From Sialis fuliginosa (taxonomy: Eukaryota; Arthropoda; Insecta; Megaloptera; Sialidae): a DNA stretch of 64,000 nt. This document shows positions 1-64,000 of the stretch, one piece after another (the stretch's first letter is position 1; each line of letters opens with the position of its first letter). The stretch is taken from contig OY540813.1 in assembly GCA_961205875.1 (NCBI GenBank), positions 30,847,001-30,911,000 of the forward strand, in the 5' to 3' direction. The translations under genes were made by a program, and so were the position numbers. Below the pieces are notes generated by a model that saw only the letters and a program-made list of their open reading frames with translations, did no database searches and was not told the origin of the DNA.

Positions 1-7
1 GGAAATT

Positions 8-335
8 TAACATGGGGGCAATTAGAAGTATTGTAGTAGCCTTTGGTCAAATTTAACGATGTGTGATTGGTGCATTTTGAAATACCGCCACAAAATTTAA
101 TAAAATACTAATTAGTATTTTGTTTTCAAATTTATATCTGCCAAAAAATATTATTATAATTTTATCTAGGATGTTTACTTTAATGTATTTTATTGTTGAA
201 AACAAAATACTGTTGATTAATTTAAAATTTATCAGTTAGTTTCGAGGCGGCATTTCAAAATGCACTAATCACACATCGTTAAATTTGACCAAAGGTTACT
301 ACAACACTTCTAATTGTCCCCATGTTAATCAATTT
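8..335. repeat. Foldback (inverted-repeat) element, about 330 bp
   Basis: The first ~130 bases pair with bases ~205-335: GGGGGCAATTAGAAGTATTG on the left answers CAACACTTCTAATTGTCCCC on the right, and TTTAACGATGTGTGATTGGT answers its near complement. The AT-rich loop lies between. The left end may extend beyond the window. It resembles the other foldbacks here in being almost all arm and little loop. No protein is encoded. Confidence 0.8.
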
Positions 336-344
336 GGAATACAC

Positions 345-644
345 TGTATAAGAAAATAATAAAAAGTAAAAAATAATTGCAAATTGTTACTTGCTAGCAT
401 GTTAACTGCTCGGACACATAATACAGTATATTTGAAATACATTAATAATGCCCATGAGATTGAATGCTCGGACACGTGTATTTTTATTTTTTATTTAGTT
501 TCACCTCCCAAAAGCTAACGTCCCCTTGTAAATAAAAAATAATTCTATAATATATTTCTATATTTTCCAACTTTAGCTGCGACTAAAAAGTATACACCCA
601 ATTTTTTTATTTAGACAGTGTATATAATAAATATTCTTTTTTAG
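345..644 (+). other. Intron part upstream of the gene 1 exon
   Basis: This AT-rich stretch ends in a pyrimidine-rich run and TTTTTTAG at 637-644, a good 3' splice site for the exon that follows. I see no coding sequence in it. Confidence 0.5.
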
Positions 645-1547
645 GAATGGGAAGTATTTGTCAATGAAAAATTATTTTGGGAACGATTGAAAAATTTAGA
701 ATCTAAAATAGCATTGCGTCAAGGATCATCCAGAGGGGGGTGGTTTACATATACAGACCTTCTTTGGTTACTTGACAATGTTGAAGTCTACAATTTATTT
801 CAAACACTATTCACCGTTACATCTGTACTTCTGACGACTTACACTGCAAGTATCATGACAATCATAAGCTCTGTATTAATTGCAAGTCATATTCCTGGTA
901 CTGCTCTAAACAAACACATGACAGCTTTACAGATATCATCTTCTATTGAACCACTAAACGTAGTTAATAAACTCGAAACAAATGAAACAGTTCATGACGA
1001 TCTATCAGAGTTTATCATGAATGATATAAACGAATTTAAGAAATCTATTAGTATTAATAATAATGACAATGTCTCACTTCCAAGTATTAACGTGCCAAAA
1101 ATAACTATTGATCCTGTAAATGTCCTAACTACAAGTATAATTCTTGCTTCATTGACTACAGGCTCAAATAATTACACAAGCGATCTCAAAAATGAAGATT
1201 TGAACAGTACTGAAATTAAGGTACCTAGTTTTATTGGTTGGGATTGGTGGACTAGCGATCTAATGAACTGGCTTTATGAAAAATCTGCACAAGATACTGT
1301 ACCTGATAATTATAATAATAAATATGCAGACGATTCAAAAACTTTTGATTATTGTAAACGAATTGATATGTCTATTGCGAATTGTAAACTGTTAGGCCTT
1401 GAAGATCAAATTAGTAAGGCTACCAGTACTAGAATTCAAGACCAAATAGAAAGTTCATGGCATATTGAGTGGACAGATACGATTGCAAATAATATTTATA
1501 AACCAGAAAATTATATTCCTGTTATACACAGTGGAAAAGCATATTAA
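645..1547 (+). CDS. 3'-terminal exon of an unrecognised membrane protein
   Basis: The exon is open from the acceptor AG at 643-644 to TAA, giving the last 300 residues. It continues upstream of the window, because reading begins in phase 0 (EWEVFVNEKLFWER) with no start codon. Residues ~51-80 are a hydrophobic segment (NLFQTLFTVTSVLLTTYTAS and onward), long enough for one membrane span or a tight hairpin. The basic/aromatic stretch before it (RQGSSRGGWFTYTDLLWLLD) looks conserved. The remaining ~200 residues are polar, Asn/Ser/Thr-rich, with a Trp cluster (GWDWW, residues ~195) and two cysteines near 237-250. I do not recognise the family. Length, balanced composition and a clean acceptor support a real exon. 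Orientation is the same as the MADF gene downstream. Confidence 0.75.
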   Translation, partial: EWEVFVNEKLFWERLKNLESKIALRQGSSRGGWFTYTDLLWLLDNVEVYNLFQTLFTVTSVLLTTYTASIMTIISSVLIASHIPGTALNKHMTALQISSSIEPLNVVNKLETNETVHDDLSEFIMNDINEFKKSISINNNDNVSLPSINVPKITIDPVNVLTTSIILASLTTGSNNYTSDLKNEDLNSTEIKVPSFIGWDWWTSDLMNWLYEKSAQDTVPDNYNNKYADDSKTFDYCKRIDMSIANCKLLGLEDQISKATSTRIQDQIESSWHIEWTDTIANNIYKPENYIPVIHSGKAY

Positions 1548-1795
1548 ATATTACACTACAATCATTAAAATATGCATTTATTTTTTACAGTACAGACATA
1601 TTTTGTAAAATTAATAAAATGTTACAATCCTAAAATAATGCTGTTATTGTTTAACATAATAATGAACATTTTATCTTTCATTCATTAATATAAAAAATAA
1701 ACAAAAATAAAAAATATTATTTTTCTATGTATTTAAAGTTTAAATGAAGTCTGTACAACTAATGGCCCACAGTAACCATCTAAAGTAGTCTGCAG
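1548..1795 (+). other. Probable 3' UTR of gene 1
   Basis: AATAAA occurs at 1613-1618, about 65 bases after the stop, so cleavage would fall near 1630-1640. The rest up to the next transposon is AT-rich with no further feature. Confidence 0.5.
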
Positions 1796-2046
1796 CAGTG
1801 GTGACGCGAGGGGGAGAGGGGGGTAACTCTGATACCTATACCATAATAATGCATCCTGCTTCCCGAAAAAAATTTCATAGATGCAATTGGCTGATCTTTT
1901 TTTGTTGTCAGTTCAATTTTGATGCCTCCAAAAAATTACTTTTGCACTCTTGTGCAGTTTTTTTTTGTCTTTGTCACTAATCCTCATCAAACTTTTCTTC
2001 CTCATTTTGGCACCTGAGGTGCCCCCTCCCCCCTAATCCACCACTG
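1796..2046. mobile_element. Small TIR element, hAT-MITE-like
   Basis: It begins CAGTGGTGACGCGAGGGGG and ends CCCCCTAATCCACCACTG, so the outer CAGTGGTG/CACCACTG pairs. G-rich near the left end and C-rich near the right end is typical of the CAGTGGYG group of hAT MITEs. I see no target duplication. A 60-codon open frame inside is fortuitous. Confidence 0.65.
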
Positions 2047-2790
2047 CAATATCTAGCTCAATTTAAACTGGTAAAACAGTTGTATTCAGCATGAAATTAG
2101 TTTTTCAAAAACCTGTAAAAAGTAATAAAAACAATTTGATGAAATACATTTGACCTTACTGCTAGCTGTTAAATGCTACAGAAAGTATTCATATCTGTCA
2201 TCAAAACAAGGAGAAAACCCATACAAAATTGCTTTTATTCATTCTCTAAAACATTCCCTGGTCTTTCAAAGCTGAGATACCCTAACAAATCCTAAAAATC
2301 ACTTTCTAGTCTAAATTACCCCCTTAAAACAGAAAAAAGGATATGAAAATATTGTGTTTTTTCCAGATATTTGTGATTATTCTGTATATTCAAAGCAAGG
2401 CGTTTGTAACAATATAATAATTTGTGTTTTTCATTAGTTACTGTGGCAATTTTTATTGAACTAAAGTTGTACAGGCTTGGTTAAACATAAAAAAGAAATG
2501 AAAATATTTATGTTGTAGTATTTTGTGTAATTCAATATAAGAATGTATGTTTATTTAATGGGCATATCTGAAAATGTACTAACTAAAAGTGCAAATAAAA
2601 TGTAAAAAATGTACAATTGTTTTTTATTTATACGCATTTCATTTCGAATTAATTGTAATCGTTGATTTTGAAATTACGAAATTTTATTTTTTATTAAAGG
2701 ACACCCCAATTTGTGTACGTAAATTACATCTCGACTAGGTTTCTTCAAATGAAGTAGGTAAAACACAATTTTTTTTAAATCACTTGTCAT
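2047..2790. other. No recognisable feature
   Basis: AT-rich intergenic sequence. Stop codons break all frames, and I see no repeat ends. Confidence 0.5.
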
Positions 2791-2955
2791 AAACCCAACA
2801 ATAATGCAAAGAATGTATTATGCGAGATACTATAGAGTAAAAAGAGAGGGAATGTGTTGAAAATACTGTGAAACGCATTCAAGGCCGTAAACAAATCAAC
2901 AAACACGGATCCTCTCTTTATATCGAATAATACATTCTCTGCATTATTATCAGGT
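2791..2955. repeat. Short imperfect hairpin, about 165 bp
   Basis: AATAATGCAAAGAATGTATT at ~2800 pairs with AATACATTCTCTGCATTATT at ~2932. The loop holds GAGAGGGAATG and GATCCTCTC, which also pair loosely. Probably a MITE remnant. Confidence 0.6.
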
Positions 2956-3366
2956 TTATCGCCTCAACATATCGTAAGTTTTGTGGTTGAATTACTTAAT
3001 GATACATCTGATTGTAATTGATTTCTTTATTTTGGTATCCCACATTTTGGACAGTGCATAGCTAGGGGGTTGGCAAAACCGGTCCATGCCAGAGGTGTAA
3101 GGTTCATGAGGGCGCCAAAATGAGATAGAAGAGCTTTATGAGGTGTAAAAATCGACATGAGAATGAAAAAAAGATCTATTCAGCAGTCCACTTTAAGGAG
3201 CACCATGACAATGAAAAAAGGTATTCAATAACATACGTGGCGGGGGGCTTTTTTAGTTTTCGCCGGAGGCGCAGCGACCTCTAGGTTTTGAAACTCCTTA
3301 TAACTACCTAATAGAGACCGGCTCGATAGTCTGGACTCTGGATCGACCCTTTTTTGTTTGTCATTA
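2956..3366. other. Degraded transposon ends
   Basis: CAGTGCATAGCTAGGGGG at 3053 resembles the 5' end of CAGTGGCGTAGCTAGGGGG-type hAT elements. Bases ~3312-3351 (GACCGGCTCGATAGTCTGGA) match half of the palindromic element at 27959-28163. Neither is complete. Confidence 0.5.
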
Positions 3367-4487
3367 CAGGTATTCCTCGACTTACGACCAATATAGGTTC
3401 CCAGACATCAGTCGTAAGTCGAGTTTCATAAAAAAATAATAAACAACAGCAAAAAGATTATTAGATAAGCAAGCCATACACGTTACGATATACTTGCGCA
3501 AGTTTAGACTTGCACAAGTATAACGTTATTCGAGAGTGACCACAGACGGCTCAAGTAACACACCTGGCTTTGCGGTAATGGCATCCATTGATGATGCTTT
3601 AGCAATAGTTGGCTTAATATTTGCTCCAAAAAAAAAACGAAAAGAAAAACTATACGGTGTAAAGACTGGTTAATAAAAAGAGAGCATTATTCGCACATCA
3701 TTACATATAAATGAAATATGTTAATTAATGTATTTATGAAAAATAAATAAATCTGGTAAGGAGTTTTTTTTTATTATTTGCAGATCAATTTATTAAATGA
3801 ATTGAAATTTGCACCCAAAGACTGGCATAACTGTTTATTTATTATTTTTCACCCCTATTGTGATAGTCTTAATTTTTTATTTGCTAAATACATGGTTCAT
3901 TTCTGTAAATATTTATAAATTCTTTCAAATTCTCTCAAACTCCACGTCTCTCATTCGTAATTTTGGCGCAAAATCGACCGCAGGACGTGCATACAAGCAG
4001 GCGGCTAGGATACCACTGAAACTTCAAACGCGGCATGCCACACACGTTCAAGCGTTCAAGGTTCAAGTAAACTTGGGCAAACGTAGGTTTGCACAAGTTT
4101 CGGAATCGAAAATTGAAACTTTTTAAAACTTGTACAAGTCTAGAAATTTGCGCAAAAATCTTCCCACACACGTTACTAAAGCAAGTCTACATTTGCGCAA
4201 GTATATCGTAACGTGTGTGGCTGCCATTACAAAATTCAAATTCATAGTTCAATCTTTATTCAAAATTATAATAAAAATATGTATGTACCTATACATATTA
4301 TTATATTTTATGAGATTTAATTTACATATTTACATAACCGCGTAATTTTTTTCAAAAAATTCTATTGTTGACAAATAATTGTTGATTGTTGTTATTTGAT
4401 TCAATTGTTTAATTTGATTTATTTTGTGATTATGTGAAGTTAAAAATTCGGACGTAAGTGCGAACCGTCGTAAGTCGAGGAAATCTG
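3367..4487. mobile_element. pogo/Tigger-like TIR element with TA duplication
   Basis: The left end CAGGTATTCCTCGACTTACG and the right end CGTAAGTCGAGGAAATCTG are inverted copies, each flanked by TA (3365-3366 and 4488-4489). TA targeting and a CAG...CTCGACTTACGA terminus fit the Tc1/mariner superfamily, pogo/Tigger branch. No transposase is left, and a second TIR element sits inside it (3473-4221). Confidence 0.7.
3473..4221. mobile_element. Nested TIR element (GCCATACACGTTACGATATA)
   Basis: GCCATACACGTTACGATATA at the left pairs with TATATCGTAACGTGTGTGGC at the right; pairing runs about 30 bp into TTGCGCAA. It lies inside the pogo-like element, so it arrived later. Open frames of 70-105 codons in it overlap on both strands and look non-coding. 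The superfamily is unknown to me. Confidence 0.65.
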
Positions 4488-4509
4488 TACTTCTTTATAT
4501 TACTTTACA

Positions 4510-4760
4510 TAGGATGACCAGATTTTAGTTTTTGTAAATCCTGACATGTAAATGACGACCCCTTTTTTATTTTATTTTATCCTTTTTATTTTTATTTTCA
4601 TAAAATTTATCAAAAATTTACTACCCTAATCTGCACTTTTGAGCCCCTTGCTTTATTTTTGACGACCTTTTTTTTTAGTCATCATAATTTTTGCAAAACC
4701 CGGAGAAATTGTACCGAAACCCTGAGACTCCGGGTCAAAACCTAAGACCTGGTCACCCTA
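4510..4760. mobile_element. hAT-like MITE, family TAGGRTGACCAG, copy 1
   Basis: Termini TAGGATGACCAG and CTGGTCACCCTA are flanked by a perfect 8 bp duplication ACTTTACA (4502-4509 and 4761-4768). 251 bp, no coding capacity. A second copy in the opposite orientation is at 9266-9531. Confidence 0.9.
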
Positions 4761-4768
4761 ACTTTACA

Positions 4769-5479
4769 GCAAAATTTTAAATGTAAAATAAGTTGAGCCA
4801 TTATAACATAAAACACCTTATTACAGTCCTGTAACGATGAGGTGAGCTCTCGACTCTAGCGTGCACTGGTATCGTGTGTTATCGGTAGTGGCCGTATGCG
4901 TTCGGGCGAGCTCGTGCGTGATGCTACACAATTGAATCGAAGTTGATGCTTGTTCTAAATATGTCCGTACGTACGCGAACGGGTAACTCGAACGGTATAT
5001 AACCTGAATTAATTTTCCATTTTATATAAAAATTAAATAGTATACAAACTATGTGTTTGTTTTATGATGGACTGCAGTTATTGCAGTTTAACATTTACAC
5101 ACTTTAGTTTCGTATCATAGTGATTTTAGTAATAAAATTGAATGTTCTATTTAATACTCGAAAGATACTTGTGCGAGTGTCAAAAATATTTTTTGTATTA
5201 ATGTGATTACATACTTACAGGATAATTGTACCTTTTATCAAGTGTTATAAACTAAACATATTTATTTATTTGAAAATGTATATAAAAATATAAGTGTGAA
5301 TCATTTTCATTTTATCAGTGAGAGTGGACAGGAGCGGATTCAAATATTTTAAATATTACTAAGTATTTTATTAGGTTATAGAAAACGCTGTATAAAAAAA
5401 TTCCGAATAATTCAAAGCAAATAATATTCCAAAATACATAAAGTCTACATTTTAAACTAAAATGATTGATTAAAATAAA
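4769..5479 (+). promoter_or_regulatory. Promoter-like region and 5' UTR of the MADF gene
   Basis: Between ~4835 and 5000 the sequence is much richer in CG dinucleotides than its surroundings (ATGCGTTCGGGCGAGCTCGT, CCGTACGTACGCGAACGGGT). A TATA-like GGTATATAACC follows at ~4993. Further downstream ATCAGTGAG at ~5317 could be an initiator. The start site itself cannot be fixed from sequence. The start codon context is AAAATAAAATGACT, with an in-frame stop just upstream. Confidence 0.45.
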
Positions 5480-5905
5480 ATGACTGGATCGTTAAGATTA
5501 AGAGGAAATATTAAATCGTTTATAAATTTAAATGAGCAAGAGTCACCTTCGAGTATACCGATGCGTTGGAACGACGAAAAAAATATTAAATTCATTCTTC
5601 TTTATAAAGAACAGTCATGCCTTTGGCAAATGGACTCTCTTTCATACAAAGATAAAGAACAAAGAGAAATCGCCTTACAAAAAATCGTTGAAGAAATGGG
5701 AATACCAGGATTCGAAGTACCTGACGTTAAAATCAAAATAAAGAATTTAAGATCGCATTATTGCCAAGAATTGAAAAAAATCAAAGACTCGAGATTGAAA
5801 AATCCGAATTCAACGTATAAACCAACACTTATTTGGTTTGAATTAATAGATGAGTTTTTAAGACCTTATGTTCACAGAAGTGGTGCATCTACAAAAGTTT
5901 CAAAG
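5480..5905 (+). CDS. MADF-domain protein, exon 1 of 2
   Basis: This exon encodes residues 1-142. Residues ~33-128 form a MADF (Myb/SANT-like) domain, with the family marks LLYKEQSCLW near the start, helix 2 (KEQREIALQKIVEEMG), the VKIKIKNLRSHYCQELKKI core and the closing YKPTLIWFELIDEFLRPYV. MADF proteins are mostly DNA-binding transcription regulators and a few are chromatin or dorsal-ventral factors; the target here is unknown. The exon ends AAG|GTAAAT, a good donor in phase 0, and joins in frame to the acidic/BESS exon at 9664. The start is the first ATG after an in-frame stop. A second, shorter frame overlapping this exon is a shadow. Confidence 0.92.
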
Positions 5906-6479
5906 GTAAATTGGTTAATATGGATCTAGAAACTGATTTATAGTTCATGGAAATCTGCACGCAGTTAATTTTTTACTAACAATAAATAAAATTAAAATAA
6001 GTAGATACCGTCCAGTGGCGGGTTATACAGTAGACACTTTAGGTAACTACCTAGAGGCCCGAGGTAAAAGGGGCCCCCAAATAGATGGTTTTGTTTTAGA
6101 TTAAAGCAATTGTAAAATGTGTTATTTAACATTAAAAAATGTTTCTTCAAAAATAAAAAATACAATTTTTTTTATGGGGACCTGGATTTTTTATTCTGCC
6201 TGCTGGTACTGTCATAGGGGACTACTTTGATAACAACTTCTATCGTTGACTTGAATTGAAATATCTCTTGACTTTTTTTTATGTAGGTATTATTTTATAG
6301 TCATTTAGTAATTTCTTTATATTGGTGTCATGGCGCGTTCTTGTACTAATGAGGTATTTTTTATTTTCTCATTTTTATTCTTAGATCATATACTATTCAA
6401 ATCTGCTTCAAAATGATATGGCTATCAAAATGATTCCTATGCATGGTGTAATAGTCCAGGCTATGGAGGCTTAAACAGA

Positions 6480-8332
6480 TTATTTTTGCGTACAGTTTTA
6501 ATACTTGCAGGATATGTTACAAAAGTAGTGTAGAATAATACCCTAAGTTTGCTTCGATTTTGGTTGTCCGCGACAGGAGTTAACTATGGTTAAATTGCAA
6601 AATTCTTCAGATTTTCTGATTTTTGCTAAATAGCGGTCTAAATAAATATTATACAAAAAAAAGTTTTTAATAAAAGTTATTCGTTACAAAATTCCCTACA
6701 ACCTCCATTTTGAAAAAAAATTAAAAATTCATTTGTTTATCCGCTACGCTGATTAAAATGGCGGAAAACACACTTTTTTTAAGCTGTAATAAATATACAG
6801 GCTGGGGCATTTAAAGTGTTATAGTTGATTATCTCAGAACCATCGCATATTTGAAAAAAATGTTTCAACCAAAAAATGTTTGGTTGTAAGGGGGTAATCG
6901 AATAGTAATATTTATTTGCTGTTTTAAAGTGGCCTTCAAGGATATTTGATGGTCAACACCATTTTTTTAAATAGGAACTTATAGTTTTTATTCAGTAATC
7001 TTATTCTACGTAAAAAAACACGAATCTTTCATTGAAAACTTTTTTTTGAACAACCCAAGCTTTCCAAGGTATCTAACAAAATAATTTGAGATTTTGAACT
7101 TTTAAGAATTTTTTACTCAGAAACCACAAACTTTAGAAAAAAAGTACAGGATACACAAAATATTTATTTTGGTCTAATAAAGCGTGGAGAATTATTTTAA
7201 AAATTTTAAAAACTTTTAAAAACTTTTTCTATTTATTTTATTTTAGCAAAAACAAAAAAAAGTACGAAATGTTAAAAAAAATCTAGAATAATTCTCCAAG
7301 TTTCATTACACCAAAATAAACATTTTTTGTATCTTGTACTTTTTTTCTAAAGTTTATGGTTTCTGAGTAAAAAATTCTTGAAAATTCAAAATCTCGAATT
7401 ATTTTGTTAGATACCTTGGAAAGCTTGGGTTGTTCAAAAAAAAGTTTTCAATGAAAGATTCGTATTTTTTCACGTAAAATAAGATTACTAAATAAAAACT
7501 ATAGGTTCCTATTTAAAAAAATGATGTTGACCTTCAAATATCCTTGCAGGCTACGTTAAAATAGCAAATAAATGATTCGATTACCCCCTTACAACCAAAC
7601 ATTTTTTGATTGAAATATTTTTTTCAAATATGCGATGGTTCTGAGATAATCAACTGTAACACTTTAAATGCCCCACTCTGTATATAATGGTTCTATGAAA
7701 CAATTGAATTGGTTTAAAATAATAAAAAACTCAACATTAAGATTTTAATGTAACCTTTTGCCAAATAATTGAAATTTTTTACTTTTTATGGTGGGAGTCG
7801 ATTATATAAGTCTTTGAGAACACAAACAGTTGTACAAAAATAAAAGTTTTACAAAATTTTTTATTGTTAATCAAAGACAAACATGATTCTATTATTAACA
7901 ATTTAATAAAACAAAAATTATTGAAGATATCAGGTCCTAATTTTCAGTGAATGTTCTGTACTACAGAATGTTTATTTTCCAGAGGTATCAACTTAAAAAA
8001 CGTTAAACTTTATTATTTATTACAGCTTTAAGTGTGTTTTCAGCCATTTAAATCAGTGTAGCGGATAAACAAATGATTTTTTTAATTTTTTTCAAAATGG
8101 AGGTTGTAGGGAATTTTGTAGTGTATAACTTTTATTAAAAACTGTTTTTTATATAATACTTATTTAGACCGCTATTTAGCAAAAATCAGACAATCTGAAG
8201 AATTTTGCAATTTAATAATTGAACCATGGTTCTCCTGTCGCGGACAACCAAAATCGGAACAAACTTAGGGTATTATTCTACACCGCTTTTGTAACATATC
8301 CTGTAAGTATTAAAATGGTACGCAAAAATGTC
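6480..8332. repeat. Foldback element B, 1.85 kb, with another foldback inserted
   Basis: Left arm ~6480-6795 and right arm ~8018-8332 are inverted copies: GATTTTGGTTGTCCGCGACA on the left answers TGTCGCGGACAACCAAAATC on the right. The loop originally was about 340 bp (7683-8018, AT-rich, no protein). Foldback A1 (6796-7682) is inserted at the inner edge of the left arm. Transcribed with the MADF intron, the arms would form a long double-stranded stem. Confidence 0.85.
6796..7682. repeat. Foldback family A, copy 1 (nested)
   Basis: The ends TACAGGCTGGGGCATTTAAA and TTTAAATGCCCCACTCTGTA are inverted, flanked by TA on each side. The arms are ~430 bp each, nearly identical, and meet at a short loop near 7240. 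Further copies lie at 33935-34795 and 36046-36747. Confidence 0.88.
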
Positions 8333-8506
8333 TATAGAAAACTGAGACAAATTGGAAAATTTTCAAAAAAATATTTTTTGGTTTCGAATTTTGAACAACT
8401 CTCACTCAAGAACTATTAGTTTTAGGTATAGGTAATAATAACCATTCTTATAGCAAATTTTCTTATCTGTAAAATTGATTTTGTTCATTTTTGCTCTATC
8501 GATACT

Positions 8507-8957
8507 TCTATACTAATATTATAAATGCGAAAGTGTGTTTGTCTGTTTGTTACCTTTTCACGGCTAAATCGCAGAACCGATCTTGATGAAATTTGGCAGT
8601 GAGATTGATTGCATCCCGAGGATGGACATAGGCTACTTTATATCTCGAAAATTCAACCCCTAATGAATTGCAAGGGGGTGGAAAATTTTTAATTTTTTTT
8701 AGTAATTAATATTTTACTCCCCGTTACATATGAAGGAAGTGGTTTTATTCGATCCGGTGGAAAAATACTGCGGGGGTAGGGGAATCAATATATACGATTT
8801 TGTATAATGAAAGAAAACTAAAAATAAGAAAAATTTAATATTTCACCCCCTGTCACGTATGAAGGGTTGTAATTAGTTTTATTCGATCCGGCGGAAAAAA
8901 TGTTATGGGGATGGGGGTTTTGAAATCCACGCGAGCGAAGCCGCGGGTAGCAGCTAG
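8507..8957 (+). mobile_element. Non-autonomous Helitron, copy 1 (full length)
   Basis: It starts TCTATACTAATATTATAAAT, continues with the GCGAAAGTGTGTTTGTCTGT block and the conserved ATCTTGATGAAATTTGGCA, and ends GCCGCGGGTAGCAGCTAG followed by T. A TC 5' start, CTAG 3' end with a GC-rich hairpin just before it and no target duplication are Helitron marks. No Rep/helicase is encoded. Confidence 0.85.
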
Positions 8958-9265
8958 TCTTCATATGTATTTTTAACTGCATTAACGATGTAAGTCTTGC
9001 ATGGCGCGAAAATAATCGAGGCGAATATTAATTTCATTTGTCACCTATAGGAAAATTCTAATTTGAGTGGACTATTGTGAACACTCATATGAAATGCATT
9101 GCTACTGCTAGATGCCAAAATAAGTTTGGGAACCGCTGGTTTATTTATAATAATTAATATACCAAAGCAATGTGACATCGCCTGTACAAAAGGTTGCTGA
9201 GTTTCAATATAATGTAAATAGATCACTTGTTGCTAGTTGCAAGTTGCCTATTTCTTTGGTGTGAG

Positions 9266-9531
9266 TAGGGTGACCAGGTCTCAGGTTTTGACCCGGAGTA
9301 TCAGGGTTTGCATACTGGATCTCCGGGCTCAGGGCTTCGGTGCAATTTCTCCAGTTTTTGCAAAAAATGTTGACGACTAAAAAAAAGGTCGTTAAAAATA
9401 GAGCAGGGGGTGCAAAAGTGCAGATTAGGGTAATAAATTTTATGAAAATAAAAATAAAAAAGATTTAAAAAAATAAAAAAAAGGTCTTCATTTACGTCAG
9501 GGTCTATAAAAACTAAACTCTGGTCACCTTA
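9266..9531. mobile_element. hAT-like MITE, family TAGGRTGACCAG, copy 2
   Basis: Termini TAGGGTGACCAG and CTGGTCACCTTA, with a perfect 8 bp duplication GGTGTGAG (9258-9265 and 9532-9539). It is the 4510-4760 element in opposite orientation and lies only 132 bases before the MADF exon 2. Confidence 0.92.
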
Positions 9532-9663
9532 GGTGTGAGAGCCCACTAGAAATGAAAAGTTGACGCGTATTATGTATATCCAAATATTTCAACAATAATA
9601 ATTTTAGTTGAAATTACACATATACTTACATGCAAATAATTATAACAGATAAATTATTTTTAG

Positions 9664-10047
9664 AATAAAGATATACTCCACAAAGTATTCCATAAAATGG
9701 AAAAATCTCATGACGATGACGACAATAGTAACGAAGACATAGATAGAATAGAGGATGAATACAAGGACGAAATCGAACAGATGTACCAACAACCAGCCAT
9801 AAAACGACGAATAATCAATTCAGACTATACTAATAACAGTCCTTATGGACCAACGATAGTAGACGCTCAAGGAGGCATTACAGAGATAGTGAACGAGAAG
9901 GAAACGGAGTTCGATATATTCGGTAGAGGCATTGCAGCTCAACTGAATAATATGCCTCTTGCTGAAGCGTTAAAACTGCAATTGAAAATACAAACACTCA
10001 TAACTGAAGAAAGGCTCAAACAATTTGAAAACCCATTAGATTTTTAG
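9664..10047 (+). CDS. MADF-BESS protein, exon 2 of 2 (C-terminus)
   Basis: Encodes residues 143-269 and the stop TAG. The acceptor TTTTTAG at 9657-9663 leaves phase 0, matching exon 1; the first in-frame ATG (9697) is internal, not a start. Residues ~159-181 are very acidic (DDDDNSNEDIDRIEDEYKDE), then a short basic patch AIKRRI that could serve nuclear import. Residues ~224-260 (FGRGIAAQLNNMPLAEALKL and the following IQTLITEERL) match the BESS-type C-terminal motif that usually accompanies MADF and mediates protein-protein contact. MADF, acidic linker and BESS is the ordinary architecture and the length is within the family range, so the two exons probably make a complete, intact gene. Confidence 0.92.
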   Translation, partial: NKDILHKVFHKMEKSHDDDDNSNEDIDRIEDEYKDEIEQMYQQPAIKRRIINSDYTNNSPYGPTIVDAQGGITEIVNEKETEFDIFGRGIAAQLNNMPLAEALKLQLKIQTLITEERLKQFENPLDF

Positions 10048-11172
10048 TAGATCGTTCGTAGAAAAATATACAAAACAAAAGAGTGTCAAGATCCTCAGAA
10101 CGAGATTAACACGCATTTTTTTAACCAAACATACAATCAGTTGGCGTAGCTAGGGTTTAAAAAACTGATTAAAATCTGAGATGAGTACTAAAAAGAGGTC
10201 TCATAAACTGATGAATGATGAAATTTTATGAGATGCGCTGTTCAGCACTTCTTTTTAGTCGTTGATTTCTACTTAATGCGTCATCACTAGAGATTGGAAA
10301 AATAGTTTTTCAACTATTGCGTAAAAATGCATTTATTGTAATTTTTATTACATATCTCCACCGTTTTCAGAAAACTGGTTTGATTGAACACAATTTGAAA
10401 TCAACTATTTGCAACTACCCTTCCAACTATGTAGTTTTAAACTATTTGCGACACTTTTTACTGCTTCATTTGCACTAATTATTATTAAATCGTAAAAAAA
10501 CTATTTACCAACTATTTTCCGAAAAAAAAAAATTCAACTAGTAATTATTTCATTGAAAATAACAACTATTTTTCCAATATCTAGTTATCACATACCTATA
10601 CGATTTCATTGGATACATTTGTGATTGTGTTGTCGTTTATATTTAATACATGGCAGATAGCGTAAGCCAAAAACTAATTAGCTTTTGCTCTGGAGCAAAG
10701 TCTTTATAATACCGGGTATTACGGTTTTTTTGTTATTTAAGGACAATACAAAAAATGATGTCACGATTTTGAATAAAACTTAAATACGTTGTTGATATTG
10801 CCTTATATTTTTCAAAATTTCCCTTGATTATAAAAATGGTAGATTGCTGATGTATTAAGGCGGGAAATTCAAAATTATAAAGTTCGAATAAAAAATAGCA
10901 ATACAAAATTAATAGTAAAATAATTTTTCATAAAATACCTACATAATAAAATCTATAAAAAAATAAATCTCGCTATTTTCTTTGAAAATTACATTATGTT
11001 TTCTTGATTTTCTTTTCTGGGGCTCCACGTACAGTCGAGGCCCGAATGCCTTGCAACTTCCTTGTAGCCGACCCTACCAAAGAATCGTATTGGTGACATA
11101 CCTACATTCGAGTACCACTACTAACAATAAGTCTAATTGTAAGCTTTACCAATGTATATACGTACCTGTGTC
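10048..11172. other. Intergenic; no gene seen
   Basis: Covers the 3' UTR of the MADF gene and AT-rich DNA. AGTTGGCGTAGCTAGGGTTT at 10139 resembles a hAT terminus. Bases 10300-10580 repeat the theme AACTATTTNCAACTA (AACTATT occurs at least six times), a loosely periodic stretch. Nothing else is recognisable. Confidence 0.5.
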
Positions 11173-11498
11173 CATGGGCGCCGGGAGTGGGGTGCAAGGA
11201 GGTGCACTTGCACCCCCTTGGCAAAAAATAAAAACACATGAAAAAATTAAGAAATACAATTTTTATTTTAAAATTCACTCTTTGAATAACATTTTAAGTC
11301 ATAGGTGTCTAACCTTTTGAACTTTCTAGGTCGTAGGTCAGAATATAAAACTAAGGACCTTTTTTTTTAGTCATGCTAATTTCAATGCAGGTTTATTATT
11401 ACAAAATTGTTATTATTTTTTTTAAATTATCCTCGCATGTAATTTAATTTTATATATCTAAATGCACCCCCCTGAAAGAAATTCTGCCGGCGCCCATG
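11173..11498. mobile_element. hAT-like MITE (CATGGGCGCCGG)
   Basis: Ends CATGGGCGCCGGGAG and CTGCCGGCGCCCATG, 15 bp TIRs with one mismatch. Flanks CCTGTGTC and CCTGTGTT match at 7 of 8 bases as a target duplication. Subterminal GGTGCACTTGCACCCCC is a small palindrome. No coding. Confidence 0.85.
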
Positions 11499-12375
11499 CC
11501 TGTGTTAAAAGCTTCTTTCTTGCTGTTATTTTTTATCTAAAAACTTAGCCTTGGCAAATAATACAACGTTGAAATGTCGCCGCGTCTAATTTGCCAAAGC
11601 AATTGTTTTTAAAACAAAATTGTTAAAAAAAAACAATTGTTGATGTTTTGTCTGGTATTAAACAACCATTACAATTTCTTCATATAAACTGTAAATAAAT
11701 AATGTTACTATGTAATTAAAACAAATTCAAATACTTAGATTATTTATTGGTTCAGTAATTTCTCTCGTAATACATTTTTCAACAGTAATTTGTCAAATAT
11801 AGTTGACAAGAAAAAGTAACTAATTTAAAAACTATTAGAATTATTTAGCTGAACTATACTGATATTCTACCAAAAAAAGTTGGGCAGTTTACATATTTAT
11901 TAAAAATATGATCCAGAATTAAAATAAAATGTTAACAATTTTTTATAAATACAAACATGTATTTATAAAAATGCTGCCAATCTACTTTTTTAAATTTATT
12001 TTATATTCTCTTCAATAATAAAATTCAAAGTAACAAAGATTATAATGTATTTAATTGTTATAAATCAATAATTATATTCGTTATAAGGATAAAGTTTATT
12101 TTAAATAATATGGTTATAAATAAATTTTGTTAATGTTGGAAGAACATTTTGTTAATTAAAAATACGATGTAATGATTTTATGTTACAAATAAAATATATT
12201 TTATTCATAAATTAAAATAGTTTTTTTTTATATTTCATTTAACAGTTTTAATAAGTTAGGAAGCATGCAGAATTCTTACGCCCGGTATTATAAATGTGAA
12301 GTCTCAATATAAGGTTTCGATTTGTTTTTCACAGTTGTTCTATATAGGTAGGTATATTTCAGCGCATACATACTT
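11499..12375. other. Very AT-rich intergenic, nothing seen
   Basis: Runs of A and T with many stop codons in every frame and no terminal repeats. Confidence 0.5.
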
Positions 12376-12962
12376 ATATGGGCAAATCCACAGAACGTGG
12401 CCGCTTTGGGGGAACGGCAATAGTGCGCGTGTGGGAATGTATATTACCCACCCATAAGTATACGAACTCAAAGTATACTTTATTGTGGATGTAAACATGG
12501 AGTTACAAGTCGATTGCTTGATTCATATAAAAACTGCAGCACAATTTGCATTGAAAAATCGGTTATTTTCACGTTTTCAGAATGGAACTTTTAAAAAAAG
12601 AAAAATTCATACCACCGCAATTTTCTCAGATTCAAACCAATGAATCTGAAATTTTTACTGGACATGTTTTTTGGTACAATGAACCTTTTCCCGGAGTTTC
12701 AAAGGCGCACACCTCTTACATTTCATATGCGCGATTGTTTTATCCAGCGAACGGCAATTTCAGCGTTTTTTATTTGGTTTATTTGCTGTAACTTTTGGAA
12801 CATCCGAAGCACACTCCTGAAATTGAGACCATTATTCTTCTCTTTGTTACGAAGATTTTGAGACGACATAGAAGAGTGTGCGTTCAATGTTCCATTTTGA
12901 AGAAGCATTTGAGTATTTTAATTTAAAGCTAATGCGGCCACGTTCTGTGGATTTGCCCATAT
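12376..12962. mobile_element. TIR element with 29 bp termini
   Basis: ATATGGGCAAATCCACAGAA at the left pairs with TTCTGTGGATTTGCCCATAT at the right, extending to GCGGCC (29 bp). If the element starts at TGGGCAAA the flanks are TA, as in Tc1/mariner, but this is ambiguous. The interior has more even base composition than its surroundings and short open frames on both strands. None is a recognisable transposase. Confidence 0.75.
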
Positions 12963-13447
12963 GTATCATATCCAGTGGCGTCGCTAGAGGGGGGCGGTCC
13001 GCCCCGGGTGACATCCGTCTCATAACTCTCATATGTTAAAAAATAATGCGTATTGACCTCCTTTTTGGTTATTTAAAGCTTCCAGGGGGTAAAATTTGTA
13101 AGATTGAGCCAATTGACTTTTATTTGGTCATTAGAAGTCTATAAAGGGGTGATAACCGTCCAATTTATTAAAAAAATAATAGAGCCCACTGATATTTCTT
13201 CTGTCGTTAAAAATTTACAGAGGGTGACACCCACCTAATGTGTAAAAAAATAAAACATATTGATAGCAACTTATATTGAGGCTTATTTTTGATATCTAAT
13301 TATTAGTCATTTATAATACCGAGTATTATTTAATCGATGGATTTAGGTCATAACATAATAACTGATATTTCGTCATTTTCTGATACACACTCCAATTTAG
13401 TTTTGTGTTTTTTCGTTTGAACTCAAGGGTCAAAGTATATAAAATAT
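12963..13447. other. hAT remnant and AT-rich DNA
   Basis: CAGTGGCGTCGCTAGAGGGG at 12972 is a typical 5' terminus of CAGTGGCG-type hAT elements. The GAGGGTGACACCC motif at 13209 is also seen inside such elements. I find no paired right end. Confidence 0.5.
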
Positions 13448-13530
13448 AAGGTAGCCTCATAACTCGGTGCGAGAGAAACACGTCATCGTGTGTGCCTAAA
13501 CTGATTGGTCAAAAGTTATGAGACTACCTT
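13448..13530. repeat. Family H hairpin element, copy 1 (83 bp)
   Basis: AAGGTAGCCTCATAACT pairs with AGTTATGAGACTACCTT. Inside are ACACGTCATCGTGTG and GATTGGTCAAAAGTTATGAG. Longer copies are at 18877-19161 and 63497-63987. Confidence 0.75.
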
Positions 13531-14206
13531 GGTTTGGTCTATATTCGTTCAAGAAATAGGTTAAAATAAATGGTAAAAAATGATATCTGAACAAAACAGG
13601 TAAACGTTCAAATTGTTCTTTTGAGAAATCATATTTTTGCAATTATCATGCTATGGCCATCCTTTTTTTGCCTAATTTTTAACCTAATAAAATTTCACAA
13701 CAGTAATAATTACGTAAATTATTCTTTACGTTTTAAAATAAAAGTTATTTACAATATATTGGGATTTAGAAGAGTCCTAATTTATGTGTATATGTTTTAT
13801 ATATTGTCAGAAATTATAATTTAATTGAGTTATTTTTAAAATGTAAAAACAAAATTTAATATAATGTAATTTAAAGAATAATGATTTTAAATATACATAT
13901 AAAAATGGAAAATTAAATAAATCACAAAACTTAAGAGTAAAAGGTGGATTTATACCTCACTAGAGATGATCTAAAATTGAAGAAAAACTATCAATAGTAT
14001 GTATATTATTTACAACGATAATGAATTCGTATAAATAATACCAAATCCTAATATTACAGTTACTAGGTTGATACTTTACTTGATTTCTACATAGATATAA
14101 ATATTATTCATTTTTTGGTCGTGATTATTTTATCTAGGTTTTTACGCAATTAATCCTAATTTTAATTGCGTCCAGTTTGTTTTTGTCTGACAATAAGCGT
14201 CAAAAG
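13531..14206. other. AT-rich intergenic, nothing seen
   Basis: Short open frames only; no terminal repeats. Confidence 0.5.
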
Positions 14207-14792
14207 CATAGACATAGAGAATGGACAGTGCATTCTGTATTAACACAATGGTGTAACATCTGTTCAAAAAGTGAGAGAGAGAGATGCAGTGTAGTTTGGA
14301 ATATATCTATCTCTTTTTATAAGAATCTGATTGGTAGCTTACTATAGTTCAGGGTAGTATTTCTGTCCGATATATTTTTGAATCTTGTGATTTTTGTGCA
14401 ATAAGTTTTTTATTAGAAAAGTAAATAATATAAACAATAAACATACTATAATGGTTCTTATTTCATCGAGGAAATTTAAAAAAAACATCAATTGATCTGA
14501 TAGAAATTTGCAAAATTATGAATGGATATTAAAATTGTGTAAAAAAATTCGAAACTTAAATTATTTAGAAATCAATAATTGTTTTTTTTTAAATAAAATT
14601 TTTTTATAACGTTAATTATTTTTGATTTTTTAACCTCTTTATATATATCTATGAATATTTCTAATGTTCGGGGCCAAGAATGAAATAGTTACACTCCAGT
14701 TTAAAAAAAGGATTCCAAACCTATTTCTATCTCTTTCTTTTGACACGACTCTGTTTTCGAGTCAGATGCGTGGTCCATTCTCTATATCTATG
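14207..14792. mobile_element. TIR element with 8 bp target duplication
   Basis: Ends CATAGACATAGAGAATGGAC and GTCCATTCTCTATATCTATG, flanked by a perfect GTCAAAAG (14199-14206 and 14793-14800). An 8 bp duplication suggests hAT or P-type. Carries GAGAGAGAGAGATG and TCTATCTCTTT blocks inside; similar GAGACAGAG/CATCTCTCTTTTC material occurs at 63.3-63.5 kb. Confidence 0.85.
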
Positions 14793-14800
14793 GTCAAAAG

Positions 14801-15274
14801 TATATATGTAAAATCGTAAATACGAAAATTAAAATTTACTTCCATTACTTTCCATTGATCTACATACGTATTTTAGTGTCGCTAGTTTTTAGTATAAATC
14901 TCACCAAAGAGGTAGGCCACACAAGTCACATCTCAATATTAATATGTTAATCACATAATGAATGACAATGTTATAGTTAAGTTAAGTATAACCATTACTT
15001 ATGGACGTAAACATGTATTATTGATTAATATTAACAAATATAATTCATAGTACTATTATTATTTATACATATTACATGGATCGTCGATTAGGCGATTTAG
15101 GCCGGCCAAAAAGGTAACAGGTAGGTCTCACTTAAGTTTAACAAAAAAATAAATTTTAAATATAGAATTTAGTTTTCATGTTTATTAAACTGATATATTT
15201 TTAAGTTTAAAAAATAAACTTTATTTATTTCAATAAATAAAGTTTATTACAGATTTAAACAAGTTTGTTTTTAA
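14801..15274. other. AT-rich intergenic
   Basis: Contains AATAAACTTTATTTATTTCA and ATAAATAAAGTTTATTACAG around 15205-15255, which form a short hairpin just left of the family E element. Nothing else seen. Confidence 0.45.
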
Positions 15275-15755
15275 AGGACCTCGCACTAATCTTATGGAAA
15301 TTGGGTTTCAGCGAAATGGTCTGAATTTTTTATATGTTATAGTCCTGATGATCTCGGTCGAGAGTCCCAATGGGTACAACCCTCCATATTGCGTCTTTTT
15401 GCTGCTAGAGGGCACTGTACCTCCATAGTTCTATCACGAGTAACGTAGTCAAATTGCAAAAAAGCCGTTAGAATAATCTGACACTGTTTTTGGGTTCAGT
15501 GAATCCGAATCTGGGCTTCACTCGACGATTAAAAGTATCCTGAGTGTCAAATTATTCTAACGGCTTTTTTGTAATTTGACCCTACGTAACTTGTGATAGA
15601 ACTATGGAGGTACCGTGCCCTCTAGCGGCAAAAATACGCAATATGGAGGGTTGTGCCCATTGGGACTTTCGACCGGGATCATCAGGGCTATAACATATAA
15701 AAAATTCAGACCATTTCGCTGAAACCCAATTTCCATAAGATTAGTGCGAGGTCTT
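15275..15755. repeat. Foldback family E, copy 1
   Basis: GACCTCGCACTAATCTTATG at the left pairs with CATAAGATTAGTGCGAGGTC at the right, and pairing continues through most of ~480 bp (CAATATGGAGGG and CCCTCCATATTG). Inner arms include AAAAAAGCCGTTAGAATAAT and ATTATTCTAACGGCTTTTTT. Related to 50733-51203 and to the fragment at 50290-50401. Confidence 0.88.
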
Positions 15756-16086
15756 TTTATAATTAATTAAAAAACGAACTACTGGAACTTTTTGAGCGCC
15801 CTGTGTATCATCTTACCGTTCTATTTTATTTCAAAAATCGATTTGGATTTTACCAGTGATTCCCGCTCCCTAAAATATTCAATATCCTTCGACATTATTA
15901 ACAAGAATAAGAAATATTTGAATATATAAGTGCGGGGCATGAGTTATGCCACTAATCTAACTGAATACACTTTATATCAATTATTTAAATCCTCACATAC
16001 AAACTTTACAAATTACTTCCTAATTAAAAATATCAGGTGCACTTTAATCTAAAGATAGCGATCAATTCGATATTAATTTTCATTAA
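15756..16086. repeat. Unit Z, copy 1, attached to foldback E
   Basis: About 330 bp, nearly identical in reverse complement to 50402-50732; for example AGTGCGGGGCATGAGTTATG here against CATAACTCATGCCCCGCACT there. In both places it touches a family E hairpin on the same side. No open frame of note. Confidence 0.85.
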
Positions 16087-17337
16087 AGTATTTGCAACAC
16101 CAACTCTACTCGAAGGTAAAACAAAGGACTAATAGTACCCTTTCTTCACGCTAGAACACGCTGGTATCACTAAAATTGCACTTGACGTTCTGGCAGCTGT
16201 CAAGACCTACCGTGATCGTATCAAAATGTATTAACACCAAAAGTGTGAAAACGGTAGGTGGGTATAATAATGTAGGATATGTTTTAAGAGAGTTTGTGAA
16301 GTACGAGAGACGTTTCTTAAAAATTAATTTTTTATTTATGATAACTGCCAATATCTCGTTAATACTTCTGTATTAATTATTGAATTAAACAGTTTCGCCG
16401 AAATATGTAACAAATAATATAGTTCAGGGACGGGAAAATACAGCATTTTGATGTATTTTACCAATTATTAGTATAGTATTTACACATAAAATCAAGTTAA
16501 TAAATAGGCAGTTTTTCAAATAAATTCATTTCCTCGTTGTCTTTTCTTAATTAATGAAGAAAATTAAGGTATTTCTCGGAAAAATTAAAAGATTCAAGAG
16601 TAAGCTCAAATTTTGTAAAAAAAACTAAAAAAAGGTTATTAGAAGCTCCATTCAAAATCTTAAAATAATTGACCATCTGTGAGCGAATATATCGTCAAAA
16701 TAAAATAAAAAATTTAACATTGCGAGTATAATAGGGATTACATTTTAAGCAGATTTTCAACGAAAAAGTAAATAATTTTATGCGAAGGAAGATCAAGAAA
16801 TTTATGAAATTTTGAGAAAAACTAAATTAATATAATTGGAGTTAATATAAAAAATCTCAAATATTTTCACCACCCCGTTTTTAAGTTATAAGTAAAATAA
16901 AAACTTATTTTCTGATAAAAATATCACGGTACAAGTTTTGACAAGGCCGCAAATTGTTGACAATTGCCGCGCTATTTAAAAGTCGTACGTGCTGAATATA
17001 TTGTTCTTTTAATTTCAAGGAATAATAAAAACTATTTCTTAATTATAAACTTAAAATACACATATAATAAATTTAGCTGCAAATAACAATACACGTTATC
17101 ACATCAAAACATTAAATAATATGTAGCTGTCATCGGGAATACAAAAGTCGCGCATGCGCAATAGAAAATATATGCTCAACGTTGCCAAATTTTATTTTAA
17201 TTTATACCACAGTTATCTTGATTTTATACTACACTTTTTTTTCCTTTTCTTAAATATAGCGTACCTTGTTTCTCCCCGAGAAATACCTTAAATCAAAATT
17301 AGTAAATCTATAGTAAATAGATCTAAATCCATACTAA
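16087..17337. other. Intergenic, nothing recognised
   Basis: AT-rich. Open frames of 66 codons overlap on both strands near 16.2-16.4 kb and look fortuitous. No repeat ends identified. Confidence 0.45.
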
Positions 17338-17480
17338 TATTATAAATGCGAAAGTGTGTCTGTCTGTTTGTTATCTTTTCACAACTAAACAACTGAACCG
17401 ATTTTGATGAAATTTGGCATGAGGATAATTTGTATCGTGAGGAAAGACATAAGCTACTTTGTATCCCGAAAATTTATTAG
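17338..17480 (+). mobile_element. Helitron 5' fragment, copy 2
   Basis: Starts TCCATACTAATATTATAAAT after an A, and follows copy 1 through GATTTTGATGAAATTTGGCA and ACATAAGCTACTTTGTATCC. Similarity stops near 17480, so the 3' part including CTAG is missing. Confidence 0.8.
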
Positions 17481-17996
17481 ATAAAAAAATGAGTGTGTGG
17501 CATTTGTACGCGTGTAACTGTTTTACTTAACCGTCTTCATCTTCTTCATGGGTGACAGCTCCTACCTAACCTAAATTGTTAGGTTAGACGTTGATTAAAT
17601 GGGGACTTTATTTGAGATTACCATTATTCCTTTTTAAAATTTTCGTAAAGAGCGTAAACTAAAATCATATTTCGGCAGTAAATGAAATTTCATAAAAAAA
17701 TCGCGCTTTTATTTTGGTAACTATTAACACATAAATGAATTGAAATTAGCAATTATTATAAAAAATAGAAATGATTTTCTTGGATAGAAACAAATCTAAC
17801 TATACCTTACAATAAGCTGGATAATTAACCTATGTAAAAAAAATTATGATTAGAATTCTGTATGATTCTAATATAAAATATTTTCAAAAATAATACTTAA
17901 ATTATATTTGTTAATATAAAAAAAACACTCTCCACATTCCATAAAAACAACAAATAATTTAAAAAATAAAATATTTACTAAATAACTCTTAATGTT
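17481..17996. other. AT-rich intergenic, nothing recognised
   Basis: Contains a small hairpin, CTAACCTAAATTGTTAGGTTAG, at 17567-17588. No gene. Confidence 0.45.
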
Positions 17997-18493
17997 CAGT
18001 GGCACCGGTGACGGGAGGGGAGCAGGGGGAAGTTGCCTCCTCCAATTTTCAGTGGGGGAGCAATGACTACTTTTTGCCCTCTTCCCCTTAAACTTGGATC
18101 CTGTTTTTTAGGGCGGGTTTAAAGCGACGTGCAATTATAAAAATCTGTTTTCTGTAATTTTTTTACTCTTAAAAATTCTTTAATTTTTGTAAACTGATGT
18201 TAAAGCTCACAAATAAATTATAAAATGTAACCATGAGTCTAGTCAGAGACAAAGAAAAATAAAAAGTGAATACAGTGAAACCTCGTTAGCATGTTTTTTT
18301 TCTTTTTTTAGGTTCCATGTTAAAACATTTCGTTAGTACGTCCCTTAAAAACGATTTCTATTTATATATTTTTTAACAAATAATACGATATTAATCAAGG
18401 TTAAAGAAAATTAAAGTAAATTTGGATTTTAAGAACGCTAATTTTTGAGGTTCGTACTGCCCCCCCCCCCCCAGATTGGTTCCGGCGCCACTG
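17997..18493. mobile_element. hAT-like MITE (CAGTGGCACCGG)
   Basis: Termini CAGTGGCACCGG and CCGGCGCCACTG are inverted with one mismatch; GGGAGGGGAGCAGGGGG lies next to the left end and a run of C next to the right end. No clear target duplication. Near 18275 it contains GTGAAACCTCGTTAGCATG, which resembles a pogo-type terminus, perhaps a further insertion. Confidence 0.7.
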
Positions 18494-18621
18494 GAATCAT
18501 AATAAAAACATATTGCTCAACGAATTATTTGTTTTTAAAGATAATAATAATTTTATGTACAGGTTAAAATTTAACATAGACTACATTAAAAATAAATAAA
18601 TATAATAATATATAAATATCA

Positions 18622-18756
18622 TTAAACTACAGCTTGCGCATTTTGTGCTGAGACATCCACAACTAGCTGCTGATCGATTGGTTTTGTCTTTTTTTCTAAA
18701 AATAATAATGGGAACATACCAAGAAGGCATCCGATGGTAACTCCGATCACACGGCC
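18622..18756 (-). CDS. TMEM65: TMEM65, last exon
   Basis: On the minus strand the acceptor TTTGTTGTTTGCAG precedes 44 codons and a TAA. It encodes the last membrane segment of TMEM65, GRVIGVTIGCLLGMFPLLFL, followed by a short polar tail (EKKTKPIDQQ and on). Vertebrate TMEM65 ends with the same GVTIGC-LGMFPL block and a charged tail. TMEM65 is a multi-pass protein of the inner mitochondrial membrane that has been linked to respiratory function and to mitochondrial sodium/calcium exchange. The exon is in phase 0 with the donor AATTTT|GTAAGT of the preceding exon at 23886. The gene converges on the MADF gene about 8.5 kb away. Confidence 0.95.
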   Translation of the reverse strand, partial: GRVIGVTIGCLLGMFPLLFLEKKTKPIDQQLVVDVSAQNAQAVV

Positions 18757-18876
18757 CTGCAAACAACAAAAATACGTCTTTTATGGAAGTCGAAACGTTC
18801 TATTATTTGGTATTTTCTATCATTTTAGCCTTTACTTCCTAAAAACATTACTATTATTCAAGATATAATAAAGTAT

Positions 18877-19161
18877 AAGGTAGCCTCGTAAGTTTTGACC
18901 AATCAGCTTGGGCATACAAGATGACGTATTTCCCTTCTCGTGTCCAGTTACGAGACTACATTTGTTATAATTGGGCAAGGTTAGTAATTACACAGATTGC
19001 CTCAGTAACTTTTGACCAATCAGCTTGGGCACCCCAGATGACATATTACAATTACAAGGTTATACCTATTTGTTATGATTGAGCACATCATTCCCTCTGT
19101 CCACATTTGGGCACCCCAGATGATGTATTCCACCTCTCGCACTGAGCTACTGAGGTTATCT
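18877..19161. repeat. Family H element, copy 2
   Basis: Begins AAGGTAGCCTCGTAAGTTTT and ends near GAGGTTATC. The block TTGACCAATCAGCTTGGGCA followed by AGATGACGTATT (or AGATGACATATT) occurs twice, and a third partial one has TTGGGCACCCCAGATGATGT, so this copy looks internally duplicated. Confidence 0.65.
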
Positions 19162-19339
19162 TTTACTTTACATATAGTTTAAGAGCTGATGACATATTTT
19201 TCTGCCCCATCTGAGCACTAGGCACTAGGCAGTCTTACGGTAATCGTTTATTCATGTGTTGTACATCATGGGAAAAATAGTCCCAACCTCCACACCCGGG
19301 GATAAAGGGGTTTAATTCCTTAAGTAGTGAACATGTAAA

Positions 19340-19750
19340 GAAAAAGTGCATTTTTGCCCCATGTGAGCACTAATAAAATCACCACGGAGTTAGTTTATGA
19401 AAAGTTAGATAGTGAAAGTGCAATTGGCAGACGCGTAGGGTGGGGATAAGGGGCAGGAAGACGCACTCAAAGATGCAATTTTTTTTTAAATTGCCCCATT
19501 TGAGCATTGATGAATTTTGGAGGGATGGCAGTTTTTGATCTGTAGATGACCGGAAAAACAAAGGCAGACGCGTAGAATGGGGATAAGGAACGAGCAGACG
19601 TACTCAAACATGCAATTTTTTAAATGAAAATTGTCTCATTTGAGCATTGATGAATTTTTTGAAGGATGACAGGTTTTGATCTATAGATGACCGAAACAAC
19701 ATTGGCAGACGTGTAGTGTGGGGATAAGGGGTGGGCAGACGCAATTGAAA
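19340..19750. repeat. Tandem repeat, about 135 bp x 3
   Basis: Three diverged units carry, in order, CATTTGAGCATTGATGAATT (CATGTGAGCACTAATAAAAT in the first), GATCTGTAGATGACCG (units 2 and 3), GGCAGACGCGTAG and GGGGATAAGG. Unit starts are near 19340, 19480 and 19620. It sits in the TMEM65 intron. No protein is evident. Confidence 0.75.
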
Positions 19751-20009
19751 GTGGCAAAAGGTTGTAAATTTTTTGAAAACATTGTATCTCCGGTACTAAA
19801 TATTCTACCGATGATATCAAATATGTTTTAGAATCATCTAAATAAGAAGAAAATATGTCCCTTGTAGTTTTTTGATATAAAGTACCGTTTTGCTGAAATT
19901 TATTTTTATTTTTTTATTAAAAGGTCATCTGTACTGCATTTAATTATTATTCTAAAATATGAAAGATCCCAAAAAGTTTTCTTTGTATTCATTGACTAAT
20001 TCGAAGCCT

Positions 20010-20488
20010 TTTTAGGGTTCCGTAGAAAACTAGGAACACTTATAGTTTCGCTCTGCTCGTCCGTTCGTCTGTCTATATAAATTTTATACTGATTAAGATG
20101 AAATTTGGTATACGGACGTAGATTAATAACCCTAAAACAGAAATGATGAGGTTGAAATGTATTTTCAAATTTTTTTCACTTATCCTATTGAGTCTCCTAA
20201 AATGCAACAAAAAATGTCAAATGACTTTTGATTTTAACCCTTTAGTCACAAATTATTTGCTTTTAAATGTCGTTATCAGAGCGTTCCCCCCTTCTAATTT
20301 CTAAACTAACAATTCAAAAAATCTAAATAAATTCCAGAATGTAGCTTTTAATACTTACTTTCAATGAAAATTATATCGAACATTGTAGCAAAAATAGTTT
20401 ATGAAAAATTTTGAAATAACTCTTTTTTACAAATAGTAATGTCTACGGAACCCTATCATGTGCGTGCCCAACACGCACTTGGCCATTT
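20010..20488. mobile_element. GGGTTCCG-type element common in arthropods
   Basis: Left end TTTTTAGGGTTCCGTAGAAA, then CTCGTCCGTTCGTCTGTC and GATTAAGATGAAATTTGGTA; right end CTACGGAACCCTATCATGTG followed by CCCAACACGCACTTGGCC. This order (GGGTTCCG, Gtctgtc block, CGGAACCCT, CACTTGGCC) is known from many insect genomes as a short non-coding transposon. Related but different copies occur at 42131-42933 and 61981-63002. Confidence 0.7.
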
Positions 20489-20761
20489 TATTTATTCTTT
20501 TCAAATTTTTATTATATATAATAAACATTGATCCATAGGAGATAAAAATAAAGATAAAATCATATAAAGTTTCGTTGCCCCCTGGAGCAGAAATTATGAA
20601 TTTTCGTAGGTTGTGCCCTTTACAACTTTTGATAACCACACTTTGAACTATCATTTCCACACAAAAGTTCAATGAAAAGGCCAAATTCATTACTTTTGCT
20701 CTACTGTTAAAACAGCTCGTTTGCGGACATGAGTTTATTAACAGAAAGCGATTGTTTTAAT

Positions 20762-21428
20762 CAGGGACTTGAATCGGAATTTATTGATGGTTCGGGTTCG
20801 GTTCGGGTTCAAATATAAATTTCGGTTCAGGTTCGGGTATGAGTTCAACATGTTGCAAACAATTTGGGGTTAAAAACCGTTCTTTTTTTAGGGTTCAGGT
20901 TCGGGTTCAGGTTCAAGTTTGTAATTAAAATAAAATTATTTTGTTCGAAAAAAAATTATAATTAACAAATAAAACATTTTCTAAAGAAAAAAAAAACATT
21001 AATAGCCATTAAATTATTGCTAGAAAAAAGGGTAGAAAATAAAATTAATTTTAGAGATTGAAATTTCTGTTTTTAAGATTTTTTTGCAAATTGAAATGTA
21101 ATTCAGTTATAGAATTAAAAAAGACAGTAAAAATATTTAAATTTCAGTAGTTGACTTGATAAGTCACATCATACCATAAAATTCAAACAGTTTTCCAGTA
21201 TAAGTACATTTCATAATCTCTTTTAAAAATAATTGGAGGAAAATATTAAAATAATAAAAATAATTTATTGAACCTTTTAAAAATATATGGTTACCGGTTA
21301 TCCATGAAAGGGTTCGAGTTCAGTTTCAGATTCGTTGACTTTGAGATATAGCGGTTCAGTTCGGGTTCAGGTTAATGAAAAATACGGTTTTTTTGGGTTT
21401 ACGGTTCGGGTTCAGGTTCAAGTCCCTG
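20762..21428. mobile_element. hAT-like element with GGTTCGGG subterminal repeats
   Basis: Ends CAGGGACTTGAATCGG and GGTTCAAGTCCCTG, with a perfect 8 bp duplication GTTTTAAT (20754-20761 and 21429-21436). The first ~170 and last ~130 bases are packed with GGTTCGGGTTC/GGTTCAGGTTC units, plausibly transposase binding sites. The middle is AT-rich and non-coding. Confidence 0.9.
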
Positions 21429-22333
21429 GTTTTAATGTTCTCGACAACTACTGAAAGATTGTCGGTATGTTTACGGGACACTTTGTATATTAGGGATTTC
21501 AATTATTGGAAAACATCGGACATTGGTTTTATTTTTACTTGGTCAGTTATAATTTTATGATACATGTACAAATACTTGATCAATACAAACTGCACACACC
21601 TGCCTGTCATTTATTATTATTGCTTGAACGAACACATCGCAACAAAATATTTACAATCGGAAAATTTGTGTACACATCATCATTCTCTCTATTCCCCTGT
21701 CTTTCACATCTGCTCTCTCTGTTGTACAACGGAAACGCTAAAGCTATGTTTGTAGACAGAATGATTGAAATTTTAAACAAGTGGTTGTTCATAACCAAAT
21801 GTTATTTTTTTATTGTACAAGCACATGTTATAAAAATGAAAACAAAAAAATTTTTTTTTATAAAAATTATATTTAATACCAATTTATTTTACAGTTTCGT
21901 TTCATAATCTGGGAAGTATCATCTTGTGGTATTTTATTTTGAACAAAATGTAGCTGTTCAGAAGACAAAATGATTATCAAATCAAACACGAAAGTTTTAT
22001 TAAGAAAAACATAATGTAAAAAATTGTTTTTTGAAAATAATGGCAAATAGATGAAATATAAAAAAATGTACATTCCTTGTTAATAAGATATGTAGATACA
22101 AAAAGAAAGAGTTACAGTCTGACTGAAAGACTTAAAATGTACATTATTTTAACTTTAATTTAGTAGGTATATAATTAAGCCTGAAACTAGAAATATATTG
22201 TTGAAAGACCTTCACAAGCCCAAAGTTACTTTTTTAAAGATAAATTTAGTCGGACTGAAAAAACTACCAGGTTACAAGCTGACCGACTGACTAAAAGATT
22301 TAAAATTTATTTTGTTATAATTTTAATTTGGTA

Positions 22334-23502
22334 TACCGGGTGTTTTATTTAACGTGACCACCCCTGACAACTTTTTAAGATGAAAGTTGCACGGTTTGTA
22401 GGGGAGACATCTTTGTAGTGTAGTAAATTTTTTTAGGTGGCGATTTCAAGGTCATTTGAAGGTTAACTCCATTTTTTTCAAATAGGAATTCCATATTTTG
22501 AATGCAGGTTCTTGTACTACATAAAAAATAAGTATGTTTTATGTGAAATGTTTTTTATGAAAACTCACAATCTTAATGGAAAATGGGTTCCTGCCAATTT
22601 TTTTGAAACTTTGCAAATTGATAGTTCTCGACAAGCTGATCAAAAGTCTCAATGGACACGAAACCCGATAACCCCCCTACCCCCCTCAATTACCCCTAAA
22701 GTTGATTATTGGTTAATTGCCTTACCGAAATTTTTAATACTGTAGTCGAACCTATAGCCACCCACACAGTCACTAAGCTTAAGCCTGACATCCCCCAAAC
22801 ATTCAACTACTCCCCCCCCTCCACCCCATACCAAAGCCTGCCTTGTGACTTTAATGACACTAATTCTGTAAATTGATAGAACTGACTACCGTCGACATCA
22901 GCAATATCTGATGTGCACTACGAGGGTGTTGCTGATTGGATTTTGCAGATCACTTTGTCCTCAAAATGGCCGATTAATATTTTTACTAAAGTCAAAAAAA
23001 TTTGAAATTACTAATATGAATTAGAATTCAATATTTTTTAGATTGTAATTCAAAATTTAGTAGAATTTTTAATAGTAAACCAGCTACACTTGTTAGTCCT
23101 TTTCAGGGTCAAAAAGTGTTCAAATCTGATCGGTAACCTCCTCGTAGTGAATATTGGGTAATACTGATGTCGACAGTGCTCAGTTTATCAACTCGCAAAA
23201 TTAGTGCATCACGAGTTAAAACTGAATTTAGTATACTAGGTTGCATTTCTGAGAAAAAATGTTTAAGATAAAACTTACTATTTTTTTATGTAGTACAAGA
23301 ATTCTGCATTCAAAATATGGAATTCATATTTAAAAAAATGGAGTTGACCTTCAAATGACCTTGAAACCGCCACCTAAAAAAATTTCAGCCCACTACATCG
23401 ATGTTCCGTCTCCATCGTGTAACTTTAATCTGAAATGTTTTTTGATAGGACCTCATCATAAAAAGTTATCAGGGGTGGTTACGTTAAATAGACGACTCGG
23501 TA
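22334..23502. repeat. Foldback family C, 1.17 kb
   Basis: TACCGGGTGTTTTATTTAAC at the left pairs with GTTAAATAGACGACTCGGTA at the right, flanked by TA. Arms run ~210-230 bp (CTTGTACTACATAAAAAATA against TATTTTTTTATGTAGTACAA). A second inverted pair deeper in (GTCGACATCAGCAATATCTG near 22892 and CTGATGTCGACAG near 23164) extends the symmetry with divergence. Poly-C patches lie around 22680 and 22812. Confidence 0.85.
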
Positions 23503-23885
23503 TAATTAACCCTGGAACTCGATGACGTAAAAGTCTACTTATAATCAACCCTCTTTTAAAGTTGGACTGCATTGCTCTCTAAGGTCTAAGGTATTACGTG
23601 GCCGACTAATGTATTTAAATTTTAAAACCATGTCGTAATTCAATCATGTAAAAGGAAAACTCCAATAAGCACCAAACACCTACGCGTTCACATAACTGAC
23701 CAAGATACGTCGTGGCCGACCATAATTTCTTTTACCTACTGTTAATAAACTATTCCTACGTAATTAAATTATCTCGTAACTTAATGACGTATGTTATAGG
23801 GGTCGACTGCTTCCAGTCTATAATATTTATTGTATGGTTCTTTGATAAGTTATACCTACTCTATTATAAAACATTGATTACTTAC

Positions 23886-24089
23886 AAAATTAGCGACCAA
23901 TCTTGACGTCCTCATATCTAGCTGTATCGGCGTCAAGTTTGGAGATTTCACACCTATGTGGTTGGCCATTCTCTCCACGTAGTACGCAGACCCGATACCG
24001 AGAACGTCTGAGAACGTGTTACCAAGTGCAGCGGCCGCCATTGTAGATATACATAAATATGATCCTAAGTACATGTCTATATAGTCACC
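23886..24089 (-). CDS. TMEM65: TMEM65, internal exon (third from the end of those found)
   Basis: 68 codons between the acceptor ATGCTTTCAG and the donor GTAAGT on the minus strand, phase 0 at both sides. The peptide begins GDYIDMYLGSYLCISTMAAA and continues ALGNTFSDVLGIGSAYYVER, then PNLTPIQLDMRTSRL. STMAAAALGN-SD and PDLTP-Q-DM are hallmark stretches of TMEM65: a small-residue-rich membrane helix followed by the loop before the last helix. It contributes the middle membrane region. It joins the last exon to give VANF/GRVIG, as expected from the family alignment. Confidence 0.95.
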
Positions 24090-25550
24090 CTGAAAGCATA
24101 AATAATCATAGTTCAGAAACTTGTCAGAAATATGTAGATTTTATTACTTCACGCGAACGAACAGCCGATAGACAAGCAGTATCATCATCTACGACAATAA
24201 CTGAGAAACAGTCATTACAATAAGCGTTATTGACAAAAAAGGTTATATCCTCGAAAATTACTCTTAAAACGTTAAGAAATATTTTGCTTATATTCCTAGT
24301 TAGCGAGCGATTGTATTAAGCGAATTGGTTATATCTGTTGAGCATAATCAAATTCGACCGACTATTCGGCTCCAAAAATGAATCGAATTTAGTCAAAAAC
24401 ATTTTTTTTATTGTATAGATAGCGAAATATTAAAAAAAAAAAAAAATGAATAGCCACTTTTCAAAATGCCGCCATTTTTTAAATTTTAATTATTATTTTT
24501 TTGCAGCCCGCTATAGTCCAACTTATATATATATAAAGAAAATTAATGGTTTTGTTGGCCACCGATATAATTACAATAAAAATTACCTACATACAATATT
24601 ACATTATGTTTTTAATATTTCGCTATCTTTACACTAAAAAAAATGTTTTTGACTCAATTCTGCTAACGGTGGTAATAATATGTGTACTGAAAGTACACAG
24701 CAAATTTGAAGTCAATCGATTCAGTAGATCTTATGATATTATGGCTGCCATTTTCAGTTTTCAGTTTCCAGAAACACGCGTTCAAAGTTTATATATAGGT
24801 ATAGCTGGCTATTCAATGCTACTCATCATGTTCAAATCGCTGTAACTCCGTCAGTTTTTGGAATTGAGGTATAGGGTTTTGAACACATATTTTTGAAACC
24901 CTGTTTATTGATAAAATGCAAAAAAAGTTTTTGATATTTTCACATTTTTAGACTAGAATACCCTCTTAATTAATAAGCGAAAACGATTACTTGTATGAAA
25001 AGTTTTTTTTTTAAATTTATTTATTAAACTAATTGTAAAACCAAAAATGCAGAACAATTTCATATAAAATATTTCATATTTCAAAAATATCCCAAATAGA
25101 AATCGGCCATTTTAGCTTAAAAGAGGGTAGTATATCATATTCGACTTTAATGAGACAATATTTCAAACGAGTGACCTTTTTAGATTCACTTCAAATATAA
25201 TATTTGGACAGCAGTAGAGAGCTTCATGCTCCTCGACCTCTTTATATGTTATACCACAATTTGTAAATGGTTCGGTGTGTAAATACCACTACAATACAAT
25301 TAATTACATCGTAAAGAAATAATACGCAATGACAAATTCTTCTTCAATCAATCATCAAAGTTGACTTCACTAAATAGGAGCATATTTTAGTATGAGAAGT
25401 AGAAGTAATCAGTTTGGAAAATCGCAAGCTTACATAAATATTAATTACAATAATACGTAATACTTTAGCAAATACGTTCTTATTATAAATTAGCCCTACT
25501 GCAATTTCTTCGATTAAAACTGATTTATATAAGTAATAAATAATACTCAC
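24090..25550 (-). other. TMEM65 intron, 1.46 kb
   Basis: AT-rich. Contains a hairpin at ~24385-24660 (GATAGCGAAATATTAAAA against TTTTTAATATTTCGCTATC, and AAAAACATTTTTTTTA against AAAAAAATGTTTTTGA). Overlapping open frames are fortuitous. Confidence 0.85.
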
Positions 25551-25618
25551 AGCTACTATCATAATAAAGTTATCTAGGAACCCAAATCCAATGAACGGTA
25601 TAGCATTTGCTATTGTCA
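25551..25618 (-). CDS. TMEM65: TMEM65, internal exon (second of those found)
   Basis: 68 bases between TTTTTTCAG and GTGAGT on the minus strand. It supplies two bases of a split codon and 22 full codons, TIANAIPFIGFGFLDNFIMI then VA. NAIPFIGFGFLDN-IMIVA is the most conserved part of TMEM65, the first membrane helix. The split codon with the preceding exon reads T+TG = Leu. The downstream junction GCT/GGT is phase 0 and gives IVA/GDYID, as in other TMEM65 proteins (IVAGTHIE). Confidence 0.96.
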
Positions 25619-26089
25619 CTGAAAAAAATAAAATTGATTTTAGTTTGTTCAAAAAATTAAAAAAAAACATTAGATCTAAGGAGCATCATGGTAAGAAAAC
25701 TAACATCAACAAAATAACAATTTTATATTTATATATTTCGAACATATCGACTATTGAAAAAAAGAGTTATAGGATTTAAAAGATGGCATTTTAAGGCTGC
25801 TAAAAAATTCAAATAATTTTAAAAAAAAATCGACATAATCTTTTTTTAAATAAATGTCGTCCCGAAAGTATTTCTGATGTCAAGTTCATGCCAGTTTTAT
25901 GCATTTTTGATTAATTTCATTTTTTTTCTGCCTGAGCTTAAATTCCTTTTTTTTTTAGGAGTGACACATAACTAATCGATCTTACTACCATATCAATTAT
26001 AAAGTAGGTTGTTTAGTATTACATATTTGATTAAGGCAAATTTTTTTTTCTTAATGGAAGTAATTTAAAGTAAGTTATATCTATATACA

Positions 26090-26245
26090 GAAAGGGGCAG
26101 TGAATCCGCACTATTTTATGAAGATGACTGAAATGATTATATTTTATTTTATTACGAAAAAAAATTCCTCAATAATGCTTAAAATTTTAGGCGTCACATC
26201 GCAATACTGCTTTAAAATAGTGCGAATTCACTGCCCCAGCCTGTA
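26090..26245. repeat. Small palindromic MITE
   Basis: TACAGAAAGGGGCAGTGAAT and ATTCACTGCCCCAGCCTGTA are inverted, with CGCACTATTTT and AAAATAGTGCG continuing the pairing. About 155 bp. Confidence 0.75.
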
Positions 26246-26351
26246 AATATATTTTCAATAGTCGATAGTTAATGGTCGTAAATTTTATAATAATAATAGT
26301 TTGTTTGCTTGATTAGTGGAATATAAAGGTATGCAAAATTTACCTATGTAT

Positions 26352-26962
26352 ATAGTATGTCCAAAAATTCACCTACTCCACTTCGGAAGGTGATTCGGGA
26401 CTCAAAAACAAGCAAAAAAGTTCATATAAACATAGGTCCGGAAATGATCCGTTTCCGTGTTATAGCCACTTTTATGTTCAAAAATCCTAATTTAGAATCC
26501 GCTTGGTGTATCCCTTTTTTTAAATTATTTCTAAAAAAAAATTTTTTAATTGTTATTTTTATTTATTTTTTAATTTTCAATTTTTATTTTTTAATTAAAC
26601 ATTTTTTTTTTAATTTTAATTTTTTTTGTTTTTTACTCTAATCAGTCGTAAAAACAATTGATTTCTTTTCAAATAATGTAATTGTATTTACAAAATATTG
26701 TAAAATTGAAAAAAAAAAACAAAAAAAATTAATATTAAAATTAAAAAAAAAAATTAAATAAAAAAGTAAAAAAAAAATATTTAAGAAATAATTAAGAAAA
26801 AGAGATGCCAAGCGGATTCTAAATTATGATTTTTGAACATAAAAGTGGCTATAACTCGGAAACGGCTCATTTCTGGACCTATGTTTATATGAACTTTTTT
26901 GCTTATTTTTTGGTCCCGAATCACCCCCCGAAGTGGAGTAGGCGAATTTTTGGATACCCTAT
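26352..26962. repeat. Foldback family J
   Basis: Arms ~160 bp: TTCACCTACTCCACTTCGGA on the left against GAAGTGGAGTAGGCGAATTT on the right, and ATGTTCAAAAATCCTAATTT against AAATTATGATTTTTGAACAT. The middle is ~280 bp of nearly pure A/T. Open frames in each arm are mirror images (SKNSPTPLR-VIRDSKTSKK), so the arm may derive from a coding piece, but I do not recognise it. Confidence 0.85.
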
Positions 26963-27346
26963 AAATTCGAATCATATTTTATTAACCATAAAAATAGATT
27001 TAAAATAATGAGTCTACTCTGTACGACGTATAATTCTCATATTTTATGACCTGAAGAGTCGTACGTATAAAACAAAATAAATTAAAATTTGGTAGTATAT
27101 TTTATTCAGAGATTTCACTGTTAAATAAACTTGAAGATAACGTAGATTCTAATTTACTTTAAATATTTATACAAAACTACCTGTAGAAATCTCGCCTTTT
27201 AAACGAAAAACCGTATATTTATTCTACATACACCTAAATATTCCACATAAATGTAAATTAAAAACGAAACTGATTATAGAAACAGAATGAAAAGGTGAAG
27301 AATACGGATAAACATTAAATAAAGTATAGTATACATATATACTCAC

Positions 27347-27388
27347 ATTCTATTAAATCCTTCGACGTCGGTGGGGGGACTGTTTCCG
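27347..27388 (-). CDS. TMEM65: TMEM65, upstream 42 bp exon
   Basis: Too short to stand out as an open frame. On the minus strand TTATTTTTATAG precedes, and GTGAGT follows, a 42-base exon reading (x)CG then ETVPPPTSKDLIE and one base of the next codon. This matches the linker before the first helix of TMEM65 (vertebrates have EAPPPTPGQLRY). The phase (2 bases in, 1 base out) fits exon 25551-25618 exactly. The N-terminal mitochondrial-targeting part must lie on one or more further exons at higher coordinates. I could not find them, so they may be far away in this large-intron genome or outside the window. Confidence 0.85.
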
Positions 27389-27958
27389 CTATAAAAATAA
27401 CACAACATTATTACAAATTGAAAAATTCATCATGGGATGGAGATGAAAACAGCCACAGACTGAAGGGTATCGCTTACGTCTTTGATACATTTATTTTTTA
27501 AATTGATTTACATTAAATAAACATAATATAACCGTGCTTGGAACGTGATTAAACCAGTGGCGTGGATATTATTCAATTTATAGAAGTTATTATTTTTCTT
27601 CCCAACATTTTTAGCATAATGTGGAATTTAATATGACAAGAAATATGCGGTAAAATTGAATTTTGTATGTACATAATACATATTTGATTACAGTACAGTA
27701 GAACCTCGATATAACGAACGAAGGGATGAATAGAAGAAAGTTCGTTATTTAATAGACTGGTTGGTTTACCCATTTGTACATTTATGTAGGCACAAGTTTG
27801 TAATTAAAATTATATCGGAAAAGAATTAGAAGTTTTACTGTAGTAGCCAAAAACCGTTTTTGGATTAAATTATAACTAAATATTTAAAAAAATAAACACC
27901 AATAAGTATATTTTTTTTAGTATTCCGTTAATTTATATTCTTGGTGTAAAAGGGAGGT
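27389..27958. other. Intron or upstream region of TMEM65
   Basis: AT-rich. CAGTAGAACCTCGATATAACGA at 27692 looks like a pogo/Tigger-type terminus, with a poor partner (TTCGTTATTTAATAGACTG) only ~50 bases on; a relic. No exon seen. Confidence 0.5.
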
Positions 27959-28163
27959 TAGGGTCGATCCAGACTATCGAGCCGGTTTCGGTCCGGTCTC
28001 GTTCCAGTCAAATATTCAGTATAGTAATACTGTATCGGAGTGTGATTGGACCAAGACCTGAGCGGTACCTATAGTTTGAACGATTTCATTGTTTATTGTT
28101 TATTTATATTTGATTGGAGCCAGACCGAACCGAAACCGTCTCGATAGTCTGGATCGATCCTTA
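27959..28163. repeat. Palindromic element L, about 200 bp
   Basis: TAGGGTCGATCCAGACTATC on the left and GATAGTCTGGATCGATCCTTA on the right give ~38 bp terminal repeats, continuing to CGGTTTCGGTCCGGTCTC against GACCGAACCGAAACCG. A half copy lies at ~3312-3351. Confidence 0.8.
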
Positions 28164-28541
28164 GACTTTTATTTAAATGGATGCTTCATTACTTCATTCA
28201 TATCATTTCACCACTGGTTTAGAGATGCCAATTTTCGTTCAATATTAAGAAGTCAAAAGAACAACATTCAATTTTAATGGTTTTCGCCATACCTACATAA
28301 AATATACATTATACATGTATTGGCAATTTTTATATTAACATTATTAACAATTGTATTTTTTAATTAAAAACATTTTACTGATATTTTAATAATTATTTAT
28401 AATTTTTATTACATAAATAGATATACAGAAAGGTCATAGTACAATCATTCGAATAAAAACAGTACAAAAATTGTAAATGATATGTACTTTCATTTAAGCG
28501 TTATAAATATATAATATTTAAAAAGTTCAAGCTATTACAAT

Positions 28542-29517
28542 TAGGGTTTGCAATCCCGCAATGCGGGATCCCGCATTCCCGCGGGATCCCGCACGTTTTG
28601 GAGATCTGCGGATCCCGCAAAGAAAGTGCGGGATCCGCGCGGAATTTTTTGAACATTAAATTTGTAGGTCGCGTGCATTTTGAATACTTGTAAAGCGAAA
28701 ATATGGATAAAAAAGGTAACTATTTTGAAAAAAATAAGGCTGAGATGACTGAATATGAAACTAGTGAAATTTTTACATATCTTTTGTTCACGATTAGTTA
28801 AGTGGTTACTGGTTACACACCTCCAGATTTAAAAAAAAACGTTCGAAAAATGTGACCGCACAACCGATTAAAATATGCCAGGATTCGCGCGACTCAGGCG
28901 ACGAAAAAAGCTTGAACAGTCCGTAGATTACAACAAAAAAAACATAAAAAATACAAAATACAAAAATTTAGAAGAAGAATGACAGATTAAATGAAAGTTA
29001 TCCACAAAAATTTAATATACAAAATTCGTGTTTTCTCACTAACTATCTTTTTCTATACGATCTACACGATATTTTTTAACAGTATTGTCTCTCAAATACA
29101 ACCGTAATGATATTTAGTGGTTTAGTATTACGTGAAATACCGTATATACCGGTGCGGCGTAAAAGGTGACTTACGTATAAAACAAGGGCTAATTTATACG
29201 CAATCAAGGAGTTAAAAAAATTGAAATGGATAATCGAACAAAAAGACAAAAGTAGTACCTAACAGATTAGACAACCTCCTATTTACAGGTGTATTTTATA
29301 GATTTTACATCAGTCTATACGGTACGTGTTACGTTTACGTATCATATGTTACCGCTATGGAACTATTTTTTATTAGTTGATTATCATGTTAACTAAATAA
29401 TAGTAACTTTAAGCATGAATAATAAAAATTTTGGAAAAAGTGCGGGATCCCGCGGGATTGGCGGATTTCCCGCAAAATTCCCGCAGGAAAAAAAAGTCTG
29501 CGGGATTGCAAACCCTA
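28542..29517. mobile_element. hAT-like element with GCGGGATCCCGC repeats
   Basis: Termini TAGGGTTTGCAATCCCGC and GCGGGATTGCAAACCCTA, with a perfect 8 bp duplication ATTACAAT (28534-28541 and 29518-29525). The outermost ~110 and ~80 bases are built from GCGGGATCCCGC-like palindromes, far more GC-rich than the A/T-rich 976 bp core. No intact transposase; the core has no long open frame. Confidence 0.92.
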
Positions 29518-29525
29518 ATTACAAT

Positions 29526-30854
29526 GTAAGAAATCTATTTAACAATATAAAATAGATCAAGATCTTAAAAATGATGATCTTGTGCGTAAAATGTGTTTTT
29601 CGCACTCGAGTGATTGTTAGTCTTAGCTGGCACCTCGACTAACAAGCATCCACTTTCGAAAGAAAAATTGTCATTATACGCCCTAGTTACATAAATAATA
29701 ATTACCGATAACTACTAAACAATGCATCAAAGTGATTTCAAATTTTAATAGGTATAATGTAAATGTTTTTGTGATTAATAGAACCAACAAAGCACTATAT
29801 TGCCAAACAATAGATGTCTGTTTATTCACCCGTATATAGAACTTTTTTTGTAGGAAAATTACTAACTATATTTTTGATCTGATAAAATCAGTAAATAAGA
29901 AGATATTAACGAAAAACGCATTTTACATTGTTAAATTCATTCCATAATTTTTATAACTCGAAATTTTTATGTAGATTAAATGAAAGGATGTAAAATGTAC
30001 ATACCAAAATTCAACTAGCTAGGAATATAATCCTTAAGAACACTCAAATTACTGGATTAAACACAACAAATATATAACAACTAAAGTAACCCAAATCTAA
30101 TATTAATTCTCATTAAATTTGAAAAATGCAAAGTACGCTACTGTGTGCTAATATTTTCATACCGTTTACAAAATATAGATAAATAAAACACTTCAGGTAT
30201 TCCCGTGGGCCTTTCCGAAAATAGAATTGAAACTAAACAAACAGAGCTACCGGGTACAACATAGAAGACCTTTTCCCTTTCTTACCACATGAAAGGTAAA
30301 TTGACCTCAGCAATTCAAGATTCTCATCGTGGGGAAATTCAATTTACTGCAGTACAAACGTACAACGCATACGACACGGATTTACGAAAAAAGAGTCAGT
30401 GGCGTGCGAGTTGGTAACCGCTATTTATTATTAATACGTTTTTGATCTTTTAAATCCATCAGTACTGGTCGTTTTATGAACCTAATACAAGAGTTTATTT
30501 GCGGTATTAACCTGTGTATAATTGGTATCGGAAAAATGCTCCAAAATTTTAAAACAAAAAACTGTATTTGTTGATAAAATACTTCCGTAATTACAGCTTA
30601 TAAAAAAATGAAATGATGAATGATAGTTTAATAAATTGGTCATATACATTTTAAAGATTAAAAAAATATAACAAAAAGATTAACTTTATCATAAATAACA
30701 GATAAAAATATTACAAATTAGTTTTATAAATATATTTAAAACAATAAAGGATGTAGAAATAGAAACTACGATATTTAAGAATATTAATATTATTTCAAAT
30801 ACATGCAAATATTAGTTCTTATGTTTAAATTACATAACTAAATATTGATGTTAA
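29526..30854. other. Intergenic, nothing recognised
   Basis: AT-rich. The stretch 30190-30420 has more even base composition, but no open frame with convincing splice signals on either strand. Confidence 0.45.
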
Positions 30855-32380
30855 AAGGCTGTAGCCGGGTAAGCATGCAAAACATGCCTTTACATGGATT
30901 TGGCTGATTATTTTTTTGGAAGTCACATTCTATTAAACATTCAACCTGACCAAATATTAGCTTCCAAAAATTTATAGTTTTCGAAAAAACATTTTTTTTT
31001 GATTTAAAAAAAAAAAATTTTTTTTGATAATCTGTCAGTCAAATTTGATGGTGCTTGAAATATATTATAGAGGTACTTATGACTCATCAGAGGTAATTTT
31101 ATTATGATCCTCTGTACATAATAAACCAGAAAAAAAAATAATAAAATTTAAAAAATCAAAAAGACCATGTTGTCTTCGGAGGGCAATCACAATTTTTTTA
31201 TATATTATACCTTGTATGTACCCAAACAACATATCAAAATCCTAAATTGATACAAAGGGTATAACATACTCGTATAAATTCGCATGCGGTCGTATCGGAG
31301 TGGCGCGAGCGTGGCGCGGGCGAGTGCAAGTGTCTTAATACTTTTAAAATATCTCTAATTTGTTGCTAAACAGGACTGGGCTAGCCCAGAGACATATCAA
31401 AAATTTGACGGGGCCCATAGTCTGACAAAAACAAAATATAGAGGCCGTAGCCGGGAATATATGGGAACTGCTCCATTGAATTAATTTTACAATTTTTTTT
31501 CTCATAGGTGGCTTTTTAAGTAACAAAAAATCGCCCTTAATCGCTTAGAAATGTTTATAATCGACTTTAGTAGTAACAAATCACATTTCCGCTGTGAACT
31601 AGCGAATCTTCTTCCATTAAAAACTATAGACAAGATTATTTTTTTTAATAAAAATTATCTGAGCAAAAATGAATATATTGAAGCACAGACATTTAGGGCG
31701 ATTTAATTTTACTTAAAAAGCAACCTATGAGAAAAAAAATTGTTAAATTGATTCAATGGAGCAGTTCCCATATATTCCTGGCTACGGCCTCTATATTTTG
31801 TTTTTGTCAGTCTATGGGCCCCGTCAAATTTTCGATATGTCTCTGGGCTAGCCCAGTCCTGTTTAGCAACAAATTAGAGATATTTTAAAAGTATTAAGAC
31901 ACTTGCACTCGCCCGCGCCACGCTCGCGCCACTCCGATACGACCGCATGCGAATTTATACGAGTATGTTATACCCTTTGTATCAATTTGGGATTTTGATA
32001 TGTTGTTTGGGTACATACAAGGTATAATATATAAAAAAATTGTGATTGCCCTCCGAAGACAACATGGTCTTTTTTGATTTTTTAAATTTTATTAATTTTT
32101 TTTTCTGGTTTATTATGTACAGAGGATCATAATAAAATTACCTCTGATGAGTCATAAGTACCTCTATAATATATTTCAAGCACCATCAAATTTGACTGAC
32201 AGATTATCAAAAAAAAAAATTTTTTTGAAAATAAAAAAAATTTTTTTTTTCGAAAACTATAAATTTTTGGAAGCTAATATTTGGTCAGGTTGAATGTTTA
32301 ATAGAATGTGACTTCCAAAAAAATAATCAGCCAAATCCATGTAAAGGCATGTTTTGCATGCTTACCCGGCTACAGCCTTT
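30855..32380. repeat. Foldback family D, copy 1: 1.5 kb giant hairpin
   Basis: Ends AAAGGCTGTAGCCGGGTAAG and CTTACCCGGCTACAGCCTTT. The two arms are nearly identical over ~680 bp each, for example GTGGCGCGAGCGTGGCGCGG against CCGCGCCACGCTCGCGCCAC. Only ~150 bp in the middle (31550-31690) is unpaired. The end motif recurs inside at 31441 (GGCCGTAGCCGGG) and 31791, bounding an inner hairpin. Open frames in the two arms are mirror images and not convincing genes. Confidence 0.9.
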
Positions 32381-32639
32381 ATTTTAATTCGCTATATACC
32401 TACGCTGTAATTTTTAGTAACAGTTAAACCTCTCTAAAAGTGTATTATCTACTATATTAACACTATTTTAAGGTTATGGTTAACTTTGAAGTTTTTTTTT
32501 AGTTGTTAATATCTTCTTAAATGAAAATATTACACTTATTTAATTATTAATGAAAATAGACAACTTTTAACAATTATGTCGTTTAATTGGACGTGGTATG
32601 TGTTTTTATCAAGTAAATAGGTACTTGTACAGCTAAAGA
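32381..32639. other. AT-rich, nothing seen
   Basis: No gene or repeat end. Confidence 0.4.
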
Positions 32640-32795
32640 TAATTTAAACTAAAGATATACATCTTAACCACAATAAAAAAATGTCACTCAACACGTGTTC
32701 AAGGCTCCTGATGAGGACTTCTTGTGAAGTCGATACACGTGTCGAGTGAAATTGTTTTATTGTGGTTAAGGTGTATATTTTTAGTTTAAGTGACT
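32640..32795. mobile_element. Short palindromic element with CACGTGT core
   Basis: AACTAAAGATATACATCTTA on the left pairs with TAAGGTGTATATTTTTAGTTT on the right, then TTAACCACAATAAAA against TTTTATTGTGGTTAA. The core has TCAACACGTGTTC, CCTGATGAGGAC and ACACGTGTCGAGTGAAAT. ACACGTGT with CCTGATGAGG-like text is a common insect MITE theme. Confidence 0.75.
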
Positions 32796-33934
32796 AAGAA
32801 ACCACAGTTTCTCCGTTTTTCTAGTAGTAACTTAAACAAGATGAAAATATTGTTGAAAACAGAAAAATTGTTGTTTTCATCCTACAATATTGTTTTGAAG
32901 ATAAATGATAAAATAGATTATCTTTGATACAATCCAATTTTTTGTCTGTATAAGAGGAATTAATATACTTTTAGAGAGGTTGTCAGGTCCCAAATATGTC
33001 CGTTTAGGGATTTTGTACTCTAATAATGGAATTGAAGATTAATAAATTAACTATTTTTATTTTGCTAAAAATTTTAAGTTATTTTTTATGAGGTAAAATT
33101 AAATTTTTAAGATTTAATATATTCTCTAAAAATAATTATTTGATGAATATATTATAATTATAATGATATAGAAAGCTATAACTTGTTGTAAAGACGTTAA
33201 ACAAAGCACGGAGACAAAAATAACTTTACAAAATTTAATTCAATCGCGAATAACTAAATTATGGTAATACTCATTATAAGTTTAAAGTAATTAAACTTAA
33301 TTAAGGTGACACCATTTTGTAATTATTGTCTCGAACAAAAAGTGAAGAATTATAGAAATACATAATAAATTTTACTTATATACAAAAGTTTATTTTAAAT
33401 TACAGTAAGCAACTCTTGTATCATAATAGAAAGTATTAAATATTTGCAAGTATAGGTACCTACTTTATATGCAATTATAAGGAGATTTGGAAAAGCAATT
33501 TTATTTATTTTATTTAAATTTAATTTGCAAGAATTTAAATTTAGAATAGATAACCTCTCGGATACAAATTAAATAAAAATGTACGTTTATTTTGGAATTA
33601 TAATTATTAAAATGTTTCATTTGTGTATAACTAATATTTTATGAAAAGGAAAGATCGAAAATACCCTATTATTATATAACTATCCTGATAATTCCATATA
33701 ATTTATTATTCTATCTGTTAGCCCTGTCTTTTACAGATTACATTAATAATGTATTTGTAAAGAGGGGTAAGATAACGAATGGTTTTATATTAAATATTTT
33801 CTTACAAAAGCAATATTGAATTTTGGGTATACTACCATCTATATTCTACATATATGTGACTTTCAAAGTCTTGTCTTATACAATTTTGATAAGTTTCCAA
33901 CAATTAGATTGGGTGTAAATCATTATTATTATTA
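32796..33934. other. AT-rich intergenic, nothing recognised
   Basis: Only short open frames; no repeat ends seen. Confidence 0.45.
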
Positions 33935-34795
33935 TACAGGATGTGTTACAGTTGATTATCTCAGAACCATCGCATATTTGAAAAAAATATTTCAACCAAA
34001 AAATGTTTGGTTGTAAGGGGGTAATCGAATAGTAATATTTATTTGCTATTTTAACGTGGCTTTCAAGGTCAACATCATTTTTTTAAATAGGAACCTATAT
34101 TTTTTATTTAGAAATCTTATTTTACGTGAAAAAATACGAATCTTTCATTGAAATTTTTTTTTTGAACAACCCAAGCTTTCCAAGGTATCTAACAAAATAA
34201 TTCGAGATTTTGAATTTTCAAGAATTTTTTACTCAGAAACCATAAACTTTAGAAAAAAAGTACAAGATACAAAAAATGTTTATTTTGGTCTAATAAAACT
34301 TGGAGAATTATTCTAGATTTTTTTAACATTTCGTACTTTTTTTTGTTTTTGCTAAAATAAAATAAATAGAAAAAGTTTTTAAAAGTTTAAAAATTTTTTA
34401 AAATAATTCTCCACGCTTTATTAGACTAAAATAAATATTTTGTGTATCCTGTACTTTTTTTCTAAAGTTTGTGGTTTCTGAGTAAAAAATTCGTGAAAGT
34501 TCAAAATCTCGAATTATTTTGTTAGATACCTTGGAAAGCTTGGGTTGTTCAAAAAAAAGTTTTCAATGAATGATTCGTGTTTTTTCACGTAGAATAAGAT
34601 TATTAAATAAAAACTATAGGTTCCTATTTAAAAAAATGATGTTGACCTTCAAATATCCTTGAAGGCCACGTTAAAATAGCAAATAAATATTACTATTCGA
34701 TTACCCCCTTACAACCAAACATTTTTTGGTTGAAACATTTTTTTCAAATATGCGATGGATAATTAACTGTAACACTTTAAATGCCCCACCCTGTA
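33935..34795. repeat. Foldback family A, copy 2
   Basis: Same arms as 6796-7682. The left end reads TACAGGATG and then jumps to TGTTACAGTTGATTATC, so it lacks the GGGGCATTTAAAG part. The right end is intact (AAATGCCCCACCCTGTA). The arms meet near 34350. Confidence 0.87.
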
Positions 34796-35173
34796 TATAG
34801 ATGTCACGTGTTATTAATTCTGTACAATCGTATAAGGAATTAAAATACTTTGTAGATATGTACGAGTATGTAGTATGTATATCTAGCTATTATTCTTGAA
34901 GTTAAAGTTTTTTTTTATAAAATTGCATTCTTTTTGCGATTCTTGTTTAAAAACAACTTCGAGGAGTAAGATGGCATGCGCATGGGTAAATTGACGAATT
35001 ATACATGAAAGGTAATATCTAGTTTTTTTTAGAATGTTTACAAATAGAAAGTCAAATAGGCATATGTGAAAAATCAATGATTGCCGCAGTACATGATGTA
35101 AACCAAGGAAGTTCTTGTAATAAAATCGTTGAGGAGAAAATAACCTAGTCTTGTATGTTGAACCTCCTAAATG
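34796..35173. other. AT-rich spacer
   Basis: No feature seen. Confidence 0.4.
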
Positions 35174-35957
35174 TAGGGGAATTGCTCCAACAGTGGGAAA
35201 TGTTGTTTCTGTTGAGGGGTAACACCAAACTTTTGACGTTGACAGGCAATGTCAATTGTTCTTTCACTTTCTGGATAGTTTCGGAGCAAAAAGACGCATT
35301 TGTTGAGTTGTGCCAAACATAGCGTAAACATTTTTTCTAAAATCTTTTTCAAGATTTTTTTAAGTGTTTATAAAATTTATATTTTTCATCGAAAAATAAA
35401 GATTTATGCAGAGTTCGATTCTCTTTTTATAGTTTTTCATTGTAATTTCAAAATGGCGTCCTTCCAACAGTGGGAAACGCACTTTTTTTTCGTAAAGTAT
35501 TGAAACGTCATTTTTATTATTGAAAATTGCCATTGGAATACATGTAAATGATTTTGAATGTTTTTTAGCTGAATTTTCTGTGTTTTCTGTGCGTAATAGT
35601 TTTTTCTACACTTGCGTTCATTAAGACTCTGATTTAGATGTAAAATCAGATTAAAGTGTTGAATAAACCAATAATATTGAATAATTTTTCATAACTCAAT
35701 GTGTTTTCTTCATTTTTCCGCTTTTATAACAGTTTTTATTAGGTTTTAGGCCGTATCCCACTGTTGGACCAAAAAAAAAACAATTTCAAGCTCCTCAGAA
35801 AATTGATGATAACTTTTTTGTTTCCCAAGATATGGCATATCTTTGTCCGGTAAAAGTTAGATATTGATATGCTCTTTCGAACGGTGTATCAAACATTAAA
35901 TTATCTTATCATTTATAAAATTTATGGCCATAAAACACTGTTGGAGCAATTCCCCTA
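35174..35957. mobile_element. TIR element GGGGAATTGCTCCAACAGTG
   Basis: GGGGAATTGCTCCAACAGTG at the left and CACTGTTGGAGCAATTCCCC at the right, flanked by TA, suggest a Tc1/mariner-type MITE of ~780 bp. The phrase CCAACAGTGGGAAA recurs internally at 35464, and CCCACTGTTGG at 35757. A minus-strand frame at the left end reads SERTIDIACQRQKFGVTPQQ but stops soon. Confidence 0.8.
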
Positions 35958-36045
35958 TATTCGATATGCTGTAGCAATTGGTGGCATGAACAATCTAGAT
36001 GTGATTTTTTTTATTAACTCGTTATCTTACTCCTATAAGTGCGTC

Positions 36046-36747
36046 AATTAAAAATAGGAACCTATAGTTTTTATTTAGTAATCTTATTCTACGTGAAAAA
36101 ACACGAATCTTTCATTGAAAACTCTTTTTTGAACAACCCAAGTTTTCCAAGATATCTAACAAAATAATTCGAGATTTTGAACTTTCAAGAATTTTTTACT
36201 CAGAAACCATAAACTTTAAGAAAAAAGTACAAGACACTAAAAATGTTTATTTTGATATAATAAAGCTTAGTGAATTATTTAAAAAAATTTAAAAACTTTT
36301 TCTATTTATTTTATTTTAGCAAAAACAAAAAAAAATTATAAATGTTGAAAAAAAATCTAGAATAATTCTCCAACTTTCATTAGACCAAAATAAACATTTT
36401 TTGTATCTTGTACTTTTTTTCTAAAGTTTATGGTTTCTGAGTAAAAAATTCTTGAAAATTCAAAATCTCGAATTATTTTGTTAGATACCTTGGAAAGCTT
36501 GGGTTGTTCAAAAAAAAGTTTTCAATTAAAGATTCGTATTTTTCACGTAGAATAAGATTACTAAATAAAAACTATAGGTTCCTATTTAAAAAAATGATGT
36601 TGACCTTCAAATATCCTTGAATAGCAAATAAATATTACTATTCGATTACCCTCTTACAACCAAACATTTTTTGGTTGAAACATTTTTTTCAAATATGCGA
36701 TGGTTCTGAGATAATCAACTGTAACACTTTAAATGCCCCACCCTGTA
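36046..36747. repeat. Foldback family A, copy 3, left end missing
   Basis: Begins abruptly at TAAAAATAGGAACCTATAGT, ~115 bases into the left arm, and ends normally AATGCCCCACCCTGTA. A further ~30 bp of the right arm (between CTTGA and ATAGCAAATAAAT) is also missing. Confidence 0.85.
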
Positions 36748-36803
36748 TGTATTAATAATAAGTCGTAGACCTCATGATCTACGACTCATTATTAATACAT
36801 ACA
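36743..36803. repeat. 61 bp near-perfect hairpin abutting foldback A3
   Basis: TGTATGTATTAATAATAAGT followed by CGTAGA is repeated in inverted form as TCTACGACTCATTATTAATA CATACA, with one mismatch and an 8-base loop CCTCATGA. It shares the last bases of A3 (CTGTATG). TAGATCATGAGG then repeats the loop region again. Confidence 0.85.
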
Positions 36804-37862
36804 GTAGATCATGAGGTTAACACATGAAGAGTATTTTTTTTCAAAACATGATTATTAGAATTAAAATTAATTAATTTACCCCACTTTCCTTTATTTTTAT
36901 TTTATAAATGTCATATCAAAATATTCTTTTTGTTATATGCCACATTCTTAATGCGGAGACACAATAGCTACATATTATACAGTATATAATAATAATATGT
37001 AGATAATTTTACAAGTAAGCGTATAGAAATGATAAATTGTATGAAAATTTAGACACAGCCGCAGTATTGATTTTTAAATAATATTATAATATACATACAT
37101 ATTACATATTGCTATACTTCAGTTCGCTACTTATGTTTTCATACTTACTCGTATATACATAAGATTTAAAAAATGTAATTCAATTTTATTATGTTGTATT
37201 TTTTATAGCTACTTTTACCTAAATTTTATTAATTGTGATAATTGGAATAAAATCAGTAAAATGTTTTTTATTTTTGTTTTAAGGGGGGGAGGGGGTATTA
37301 AGTTTATGTTTTTTATTGTGTAATTTAAAAACAATACATGCAATTTTACACACACATACATGCAACAGCAAAAAAGCACAGCAAAATAAGGAACATAAAA
37401 ACATTAATTTCTGACATTATAACTTAAACTCTATTACTCACTGTAAGCAATTGCAGTAATAATAATTGTAATCGAGGCAGCGTATACAAAACGCAGCATG
37501 AAAAAAAAGAGATAACATATATTAAATTATAGATACATTGAATGCAAAACAATTGCAGATATCGCCGGCGTCTTTCGTCTTCCCTTCACTAGCGCCAAGC
37601 TATCCTGCCAAATGTTGTCAAAAGTAACAACTACATACTATACATTAAGCAAATATAACATTTTTCTCTTGGAGTATTTTGTTTATAAATAAACACAAAT
37701 CTGAGGAATTTATCATGTTTAAAATAACCAATATTAAAACCTCTTATGAATCAAAGTTGCCATCTAAAAATCTCTTGACAAAATAAGATTATTCTTCAAA
37801 ATAATAGATAGTACATGAATACCGCAGAATATATACCATATAATGAATCTATTAGGTATACA
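36804..37862. other. AT-rich intergenic
   Basis: A G-rich patch AAGGGGGGGAGGGGG at 37282. No gene seen. Confidence 0.45.
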
Positions 37863-39353
37863 CCAGGGGTCGGCAACCTTTTTGTTCATATGGATACAAT
37901 AACAGATTTGAAAATCACGGAGGGCACATAAACACAAGTAACACTTTTTTAAACTTTGCAAACACGTTGTACATCGAAAAACATTAAATACTTATTTTTT
38001 AAATTTTGGCTAACAAAGCATGTTAAGGTTAGAAAACGCATTCGAAAGTTTACACCATTTAACACAATGCTAACTAACGCTACTCATGAGTGTCATTTCC
38101 TTATAGCTTTTACGACATTTCTCTATCATAATTTCATTGTTTGCGTGTTTTTGAGATCGCTTATGACGATTTTGACATTAGTTTAATGAGATTCAGAATG
38201 GAAAATATAAAATGATGAACAAAATCGCAGAAGTTTCAACAATTTTATTTAACACCACTTGCGAAGGTTATTAGATACATGATTACGATTTTGGCAACAG
38301 TTATATCAATCTAAAGATGAAAAATTCAATATGATACATCCAAATGGCGGAGACTGAGCAAACTTCTTAACAACTCCCATCTTTCAAATGACGGAAACAA
38401 TAAGTAAATCACGAATTTTAAGAAATTGAAGTTTATGAAGACAGGATTATTAGGTATTTTTAATGTTTCCAATTACACAATCTGACATATAGTGGTCGGG
38501 TATAGTATTATGACTATCTTGCCTTCACTCCTCTCATTGAGTACGTTTACACAGCGCCGTTATTCCGGTTTTATTATAACCGATGTAGTTAAACCATTTC
38601 AAGTGGTGCTATTTACACATACAAGAATAAGTGACGAATTATAATTCCGATTTGAAATACGCTATAAGTTCGATGGTGTACCAACAAGAAATCTCAAAAA
38701 TATTTTGTCTCTTTTATGTTCCACGAATCACGTTTCTTTTGTTTTCCATCTCTTTGTCTCAGGTGTTTTAACCATATTTTAACTAACAACGCTTTTTCAA
38801 ATGTTAATGCGAAGTGCATTACGATGAAATCCCTATACTCCGTAGATATTTATATTTTTTGAGGTTGGCTAAATAGGTATAACTATGTCCATGCAGTTTA
38901 CACGCATTTTTATTCCTGCTCTATTCCGGTTTACTTATGCTATTCCTGTAAACCAAGAGGAATAGCATAACTAAACCTGATTAGTTATGTCGGATGTAAA
39001 GTGCCGTTTACACTGACTTTTACACCCGGTTTTATTACATCGGTTATAGTTAAACCGGAATAAAAGCGGTGTGTAAACGTACTCATTGAATAGCATTAGG
39101 TTAGCATTGTGCTAAATGGTGTTAAAGTTTCGAATGCGTTTTCTAACCTTAAAACGCCTTGTTAGCCAAAATAAAAATAAAACACGTATTTAATGTTTTT
39201 CGATGTACTACGTGTGTGCAAAGTTTCAAGAATATCGGCGAATGGCACTTGAGTATTGTTACTTGTTAGAAGCATGAAACAAGATTCAAATGTGAATATC
39301 CAATGAGGGCGCATTAAAAATTCACCAGGGGCGCCGAGTTGCTGACCACACAG
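37863..39353. mobile_element. Decayed hAT element with an inner insertion
   Basis: The left end CAGGGGTCGGCAACCTTTTT is the classic terminus of Charlie-like hAT elements. The right end GAGTTGCTGACCACACAG is a degraded match. Subterminal segments are inverted (GGTTAGAAAACGCATTCGAA at 38030 against TCGAATGCGTTTTCTAACC at 39131). No transposase remains. Confidence 0.7.
38541..39082. mobile_element. Nested TIR element GTACGTTTACAC
   Basis: GTACGTTTACACAGCGCCGT and GCGGTGTGTAAACGTAC are inverted; subterminal TTATTCCGGTTTTATTATAA against AAACCGGAATAAAAG. TCATTGA is present on both sides, a 7-8 bp duplication whose exact edge is ambiguous. It is inside the decayed hAT at 37863-39353. Confidence 0.82.
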
Positions 39354-40984
39354 TGCTGCATTTTGATATGTACAGTTAAATATCATCGGAACTTGAAAAA
39401 AATATTTTAATTAAAAATTGTAGGATTTAAAGCTGAACTCGATTTTCTAAAAACTCGAATCATTTTTGAGAAATCAAGACAGTGATATTTTTTTTAATGG
39501 AAACGTATCAATCTTTTTGATTAATTTGGAGTGAGTTATAGCTATAAACAATAATTCTGAGATCTCAAAATATTATTATTAGACACTTTTTACAGGCTTT
39601 ATTTAATAAGAGCGGATTTTGTTTCCAATTTGAAAAAAAACATGTCATTTTCAAAACCTATACTAAAATATCAAAATTCACTGAAATTTTAAACCCTGAG
39701 AGATTGTTCAAGTTTTATCAAAAATGCAAAAAATGGAATATCATTGAATTCGGTTTGGCGCCAGTAACAATTGTGTGGCAACAATTATTATTATAGATTG
39801 GTTCATATTTAAAAAAGGCTACCTGGATTTTTCGAAAATTTCTGAATTTATTGATATATTGTTATTTTATTTATTTAAAAAAATTGTTTCGATAGTCAAT
39901 AATTCTCGAGACATTTGGCCGTACTTACATTTTAAAATGGCATATATTATTCACTAACAATTTTATAAAAGATTCATAACAGATGTTTTTAACAATAATT
40001 AAATAATGTCTCCATTTTCCATTTATTTTTTTCAAATATTCAATGGCATTTTTTTATAAAAATGACACGTTTATTAAACTCGTTTATTTTGAAATATATT
40101 TTGTGGAAAAATATTATGAACATTATTTATAAAATACAAAATTAATAATATAATGTGAAATTGATAACTCAATTAATTTAATGTACATAATTATATGTAT
40201 ACACATTATAGGCCAGTCCCCAGAGCTATAAAATCGATGTAAAAATTTAAACTCATTTTGTTGGTTATATAGTCTAGCTAGTATAAATAAAAACATATAA
40301 AATGTTCTCATCCGAGTCATTTAAAAAAATGTGCGAGACGATATACGAAAGAATGGCATTTTCCGTGATTTTTGAGCATTTTCGGAGAAAACGTACCGAC
40401 TTAATTTTTATTTTGTTTTCTTTGTTATTTTATAGAGAACCAAAAAGTTTACTACACTTTTGTCGGATTTCGTGGTAGGGTCAGAGATGCAAAACGTGAA
40501 AAATCGCACAAATGTGTGCCTTTTCTTATGCCTTCCGGTTGGAATTCAAGGTCACATAATGGAATGTATCTATTATGTTTAAGCCTTAATGAACCCATTT
40601 ATCCAATAATTTGCGTTGTATGAATTAACGCTTTTTTATTTAGCACTGGCATATTACTTATTTACAAAAATTCATTTTTTAAATAAATTACAAACTATGT
40701 TTTCATTTCGCAATTATTTATTGATGTTCAATAGAACTAATTAGGTGAATGAAAAATTGTAGTAATTATATTAATATCAAAGAACTTTACAATAACATTT
40801 ATTATTTTTTATGTTATATTTTTTATGTAATACCTACATTTTTACCTTTCACATTTAAAAATATTAACTTTGAAATTTACGATATAATAATTAGTATAAA
40901 AAAGACATGTTACTTATTAGATGTAGATAATATTATTTGTACAGTGTCTGAATAGAATATACATAAAATACACATGATACGGCG
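39354..40984. other. Intergenic with a diffuse repeat
   Basis: Bases ~39420-39560 (TTTTTGAGAAATCAAGACAG, TTAATTTGGAGTGAGTTATA) resemble 47500-47640 (TTTTTGAGAAATCAAGATAG, TTAATTTGGAGAGAATTATA), a shared old repeat. The rest is AT-rich with no gene. Confidence 0.5.
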
Positions 40985-41589
40985 CAGTACCGGCTTTAGG
41001 GGGGGGGGGGCGAACCAGGGCGACCGCTTGGGGCACCAGGGCAGGTGGGGCGGCGCACAATGGAGCATAAGTCACTTTTTTGTTTCAAATCAGTGTACAG
41101 GCTGTAATTTTTGAGTAAACTTTTTTTTTATCTTTAAATTTTTTGTCGATCAGTTCAACCTGATTAAGCAAAAAATATAGCTAAATATAAACAATGTTAA
41201 TTTGTAAAAAAAACGATTATTTGATAGCTGCTAACTAACAAATACTTATTCGGCAACCCAGAAAACCTTTAATGAGGTATTAGCTGAGATACTAACTAAT
41301 CAACTTATTTGTTGATTTATCAATTTTAATTTGTTCATAATAGGGGAAGGAGGTCTCGACGGTCTTAGAGCATTTGATAGTCTTAAAGTTAATGATTTAA
41401 GCTATATTTAGAAAAAAAAAGTTTGAGTCTGTAGGATGGCGCAAAGCTGAGATATGAATTATTCAACTTATTTGTTAATTTATCAATTTTAATTGACATT
41501 TTCGGTGATTTTTTAACATTTTTTTAGGGGGAGAGAGGGCGGAAAAATAAAGCTCGCCCAGGGCGCCAGATTTACTAAGGCCGGCACTG
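40985..41589. mobile_element. hAT-like element CAGTACCGGCTT
   Basis: Ends CAGTACCGGCTTTAG and CTAAGGCCGGCACTG, with a perfect 8 bp duplication ATACGGCG (40977-40984 and 41590-41597). Subterminal GGCGACCGCTTGGGGCACCA and CTCGCCCAGGGCGCCAG are related to the ends of the element at 45664. Contains a G12 run. No coding. Confidence 0.92.
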
Positions 41590-41597
41590 ATACGGCG

Positions 41598-42130
41598 GTT
41601 TCAAACCGTCGCAGTCGCGTCAATTGCAAATTACCGGTAGCTTGCGGCGGCTTTTCCGTTAGCTTGCGTGATAAAATTTTTCTACCGGAAATCTAATGTT
41701 ATAATTTCTTTTCTAAAACTAGTTAAGGGAGTTTTCGTACTAAACATCATTTCGGTAGAATTAAAAAAAAAAATCATGGGATTAAAAGAACAATGATATC
41801 TAACCGAAAGTGAAATTTTAGAAATCAACCGTTTTAAACTCGAGTTAATTATCATCAAAGTTTGCAACTTTTGTACGTATCCGTTGTACCAATTACGTAT
41901 TTGGTCTGTTTTCTTAATTTTCATGCTTAAACGCTTCGACATATTTTGATAAAAAAACTACCAAACAGCAGAGTTATTATTCCACTGAAGATTAGCTTTT
42001 GGCAAGCTAGTTTCAATAATGAGACTGGATAACAGTTTATAAATGGTAAATAATATACTCAAAACCTCTGAAAAAATTAAGAAAGTCTTTAACATAATTT
42101 TTTATTCTCCTCTAATGTGAACTAATATAA
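41598..42130. other. Spacer with a doubtful minus-strand ORF
   Basis: A minus-strand ATG frame at 41942-41682 (86 codons, start MSKRLSMKIKKTDQIRNWYN) is open but has no recognisable motif or homologue I know. I would not call it a gene. Confidence 0.4.
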
Positions 42131-42933
42131 AATAATTCGGGCAAGACATACACGAGTGTATGTCATAAGGGTTCCGAAGTACGTAATACTGTTTAGAGCC
42201 ATTTACAGGCACCATTTTTGAGTTCGAAAAAAAATAAAAAATATGGTCATATTTTACTAATTGAGATGTTTTCGACACCCCACATGCCTAGATATGAAAA
42301 TAAAAATAAAAACCTCTATGACACCCCTCCCTATAATTACAATATTTAAAATTATTTTGTTAACTTTAGTATTTGTCGTTGGTAGTCCCACCAAAGCCTC
42401 GTTACTAAATTTTTTTCAGATTTTTTGAACCAGTAGTTACAAAGTTACAGGGGGTGGGGACAATATAAAACAGTGCTTTTAGCCCCCTTAAACAGGCGCC
42501 ATTTTTGAGTTAGAAAAAAAATAGTATCAAATTCTACTGATTGAGATCTACATTTTGATATCCCACACGTCTTGGTAGACAATTTTTTTGTTTTTTTTTT
42601 TTTAATTTGCTTAAAAGCCCCTTGTAGGTACCATTTTCGATTTAGAAAAAAATTAGAAAATGGGTCAAATTCCGCTTGTTTGGTTATACATTTTAACGTG
42701 CCACATGCCTTGGTATAACATTTTTTTTACCTAGCTTTAACTCCTTATTGCCCCCACCCCCTGAAAAATTATTTATTCAATAAATCTTTTACTAAAGGAC
42801 ACCATTTTACATGTTCAGTAAAAATTTCAAGTTTCTAGCTTATATAGTTTACGAGCTATTTAGCTTTTAGTGAAAAGGACGGATGGACGGACGACAAAGT
42901 GAGATTAATAGGGTTTCTTCGGAACCCTAAAAA
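42131..42933. mobile_element. GGGTTCCGAAG element, copy F1
   Basis: Starts AATAATTCGGGCAAGACATA with the hairpin GACATACACGAGTGTATGTC, then AAGGGTTCCGAAGTACG. Ends GGTTTCTTCGGAACCCTAAA, preceded by GGACGGATGGACGGACGACA. Internal blocks (GCCATTTTTGAGTTAGAAAA, GATCTACATTTTGATATCCC) recur two or three times, so it is a tandemly built element. A second copy is F2 at 61981-63002. Confidence 0.75.
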
Positions 42934-45663
42934 TGGACATTTTCTGAAAAATGTTTTTTCCTCGTAAATTACGAATCTGCATCAAAAGAAAAGTTGAAAA
43001 TGAAAACCCATCAAGGTGACTTTTTCAAAGTCAACCCATAATATCAATATTTAGCTTTCTCGAAACCATGAAACTTTTATCCGAAACTTTTTTGCTGATA
43101 ATTAGTTATTTTAGAAATAATCCGCTGCAAAATCTTAAAAAAAACACCTGGTATATTTAATAACTTTTATAAACTTATTGAAATATAAAATGTGTTAACA
43201 GTTTATTAGAACTGTGTATAAAATGAAGACAACGATTCGAAAGACCGACACATATATATCGAAACAAATTGTATTTTTAATTTATTGCAAAACGTTCGCC
43301 GTTATGGTTTTAGGGCAAATTGTAGTGAAAACGTTATATAAAAAATTCAAATAACGATGAAAGGAAGGACGTCCCATTTTACAGATCCTTAAAATAAATT
43401 GTTATATATGCAAATTGAGTTTTGTCGCTGCTAAATTGTCCTCGGGTATATTTTTACAAAGTAAATTTAAAAAAAGTGGTAGTCAGTGGAAAAATAATTC
43501 ATTTTATGTTTACATTTGATAAATTCAATATAGAAAATATCGTATAAAATATATGTGCGTAGTGTTGAATTCAGAGGGGTGAATCCGGGAGGGAAATTGA
43601 AAATTCTACGGCGGGGGGAATTTTGGATATAAAAGATGGGTTCGGGGGGATGAACATTTTTACTAAATTTATATTAAGAGCTGTATACGAGATGATATTT
43701 AGGTAAGTCTTATTTTGTTTCAGTTTAGTACTTCAAGTTTCGTCTGAAACTATATCGAGACCGAGAAAAATTTTGGTCTCGTGTGGATTTTTTTTAAGAC
43801 ACGAATTTTACATAAGTAGGTATTTTAAATATTAATATCGAGTATTGCTTCCTCGCAATATCGAAGATACGAGAAGCTATGTGATCGTTTCAGATTGAGA
43901 CAAAAAAAATGTTCTCCGATTTCAAAATTTTAAATTTATCTATCCGTTTCACGTCAAGACAAACACTTTTCGTTCCGTGTCTCTCTGTCTGTCCGTCCGT
44001 CCGTCCTTGTGTGTGTGTGTCCGTCTGTCCCCTGAATCCTTGTCACACGCATAACTCATGAACCACCGAACCGATATTATTGAAACTTGGTCGGATGGTT
44101 GGGTCTGGCTTGAGGACGGTCCCATTTTAAAATTATCAAAATCGTGAGTAAGGGGGAGAGGTGACATCCCAAAATATATATTTTTTAAGATATCCCAAAA
44201 ACGACACATGTTACGTGAAAATTTTATAGAATATTTTTTGTAGAGCATTAAATTTCCTATAATATGGGTCTACAACGTTTGTTGTAAAATATTCCCATAC
44301 AAAGATTTATCTTAATTTATTTTAAAAATTCATGTTTTGTTTTTCTAAATTGATATTTGCTTCGACTTTTTAAATGTCATTTTGACGTTTGCATAAGTTT
44401 AGATTTAGAAATTGTCAAAAAATTAAAAATATACGAAAATATAATCAGTTTTAAGAAAAATGTTGAACTAATAATATTTTTTAGTAAAATTGTATAAAAA
44501 TTAAATGGTTAACCAATTCCAGGCAATTTATCTAAACACTATCGGTTTTTATTTAAATTGTTCAATAATTAACTACCTTTGGTGAATTTAACACGAGGAA
44601 GCACTGTACATTTAGTTGGCAGATATTTTTTAACATTCTTTAGCAATTTAATGTATTCTTTTAAAATATTTTAATAATAAATTAAATAAACGAAATATAT
44701 ATCAATTCAATATAAATAATTGTATATTTAAAAGTAGGACATTCAAATGTTCTCACAATGAAACAAAACAATATTAATTGGTTCAAATTGTTTTCAAATA
44801 ACATGCACTGTCATTGTTTCTTTTTACATCATTATTTATTTCTCTCCGCTTTATAGTGCAATATAAAAAATATACAATGCTCAAAGAGTTTTAATTAAAA
44901 ATCTACTCCCTTGATAAAAAAATATCAATCTGGCGTAGTTTAGGTTCCAGACAACTCAATTTAATTTTCTCTGTATTTATTTTATAAAAAATTAGGTGCG
45001 TTAAGAGAAACAGAGACAGAAAAATACGAAAAAGAGAGATTCACGACAAACCGAATAGCAGGAAAAAGTTCAGATTAAAAAAGAAAAAAATATTTTTACA
45101 AAAAAATTTCTAAAAGAAATCTTACAGATATAAATATTTAAAAGGAACTGTAAACACTTAAACGTACTTTCTTTTTAATATTTTATTTTTCTCCATTAAT
45201 CATTTGAAAATGTTTTTACATACCATTTAAGCCGATTATAAAATTAAATACGCGCTAAAATGAATAATTGATCCAGTAACTCTATTCAAAATAATATGTC
45301 TCGTTTCTTAATATGATTATAATAATATCTACTACCTATAAATATGCCAGTTCACTATCAATTTAAGATTTGAAAATTGAATAGTGTTCCTTTCTAATGA
45401 AAAATTATCGTTTTGCCATCCCCCTGATGTAACAATGTTTCGCCACCACTGTTGTGTATTGTGTAATTCCTTATATAAACAAATATAAACTCATCGTAGA
45501 TTGGTCCGGCAGAATTATCGTAAAATAAAATCCTTGTAAATCAAATGTTACCATTTTTTATTACTCATCGTTTCATTAAAGTGAAATTCGAGTACAATAT
45601 CAATCGATACATATCAATTGCATTTTTAACGATAAATATCGGTATTTTCTAATTTGTTACAAT
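42934..45663. other. Intergenic, 2.7 kb, no gene seen
   Basis: AT-rich. At 43980-44030 a (TCTG/TCCG)n and (GT)n tract, followed by ACCGAACCGATATTATTGAA at 44066, looks like the tail of a degraded transposon. A minus-strand frame across it (44248-43949) is low-complexity. Nothing else is recognised. Confidence 0.5.
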
Positions 45664-47317
45664 CAGGGCCGGCCGAACGGCCAGGCGACCCAGGCGATAG
45701 CCTGGGGCGCCAATTTCGTAGGGGCGCCAATTGTTTTAAACTTTTTTTCTATGTCTGTTTTAGGGCGCTAAATTTAACCTGTATATATTTTTTGAATAAT
45801 AGTTTTGATTTTTTCTGCAAAATAATTCATTTTACGAGTTTCCTGAGATACAATCGGGCGCAAAAGTACATAAAATTTTTAATTCTCAAATATCTACGTA
45901 TTACAAATAAAAAACATGAAGATAATTATTAATTTATTTATTGACTTACATTATTAAATTTCATTTATATATCATTAAAAAGTTAAGTGTATAGTCTATA
46001 TACTACAAATACAAATATTTTTTAATTATTGACGTTAATATTTAGCATTCATAGAAAAGAGTTGATCGTGACAACGCTGTAATATTAATTCATTTTTCTT
46101 AAATTGGCAGCACACTATGACACTGTGAACAGTTGCTGTCAGATGTCAATACGTTATTTTTTTACCCCTCTTTCACCAGAAAAGAAGTGTTTAGAAATTA
46201 AAAGTAAATATTCATATTACTATTTTATATAATTCAGTGGTATTGTTTTATTTTAAAATTTAATTAATACTATATATATTTAATAAGTATGACTTGGCTC
46301 TCATTTCAAGTATATTATTGTTTATAAGAGTGACAAGGATATAGATATGTTATCACTGGTTTCCATGTGATTACTATTTCAACGTTGCCAGATCTTTTCG
46401 TTTGGTGAAGCACATTTCACATAAATCGTTATATTATAATTAATTCTACAAAAACGGTGTAGAGGAGGTCAATAAAACTTCAGAAAAACATTCTATTATA
46501 TTGAAACTATATGCACAAAAAAATTGAGAAAAGCTTAACCGTTTTTTCTATTTTTATTTAATTTTTATATCCGGTGATACATCTATTTCCCATTAAAACC
46601 AATGTTAAACTAATGAAAGTTAGAATCATTGTAACTCATAAACGGTTTAGTGAATCCATTTGAAATTTATTGTAGTGTATTATCGAGTATGAAGGAACCT
46701 ATCAACAAATTTTCATTAATTTGTAACCGTTTTGAAATATGTTTGAAATCGATCAGGAAACTCCTTAATAAAATGCTTAATATCAAAAATAAATTATTTA
46801 TTAATTTTTTTTTTACAAAACTTGAAAAGCACAGTGCCAAATCTGTGGGTGGCTTTGCGGATTCTTGGAACAATTCGGGTTAGTGTAGCTAGTGGTGAAA
46901 GAAGTTTTAGTAAATTAAAATTGATAAAAACTTATTTGTGATTGACTATGATAGAAGATAGGTTGAATAATTTGGCTATTCTTTCAATTGAAAATAAAGT
47001 TGTAGTAAACCTCAATTTTGAGAAAGCAATCGATAATTTTGCAGACATGAAAGCCAGGAAGAAATCTTTTATATAATTTTAGTTATATTATATATTATTT
47101 ATCAATTATATGTTATATTATATTATTATATTACACTAATGAATTAATAACAAGTGTATTTAATGGTATTTTTCTATACATTTTATTCATTTCGATAATT
47201 TTCTCACGCATTTTTTTTTGTGCGGATAATTTTTAATGATCGTTGGGGGGGGGGGGGGGGAGGGGGGGGTTAAAAAAAATCTTGCCTGGGGCGCCAGAAT
47301 CGCAAAGGCCGGCTCTG
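45664..47317 (+). mobile_element. hAT transposon, internally deleted, 1.65 kb
   Basis: TIRs CAGGGCCGGCC and GGCCGGCTCTG with a perfect 8 bp duplication GTTACAAT (45656-45663 and 47318-47325). Next to the TIRs are CAGGCGATAGCCTGGGGCGC and CTTGCCTGGGGCGCC. It keeps only the C-terminal end of a transposase (46828-47076). A G16-plus run lies at 47246. This terminus and protein fit the ZMYM1-like hAT group common in arthropods. Confidence 0.93.
46828..47076 (+). pseudogene. hAT transposase C-terminal dimerisation domain, broken
   Basis: In one plus frame the sequence reads NLWVALRILGTIRVSVASGE, then RSFSKLKLIKTYL, stop (TGA at 46939-46941), then TMIEDRLNNLAILSIEN and a short tail to TAA. Variants of RI-L-TIPVSVASAERSFSKLKLIK and RL-NLAILSIE are the signature of the hAT family dimerisation domain. 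The BED zinc finger and catalytic DDE core are missing, and the in-frame stop breaks even this fragment, so it cannot be functional. Confidence 0.9.
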
Positions 47318-47325
47318 GTTACAAT

Positions 47326-47977
47326 CGTCAAAAGAAAATAAATAAAAATAAAATTTTTTCGCGTTATATCGTAATCGTAAAAATATTAGCGTCTATTTAT
47401 CACTAAAACAGGGTTCTCAATTTTAAAATGTACAACCAAATATCTTCGAAGGAATCTACTATTGAAAAAAATTCAAATAAAAATTGATAGATTTAAAATA
47501 GGACGTTCAAAGTTAATAATTTTTGAGAAATCAAGATAGTCCCCATTTTTAATGGGAACCTATAACTGATGTCAAAATAAATCCAACCATAATCGGTTTT
47601 ATGTCTTTTTTATTAATTTGGAGAGAATTATAGCTATACAAAGTTATTTTAAGTTCTTTAATGAATAAATAAGCATATTGAAAATTCATTCAAATAATTT
47701 GGGTATCATTGAATTTATGGTACCTACTTAAAATAAAGGTTTCTATTTGAAAAAGTCCATGGATTATCTCAATATCACGAAAATTTCATAATTAATTGAA
47801 ACATTTTTAGCAGTAGGTATCTAACGTCACATTTAAAATCGTACAACGTTTATAAGATACATTTTTTCAATAATCATTATTTTCTGAAGATAGTTGGCTG
47901 TTATTATTAAATTAGGACACCCTGTATATTCTAATCTACTACCTACACCACAAAAAATTAGTTAGTTTGTTAGTAAA
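47326..47977. other. Spacer before the 48 kb exon
   Basis: Contains the old repeat shared with 39.4 kb (47440-47700) and ACACCCTGTATATT at 47918, a foldback-type end without partner. No gene. Confidence 0.45.
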
Positions 47978-48204
47978 CTAAACATAATCGTGCAGCAATA
48001 AAATATTGGTTAGTATATAGCAGCATATAGTGATTGTTATAATTATTATTTGATTCGTATCATTTCGCTGTTTCGTACCGTACTTTCGATCAAACCAGTC
48101 CTCGGGCATGGGACAGTATGTCCCAGTGGGGTCCACATCACCTAGTGTCGGTAATTTGCTTGGGCGGCCAAATTTACTGCGCCATCTTGAAGCAGCCAGC
48201 TGTC
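47978..48204 (-). CDS. Probable 3'-terminal exon of an unrecognised gene
   Basis: On the minus strand TATTTACCATTTTAG precedes an open frame of 75 codons to TAG. The first two bases complete a split codon, so an upstream exon is needed. The peptide QLAASRWRSKFGRPSKLPTL then GDVDPTGTYCPMPEDWFDRK has normal composition and a strikingly ordinary, conserved look (Pro, Trp, Cys, Gly). It ends NDTNQ then a strongly hydrophobic stretch (IIIITITICCYILTNILLLH), which could be a membrane anchor or GPI signal, or else intron read-through past an internal donor (AAG-TACG|GTACGA at ~48075). The plus strand is also open here and has AAAATG|GTAAAT, but its peptide looks less natural. I do not recognise the family. 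Confidence 0.5.
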
Positions 48205-48975
48205 CTAAAATGGTAAATAGTATCAAAATATGTGCATACAAAAATACAACAATACAAAAAACAAATAAATGTGAGTATAGTCGGTATGAAATAAATTAAA
48301 CATAACATAAAATAAATTGATATGATGATAAATGATAACATAAAATAAATTAAAGATTTGATAATCTCTATATTTTTATATATAAAAATTAATGTTCGTT
48401 TGTATGAGGCTTTCAGATTCGGGAATTACTGAATTGATTTCAATGTAGTTTTCACCAATATAAAATCTAAGATTTAACATCAAAAGATTAAAAAATATAT
48501 AAAAACATAGTGCCTAACTATGGAATACAGAAAATTCTATAATTTACGGTTTCAGTATTTTATTAATTTAGGTCTTTATGATCACACACATGCTAACAAT
48601 GAAATATTTTGAAATATATTGATTGAAAATTGAAATATAAAGAAGCATTTGAGGGGTAAAATATCGAAATTAATTATTATGATTGTTGCTAACCTATTTA
48701 TTTATTTATTTTTGATTTTCATACAAATTTTAAGACAACACCTAGTGTTTCCTGGGAGTTTGAAAATTTAATTTTACACAATTTTCTCAATAACTACTAA
48801 ACGGATTGGATAGGTAAAGTTTATGAAGTCGGAAAAACAATTCACGGTGAATCGTGTGTTGTGGGCATGTTGGGTGGGCATGTCGGGTGGGCATGTCGGG
48901 TGGGCATGAAATTTAGGAGAAAATTTCAAATTTATAAGATGACAAGATTTAAAGTGCTTAGTTTTTAATCAAATA
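48205..48975. other. Degraded transposon with a 14 bp tandem repeat
   Basis: TTTATATATAAAAATTAATG at ~48375 and TAACTACTAAACGGATTGGA at 48793 are phrases of a widespread insect repeat. At 48863-48908 GGTGGGCATGTCGG is repeated ~3 times in tandem. No gene seen. Confidence 0.5.
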
Positions 48976-49374
48976 AAGGCTGTAGCCGGGTAGCAATGTA
49001 AAATCGGCCTCAACACGGATTTGGCTAATTTTTATTGTGAATGTTGCTCATTATGTGAGCATTCTCATTTATTAGCCTCTAAAAAATTATTTTCAATTTT
49101 TCAAAAATATTTTTTTTAAGAAATAAAAATATTACCTGATATGCACCTTTTCAACTTCTACATTGTACCATAGTTTGAACTTAATCAAAAAAAAAAATTT
49201 CTTAAAAAAAATATTTTTTAAAAATTGAAAATAATTTTTTTTCCAAAAACTGTCATTTTTTAGAGGCTAATAATTGGGCATGAGAATGCTCACATTATGA
49301 GCAACATTCACAATAAAAATTAGCCAAATCCGTGTTGAGGCCGATTTTACATTGCTACCCGGCTACAGCCCTTT
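48976..49374. repeat. Foldback family D, copy 2 (about 400 bp)
   Basis: AAAGGCTGTAGCCGGGTAGC and GCTACCCGGCTACAGCCCTTT are the ends; arms of ~180 bp (GGCCTCAACACGGATTTGGC against GCCAAATCCGTGTTGAGGCC), loop ~30 bp. Far shorter than copy 1, though the ends are alike. Confidence 0.88.
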
Positions 49375-49633
49375 ATATTTATTTTGATATAATACTCTCA
49401 TTATTAAAGCTAATTGCAAACAGAAATTGTGTGAAAAATTCATGATGACCAAAATATCGTCACCAGTCAAACTAATTACTGCAGTTTTGAGCAATCTGAG
49501 CGGTTCCGATATAACAAAATCTATTATATATTTAAATTTTGTTATTTGAAATCATTTTTGCTTTTTTCACATTATTTCCTTTACATTGATTTATAATAGA
49601 TTAAACTAATTTTGTCATATCGAAAATAAACAG
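49375..49633. other. AT-rich spacer
   Basis: No feature seen. Confidence 0.4.
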
Positions 49634-49725
49634 GGACTTATGATCTTGACCGAAATGACTTTTGGAAACGTCCCAAGATAGTAAGAAAACTACCCAACCA
49701 CATCAATATTTCAAAGGAAGTATAA
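49634..49725 (+). other. Possible coding exon or decayed coding fragment
   Basis: After AAAATAAACAG a frame reads TYDLDRNDFWKRPKIVRKLP then NHINISKEV and a stop. A second plus frame overlaps and carries on to ~49785 (SISERNIHIDSRRGIPENPT), ending at a donor-like ACAG|GTATAT. Both have protein-like composition, which could mean one old coding sequence with a frameshift. The polypyrimidine tract is poor. I do not recognise either peptide. Confidence 0.25.
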
Positions 49726-49785
49726 GCGAGCGTAACATACATATAGACAGTCGTCGGGGAATTCCCGAAAATCCGACAGGTATAT

Positions 49786-50289
49786 CCGTTATTCAGCTCT
49801 GCAAATATTTTCAGGAACTCAAATTAATTATGAGTCACATAACATAAAACGTGTTGGAAAATATAGATAATAAAATGACAACGGAATATAATATTAATAA
49901 AATAAAATTTTATTTGATTGAAATGAAGAATAACAGCAAATCTTCTTTTATAAAACTAATTACAAATATAAACAAAACTATATTATATGACAATATCTAT
50001 AAGAGGTTTAGTTTTACAAGAGGTAACAAGACGATCTTTTAAAACTATACGAGTGGAGTTTATTTTTATTATTACTTTAAACGTAAACCGTCAATATTTT
50101 CTATTTTAATCAAAACACTAAACTATATTATAATATTAAATTAAATCATTCTATTATATGTATTTATTTATATTATTTGCCATGACTTACAAATAACTTG
50201 AATCTTGAGTAATGTTTGAAAAAATTTAACATTACAATTATGATTTTATTGATTATTATAATTGTTTTCTTTCAAATTTTGATAAAGAA
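49786..50289. other. AT-rich spacer
   Basis: An open frame at 49851-50042 is Lys/Asn/Ile-rich and fortuitous. Nothing else. Confidence 0.45.
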
Positions 50290-50401
50290 TCCCGCACTAA
50301 TCTTATGGAAATTGGGTTTCAGCGAAATGGTCTGAATTTTTTATATGTTATAGCCCTGATGATCCTGGTCGAAAGTTCCAATGGGTACAACCCTCCATAT
50401 T
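50290..50401. repeat. Foldback family E fragment (one outer arm)
   Basis: CCCGCACTAATCTTATGGAA to GTACAACCCTCCATAT equals the first ~110 bases of the E arm; it stops where unit Z begins. Confidence 0.85.
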
Positions 50402-50732
50402 TAATGAAAATTAATATCGAATTGATCGCTATCTTTAGATTAAAGTGCACCTGATATTTTTAATTAGGAAGTAATTTGTAAAGTTTGTATGTGAGGATTT
50501 AAATAATTTTTATAAAGTGTATTCAGTTAGATTAGTGGCATAACTCATGCCCCGCACTTATATATTCAAATATTTCTTATTCTTGTTAATAATGTCGAAG
50601 GATATTGAATATTTTAGGGGGCGAGAATCACTGGTAAAATCCAAATCGATTTTTGAAATAAAATAGAACGGTAAGTTAATACACAGGGCGCTCAAAAAGT
50701 TCCAGTAGTTTGTTTTTTAATTAATCCTAAAG
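50402..50732. repeat. Unit Z, copy 2 (inverted relative to copy 1)
   Basis: Reverse complement of 15756-16086 with few differences. Here it is bracketed by a family E fragment on the left and a full E element on the right. Confidence 0.85.
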
Positions 50733-51203
50733 GGCCTCGCACTAATCTTATGGAAATTGGGTTTCAGCGAAATGGTCTGAATTTTTTATATGTTATAGCC
50801 CTGATGATCCCGGTCAAAAGTCCCAATGGGTACAACCCTCCATATTGCGTATTTTTGCCGCTGAGGGCACGGTACCTCCATAGTTCTATCACGAGTAACG
50901 TAGAGTCAAATTGCAAAAAAAAATCTGACACTCAGGATACATGTGTTTTTGGGTTCAGTGAATCCGAATCTGGGCTTCACTCGACGATAAAAAGTATCCT
51001 GAGTGTTAGATTTTTCTAACGGCTTTTTTGCAATTTGAATCTACGTTACTCGCGATAGAATGTACCGTGTCCTCTAGCGGCAAAAATACGCAATATGGAG
51101 GGTTATGCCCATTGGGATTTTCGACCGGGATCATGAGGGCTATAACATAAAAAATTCAGATCATTTCGCTGAAACCCAATTTCCATAAGATTAGTGCGGG
51201 GTC
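50733..51203. repeat. Foldback family E, copy 2
   Basis: GGGCCTCGCACTAATCTTAT and ATAAGATTAGTGCGGGGTC are the ends; internal CCGAATCTGGGCTTCACTCG matches copy 1. A plus-strand 89-codon frame across the left arm is an artefact of the repeat. Confidence 0.87.
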
Positions 51204-52568
51204 TTTTATGCTACTTTAGAGTAATGAGTACTAATGAGTTAAATATAATCTTAAGAAGGACATTATAGTCTATTTAAAAAACTATTAATATTTTTCATAG
51301 GATCAAACATTAAAAATTATTATAAAAAGTAGGGCAAAATACTGACTATGGATGTTTATACATATTATAATGTTCAAAGTCCAACAACTAAACTAAAAAT
51401 ATAACCATCGTATTAAATTAACAAAAGTCGTAATTAATAAATCAACCCTTGTTCCGCAATTGATGATTATGTACCTGTGGGATATAGGACATTATGATTT
51501 TAATTTATTACATTAAATACTTATGATGAATATCTAGCTAGCATATCATGGCGAAAAAAAATGTACATTCAAACATAAAAATCAATTTTTGAATCGTTTC
51601 GAATATAAAAAATAGACAAAATAATCAGAAATATCTAAATGAAAACATCCATGGTCACTGAATATTAATATCGCCAGTTATTAAGAAATGCATCGATGTA
51701 AAATACCTTTTAAATTCCAATGAGCATTTAAAAATTCAAATGAATAATCGCATACCTTTTTTCGCTTTAACAACTACGTAAATAGAAAATAATTTTCAAG
51801 AGGTAGAGATACGAAAAATATATTAAATATTTAATGTAATCATTTCATAAAAAGAACAAGTTGAACCTGAGCGTAAATGAAAAGCTGAAAGTTCAGTATT
51901 ATGTATTTTTAAAAGTTTATAAATTTCATTAAATTGTTTGAAAAAGTCATTTTTTTTTAATTCTGATGATAATTTAATTACAGCAGAGGAAATGTTGAAA
52001 GTAATTAAAATATAAAATTCAAACATTTTTCATACACATGTACAACATACCTTAGAGTCATATACGTAATTTTAATTTTTATCTATTTTACTATTTTTGC
52101 TTTTGACTATATTGGAAATTAGCAATAATTACATATGCCCAGGTCCTGACAAAACTTCAATGGTGTCCGGGATAAACAACATTTCTGGGAGCCTATACCA
52201 CTCCGTTACGCGAGCGTAAAGAAATTCCTAACAAATTTTCTAAAATTTAGTAAATAAACAACTAAACACGTGAATTAATTACACAATCTGGATATGTTCG
52301 CAGATAGACAGTAAGATGATAAATATTTATGTAAAATATAAATAATTTTTCGAGGCGCCAGGGCCCGGGCCATATGGCCATAGGAGCCCCTCCCCCCTCT
52401 ACTTGGGCTTGTATGTACCCATGTATATACAAATATCAAACAATTTTATACCCGCGGAAACAATATCAAATAATATTATAACAAATTTAGTTGAAGCATT
52501 TTAATAAAATCAGGAGTTATTTAAAAAAAGTAGAAGTCTAATAAAAGCCAACCTTAAATACAAAATTA
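51204..52568. other. Intergenic; degraded transposon near 52.1-52.4 kb
   Basis: CCAGGTCCTGACAAAACTTC at 52139 and GAGGCGCCAGGGCCCGGGCC at 52353 resemble ends of a decayed hAT element. An AT-rich minus frame at 52026-51823 starts with ATG but has no recognisable feature. Confidence 0.45.
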
Positions 52569-53061
52569 AAGAGCATGGCAGGGTAAGCATGGGCGATCTG
52601 CCCCTGGGGAAAGTTGGGTCGATATTTTTTTTATAAAAAGGTATGACTAAAAGGTACTCTTCTACAAACTTAGTAGTATCATATCAATTTTTTTGAAAAA
52701 TCTCCCATCAAAAATACGTAGAAATTTTCGATTCCAAAATTTTCAAAAAAAATTTTTTTTGCTTAAATGACCTGATACACCTACGAAATTTTTTTCATAA
52801 ATACCCCTTATTATACACAAACACATATATTTTTTTCAAATTCCTACTTTGGGTGGACGGGGGGTAAAATTAAATATGTTTACTGGCCTCTATTTCTATA
52901 GTGGATTTGCATATTATGTAGTATGGTGGGTTTAAAATAAGGAATCTTTCGCGGATCGAAACGTAATAGTTCCTTCTCATTAATACATACATAAAGAAAA
53001 CGATTTTTTTGAAATCAGTCAATAAATATCTGGGGATTACGCATTAGGTCTAAAATTTCGG

Positions 53062-53245
53062 AAAGGCTGTAGCCGGATAGCAATGTAAAATCGGCCTCAA
53101 CACGGATTTGGCTAATTTTTATTTTAAATGTTGCTCTTTATGTGAGCATTCTCATGCCCAATTATTAGCCTCTAAAAGTTGATGGTTTTTGGAAAAAAAA
53201 ATATTTTGAATTTTTCAAAAAAAAAAAAATTTTAAGAATTTTTTT
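53062..53245. repeat. Half of a family D foldback
   Basis: AAAGGCTGTAGCCGGATAGC to GCCTCTAAAAGTTGATGG matches one arm of 48976-49374; the other arm is absent. Confidence 0.8.
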
Positions 53246-53499
53246 TGTTGATAATGTAGAAGTTGTTTTGGTTGTAGTTGAGCGACAACTTAAGATATTT
53301 CATGAAATAATCTTCATACTTTAATATTACACCCTACAAAGTCTGAAAAGAATCGAAGTGGTAGAACATACTTAAAAAAATTAAAATCATTGGAAGACAA
53401 TATTAACATGTACAAATGCTATAGAAATAATGTAATATAAAAATAATATAAAAATGATATAAAAACAGTTATTTAAATAAAATTAATTCGAAATATTCA

Positions 53500-53700
53500 A
53501 TAAGAACGCTTCTGTCTCCCATTGCTCGTTTGTTTTACAGTCTTGGACATACATACATTTCTTATAGTGATATACACATATTTATAGTCCAGGCCGCTAT
53601 ACATGAAATTGAGTTTCTTGAAGTACTTCGTATAACATTTTCCAATCAAAGCTATTAAGAGTATTTTGGCCCTGCTGAATCCGAAAATCGCTGTTACCAA
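53500..53700 (-). other. Open frame in the foldback N loop, possible coding remnant
   Basis: On the minus strand 66 codons read VTAIFGFSRAKILLIALIGK, then CYTKYFKKLNFMYSGLDYKY and a basic tail (KTVKQTSNGRQKRSY) to TGA. Codon use and residue mix are less A/T-biased than the neighbouring fortuitous frames. There is no ATG at its start and no clear acceptor. It may be a C-terminal exon, a captured gene piece or chance. I do not recognise it. Confidence 0.22.
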
Positions 53701-53839
53701 GCCGAAACATTGACCGGAAGTTCAATATGAAATATTTTTTGAAAAAATTAACATATTTGTTTAACAACATTGTTATATGCTACCCTTATGTGAAATTTAA
53801 AAATTGCCTCCTTTCTCCCTAAAATACAATTAAAACCCT

Positions 53840-55593
53840 TACTATGTACATTAGGGTGGTCGTTATTTCCCAAACTGCTCGGATCCTCGCTCCTACCCCC
53901 CAAAAAGTTAGTTTAGGACTATAAAAGAAGAAACCCGTCGCTAAAACTCCCAACAGTAGTCGCTAAACCCTGCCCGTTTTCAAAAAACCGTTTTTTCGCA
54001 TTTTTACGATGTTATATTCGATAATGCGTGATAAGGACGTTATAAAATTTTCCTAAAATTTTGTGGACAATTATATTTGTAGTATATTGAAGAAACTTTG
54101 TTTCTCTATCGTTTAAGATGCTTAAAAAAAATTTTTAACGTAAATATAACGTTCCAAATCCGGAAAAAAGCGAAAAATTAACCTTTTTTTGAGCTTTTTT
54201 GGAATTTTGAGAAATTGTCGAATTGTATTGGCCTAAACAAATGTTACTACATTAAAGTAGACTTTAAGACCTTTAATTTCCTTTTTTAAAGATGTCTCTA
54301 AGTGATTTAGGTGCCGAGATATAATTGTTTAAATATAAAAACAAAATTAAAAACGTAATCTTTTAACAACGAACTTACACTCATCCAAACAATTAAAGGA
54401 ACAAGAATTTAAACATTTTCTTTGTGAAAAATGGCCGTATCGAAATAAAACAAAAAGCATTTTAAAGCTTCAAGTTTCTAGTTTTGATATTGTTTAGCAT
54501 AATTTTTTTTGAATTACGGTTATCGCGCAATCAAAAGAAATAGTAGGACACAAAAATTTTCCAATTTTTAAAATATTTTTTAAGGGTCCGCGGGCTCGGG
54601 AAAATTTTTTTCAGATAAACCAATGCATTGGTCAGTTAACTTGTTTATTTAGCTTTAATTTGTTTTTTTTTTATTTAATCATAAGTTGCTGATATATTGA
54701 TGATCGAAGACAATAGAATCATTTTTAATTTAAAGTCAGATATCTCTATTGATAGAGACCAAAAAAAAAAAAAATTAAAGCTGAATAAGCAAGTTAACTG
54801 ACCAATGCATTGGTTTATCTGAAAAAAAATTTCCCGAGCCCGCGGACCCTTAAAAAAAATTTAAAAAATTGGTAAATTTTTGTGTCCCACTATTTCTTTT
54901 GATTGCGCGATAACCGTAACTCAAAAAAAAATATGCTAAAAAATCTCAAAACTAGAAACTTGAAGCTTTAAAATGCTTTTTGTTTTATTTCGATACGGTC
55001 ATTTTTCACAAAGAAAATGTTTAAATTCTTGTTCCTTTAATTGTTTGGATGAATGTAAGTTCGTTGTTAAAAGATTACGTTTTTAAATTTTTTTTTATAT
55101 TTAAACAATTATATCTCGGCACCTAAATCACTTAGAGACATCTTTAAAAAAAGAAATTAAAGGTCTTAAAGTCTACTTTAATGTAGTAACATTTGTTTAG
55201 GCCAATACAATTCGACAATTTCTCAAAATTCCAAAAAAGCTCAAAAAAGGTTTATTTTTCGCTTTTTTCCGGATTTGGAACGTTATATTTACGTTAAAAA
55301 TTTTTTTTAAGCATCTTAAACGATAGAGAAACAAAGTTTCTTCAATATACTACAAATATAATTGTCCACAAAATTTTAGGAAAATTTTATAACGTCCTTA
55401 TCACGCATTATCGAATATAACATCGTAATAATGCGAAAAAACGGTTTTTTGAAAACGGGCAGGGTTTAGCGACTACTGTTGGGAGTTTTAGCGACGGGTT
55501 TCTTCTTTTATAGTCCTAAACTAACTTTTCGGGGGGTAGGAGCGAGTATCCGAGCAGTGTGGGAAATAACGACCACCCTAATGTACATAGTAT
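53840..55593. repeat. Foldback M, 1.75 kb, near-perfect arms of about 830 bp
   Basis: ACTATGTACATTAGGGTGGT and ACCACCCTAATGTACATAGT are the ends. The arms stay almost identical to about 54672/54761, e.g. GGTTTCTTCTTTTATAGTCC on the right against GGACTATAAAAGAAGAAACC on the left, and TTCCCGAGCCCGCGGACCCT against AGGGTCCGCGGGCTCGGGAA. The loop is only ~90 bases. No protein is encoded. It sits within the loop of foldback N. Confidence 0.92.
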
Positions 55594-56397
55594 CTAAAAC
55601 CAACTGTTCTTATTGTATTTCTTTAACTTTAAAATAATAAATGAAGTAGAATTATGTAAAATATTATTCGTTTATAAGTACAAGGTTTTTTTAGGAGTGC
55701 CTAAACATTACATTATATTGCATTATATTATATTATTCTTATACATTTATATTAAAGACTTTGTAGGGTGTAATATTAAAGTATGAAGATTATTTCATGA
55801 AATATCTGAAGTTGTCGCTCAACTACACCAAAACAACTTCTACATTATCAAAAAAAAAATTAATGAGTAGGAACTATTACGTTTCGATCCGCGAAAGTTT
55901 CCTTATTTTAAACCCACCATACTACATAATATGCAAATCCACTATAGAAATAGAGGCCAGTAAACATATTTAATTTTACCCCCCGTCCACCCAAAGTAGG
56001 AATTTGAAAAAAATATATGTGTTTGTGTATAATAAGGGGTATTTATGAAAAAAATTTCGTAGGTGTATCAGGCCATTTAAGCAAAAAAGTTTTTTTTTTT
56101 AAATTTTGGAATCGAAAATTTCTACGTATTTTTGATGGGGGATTTTTCAAAAAAAATGATATGATACTACTAAGGTATAGCTACAACATATGTCGCAGAG
56201 ATCGACAGTTATAAAGTCATTACAGCAAAAAAATTTTTTTTTCGAAATTACATTTTTCATATTTCCCGGAAAATTAGTGGGCGCAGGGGTCCAAAAGTTT
56301 GTAGAAGAGTACCTTTTAGTCATACCTTTTTATAAAAAAAATATCGACCCCACTTTCCCCAGGGGCAGATCGCCTATGCTTACCCTGCCATGCTCTT

Positions 56398-57067
56398 TGT
56401 TTAACCTTTGTATTTTTAGATTTTACTCCGCATCGTTCTTGACGTTTCAACCAACATCTCGTGGTTTTCTTCAAAAAACCACAACCAAAAGTGCGGTTAC
56501 ACCCAAAAATACAAAGTTGAACATTCGTGAAAGTCTACTACATTAAACAACAAAGTACTGGCATTAGTCTGGGACAAGCACCAGTGTTGGACAATTGTTT
56601 TTAATTAAATGTACTAAACCAGAAATATATGTTGATATTTGATTACTGCCATTAGAAATCATATTCTATAGACACTTAACTGTAAATCAGTTTAATTTGA
56701 TGACAATCAGCCAGTGGGTGTCAAAATGGTGGACATTTAAACATCGCGGATGTAATCTTTTTATTAATTATTATATTATCATAGCAATTACTTTACATTA
56801 TTAAAATTTTACGATTCTTTATTTTATTATTTTTGTATTGTAGTACTTATCATTTTGTAATCATTAGAAAGCGTCCATTGATTTATTAGTAACATGAGTT
56901 CATGAGAATTACAAAAAAGAAGCCCATCAATCCCCAAAAATATTTACAGTGCTCTTAAAGCGTCCAAGAGTGGTGCCAGTGTATTATTATTGTACGTCAA
57001 AAATACTTCTAAATTAGTATTAAATGAAAACACGAACACGATGCCTTTGATTTCAACAATACGTAGG
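56398..57067. other. Intergenic, nothing recognised
   Basis: AT-rich with no repeat ends or coding frames. Confidence 0.45.
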
Positions 57068-57648
57068 TAGGGTCGAGCGGGGTAAATATGAAATACCAAA
57101 AAAATGGGGTAAAAGTAAAACAAGTTTGCAACTAAAAAACTAATTTGTTTATAGAAGAATTATAAAAACTGACATCATCATTAAAGGTTTGTTAAAGCGA
57201 CCTGAAATATGAATCGCCTAATAAGTGATGTGTCACCCCTACAGATTTCCCTGTTAGTCGATGTCAAAACGTGTGAATTAAATTTTAATTCTTTGCACAT
57301 ATCTTTCTGTATAGCTCATTGTTAGATATTAATTAAAGTTACAATTTCACATTGATATGCCACAAAGAAGATAAATCAAAGTTACCCTTGTAGCTTTTCT
57401 TTTTATTTTTCGAGAAATATTTTCCATTAGAGGCCTGTTTCACTTTTTCCCAAATTAGAGGTTAAAAATGAAACACACTTTTTTCATTTTTAAAGTATGT
57501 GTTGTATCGTACAGTTCAATACGTAAGTATTTAAAATGGTTATTCATAAGCGCATCTAGTAGAAAAAAAATTAAAGTATGAATTTGTATCGTTGTCAAAA
57601 ACATGAAAGATTTGTATTTTGTTTCACTTTTACCCCAGTTGATCCTAT
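57068..57648. mobile_element. Possible decayed TIR element (TAGGGTCGAGCGGGGTAAA)
   Basis: TAGGGTCGAGCGGGGTAAAT at the left and TTTTACCCCAGTTGATCCTA at the right pair imperfectly. Internal phrases ATGGGGTAAAAGTAAAACAAG, TGTTTCACTTTTTCCC and TGTTTCACTTTTACCCC repeat. No target duplication established. Confidence 0.5.
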
Positions 57649-58262
57649 ATTTCTAAAAAGAACACATATCTCTTTACTCTCAATATTTCTGTTAAAGATC
57701 AAAATTCATGAAATGCCATTTAAATTTGAAAATTTCTGTTAAAACCTGTAAAACAATTGCCGTACTTAAATAGCACACTCAATCAAATTAATCGTTAGGA
57801 TTCACAGAGTGAGAGAACGATGTATGTAAACAATGATTTAAATAATTATTAATACTAATCAAATAGCTTTCCCGATTTGCGGCGTTCTTCCCTAGGGAAC
57901 AGAGGCATAAGGGATTTAATTAATGTATTCCGTAAATAAACTGGATAATCATTAACCTTTACAACGTACGTTAATAGCTAATGCGAAATATTTGTTCTGA
58001 AACAATAAATAATTTGCATATTTCATGTTGTATAATATGAACATCAAATTATTAATTTTACTGTGCATTTATGGACCTACAACAACAATCATAATATGAA
58101 ATTGGTGTAATGAAAATGTATTATAAATCATGTCTAATTGTAATTATTAGTTATTATTTATTAATGCGTTTCATTTTAATTTAATTACCATATTTTATAC
58201 AACTAATAAGTTGAAACATCCTGCATAAAAATAAATAAATAAAAATGGCTATATATGATTGA
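57649..58262. other. AT-rich intergenic, nothing recognised
   Basis: No gene or repeat ends. Confidence 0.45.
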
Positions 58263-58265
58263 AAC

Positions 58266-58290
58266 GGGGGGGGGGGGGGGGGGGGGGGGT
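58266..58290. repeat. Poly-G tract, about 25 bases
   Basis: Uninterrupted G run in AT-rich DNA. Exact length is likely uncertain in any assembly. Confidence 0.9.
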
Positions 58291-58357
58291 AATATATTAC
58301 AGTTTCGGTCAGTATTAAAATAAATATCTGCCTTGGGAACCACGGGACATTCTTATA

Positions 58358-58379
58358 CCTAACCTAACCTAACCTAACA
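58358..58379. repeat. Short interstitial telomere-type repeat (CCTAA)4
   Basis: Four CCTAA units in tandem, the complement of the insect telomere motif TTAGG. Too short to be a telomere. Confidence 0.85.
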
Positions 58380-58494
58380 GTGAATTGTATACGTGATTCT
58401 TTGTTTATTAAAACATTTCTAACAAACTAACAAGATAGAACAAAATGAATAATTTTATATTTATATAACAAGTGATTTTTTTAACGTAATAACT

Positions 58495-59070
58495 GAAAAC
58501 GGATGTTTACTCTTGTAAATTTTTGGATTTTTGAATTATTTTTGAAATAAGAAAAAAATGTTTTAGATAAAAAATGTCGAGTATGTTATTATCTATAATT
58601 TATTCCCCATACATTTTTTTCTCTGTTAAGAACCATTTGAATTATAATAAATTTTTTTTTTTCAAAAATTCGTTTATACAAAAAAATGAATAGAACATAA
58701 ATTATAGATATAGATATTTAACTTGACCATTTTTCTCTATTTCGCACTGTTTCAGAGTAATTCGAAAAATTAAAAAATCGACGTAGGTAAACATCCGTAT
58801 CTGATTGAAAGATTGTTTTCAAAAATAGTTTTCTTCCCAGCCAAAAATTAATCTTAAATATAAAATATCACCCTTCTACGATTTGTCGTATTTGAGTTAC
58901 AGCGCTTACAGACAGACAGACCGACAGACGGACACACATACATCATGGCGAAAATAGTCAGAATGGATTCAGGGAAGGTCAAAATAGATAATTCCGTCAA
59001 AAACCGGAGTTCGAAAATAATCGGCTTCACTATACTTACTTATACTATATGTATATTTCATATACATGGT
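58495..59070. mobile_element. Degraded repeat with hairpin and CAGACAGACC block
   Basis: ACGGATGTTTACTCTTG at 58500 pairs with GTAGGTAAACATCCGTA at 58785. Then GAGTTACAGCGCTTACAGAC, GACCGACAGACGGACACACA and CATGGCGAAAATAGTCAGAA follow, phrases common at the ends of insect transposons. Confidence 0.55.
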
Positions 59071-60535
59071 ATAAGAAAGTAAAAATATAGTAAGTTCAAT
59101 AACATATTGGGTGATAAAATAAGAGTAGTAAAAAAATGGAAACGAGTATTAATATAATTAATATACGTACTTTGGGAAGTAAAATAAATGATTGGGCAGT
59201 AACACGTGAGCAGTAACTAAATCAGAATCGGTCCGTTAAAAATATTGGGATAAGTATAGTAACTTTTTTATTGAGAAGGCAATGGACTTTTTTTGGGTGG
59301 GGGTGCTGGTTAGATTTTTTGTGGAGGGGGGGGATTTAATTTTAAATTATTTATTTATTTTAATTAAAATATTATAAATTTTATAATGTTCAATAATAAT
59401 TTTTCGATAAAAAAATGTTATCATGTTCTATTAATTGAGATCTACATTTCGACACCCCACACGCCTTTGTATACCATTTTTTTTAAATTTGTTTTAAAGC
59501 CTCCTGCAGGCGCCATTTTTGATTTAGTAACAGGGTCCGTTGCCGCTGTTTTGGTTATACATTATAACATACCACATGACTTGGTATAAAAGAAATATAT
59601 TTTTTACCTAGCTTTAACTCCTTAGCCCCCCCCCCCCCTCCCTGAAAAATTAACAAGTTCCGCCCAGGCATAAAATGATTTTTCTCACTATGGGTACTAA
59701 CATTTAAAAATCATTTTAGCCTGTTATTCGATAGGCTAGTTTTTTTGCAGCCAGCTCTTGGTCTATATGGATTATTAGATGGGCTAGACGCATTTGAAAT
59801 CACGTGAAAAACAGGTTAAATATTATTTAAATTAGATTTGTTATTAAAATACTGGCTTATTTCACGTAAAAACACTTGATTGTATTTATTTATAAATAGT
59901 ATCATATAATTTACAATTTACAACATTTTATAATTATTAACAGTGTCAAATACCCTATTACAGAGTACACTTTCATAAGAATTTTCAATCTAACTCTCAG
60001 TGATTCTTAACCTTTTCGATGTCGTGGTACTCTTTTTAATTATAAAAAAAATACTACAGAACATCAAAAACGATAATTTTTTTATAGGTACAGTGAGTCA
60101 TAACAGATAGAATAAACATTAACAGTTAATTAAGTCGAGAAAGTTATTTTAAACAAAAAGGTAAAACGAACAAGTATTACAGCCCCTCAAAGATTATGGT
60201 ACCATTGTTGAACGCGACACGAAGTAAAATATTACATTGTTCTACACATAGGATATTTGAAAAGTCCATAGATTATCTTGTCATCCTGTGCATTGATTTT
60301 TAACCGACCACATTCACTTCTCTAAATCGCCCATAGCACTCTAAAACCTTTGACCGCAATAGAACGTCATCATCATAAACGTACATATATCTCATAATTT
60401 TGTACGTTTCTGTATCAGTTCCTCTCAAATTGAAACAAAAAAATATTCTTCCTTCACTTCGTAAAGTTTTTCGGAAAATAAAAATTTGAATGAATGATAA
60501 AAATAAAACAAAAAAGTATTCGTTAACTGATAATT
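59071..60535. other. Intergenic with a partial GGGTTCCG-family interior
   Basis: 59395-59660 matches the interior of F1/F2 (GATCTACATTTCGACACCCC, GGCGCCATTTTTGATTTAGT, TTTACCTAGCTTTAACTCCTTA), lacking both ends. The rest is AT-rich. Confidence 0.55.
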
Positions 60536-60755
60536 ACCCGGGAAATTTTTTTAGATCTAAAGCGATCAAATCATATCTTGATAGATCTCCATTTTGAGAC
60601 ACAAAATCATATTTTTTCCCTGGTTTTTGATGTGGAAACCTGCAAAGATCTACAAAGATCAAAAACCAGTGAAAAAATATGATTTTGTCTCAAAATGCAG
60701 ATCTATACAGATCTGATTTGATCACTTTAGATCAAAATTTTTTTCCATCGGGAAA
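60536..60755. repeat. Palindromic element, about 220 bp
   Basis: TACCCGGGAAATTTTTTTAG against AAATTTTTTTCCATCGGGAA, AGATCTAAAGCGATCAAATC against GATTTGATCACTTTAGATC, and CAAAATCATATTTTTTCCCT against GTGAAAAAATATGATTTTG. AGATCT is repeated along both arms. Confidence 0.8.
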
Positions 60756-60893
60756 AAAATTTAGTATACGCGTATACTATAAATATCATTGATAGAATAT
60801 ATACATTTTTAACCTTTAATCGACATTATATTACAGTTGTTATACCCGTGACTTCGTTCACGTAGAATTTGTATTTTTTTTATCTAATCAATT

Positions 60894-61166
60894 CAAGTGT
60901 AGGAAATGTCGAACACAGGAGGAAACTTCTGAACACGTCCTTTGCATTTGCACAGCACTTGCTGAGATAAGGAACAAACACCTTGGCTCCCCTTTTCTTG
61001 AGCCGAGAGACATTCAAGACATACCGATGAACAGGATTCTTTCCTTCGCGGAAGCAACGGACCTGTTCAAAGAGTGAAGTCTTGGTAACCTCAAGGGGGC
61101 ACAATGGGCCCTAGCAGCCTAAGTGCAGGAGCCTCGCTCCACCCCCCCCCCCTTTATCTATCTATC
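60894..61166 (+). mobile_element. 3' end of a non-LTR retrotransposon (LINE)
   Basis: Inserted in Helitron copy 3, with the 13 bp target duplication TATCTAATCAATT at 60881-60893 and 61167-61179. It contains the end of ORF2, a short 3' UTR (GTGCAGGAGCCTCGCTCCACC), a C run and a (TATC)n tail. Severe 5' truncation is normal for LINE copies. Confidence 0.85.
60898..61077 (+). pseudogene. LINE ORF2 C-terminus (reverse transcriptase protein), 5'-truncated
   Basis: The last 59 codons and a TGA: CRKCRTQEETSEHVLCICTA, then LAEIRNKHLGSPFLEPRDIQ and ILSFAEATDLFKE. The spacing C-x2-C-x7-H-x4-C is the zinc-knuckle that closes ORF2 of R1/Jockey-type elements, often C-x2-C-x7-H-x4-C followed by R---LG. The reading frame is intact but everything upstream, including the reverse transcriptase, is missing. 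Confidence 0.85.
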
Positions 61167-61319
61167 TATCTAATCAATTTTTTGGGATACAAAGTGACCT
61201 ATGTCCTTCCTCAGAATGCAATCTCCCTACAAAATTTCACCAAGATCGATTCAGAGGTTTAGCCGTGAAATGGTAAAAAACAAACAGAGTTATTTTCGGA
61301 TTTAGAATATTAATATGGA

Positions 61320-61980
61320 TTAAAATTTTTTATAAAACAAATTAAATTTCAACGATGTGGAAAAACAAAACATACGATAAATCCACTGATATTTTAATAT
61401 CATGTTAAAAAAAATTTATTCATGCAAACATATTAAACAAGATGTCCCAAAAGGACCGAATCTCACAAGAGAATCTTTAGTCCATTCATTCGAAAATTAA
61501 AAGTGTCATTTGCATTTTATGTATATTTTGTATATGGAAGGACCGTTTCATCTCTGCGACATGCACACGTCCTACACACTTTAGTTATATTAATTTAAAT
61601 GCGACTGTATACGAAATTCACTCATAATTTAAATTCATCCTGTTGAATATATTTTAAATGTATTAACACATTTATTTTAATGGAAGAGAAAATTTTGTTA
61701 CGATATTATTTTCTTATTGTAAGATAAAAATAAAATTTGTTTTAAATACAGAAGTCTCTTTCTATGCGGTAGATAGGTTCCACAAAAAAACGCACACAAA
61801 ATATATTGTATAATTAGCATAAAACTCTGCATAAAACTAAAGCAATGAGTTAAAATAAATCGAAAATCGCATTAAAAATATAATGAAAATTCAAGAAAAT
61901 AGAATGTCTAAAAACACAATTGATTTGATACAAAACATAAAATAAGTTTGTATGTAAATTAATTATTTAATTTTATTGAA
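61320..61980. other. AT-rich intergenic
   Basis: No gene or repeat ends recognised. Confidence 0.45.
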
Positions 61981-63002
61981 AATAATTCGGCCAAGACATA
62001 CATGGGTGTATGCAATAAGGGTTCCGAAGTACGTACTAAGTGGACTGTTTGGAGGTACTAACAGGTGCATTTTGAGTGAGAAAAAATATAAAAATTGTAT
62101 TATATATTATATTCTTCTAATTGAGATCTACATTTCGACACCCCACATGCCTAGATATGAAAATAAAATAAAAATTCTGACGCCTCTATTATTCGAAAAT
62201 TTAGAATGATATTGTTGACTTTAGGATTTGTTGTTGATAGGGTTGCCAGGTCTGCTTCCAAAAAATAGCGGACAACTGGGGGGGGGGGGGGAAGTAGAAA
62301 AAAAAATAAAACACATTTTTACAATTAAATTATATATTTTCATTTTTATAATGCTTCAACGAAATCTTTGGTTTGACAAATTCGCGCTCTACATTATGTA
62401 GATTCTCCTATTCTTATTCTCTTAGACTGTACAGCTTTAGATTACGTACCATTTCATCATAAAGCTTTTGAATAAAAAAAATACCCATTATTTTAACAAA
62501 AAAAATAGTGAACATAATGTGAAAAAAGCTCAAATAGTGGACACCTGGCAACCCTAGTCGTTGATAGTACAACTAAAGCCTCGTTACCAAATTTTATACA
62601 GATTGCTTGAGCCTGTAAGTTACTGAGTTAGAGGAGTGGGGGGGGGGGATAAACTACTGCTTGGATCTCCCTGCTGGCGTCATTTTTGAGTTAGAAAAAA
62701 ATAGGTTCAAATTCTACTGCTTGAGATCTACATTTTGACACCCCACACGCGTTGGTATACAATTTTTTTGATCTGCTTTAAAGCCCCCTGCGGGCGCTAT
62801 TTTTGATTTTAAACTGGTTTGGTTACACATTTTAACGTGCTACATGCTTGGTATAAGAAAAATATTTTTTTACCTAACTTTACATGTTCAGTAAAAATTT
62901 CAAGTTTCTAGCTTACTCGTATAGATATTTTACTTTGACTGAAAAGGACAGCCGGACGGACGACAAAGTGAGATTAATAGGGTTTCTTCGGAACCCTAAA
63001 AA
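61981..63002. mobile_element. GGGTTCCGAAG element, copy F2
   Basis: Matches F1 from AATAATTCGGCCAAGACATA and AAGGGTTCCGAAGTACGTA to TTTCTTCGGAACCCTAAAAA. It is interrupted by a hAT MITE at 62238-62556. Confidence 0.8.
62238..62556. mobile_element. hAT-like MITE inserted in F2
   Basis: TAGGGTTGCCAGGT and ACCTGGCAACCCTA ends; flanks GTTGTTGA (62230-62237) and GTCGTTGA (62557-62564) match at 7 of 8. The uninterrupted F1 copy has TTGTCGTTGGTAGTCCCACC at the same place, proving the insertion. Confidence 0.92.
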
Positions 63003-63496
63003 GGAGTCATTTTTAAACTTCTGATAATGAAAAAGATGATAATTTGACTTTCACTTAGTGGTGGGGTATTATGTAAATAGTATATTTATTTTTTGTTAAG
63101 TTTATTATTTTAATTTGCAGTTCTGCCTGCCTGTTGGTTGTTTGTTCTGAGTACTATTTCTAAAAAGACACGTTTATTTAAAATAGTGACCTAAGTAAGT
63201 ATATTTCAAGCTCTGGAAGATTAAGTAGAAAGCCGTATCTAATTAGATAGTACCTGCATTAAATCATAAAAAAATAAAAAATAATGATATAAAAATCATT
63301 ATCTGAATTCAACACACAAGAGTGTAAGAAAGTGGACACAGAGACAGAGCTTGGTTTAACCAGCTTCTATCTCATAACGGCAGCGTGTAAGAAAAAGATA
63401 GAATATGGTTTCACCCCGCTCCATCTCTCTTTTCTTCACGACCATTTTAAAATGCGGATCACGCTGTCCAGTACTACATGTCTATGGTATATGTAT
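63003..63496. other. Transposon-like spacer
   Basis: 63320-63480 has GGACACAGAGACAGAGCTTG and CTCCATCTCTCTTTTC, like the interior of the 14207-14792 element, and TGTCTATGGTATATG near 63479 resembles its CTATATCTATG end. A 73-codon frame here is probably fortuitous. Confidence 0.45.
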
Positions 63497-63987
63497 AGGT
63501 TGCCTCATAACTTTTTGACCAATCAGCGGCTGCGTGGGATGACGTCACCATGAGGAACTTTCAAACGTTGTTTCATATATTAAGTTGTTTTCAAATTATT
63601 TCGAATTTTTGGATATTTGTATTTAAAAAAAGTAAATATTGTTTATTACAGAAGCACAAATTATCACATATAATATTTCTTCATAAAAAATTTAAAATGA
63701 TGTCAGAAATCAATGCTTAAAGAAAATACATTTGTTGGTTTCACATAAAAAAACACTTTTTAAAACTATAATTTTTTATAATAATAAAATAATAAAAATT
63801 TAGATTTAAAACTCAGTACACTATCAATATCAAATGAAAATATTTAAAAACAACTTACAATAAATCAGCTTAACTAAAATAAAGAGTAAATATAGTTTGA
63901 CAGCCATTTATAATGTCAAAGAGTTCCTCACAATGACGCAATCTCCCGTCTCATGCCACTTCTCGCACAGAGTTATCAGGCAACCTT
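63497..63987. repeat. Family H element, copy 3
   Basis: AGGTTGCCTCATAACTTTTT at the left pairs with AGAGTTATCAGGCAACCTT at the right. Carries TTGACCAATCAGCGGC and GGATGACGTCACC just inside the left end. The interior is AT-rich. Confidence 0.75.
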
Positions 63988-64000
63988 GTACTTTACTAAC

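Follow-up and report, generated by a model that had tools for sequence, protein, structure and literature searches.

How did one long palindrome come to lie inside another at this locus, and why are the arms of each so nearly alike? We addressed both questions in a 64-kb window of Sialis fuliginosa contig OY540813.1, the whole stretch of DNA analysed here. The nest most likely reflects ordinary biology of foldback transposons, elements with long terminal inverted repeats. We judge it likely that non-autonomous DNA transposons of the foldback type, two of them and probably three, were inserted one into another.

An inverted-repeat search within the window placed the inner palindrome, M, at 53840–55592 (1,753 bp). 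It lies in the loop of the outer palindrome, N (52568–56398), which confirms the nesting and the sizes given in a preliminary description of the locus. The left arm of M (53840–54672, + strand) aligns with the right arm (54761–55592, − strand) over 832 bases, with 22 substitutions (8 transitions and 14 transversions) and one indel base. The arms are 97.4% alike. Arm similarity ends at a loop of 88 bases (54673–54760), so that the earlier figures of ~830 bp for the arms and ~90 bases for the loop were correct. The arms account for 1,665 of the 1,753 bases, and the middle is short, as for a foldback-type DNA transposon. Beyond the arm ends, the next 100 bases show no inverted similarity (score 11.0, shuffle mean 12.6), and the ends are thus abrupt.

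Five of five dinucleotide-shuffled windows contained no inverted match of at least 60 bases at E 1e-5 or better. When arms separated by fewer than 1,500 bases are considered, the real window has 18 inverted-repeat spans comprising 8,963 arm bases; some of these spans overlap, and one consists of two family A copies face to face. The loop of N exceeds this limit, which keeps N out of the count. A chance origin of inverted repeats such as M and N is therefore excluded.

The arms of N match in three segments, with 523 aligned bases and 12 substitutions in total. The outermost segment (52568–52671, + strand) pairs with 56295–56398 (− strand) and differs at 2 of 104 bases. The second (52672–52984, + strand) pairs with 55859–56171 (− strand) and differs at 9 of 313. 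The innermost (53237–53344 against 55756–55861) differs at 1 of 106 bases, with 2 further indel bases. Each arm also carries sequence that is missing from the other. On the right this is a stretch of 123 bases (56172–56294) with CTT at each edge on the − strand, which was either inserted there or lost from the left arm. On the left it is a stretch of about 250 bases (52985–53236 by BLAST; 256 bases in the MAFFT alignment). Its first 77 bases (52985–53061) are found on the left only, and a match of these to the family D foldback D1 (score 18.5, 5/200 shuffles) was set aside as T-rich. They are followed, from 53062, by a family D arm that begins with the D terminus. The loop around M, at 53345–53839 on the left and 55593–55755 on the right, lacks a strong arm partner. 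A weak inverted match between its two sides was also set aside, since 37 of 500 real stretches scored as well, against 2 of 500 shuffles.

By BLAST, the family D sequence in N matches one arm of the foldback D2 at 88.3% over 53062–53257, and the other at 81.5% over 53062–53231. The longer of these matches reaches 21 bases into the innermost N segment, where the bases are T-rich. A 13-mer, AATGTAGAAGTTG, is common to N (53253–53265) and the center of D2 (49152–49164), oriented alike with respect to the arm; in D2, about 20 extra bases precede it. None of 5000 shuffles reached a length of 13 (largest 11), in a test that was post hoc, the 13-mer having been seen first in the alignment. A longer local alignment of the innermost segment with the D2 center was not significant (25/200 shuffles as good), and neither were its alignments with D1 (61/200 and 24/200). 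From the D match running to 53257 and the shared 13-mer, we favor, with moderate confidence, assigning the innermost "N" segment to a D-type foldback, D3, as its inner part. The left arm of D3 would span 53062–53344 (+ strand), a family D arm to about 53257 and then the innermost N segment. Its right arm would survive as a remnant at 55756–55861 (− strand), which abuts the second N segment and would have lost its outer ~175 bases. If this assignment is right, the nest probably has three layers: N, a D-type foldback, and M. The preliminary description had the left arm of N taking up half of a family D foldback. The D match stands, and the wording is probably wrong, because the D arm seems to run on into the innermost segment. 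At its very end, N resembles the D1 terminus (score 15; 1/1000 shuffles as good) and shows no resemblance to the D2 terminus (677/1000).

The ends of M permit more than one reading of its insertion. The symmetry of M starts TACTATGTACATTAGGGTGG on both sides, and its outermost two bases are TA at each side. This is compatible with the TA duplication of Tc1/mariner elements, but it comprises two bases only. Flanking M on both sides, at a distance of 2 bases, is a direct repeat of 7 bases, TAAAACC, for which the probability by chance is 0.0024 with this slack. The duplication at M thus has three competing readings: TA, the self-palindromic ATGTACAT, and TAAAACC. Elements of the hAT superfamily make an 8-bp duplication of the form nTnnnnAn and have terminal inverted repeats (TIRs) starting YARNG. 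The succession of ATGTACAT and TAGGG at M fits both of these features. The symmetry extends 4 bases further out than ATGTACAT, so the hAT reading requires a palindromic target of 16 bp. For Galileo and the P element, target motifs are described that are palindromic and reach past the duplication (PMC4168063). For N, the search for a target-site duplication gave nothing convincing; the one candidate, the 6-base AACCTT, sits at unequal distances from the two ends. The flanks of D1 and D2 yielded none.

Weak inverted symmetry continues past the sharp ends of N, at 52467–52567 and 56399–56499. With about 100 bases on each side, 2/2000 shuffles and 0/2000 real stretches score as high (0/500 shuffles in a separate run). 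At 200 bases the counts are 0/2000 shuffles and 8/2000 real stretches, and at 500 bases the symmetry is not significant (387/1000 shuffles). It could represent an older palindrome that hosted N, the limit of a conversion tract at the edge of N, or chance. A simple insertion account leaves it unexplained.

Repeated foldbacks are common in this window. Family A is present at three places, family B at two, and family D at two in addition to the piece inside N; singletons occur as well. The family D foldback at 30854–32380 has arms of about 690 bases that are 97.1% alike and a loop of 149 bases, and no target-site duplication was found for it. Just before D2, at 48861–48908, lies a tandem array of 3.7 copies of a 13-base GC-rich unit, GTGGGCATGTCGG; another array, at 19423–19743, has 2.3 copies of a 141-base unit. 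A short repeat occurs three times (8507–8653, 17326–17483 and, inverted, 61167–61321). Its first two copies begin near ATACTAATATTATAAATGCGAAAGTGTGT, a start that presumably recalls the widespread Helitron-like repeats of insects.

Foldbacks lie within foldbacks at other places too. At 6482–8329, outer arms (6482–6795 and 8014–8329) surround the family A copy A1 (6793–7689), which starts at the end of the outer left arm. A foldback at 37945–39232 holds a second inverted pair (38534–38595 and 39028–39089), the right arm of which overlaps the edge of the outer right arm. By our own tally of 17 foldbacks, in which the units are not independent and the counting was post hoc, 3 lie in loops of others (p 0.04 against random placement), or 4 if D3 is counted (p 0.0065).

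No second copy of M was found within the 64-kb window, where its arm matches nothing else. Exact-match scans of viral contigs with M, D, and A patterns gave no loci, except for one M terminus with 2 loci. A scan of genome contigs with an M terminus gave 4 loci. The six lie on contigs that are prokaryotic or from the viral collection; their local matches to M or to the left arm of N, of 17–54 bases with a best E of 0.005, were taken as chance. The left M arm had no blastn match in a phage collection. The absence of M copies from these collections says little, because they are not collections of animal genomes. Rfam gave no match at gathering scores. N contains no complete open reading frame of at least 75 amino acids; one such frame crosses its right end. 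A Pfam scan covered 12 of the 47 such frames in the window and found no transposase among them. Two matched, a MADF-domain frame and a TMEM65-matching frame, at 5474–5929 and 23856–24137 (− strand). With these two frames the window has the look of animal DNA, and MADF points to an arthropod.

The near-identity of the M arms had been ascribed to either very recent birth or ongoing arm-to-arm gene conversion. These can be told apart where a foldback exists in more than one copy. We counted informative sites at which the four arms of two copies split two against two, with gapped columns dropped, for the pairs A1/A2, A2/A3, B1/B2, and D1/D2. For A1 and A2, which are inverted relative to each other, all 23 sites link corresponding arms of the two copies. 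For A2 and A3, 10 of 11 sites link corresponding arms, one gives the other cross-copy pairing, and none links the arms within a copy. All 9 sites of B1 and B2 link arms across copies. The arm differences of the A and B foldbacks, the two families with closely related copies in the window, thus predate their spread, since informative sites run across copies only, and no homogenization has occurred since the copies separated. D1 and D2 behave in the opposite way: 45 of 45 sites link the arms within a copy. The two arms of D1 are 97% alike and those of D2 92%, against about 65–67% between copies, and the arms were thus remade or converted between these subfamilies. This grouping within copies means that conversion or remaking over longer times is not excluded. 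Taken together, the arms seem to be made alike at rare events, at or near the birth of a subfamily, and then to decay.

The differences between the M arms show no significant patchiness (longest difference-free run, p 0.12; dispersion among bins, p 0.14). They are denser toward the loop: the outer halves of the arms have 5 of the 22 and the inner halves 17 (p 0.017; seven arm pairs were tested). A2 is likewise denser near its loop (9 outer, 23 inner; p 0.02), and the other five pairs show no such excess. If the M arms were identical at birth, the 2.6% difference corresponds to about 1.3% change per arm. A synonymous rate of 0.016 per site per million years is given for Drosophila (PMC4168063). 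At this rate, which may not be that of the host, M would be less than a million years old, again if its arms were identical at birth. The choice between very recent birth and ongoing conversion is thus half borne out. A near-perfect birth fits the data, but 2.6% divergence is not extremely recent, and ongoing conversion is not seen in families A and B.

Two further readings are compatible with a transposon origin and can coexist with it, so that our confidence in each is not exclusive of the rest. In one, gene conversion between arms maintains the similarity seen in M and N, and the elements are older than a divergence of 2–3% suggests. The 45:0 result for D1 and D2, with arms at 97% and 92% within a copy against about 65–67% between copies, speaks for it. 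It would also accommodate the missing target-site duplications of N and D1 despite arms of about 97%, the weak inverted symmetry past the sharp 98% edge of N, and the 17 of 22 M differences in the inner halves. Ongoing conversion is disfavored by the A and B controls in the window, M itself being single-copy here, because their pairs gave 23, 11, and 9 sites across copies and none within a copy. The M differences are without significant clustering, and N retains stretches of 123 and about 250 bases in one arm only. We regard this reading as unlikely. In the other, M is a transcribed hairpin RNA (hpRNA) locus, and Dicer-2 processes its stem into siRNAs. The structure predicted for M contains 831 pairs at −1300 kcal/mol, and there is a precedent for transposon-derived arms in hp-ODox2 of Drosophila simulans (BS2/Jockey), as reported in PMC10317233. 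Like the Drosophila hpRNA loci, M is a long inverted repeat, and any transcript of it would fold. Those loci are recognized by transcripts and Dcr-2-dependent siRNAs in the account of PMC10317233. The longest uninterrupted helix predicted is 175 bp. The expectation of one of the longest perfect RNA stems was thus overstated for a structure that is 97.4% paired; the arms are almost identical, as had been described, but with 22 substitutions and one indel the stem is not perfect. Differences that retain a wobble pair are not favored (3 of 22 on the + transcript, 5 of 22 on the − transcript). Selection on RNA pairing is not supported by these differences, there being no sign that pairing is kept. 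Transversions exceed transitions, 14 to 8, and the M arm has no other match in the window. An hpRNA role for M appears very unlikely to us.

Alternatively, N and M might be simple inverted segmental duplications, formed through template switching or annealing between repeats and never mobile. N has no clear target duplication, M is single-copy in the window, and the formation of fold-backs from inverted repeats is described in yeast (PMC6103520). Yet foldback families with repeated copies occupy the same 64 kb, and N shares a terminal motif with D1; we consider such an origin quite unlikely. Unresolved foldback reads can produce inverted duplications, and the palindromes might be artefacts of this kind from assembly or library preparation. 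This is barely credible given an arm difference of 2.6% that includes transversions and an indel, different one-sided stretches in the two N arms, and the recurrence of families A, B, and D at separate places.

For the favored origin, successive insertion of foldback transposons, the arms, loops, nesting, one-sided stretches, and D match are observed directly, and the order of events is what we infer from them. N would have inserted first. A D-type foldback probably then landed in its loop and may later have lost its right terminus together with the neighboring loop. M would have landed in the loop that remained. A transposase encoded at another locus presumably mobilized each palindrome in trans. 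Each may have been born nearly arm-perfect, with repair or foldback synthesis using one arm as the template for the other, and the arms would have decayed by ordinary mutation since.

Drosophila foldbacks such as Galileo (P superfamily) and Tetris (for which Mutator is proposed) are described with very long TIRs, a middle domain that is non-coding in most copies, and other transposable elements inserted; in Galileo, another element can sit inside one TIR (PMC4168063, PMC4079207). M and N are likened to them by this description, sharing very long TIRs, a non-coding middle, and inserted elements. They differ in that no transposase is seen among the frames scanned here, and Tetris has a tandem array, whereas none of that kind is reported inside M. 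The aphid LTIR-like Tc1/mariner elements Apismar5 and Lsra, which are described as having TIRs of about 460 bp, exceed 2.3 kb and encode a DD40D or DD41D transposase, and Tc1/mariner elements target TA (PMC5490172). Also by description, M resembles them in having long TIRs in an arthropod and TA as one possible reading of its ends. It differs from them in being nearly all arm and non-coding. Miniature inverted-repeat transposable elements (MITEs) share with M its non-coding, TIR-bounded form and, in the proposed reading, mobilization in trans. The 1.75 kb of M is large for a MITE, and a second copy was not found in the window.

The grouping of arms by copy or by arm is a simple test that separates conversion from recent birth. 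Here two families group by arm, which is evidence against ongoing conversion, and a diverged third groups by copy. One further idea is that arms are remade perfect only at the birth of a subfamily and not during later amplification, with new foldbacks preferring to land in existing loops and so building nested palindromes. We hold this to be speculative and, as a whole, rather unlikely. If the preference for loops is real, it would explain the build-up of long nested palindromes. Applied genome-wide, the arm-grouping test could tell when and how often the arms of foldbacks are remade.
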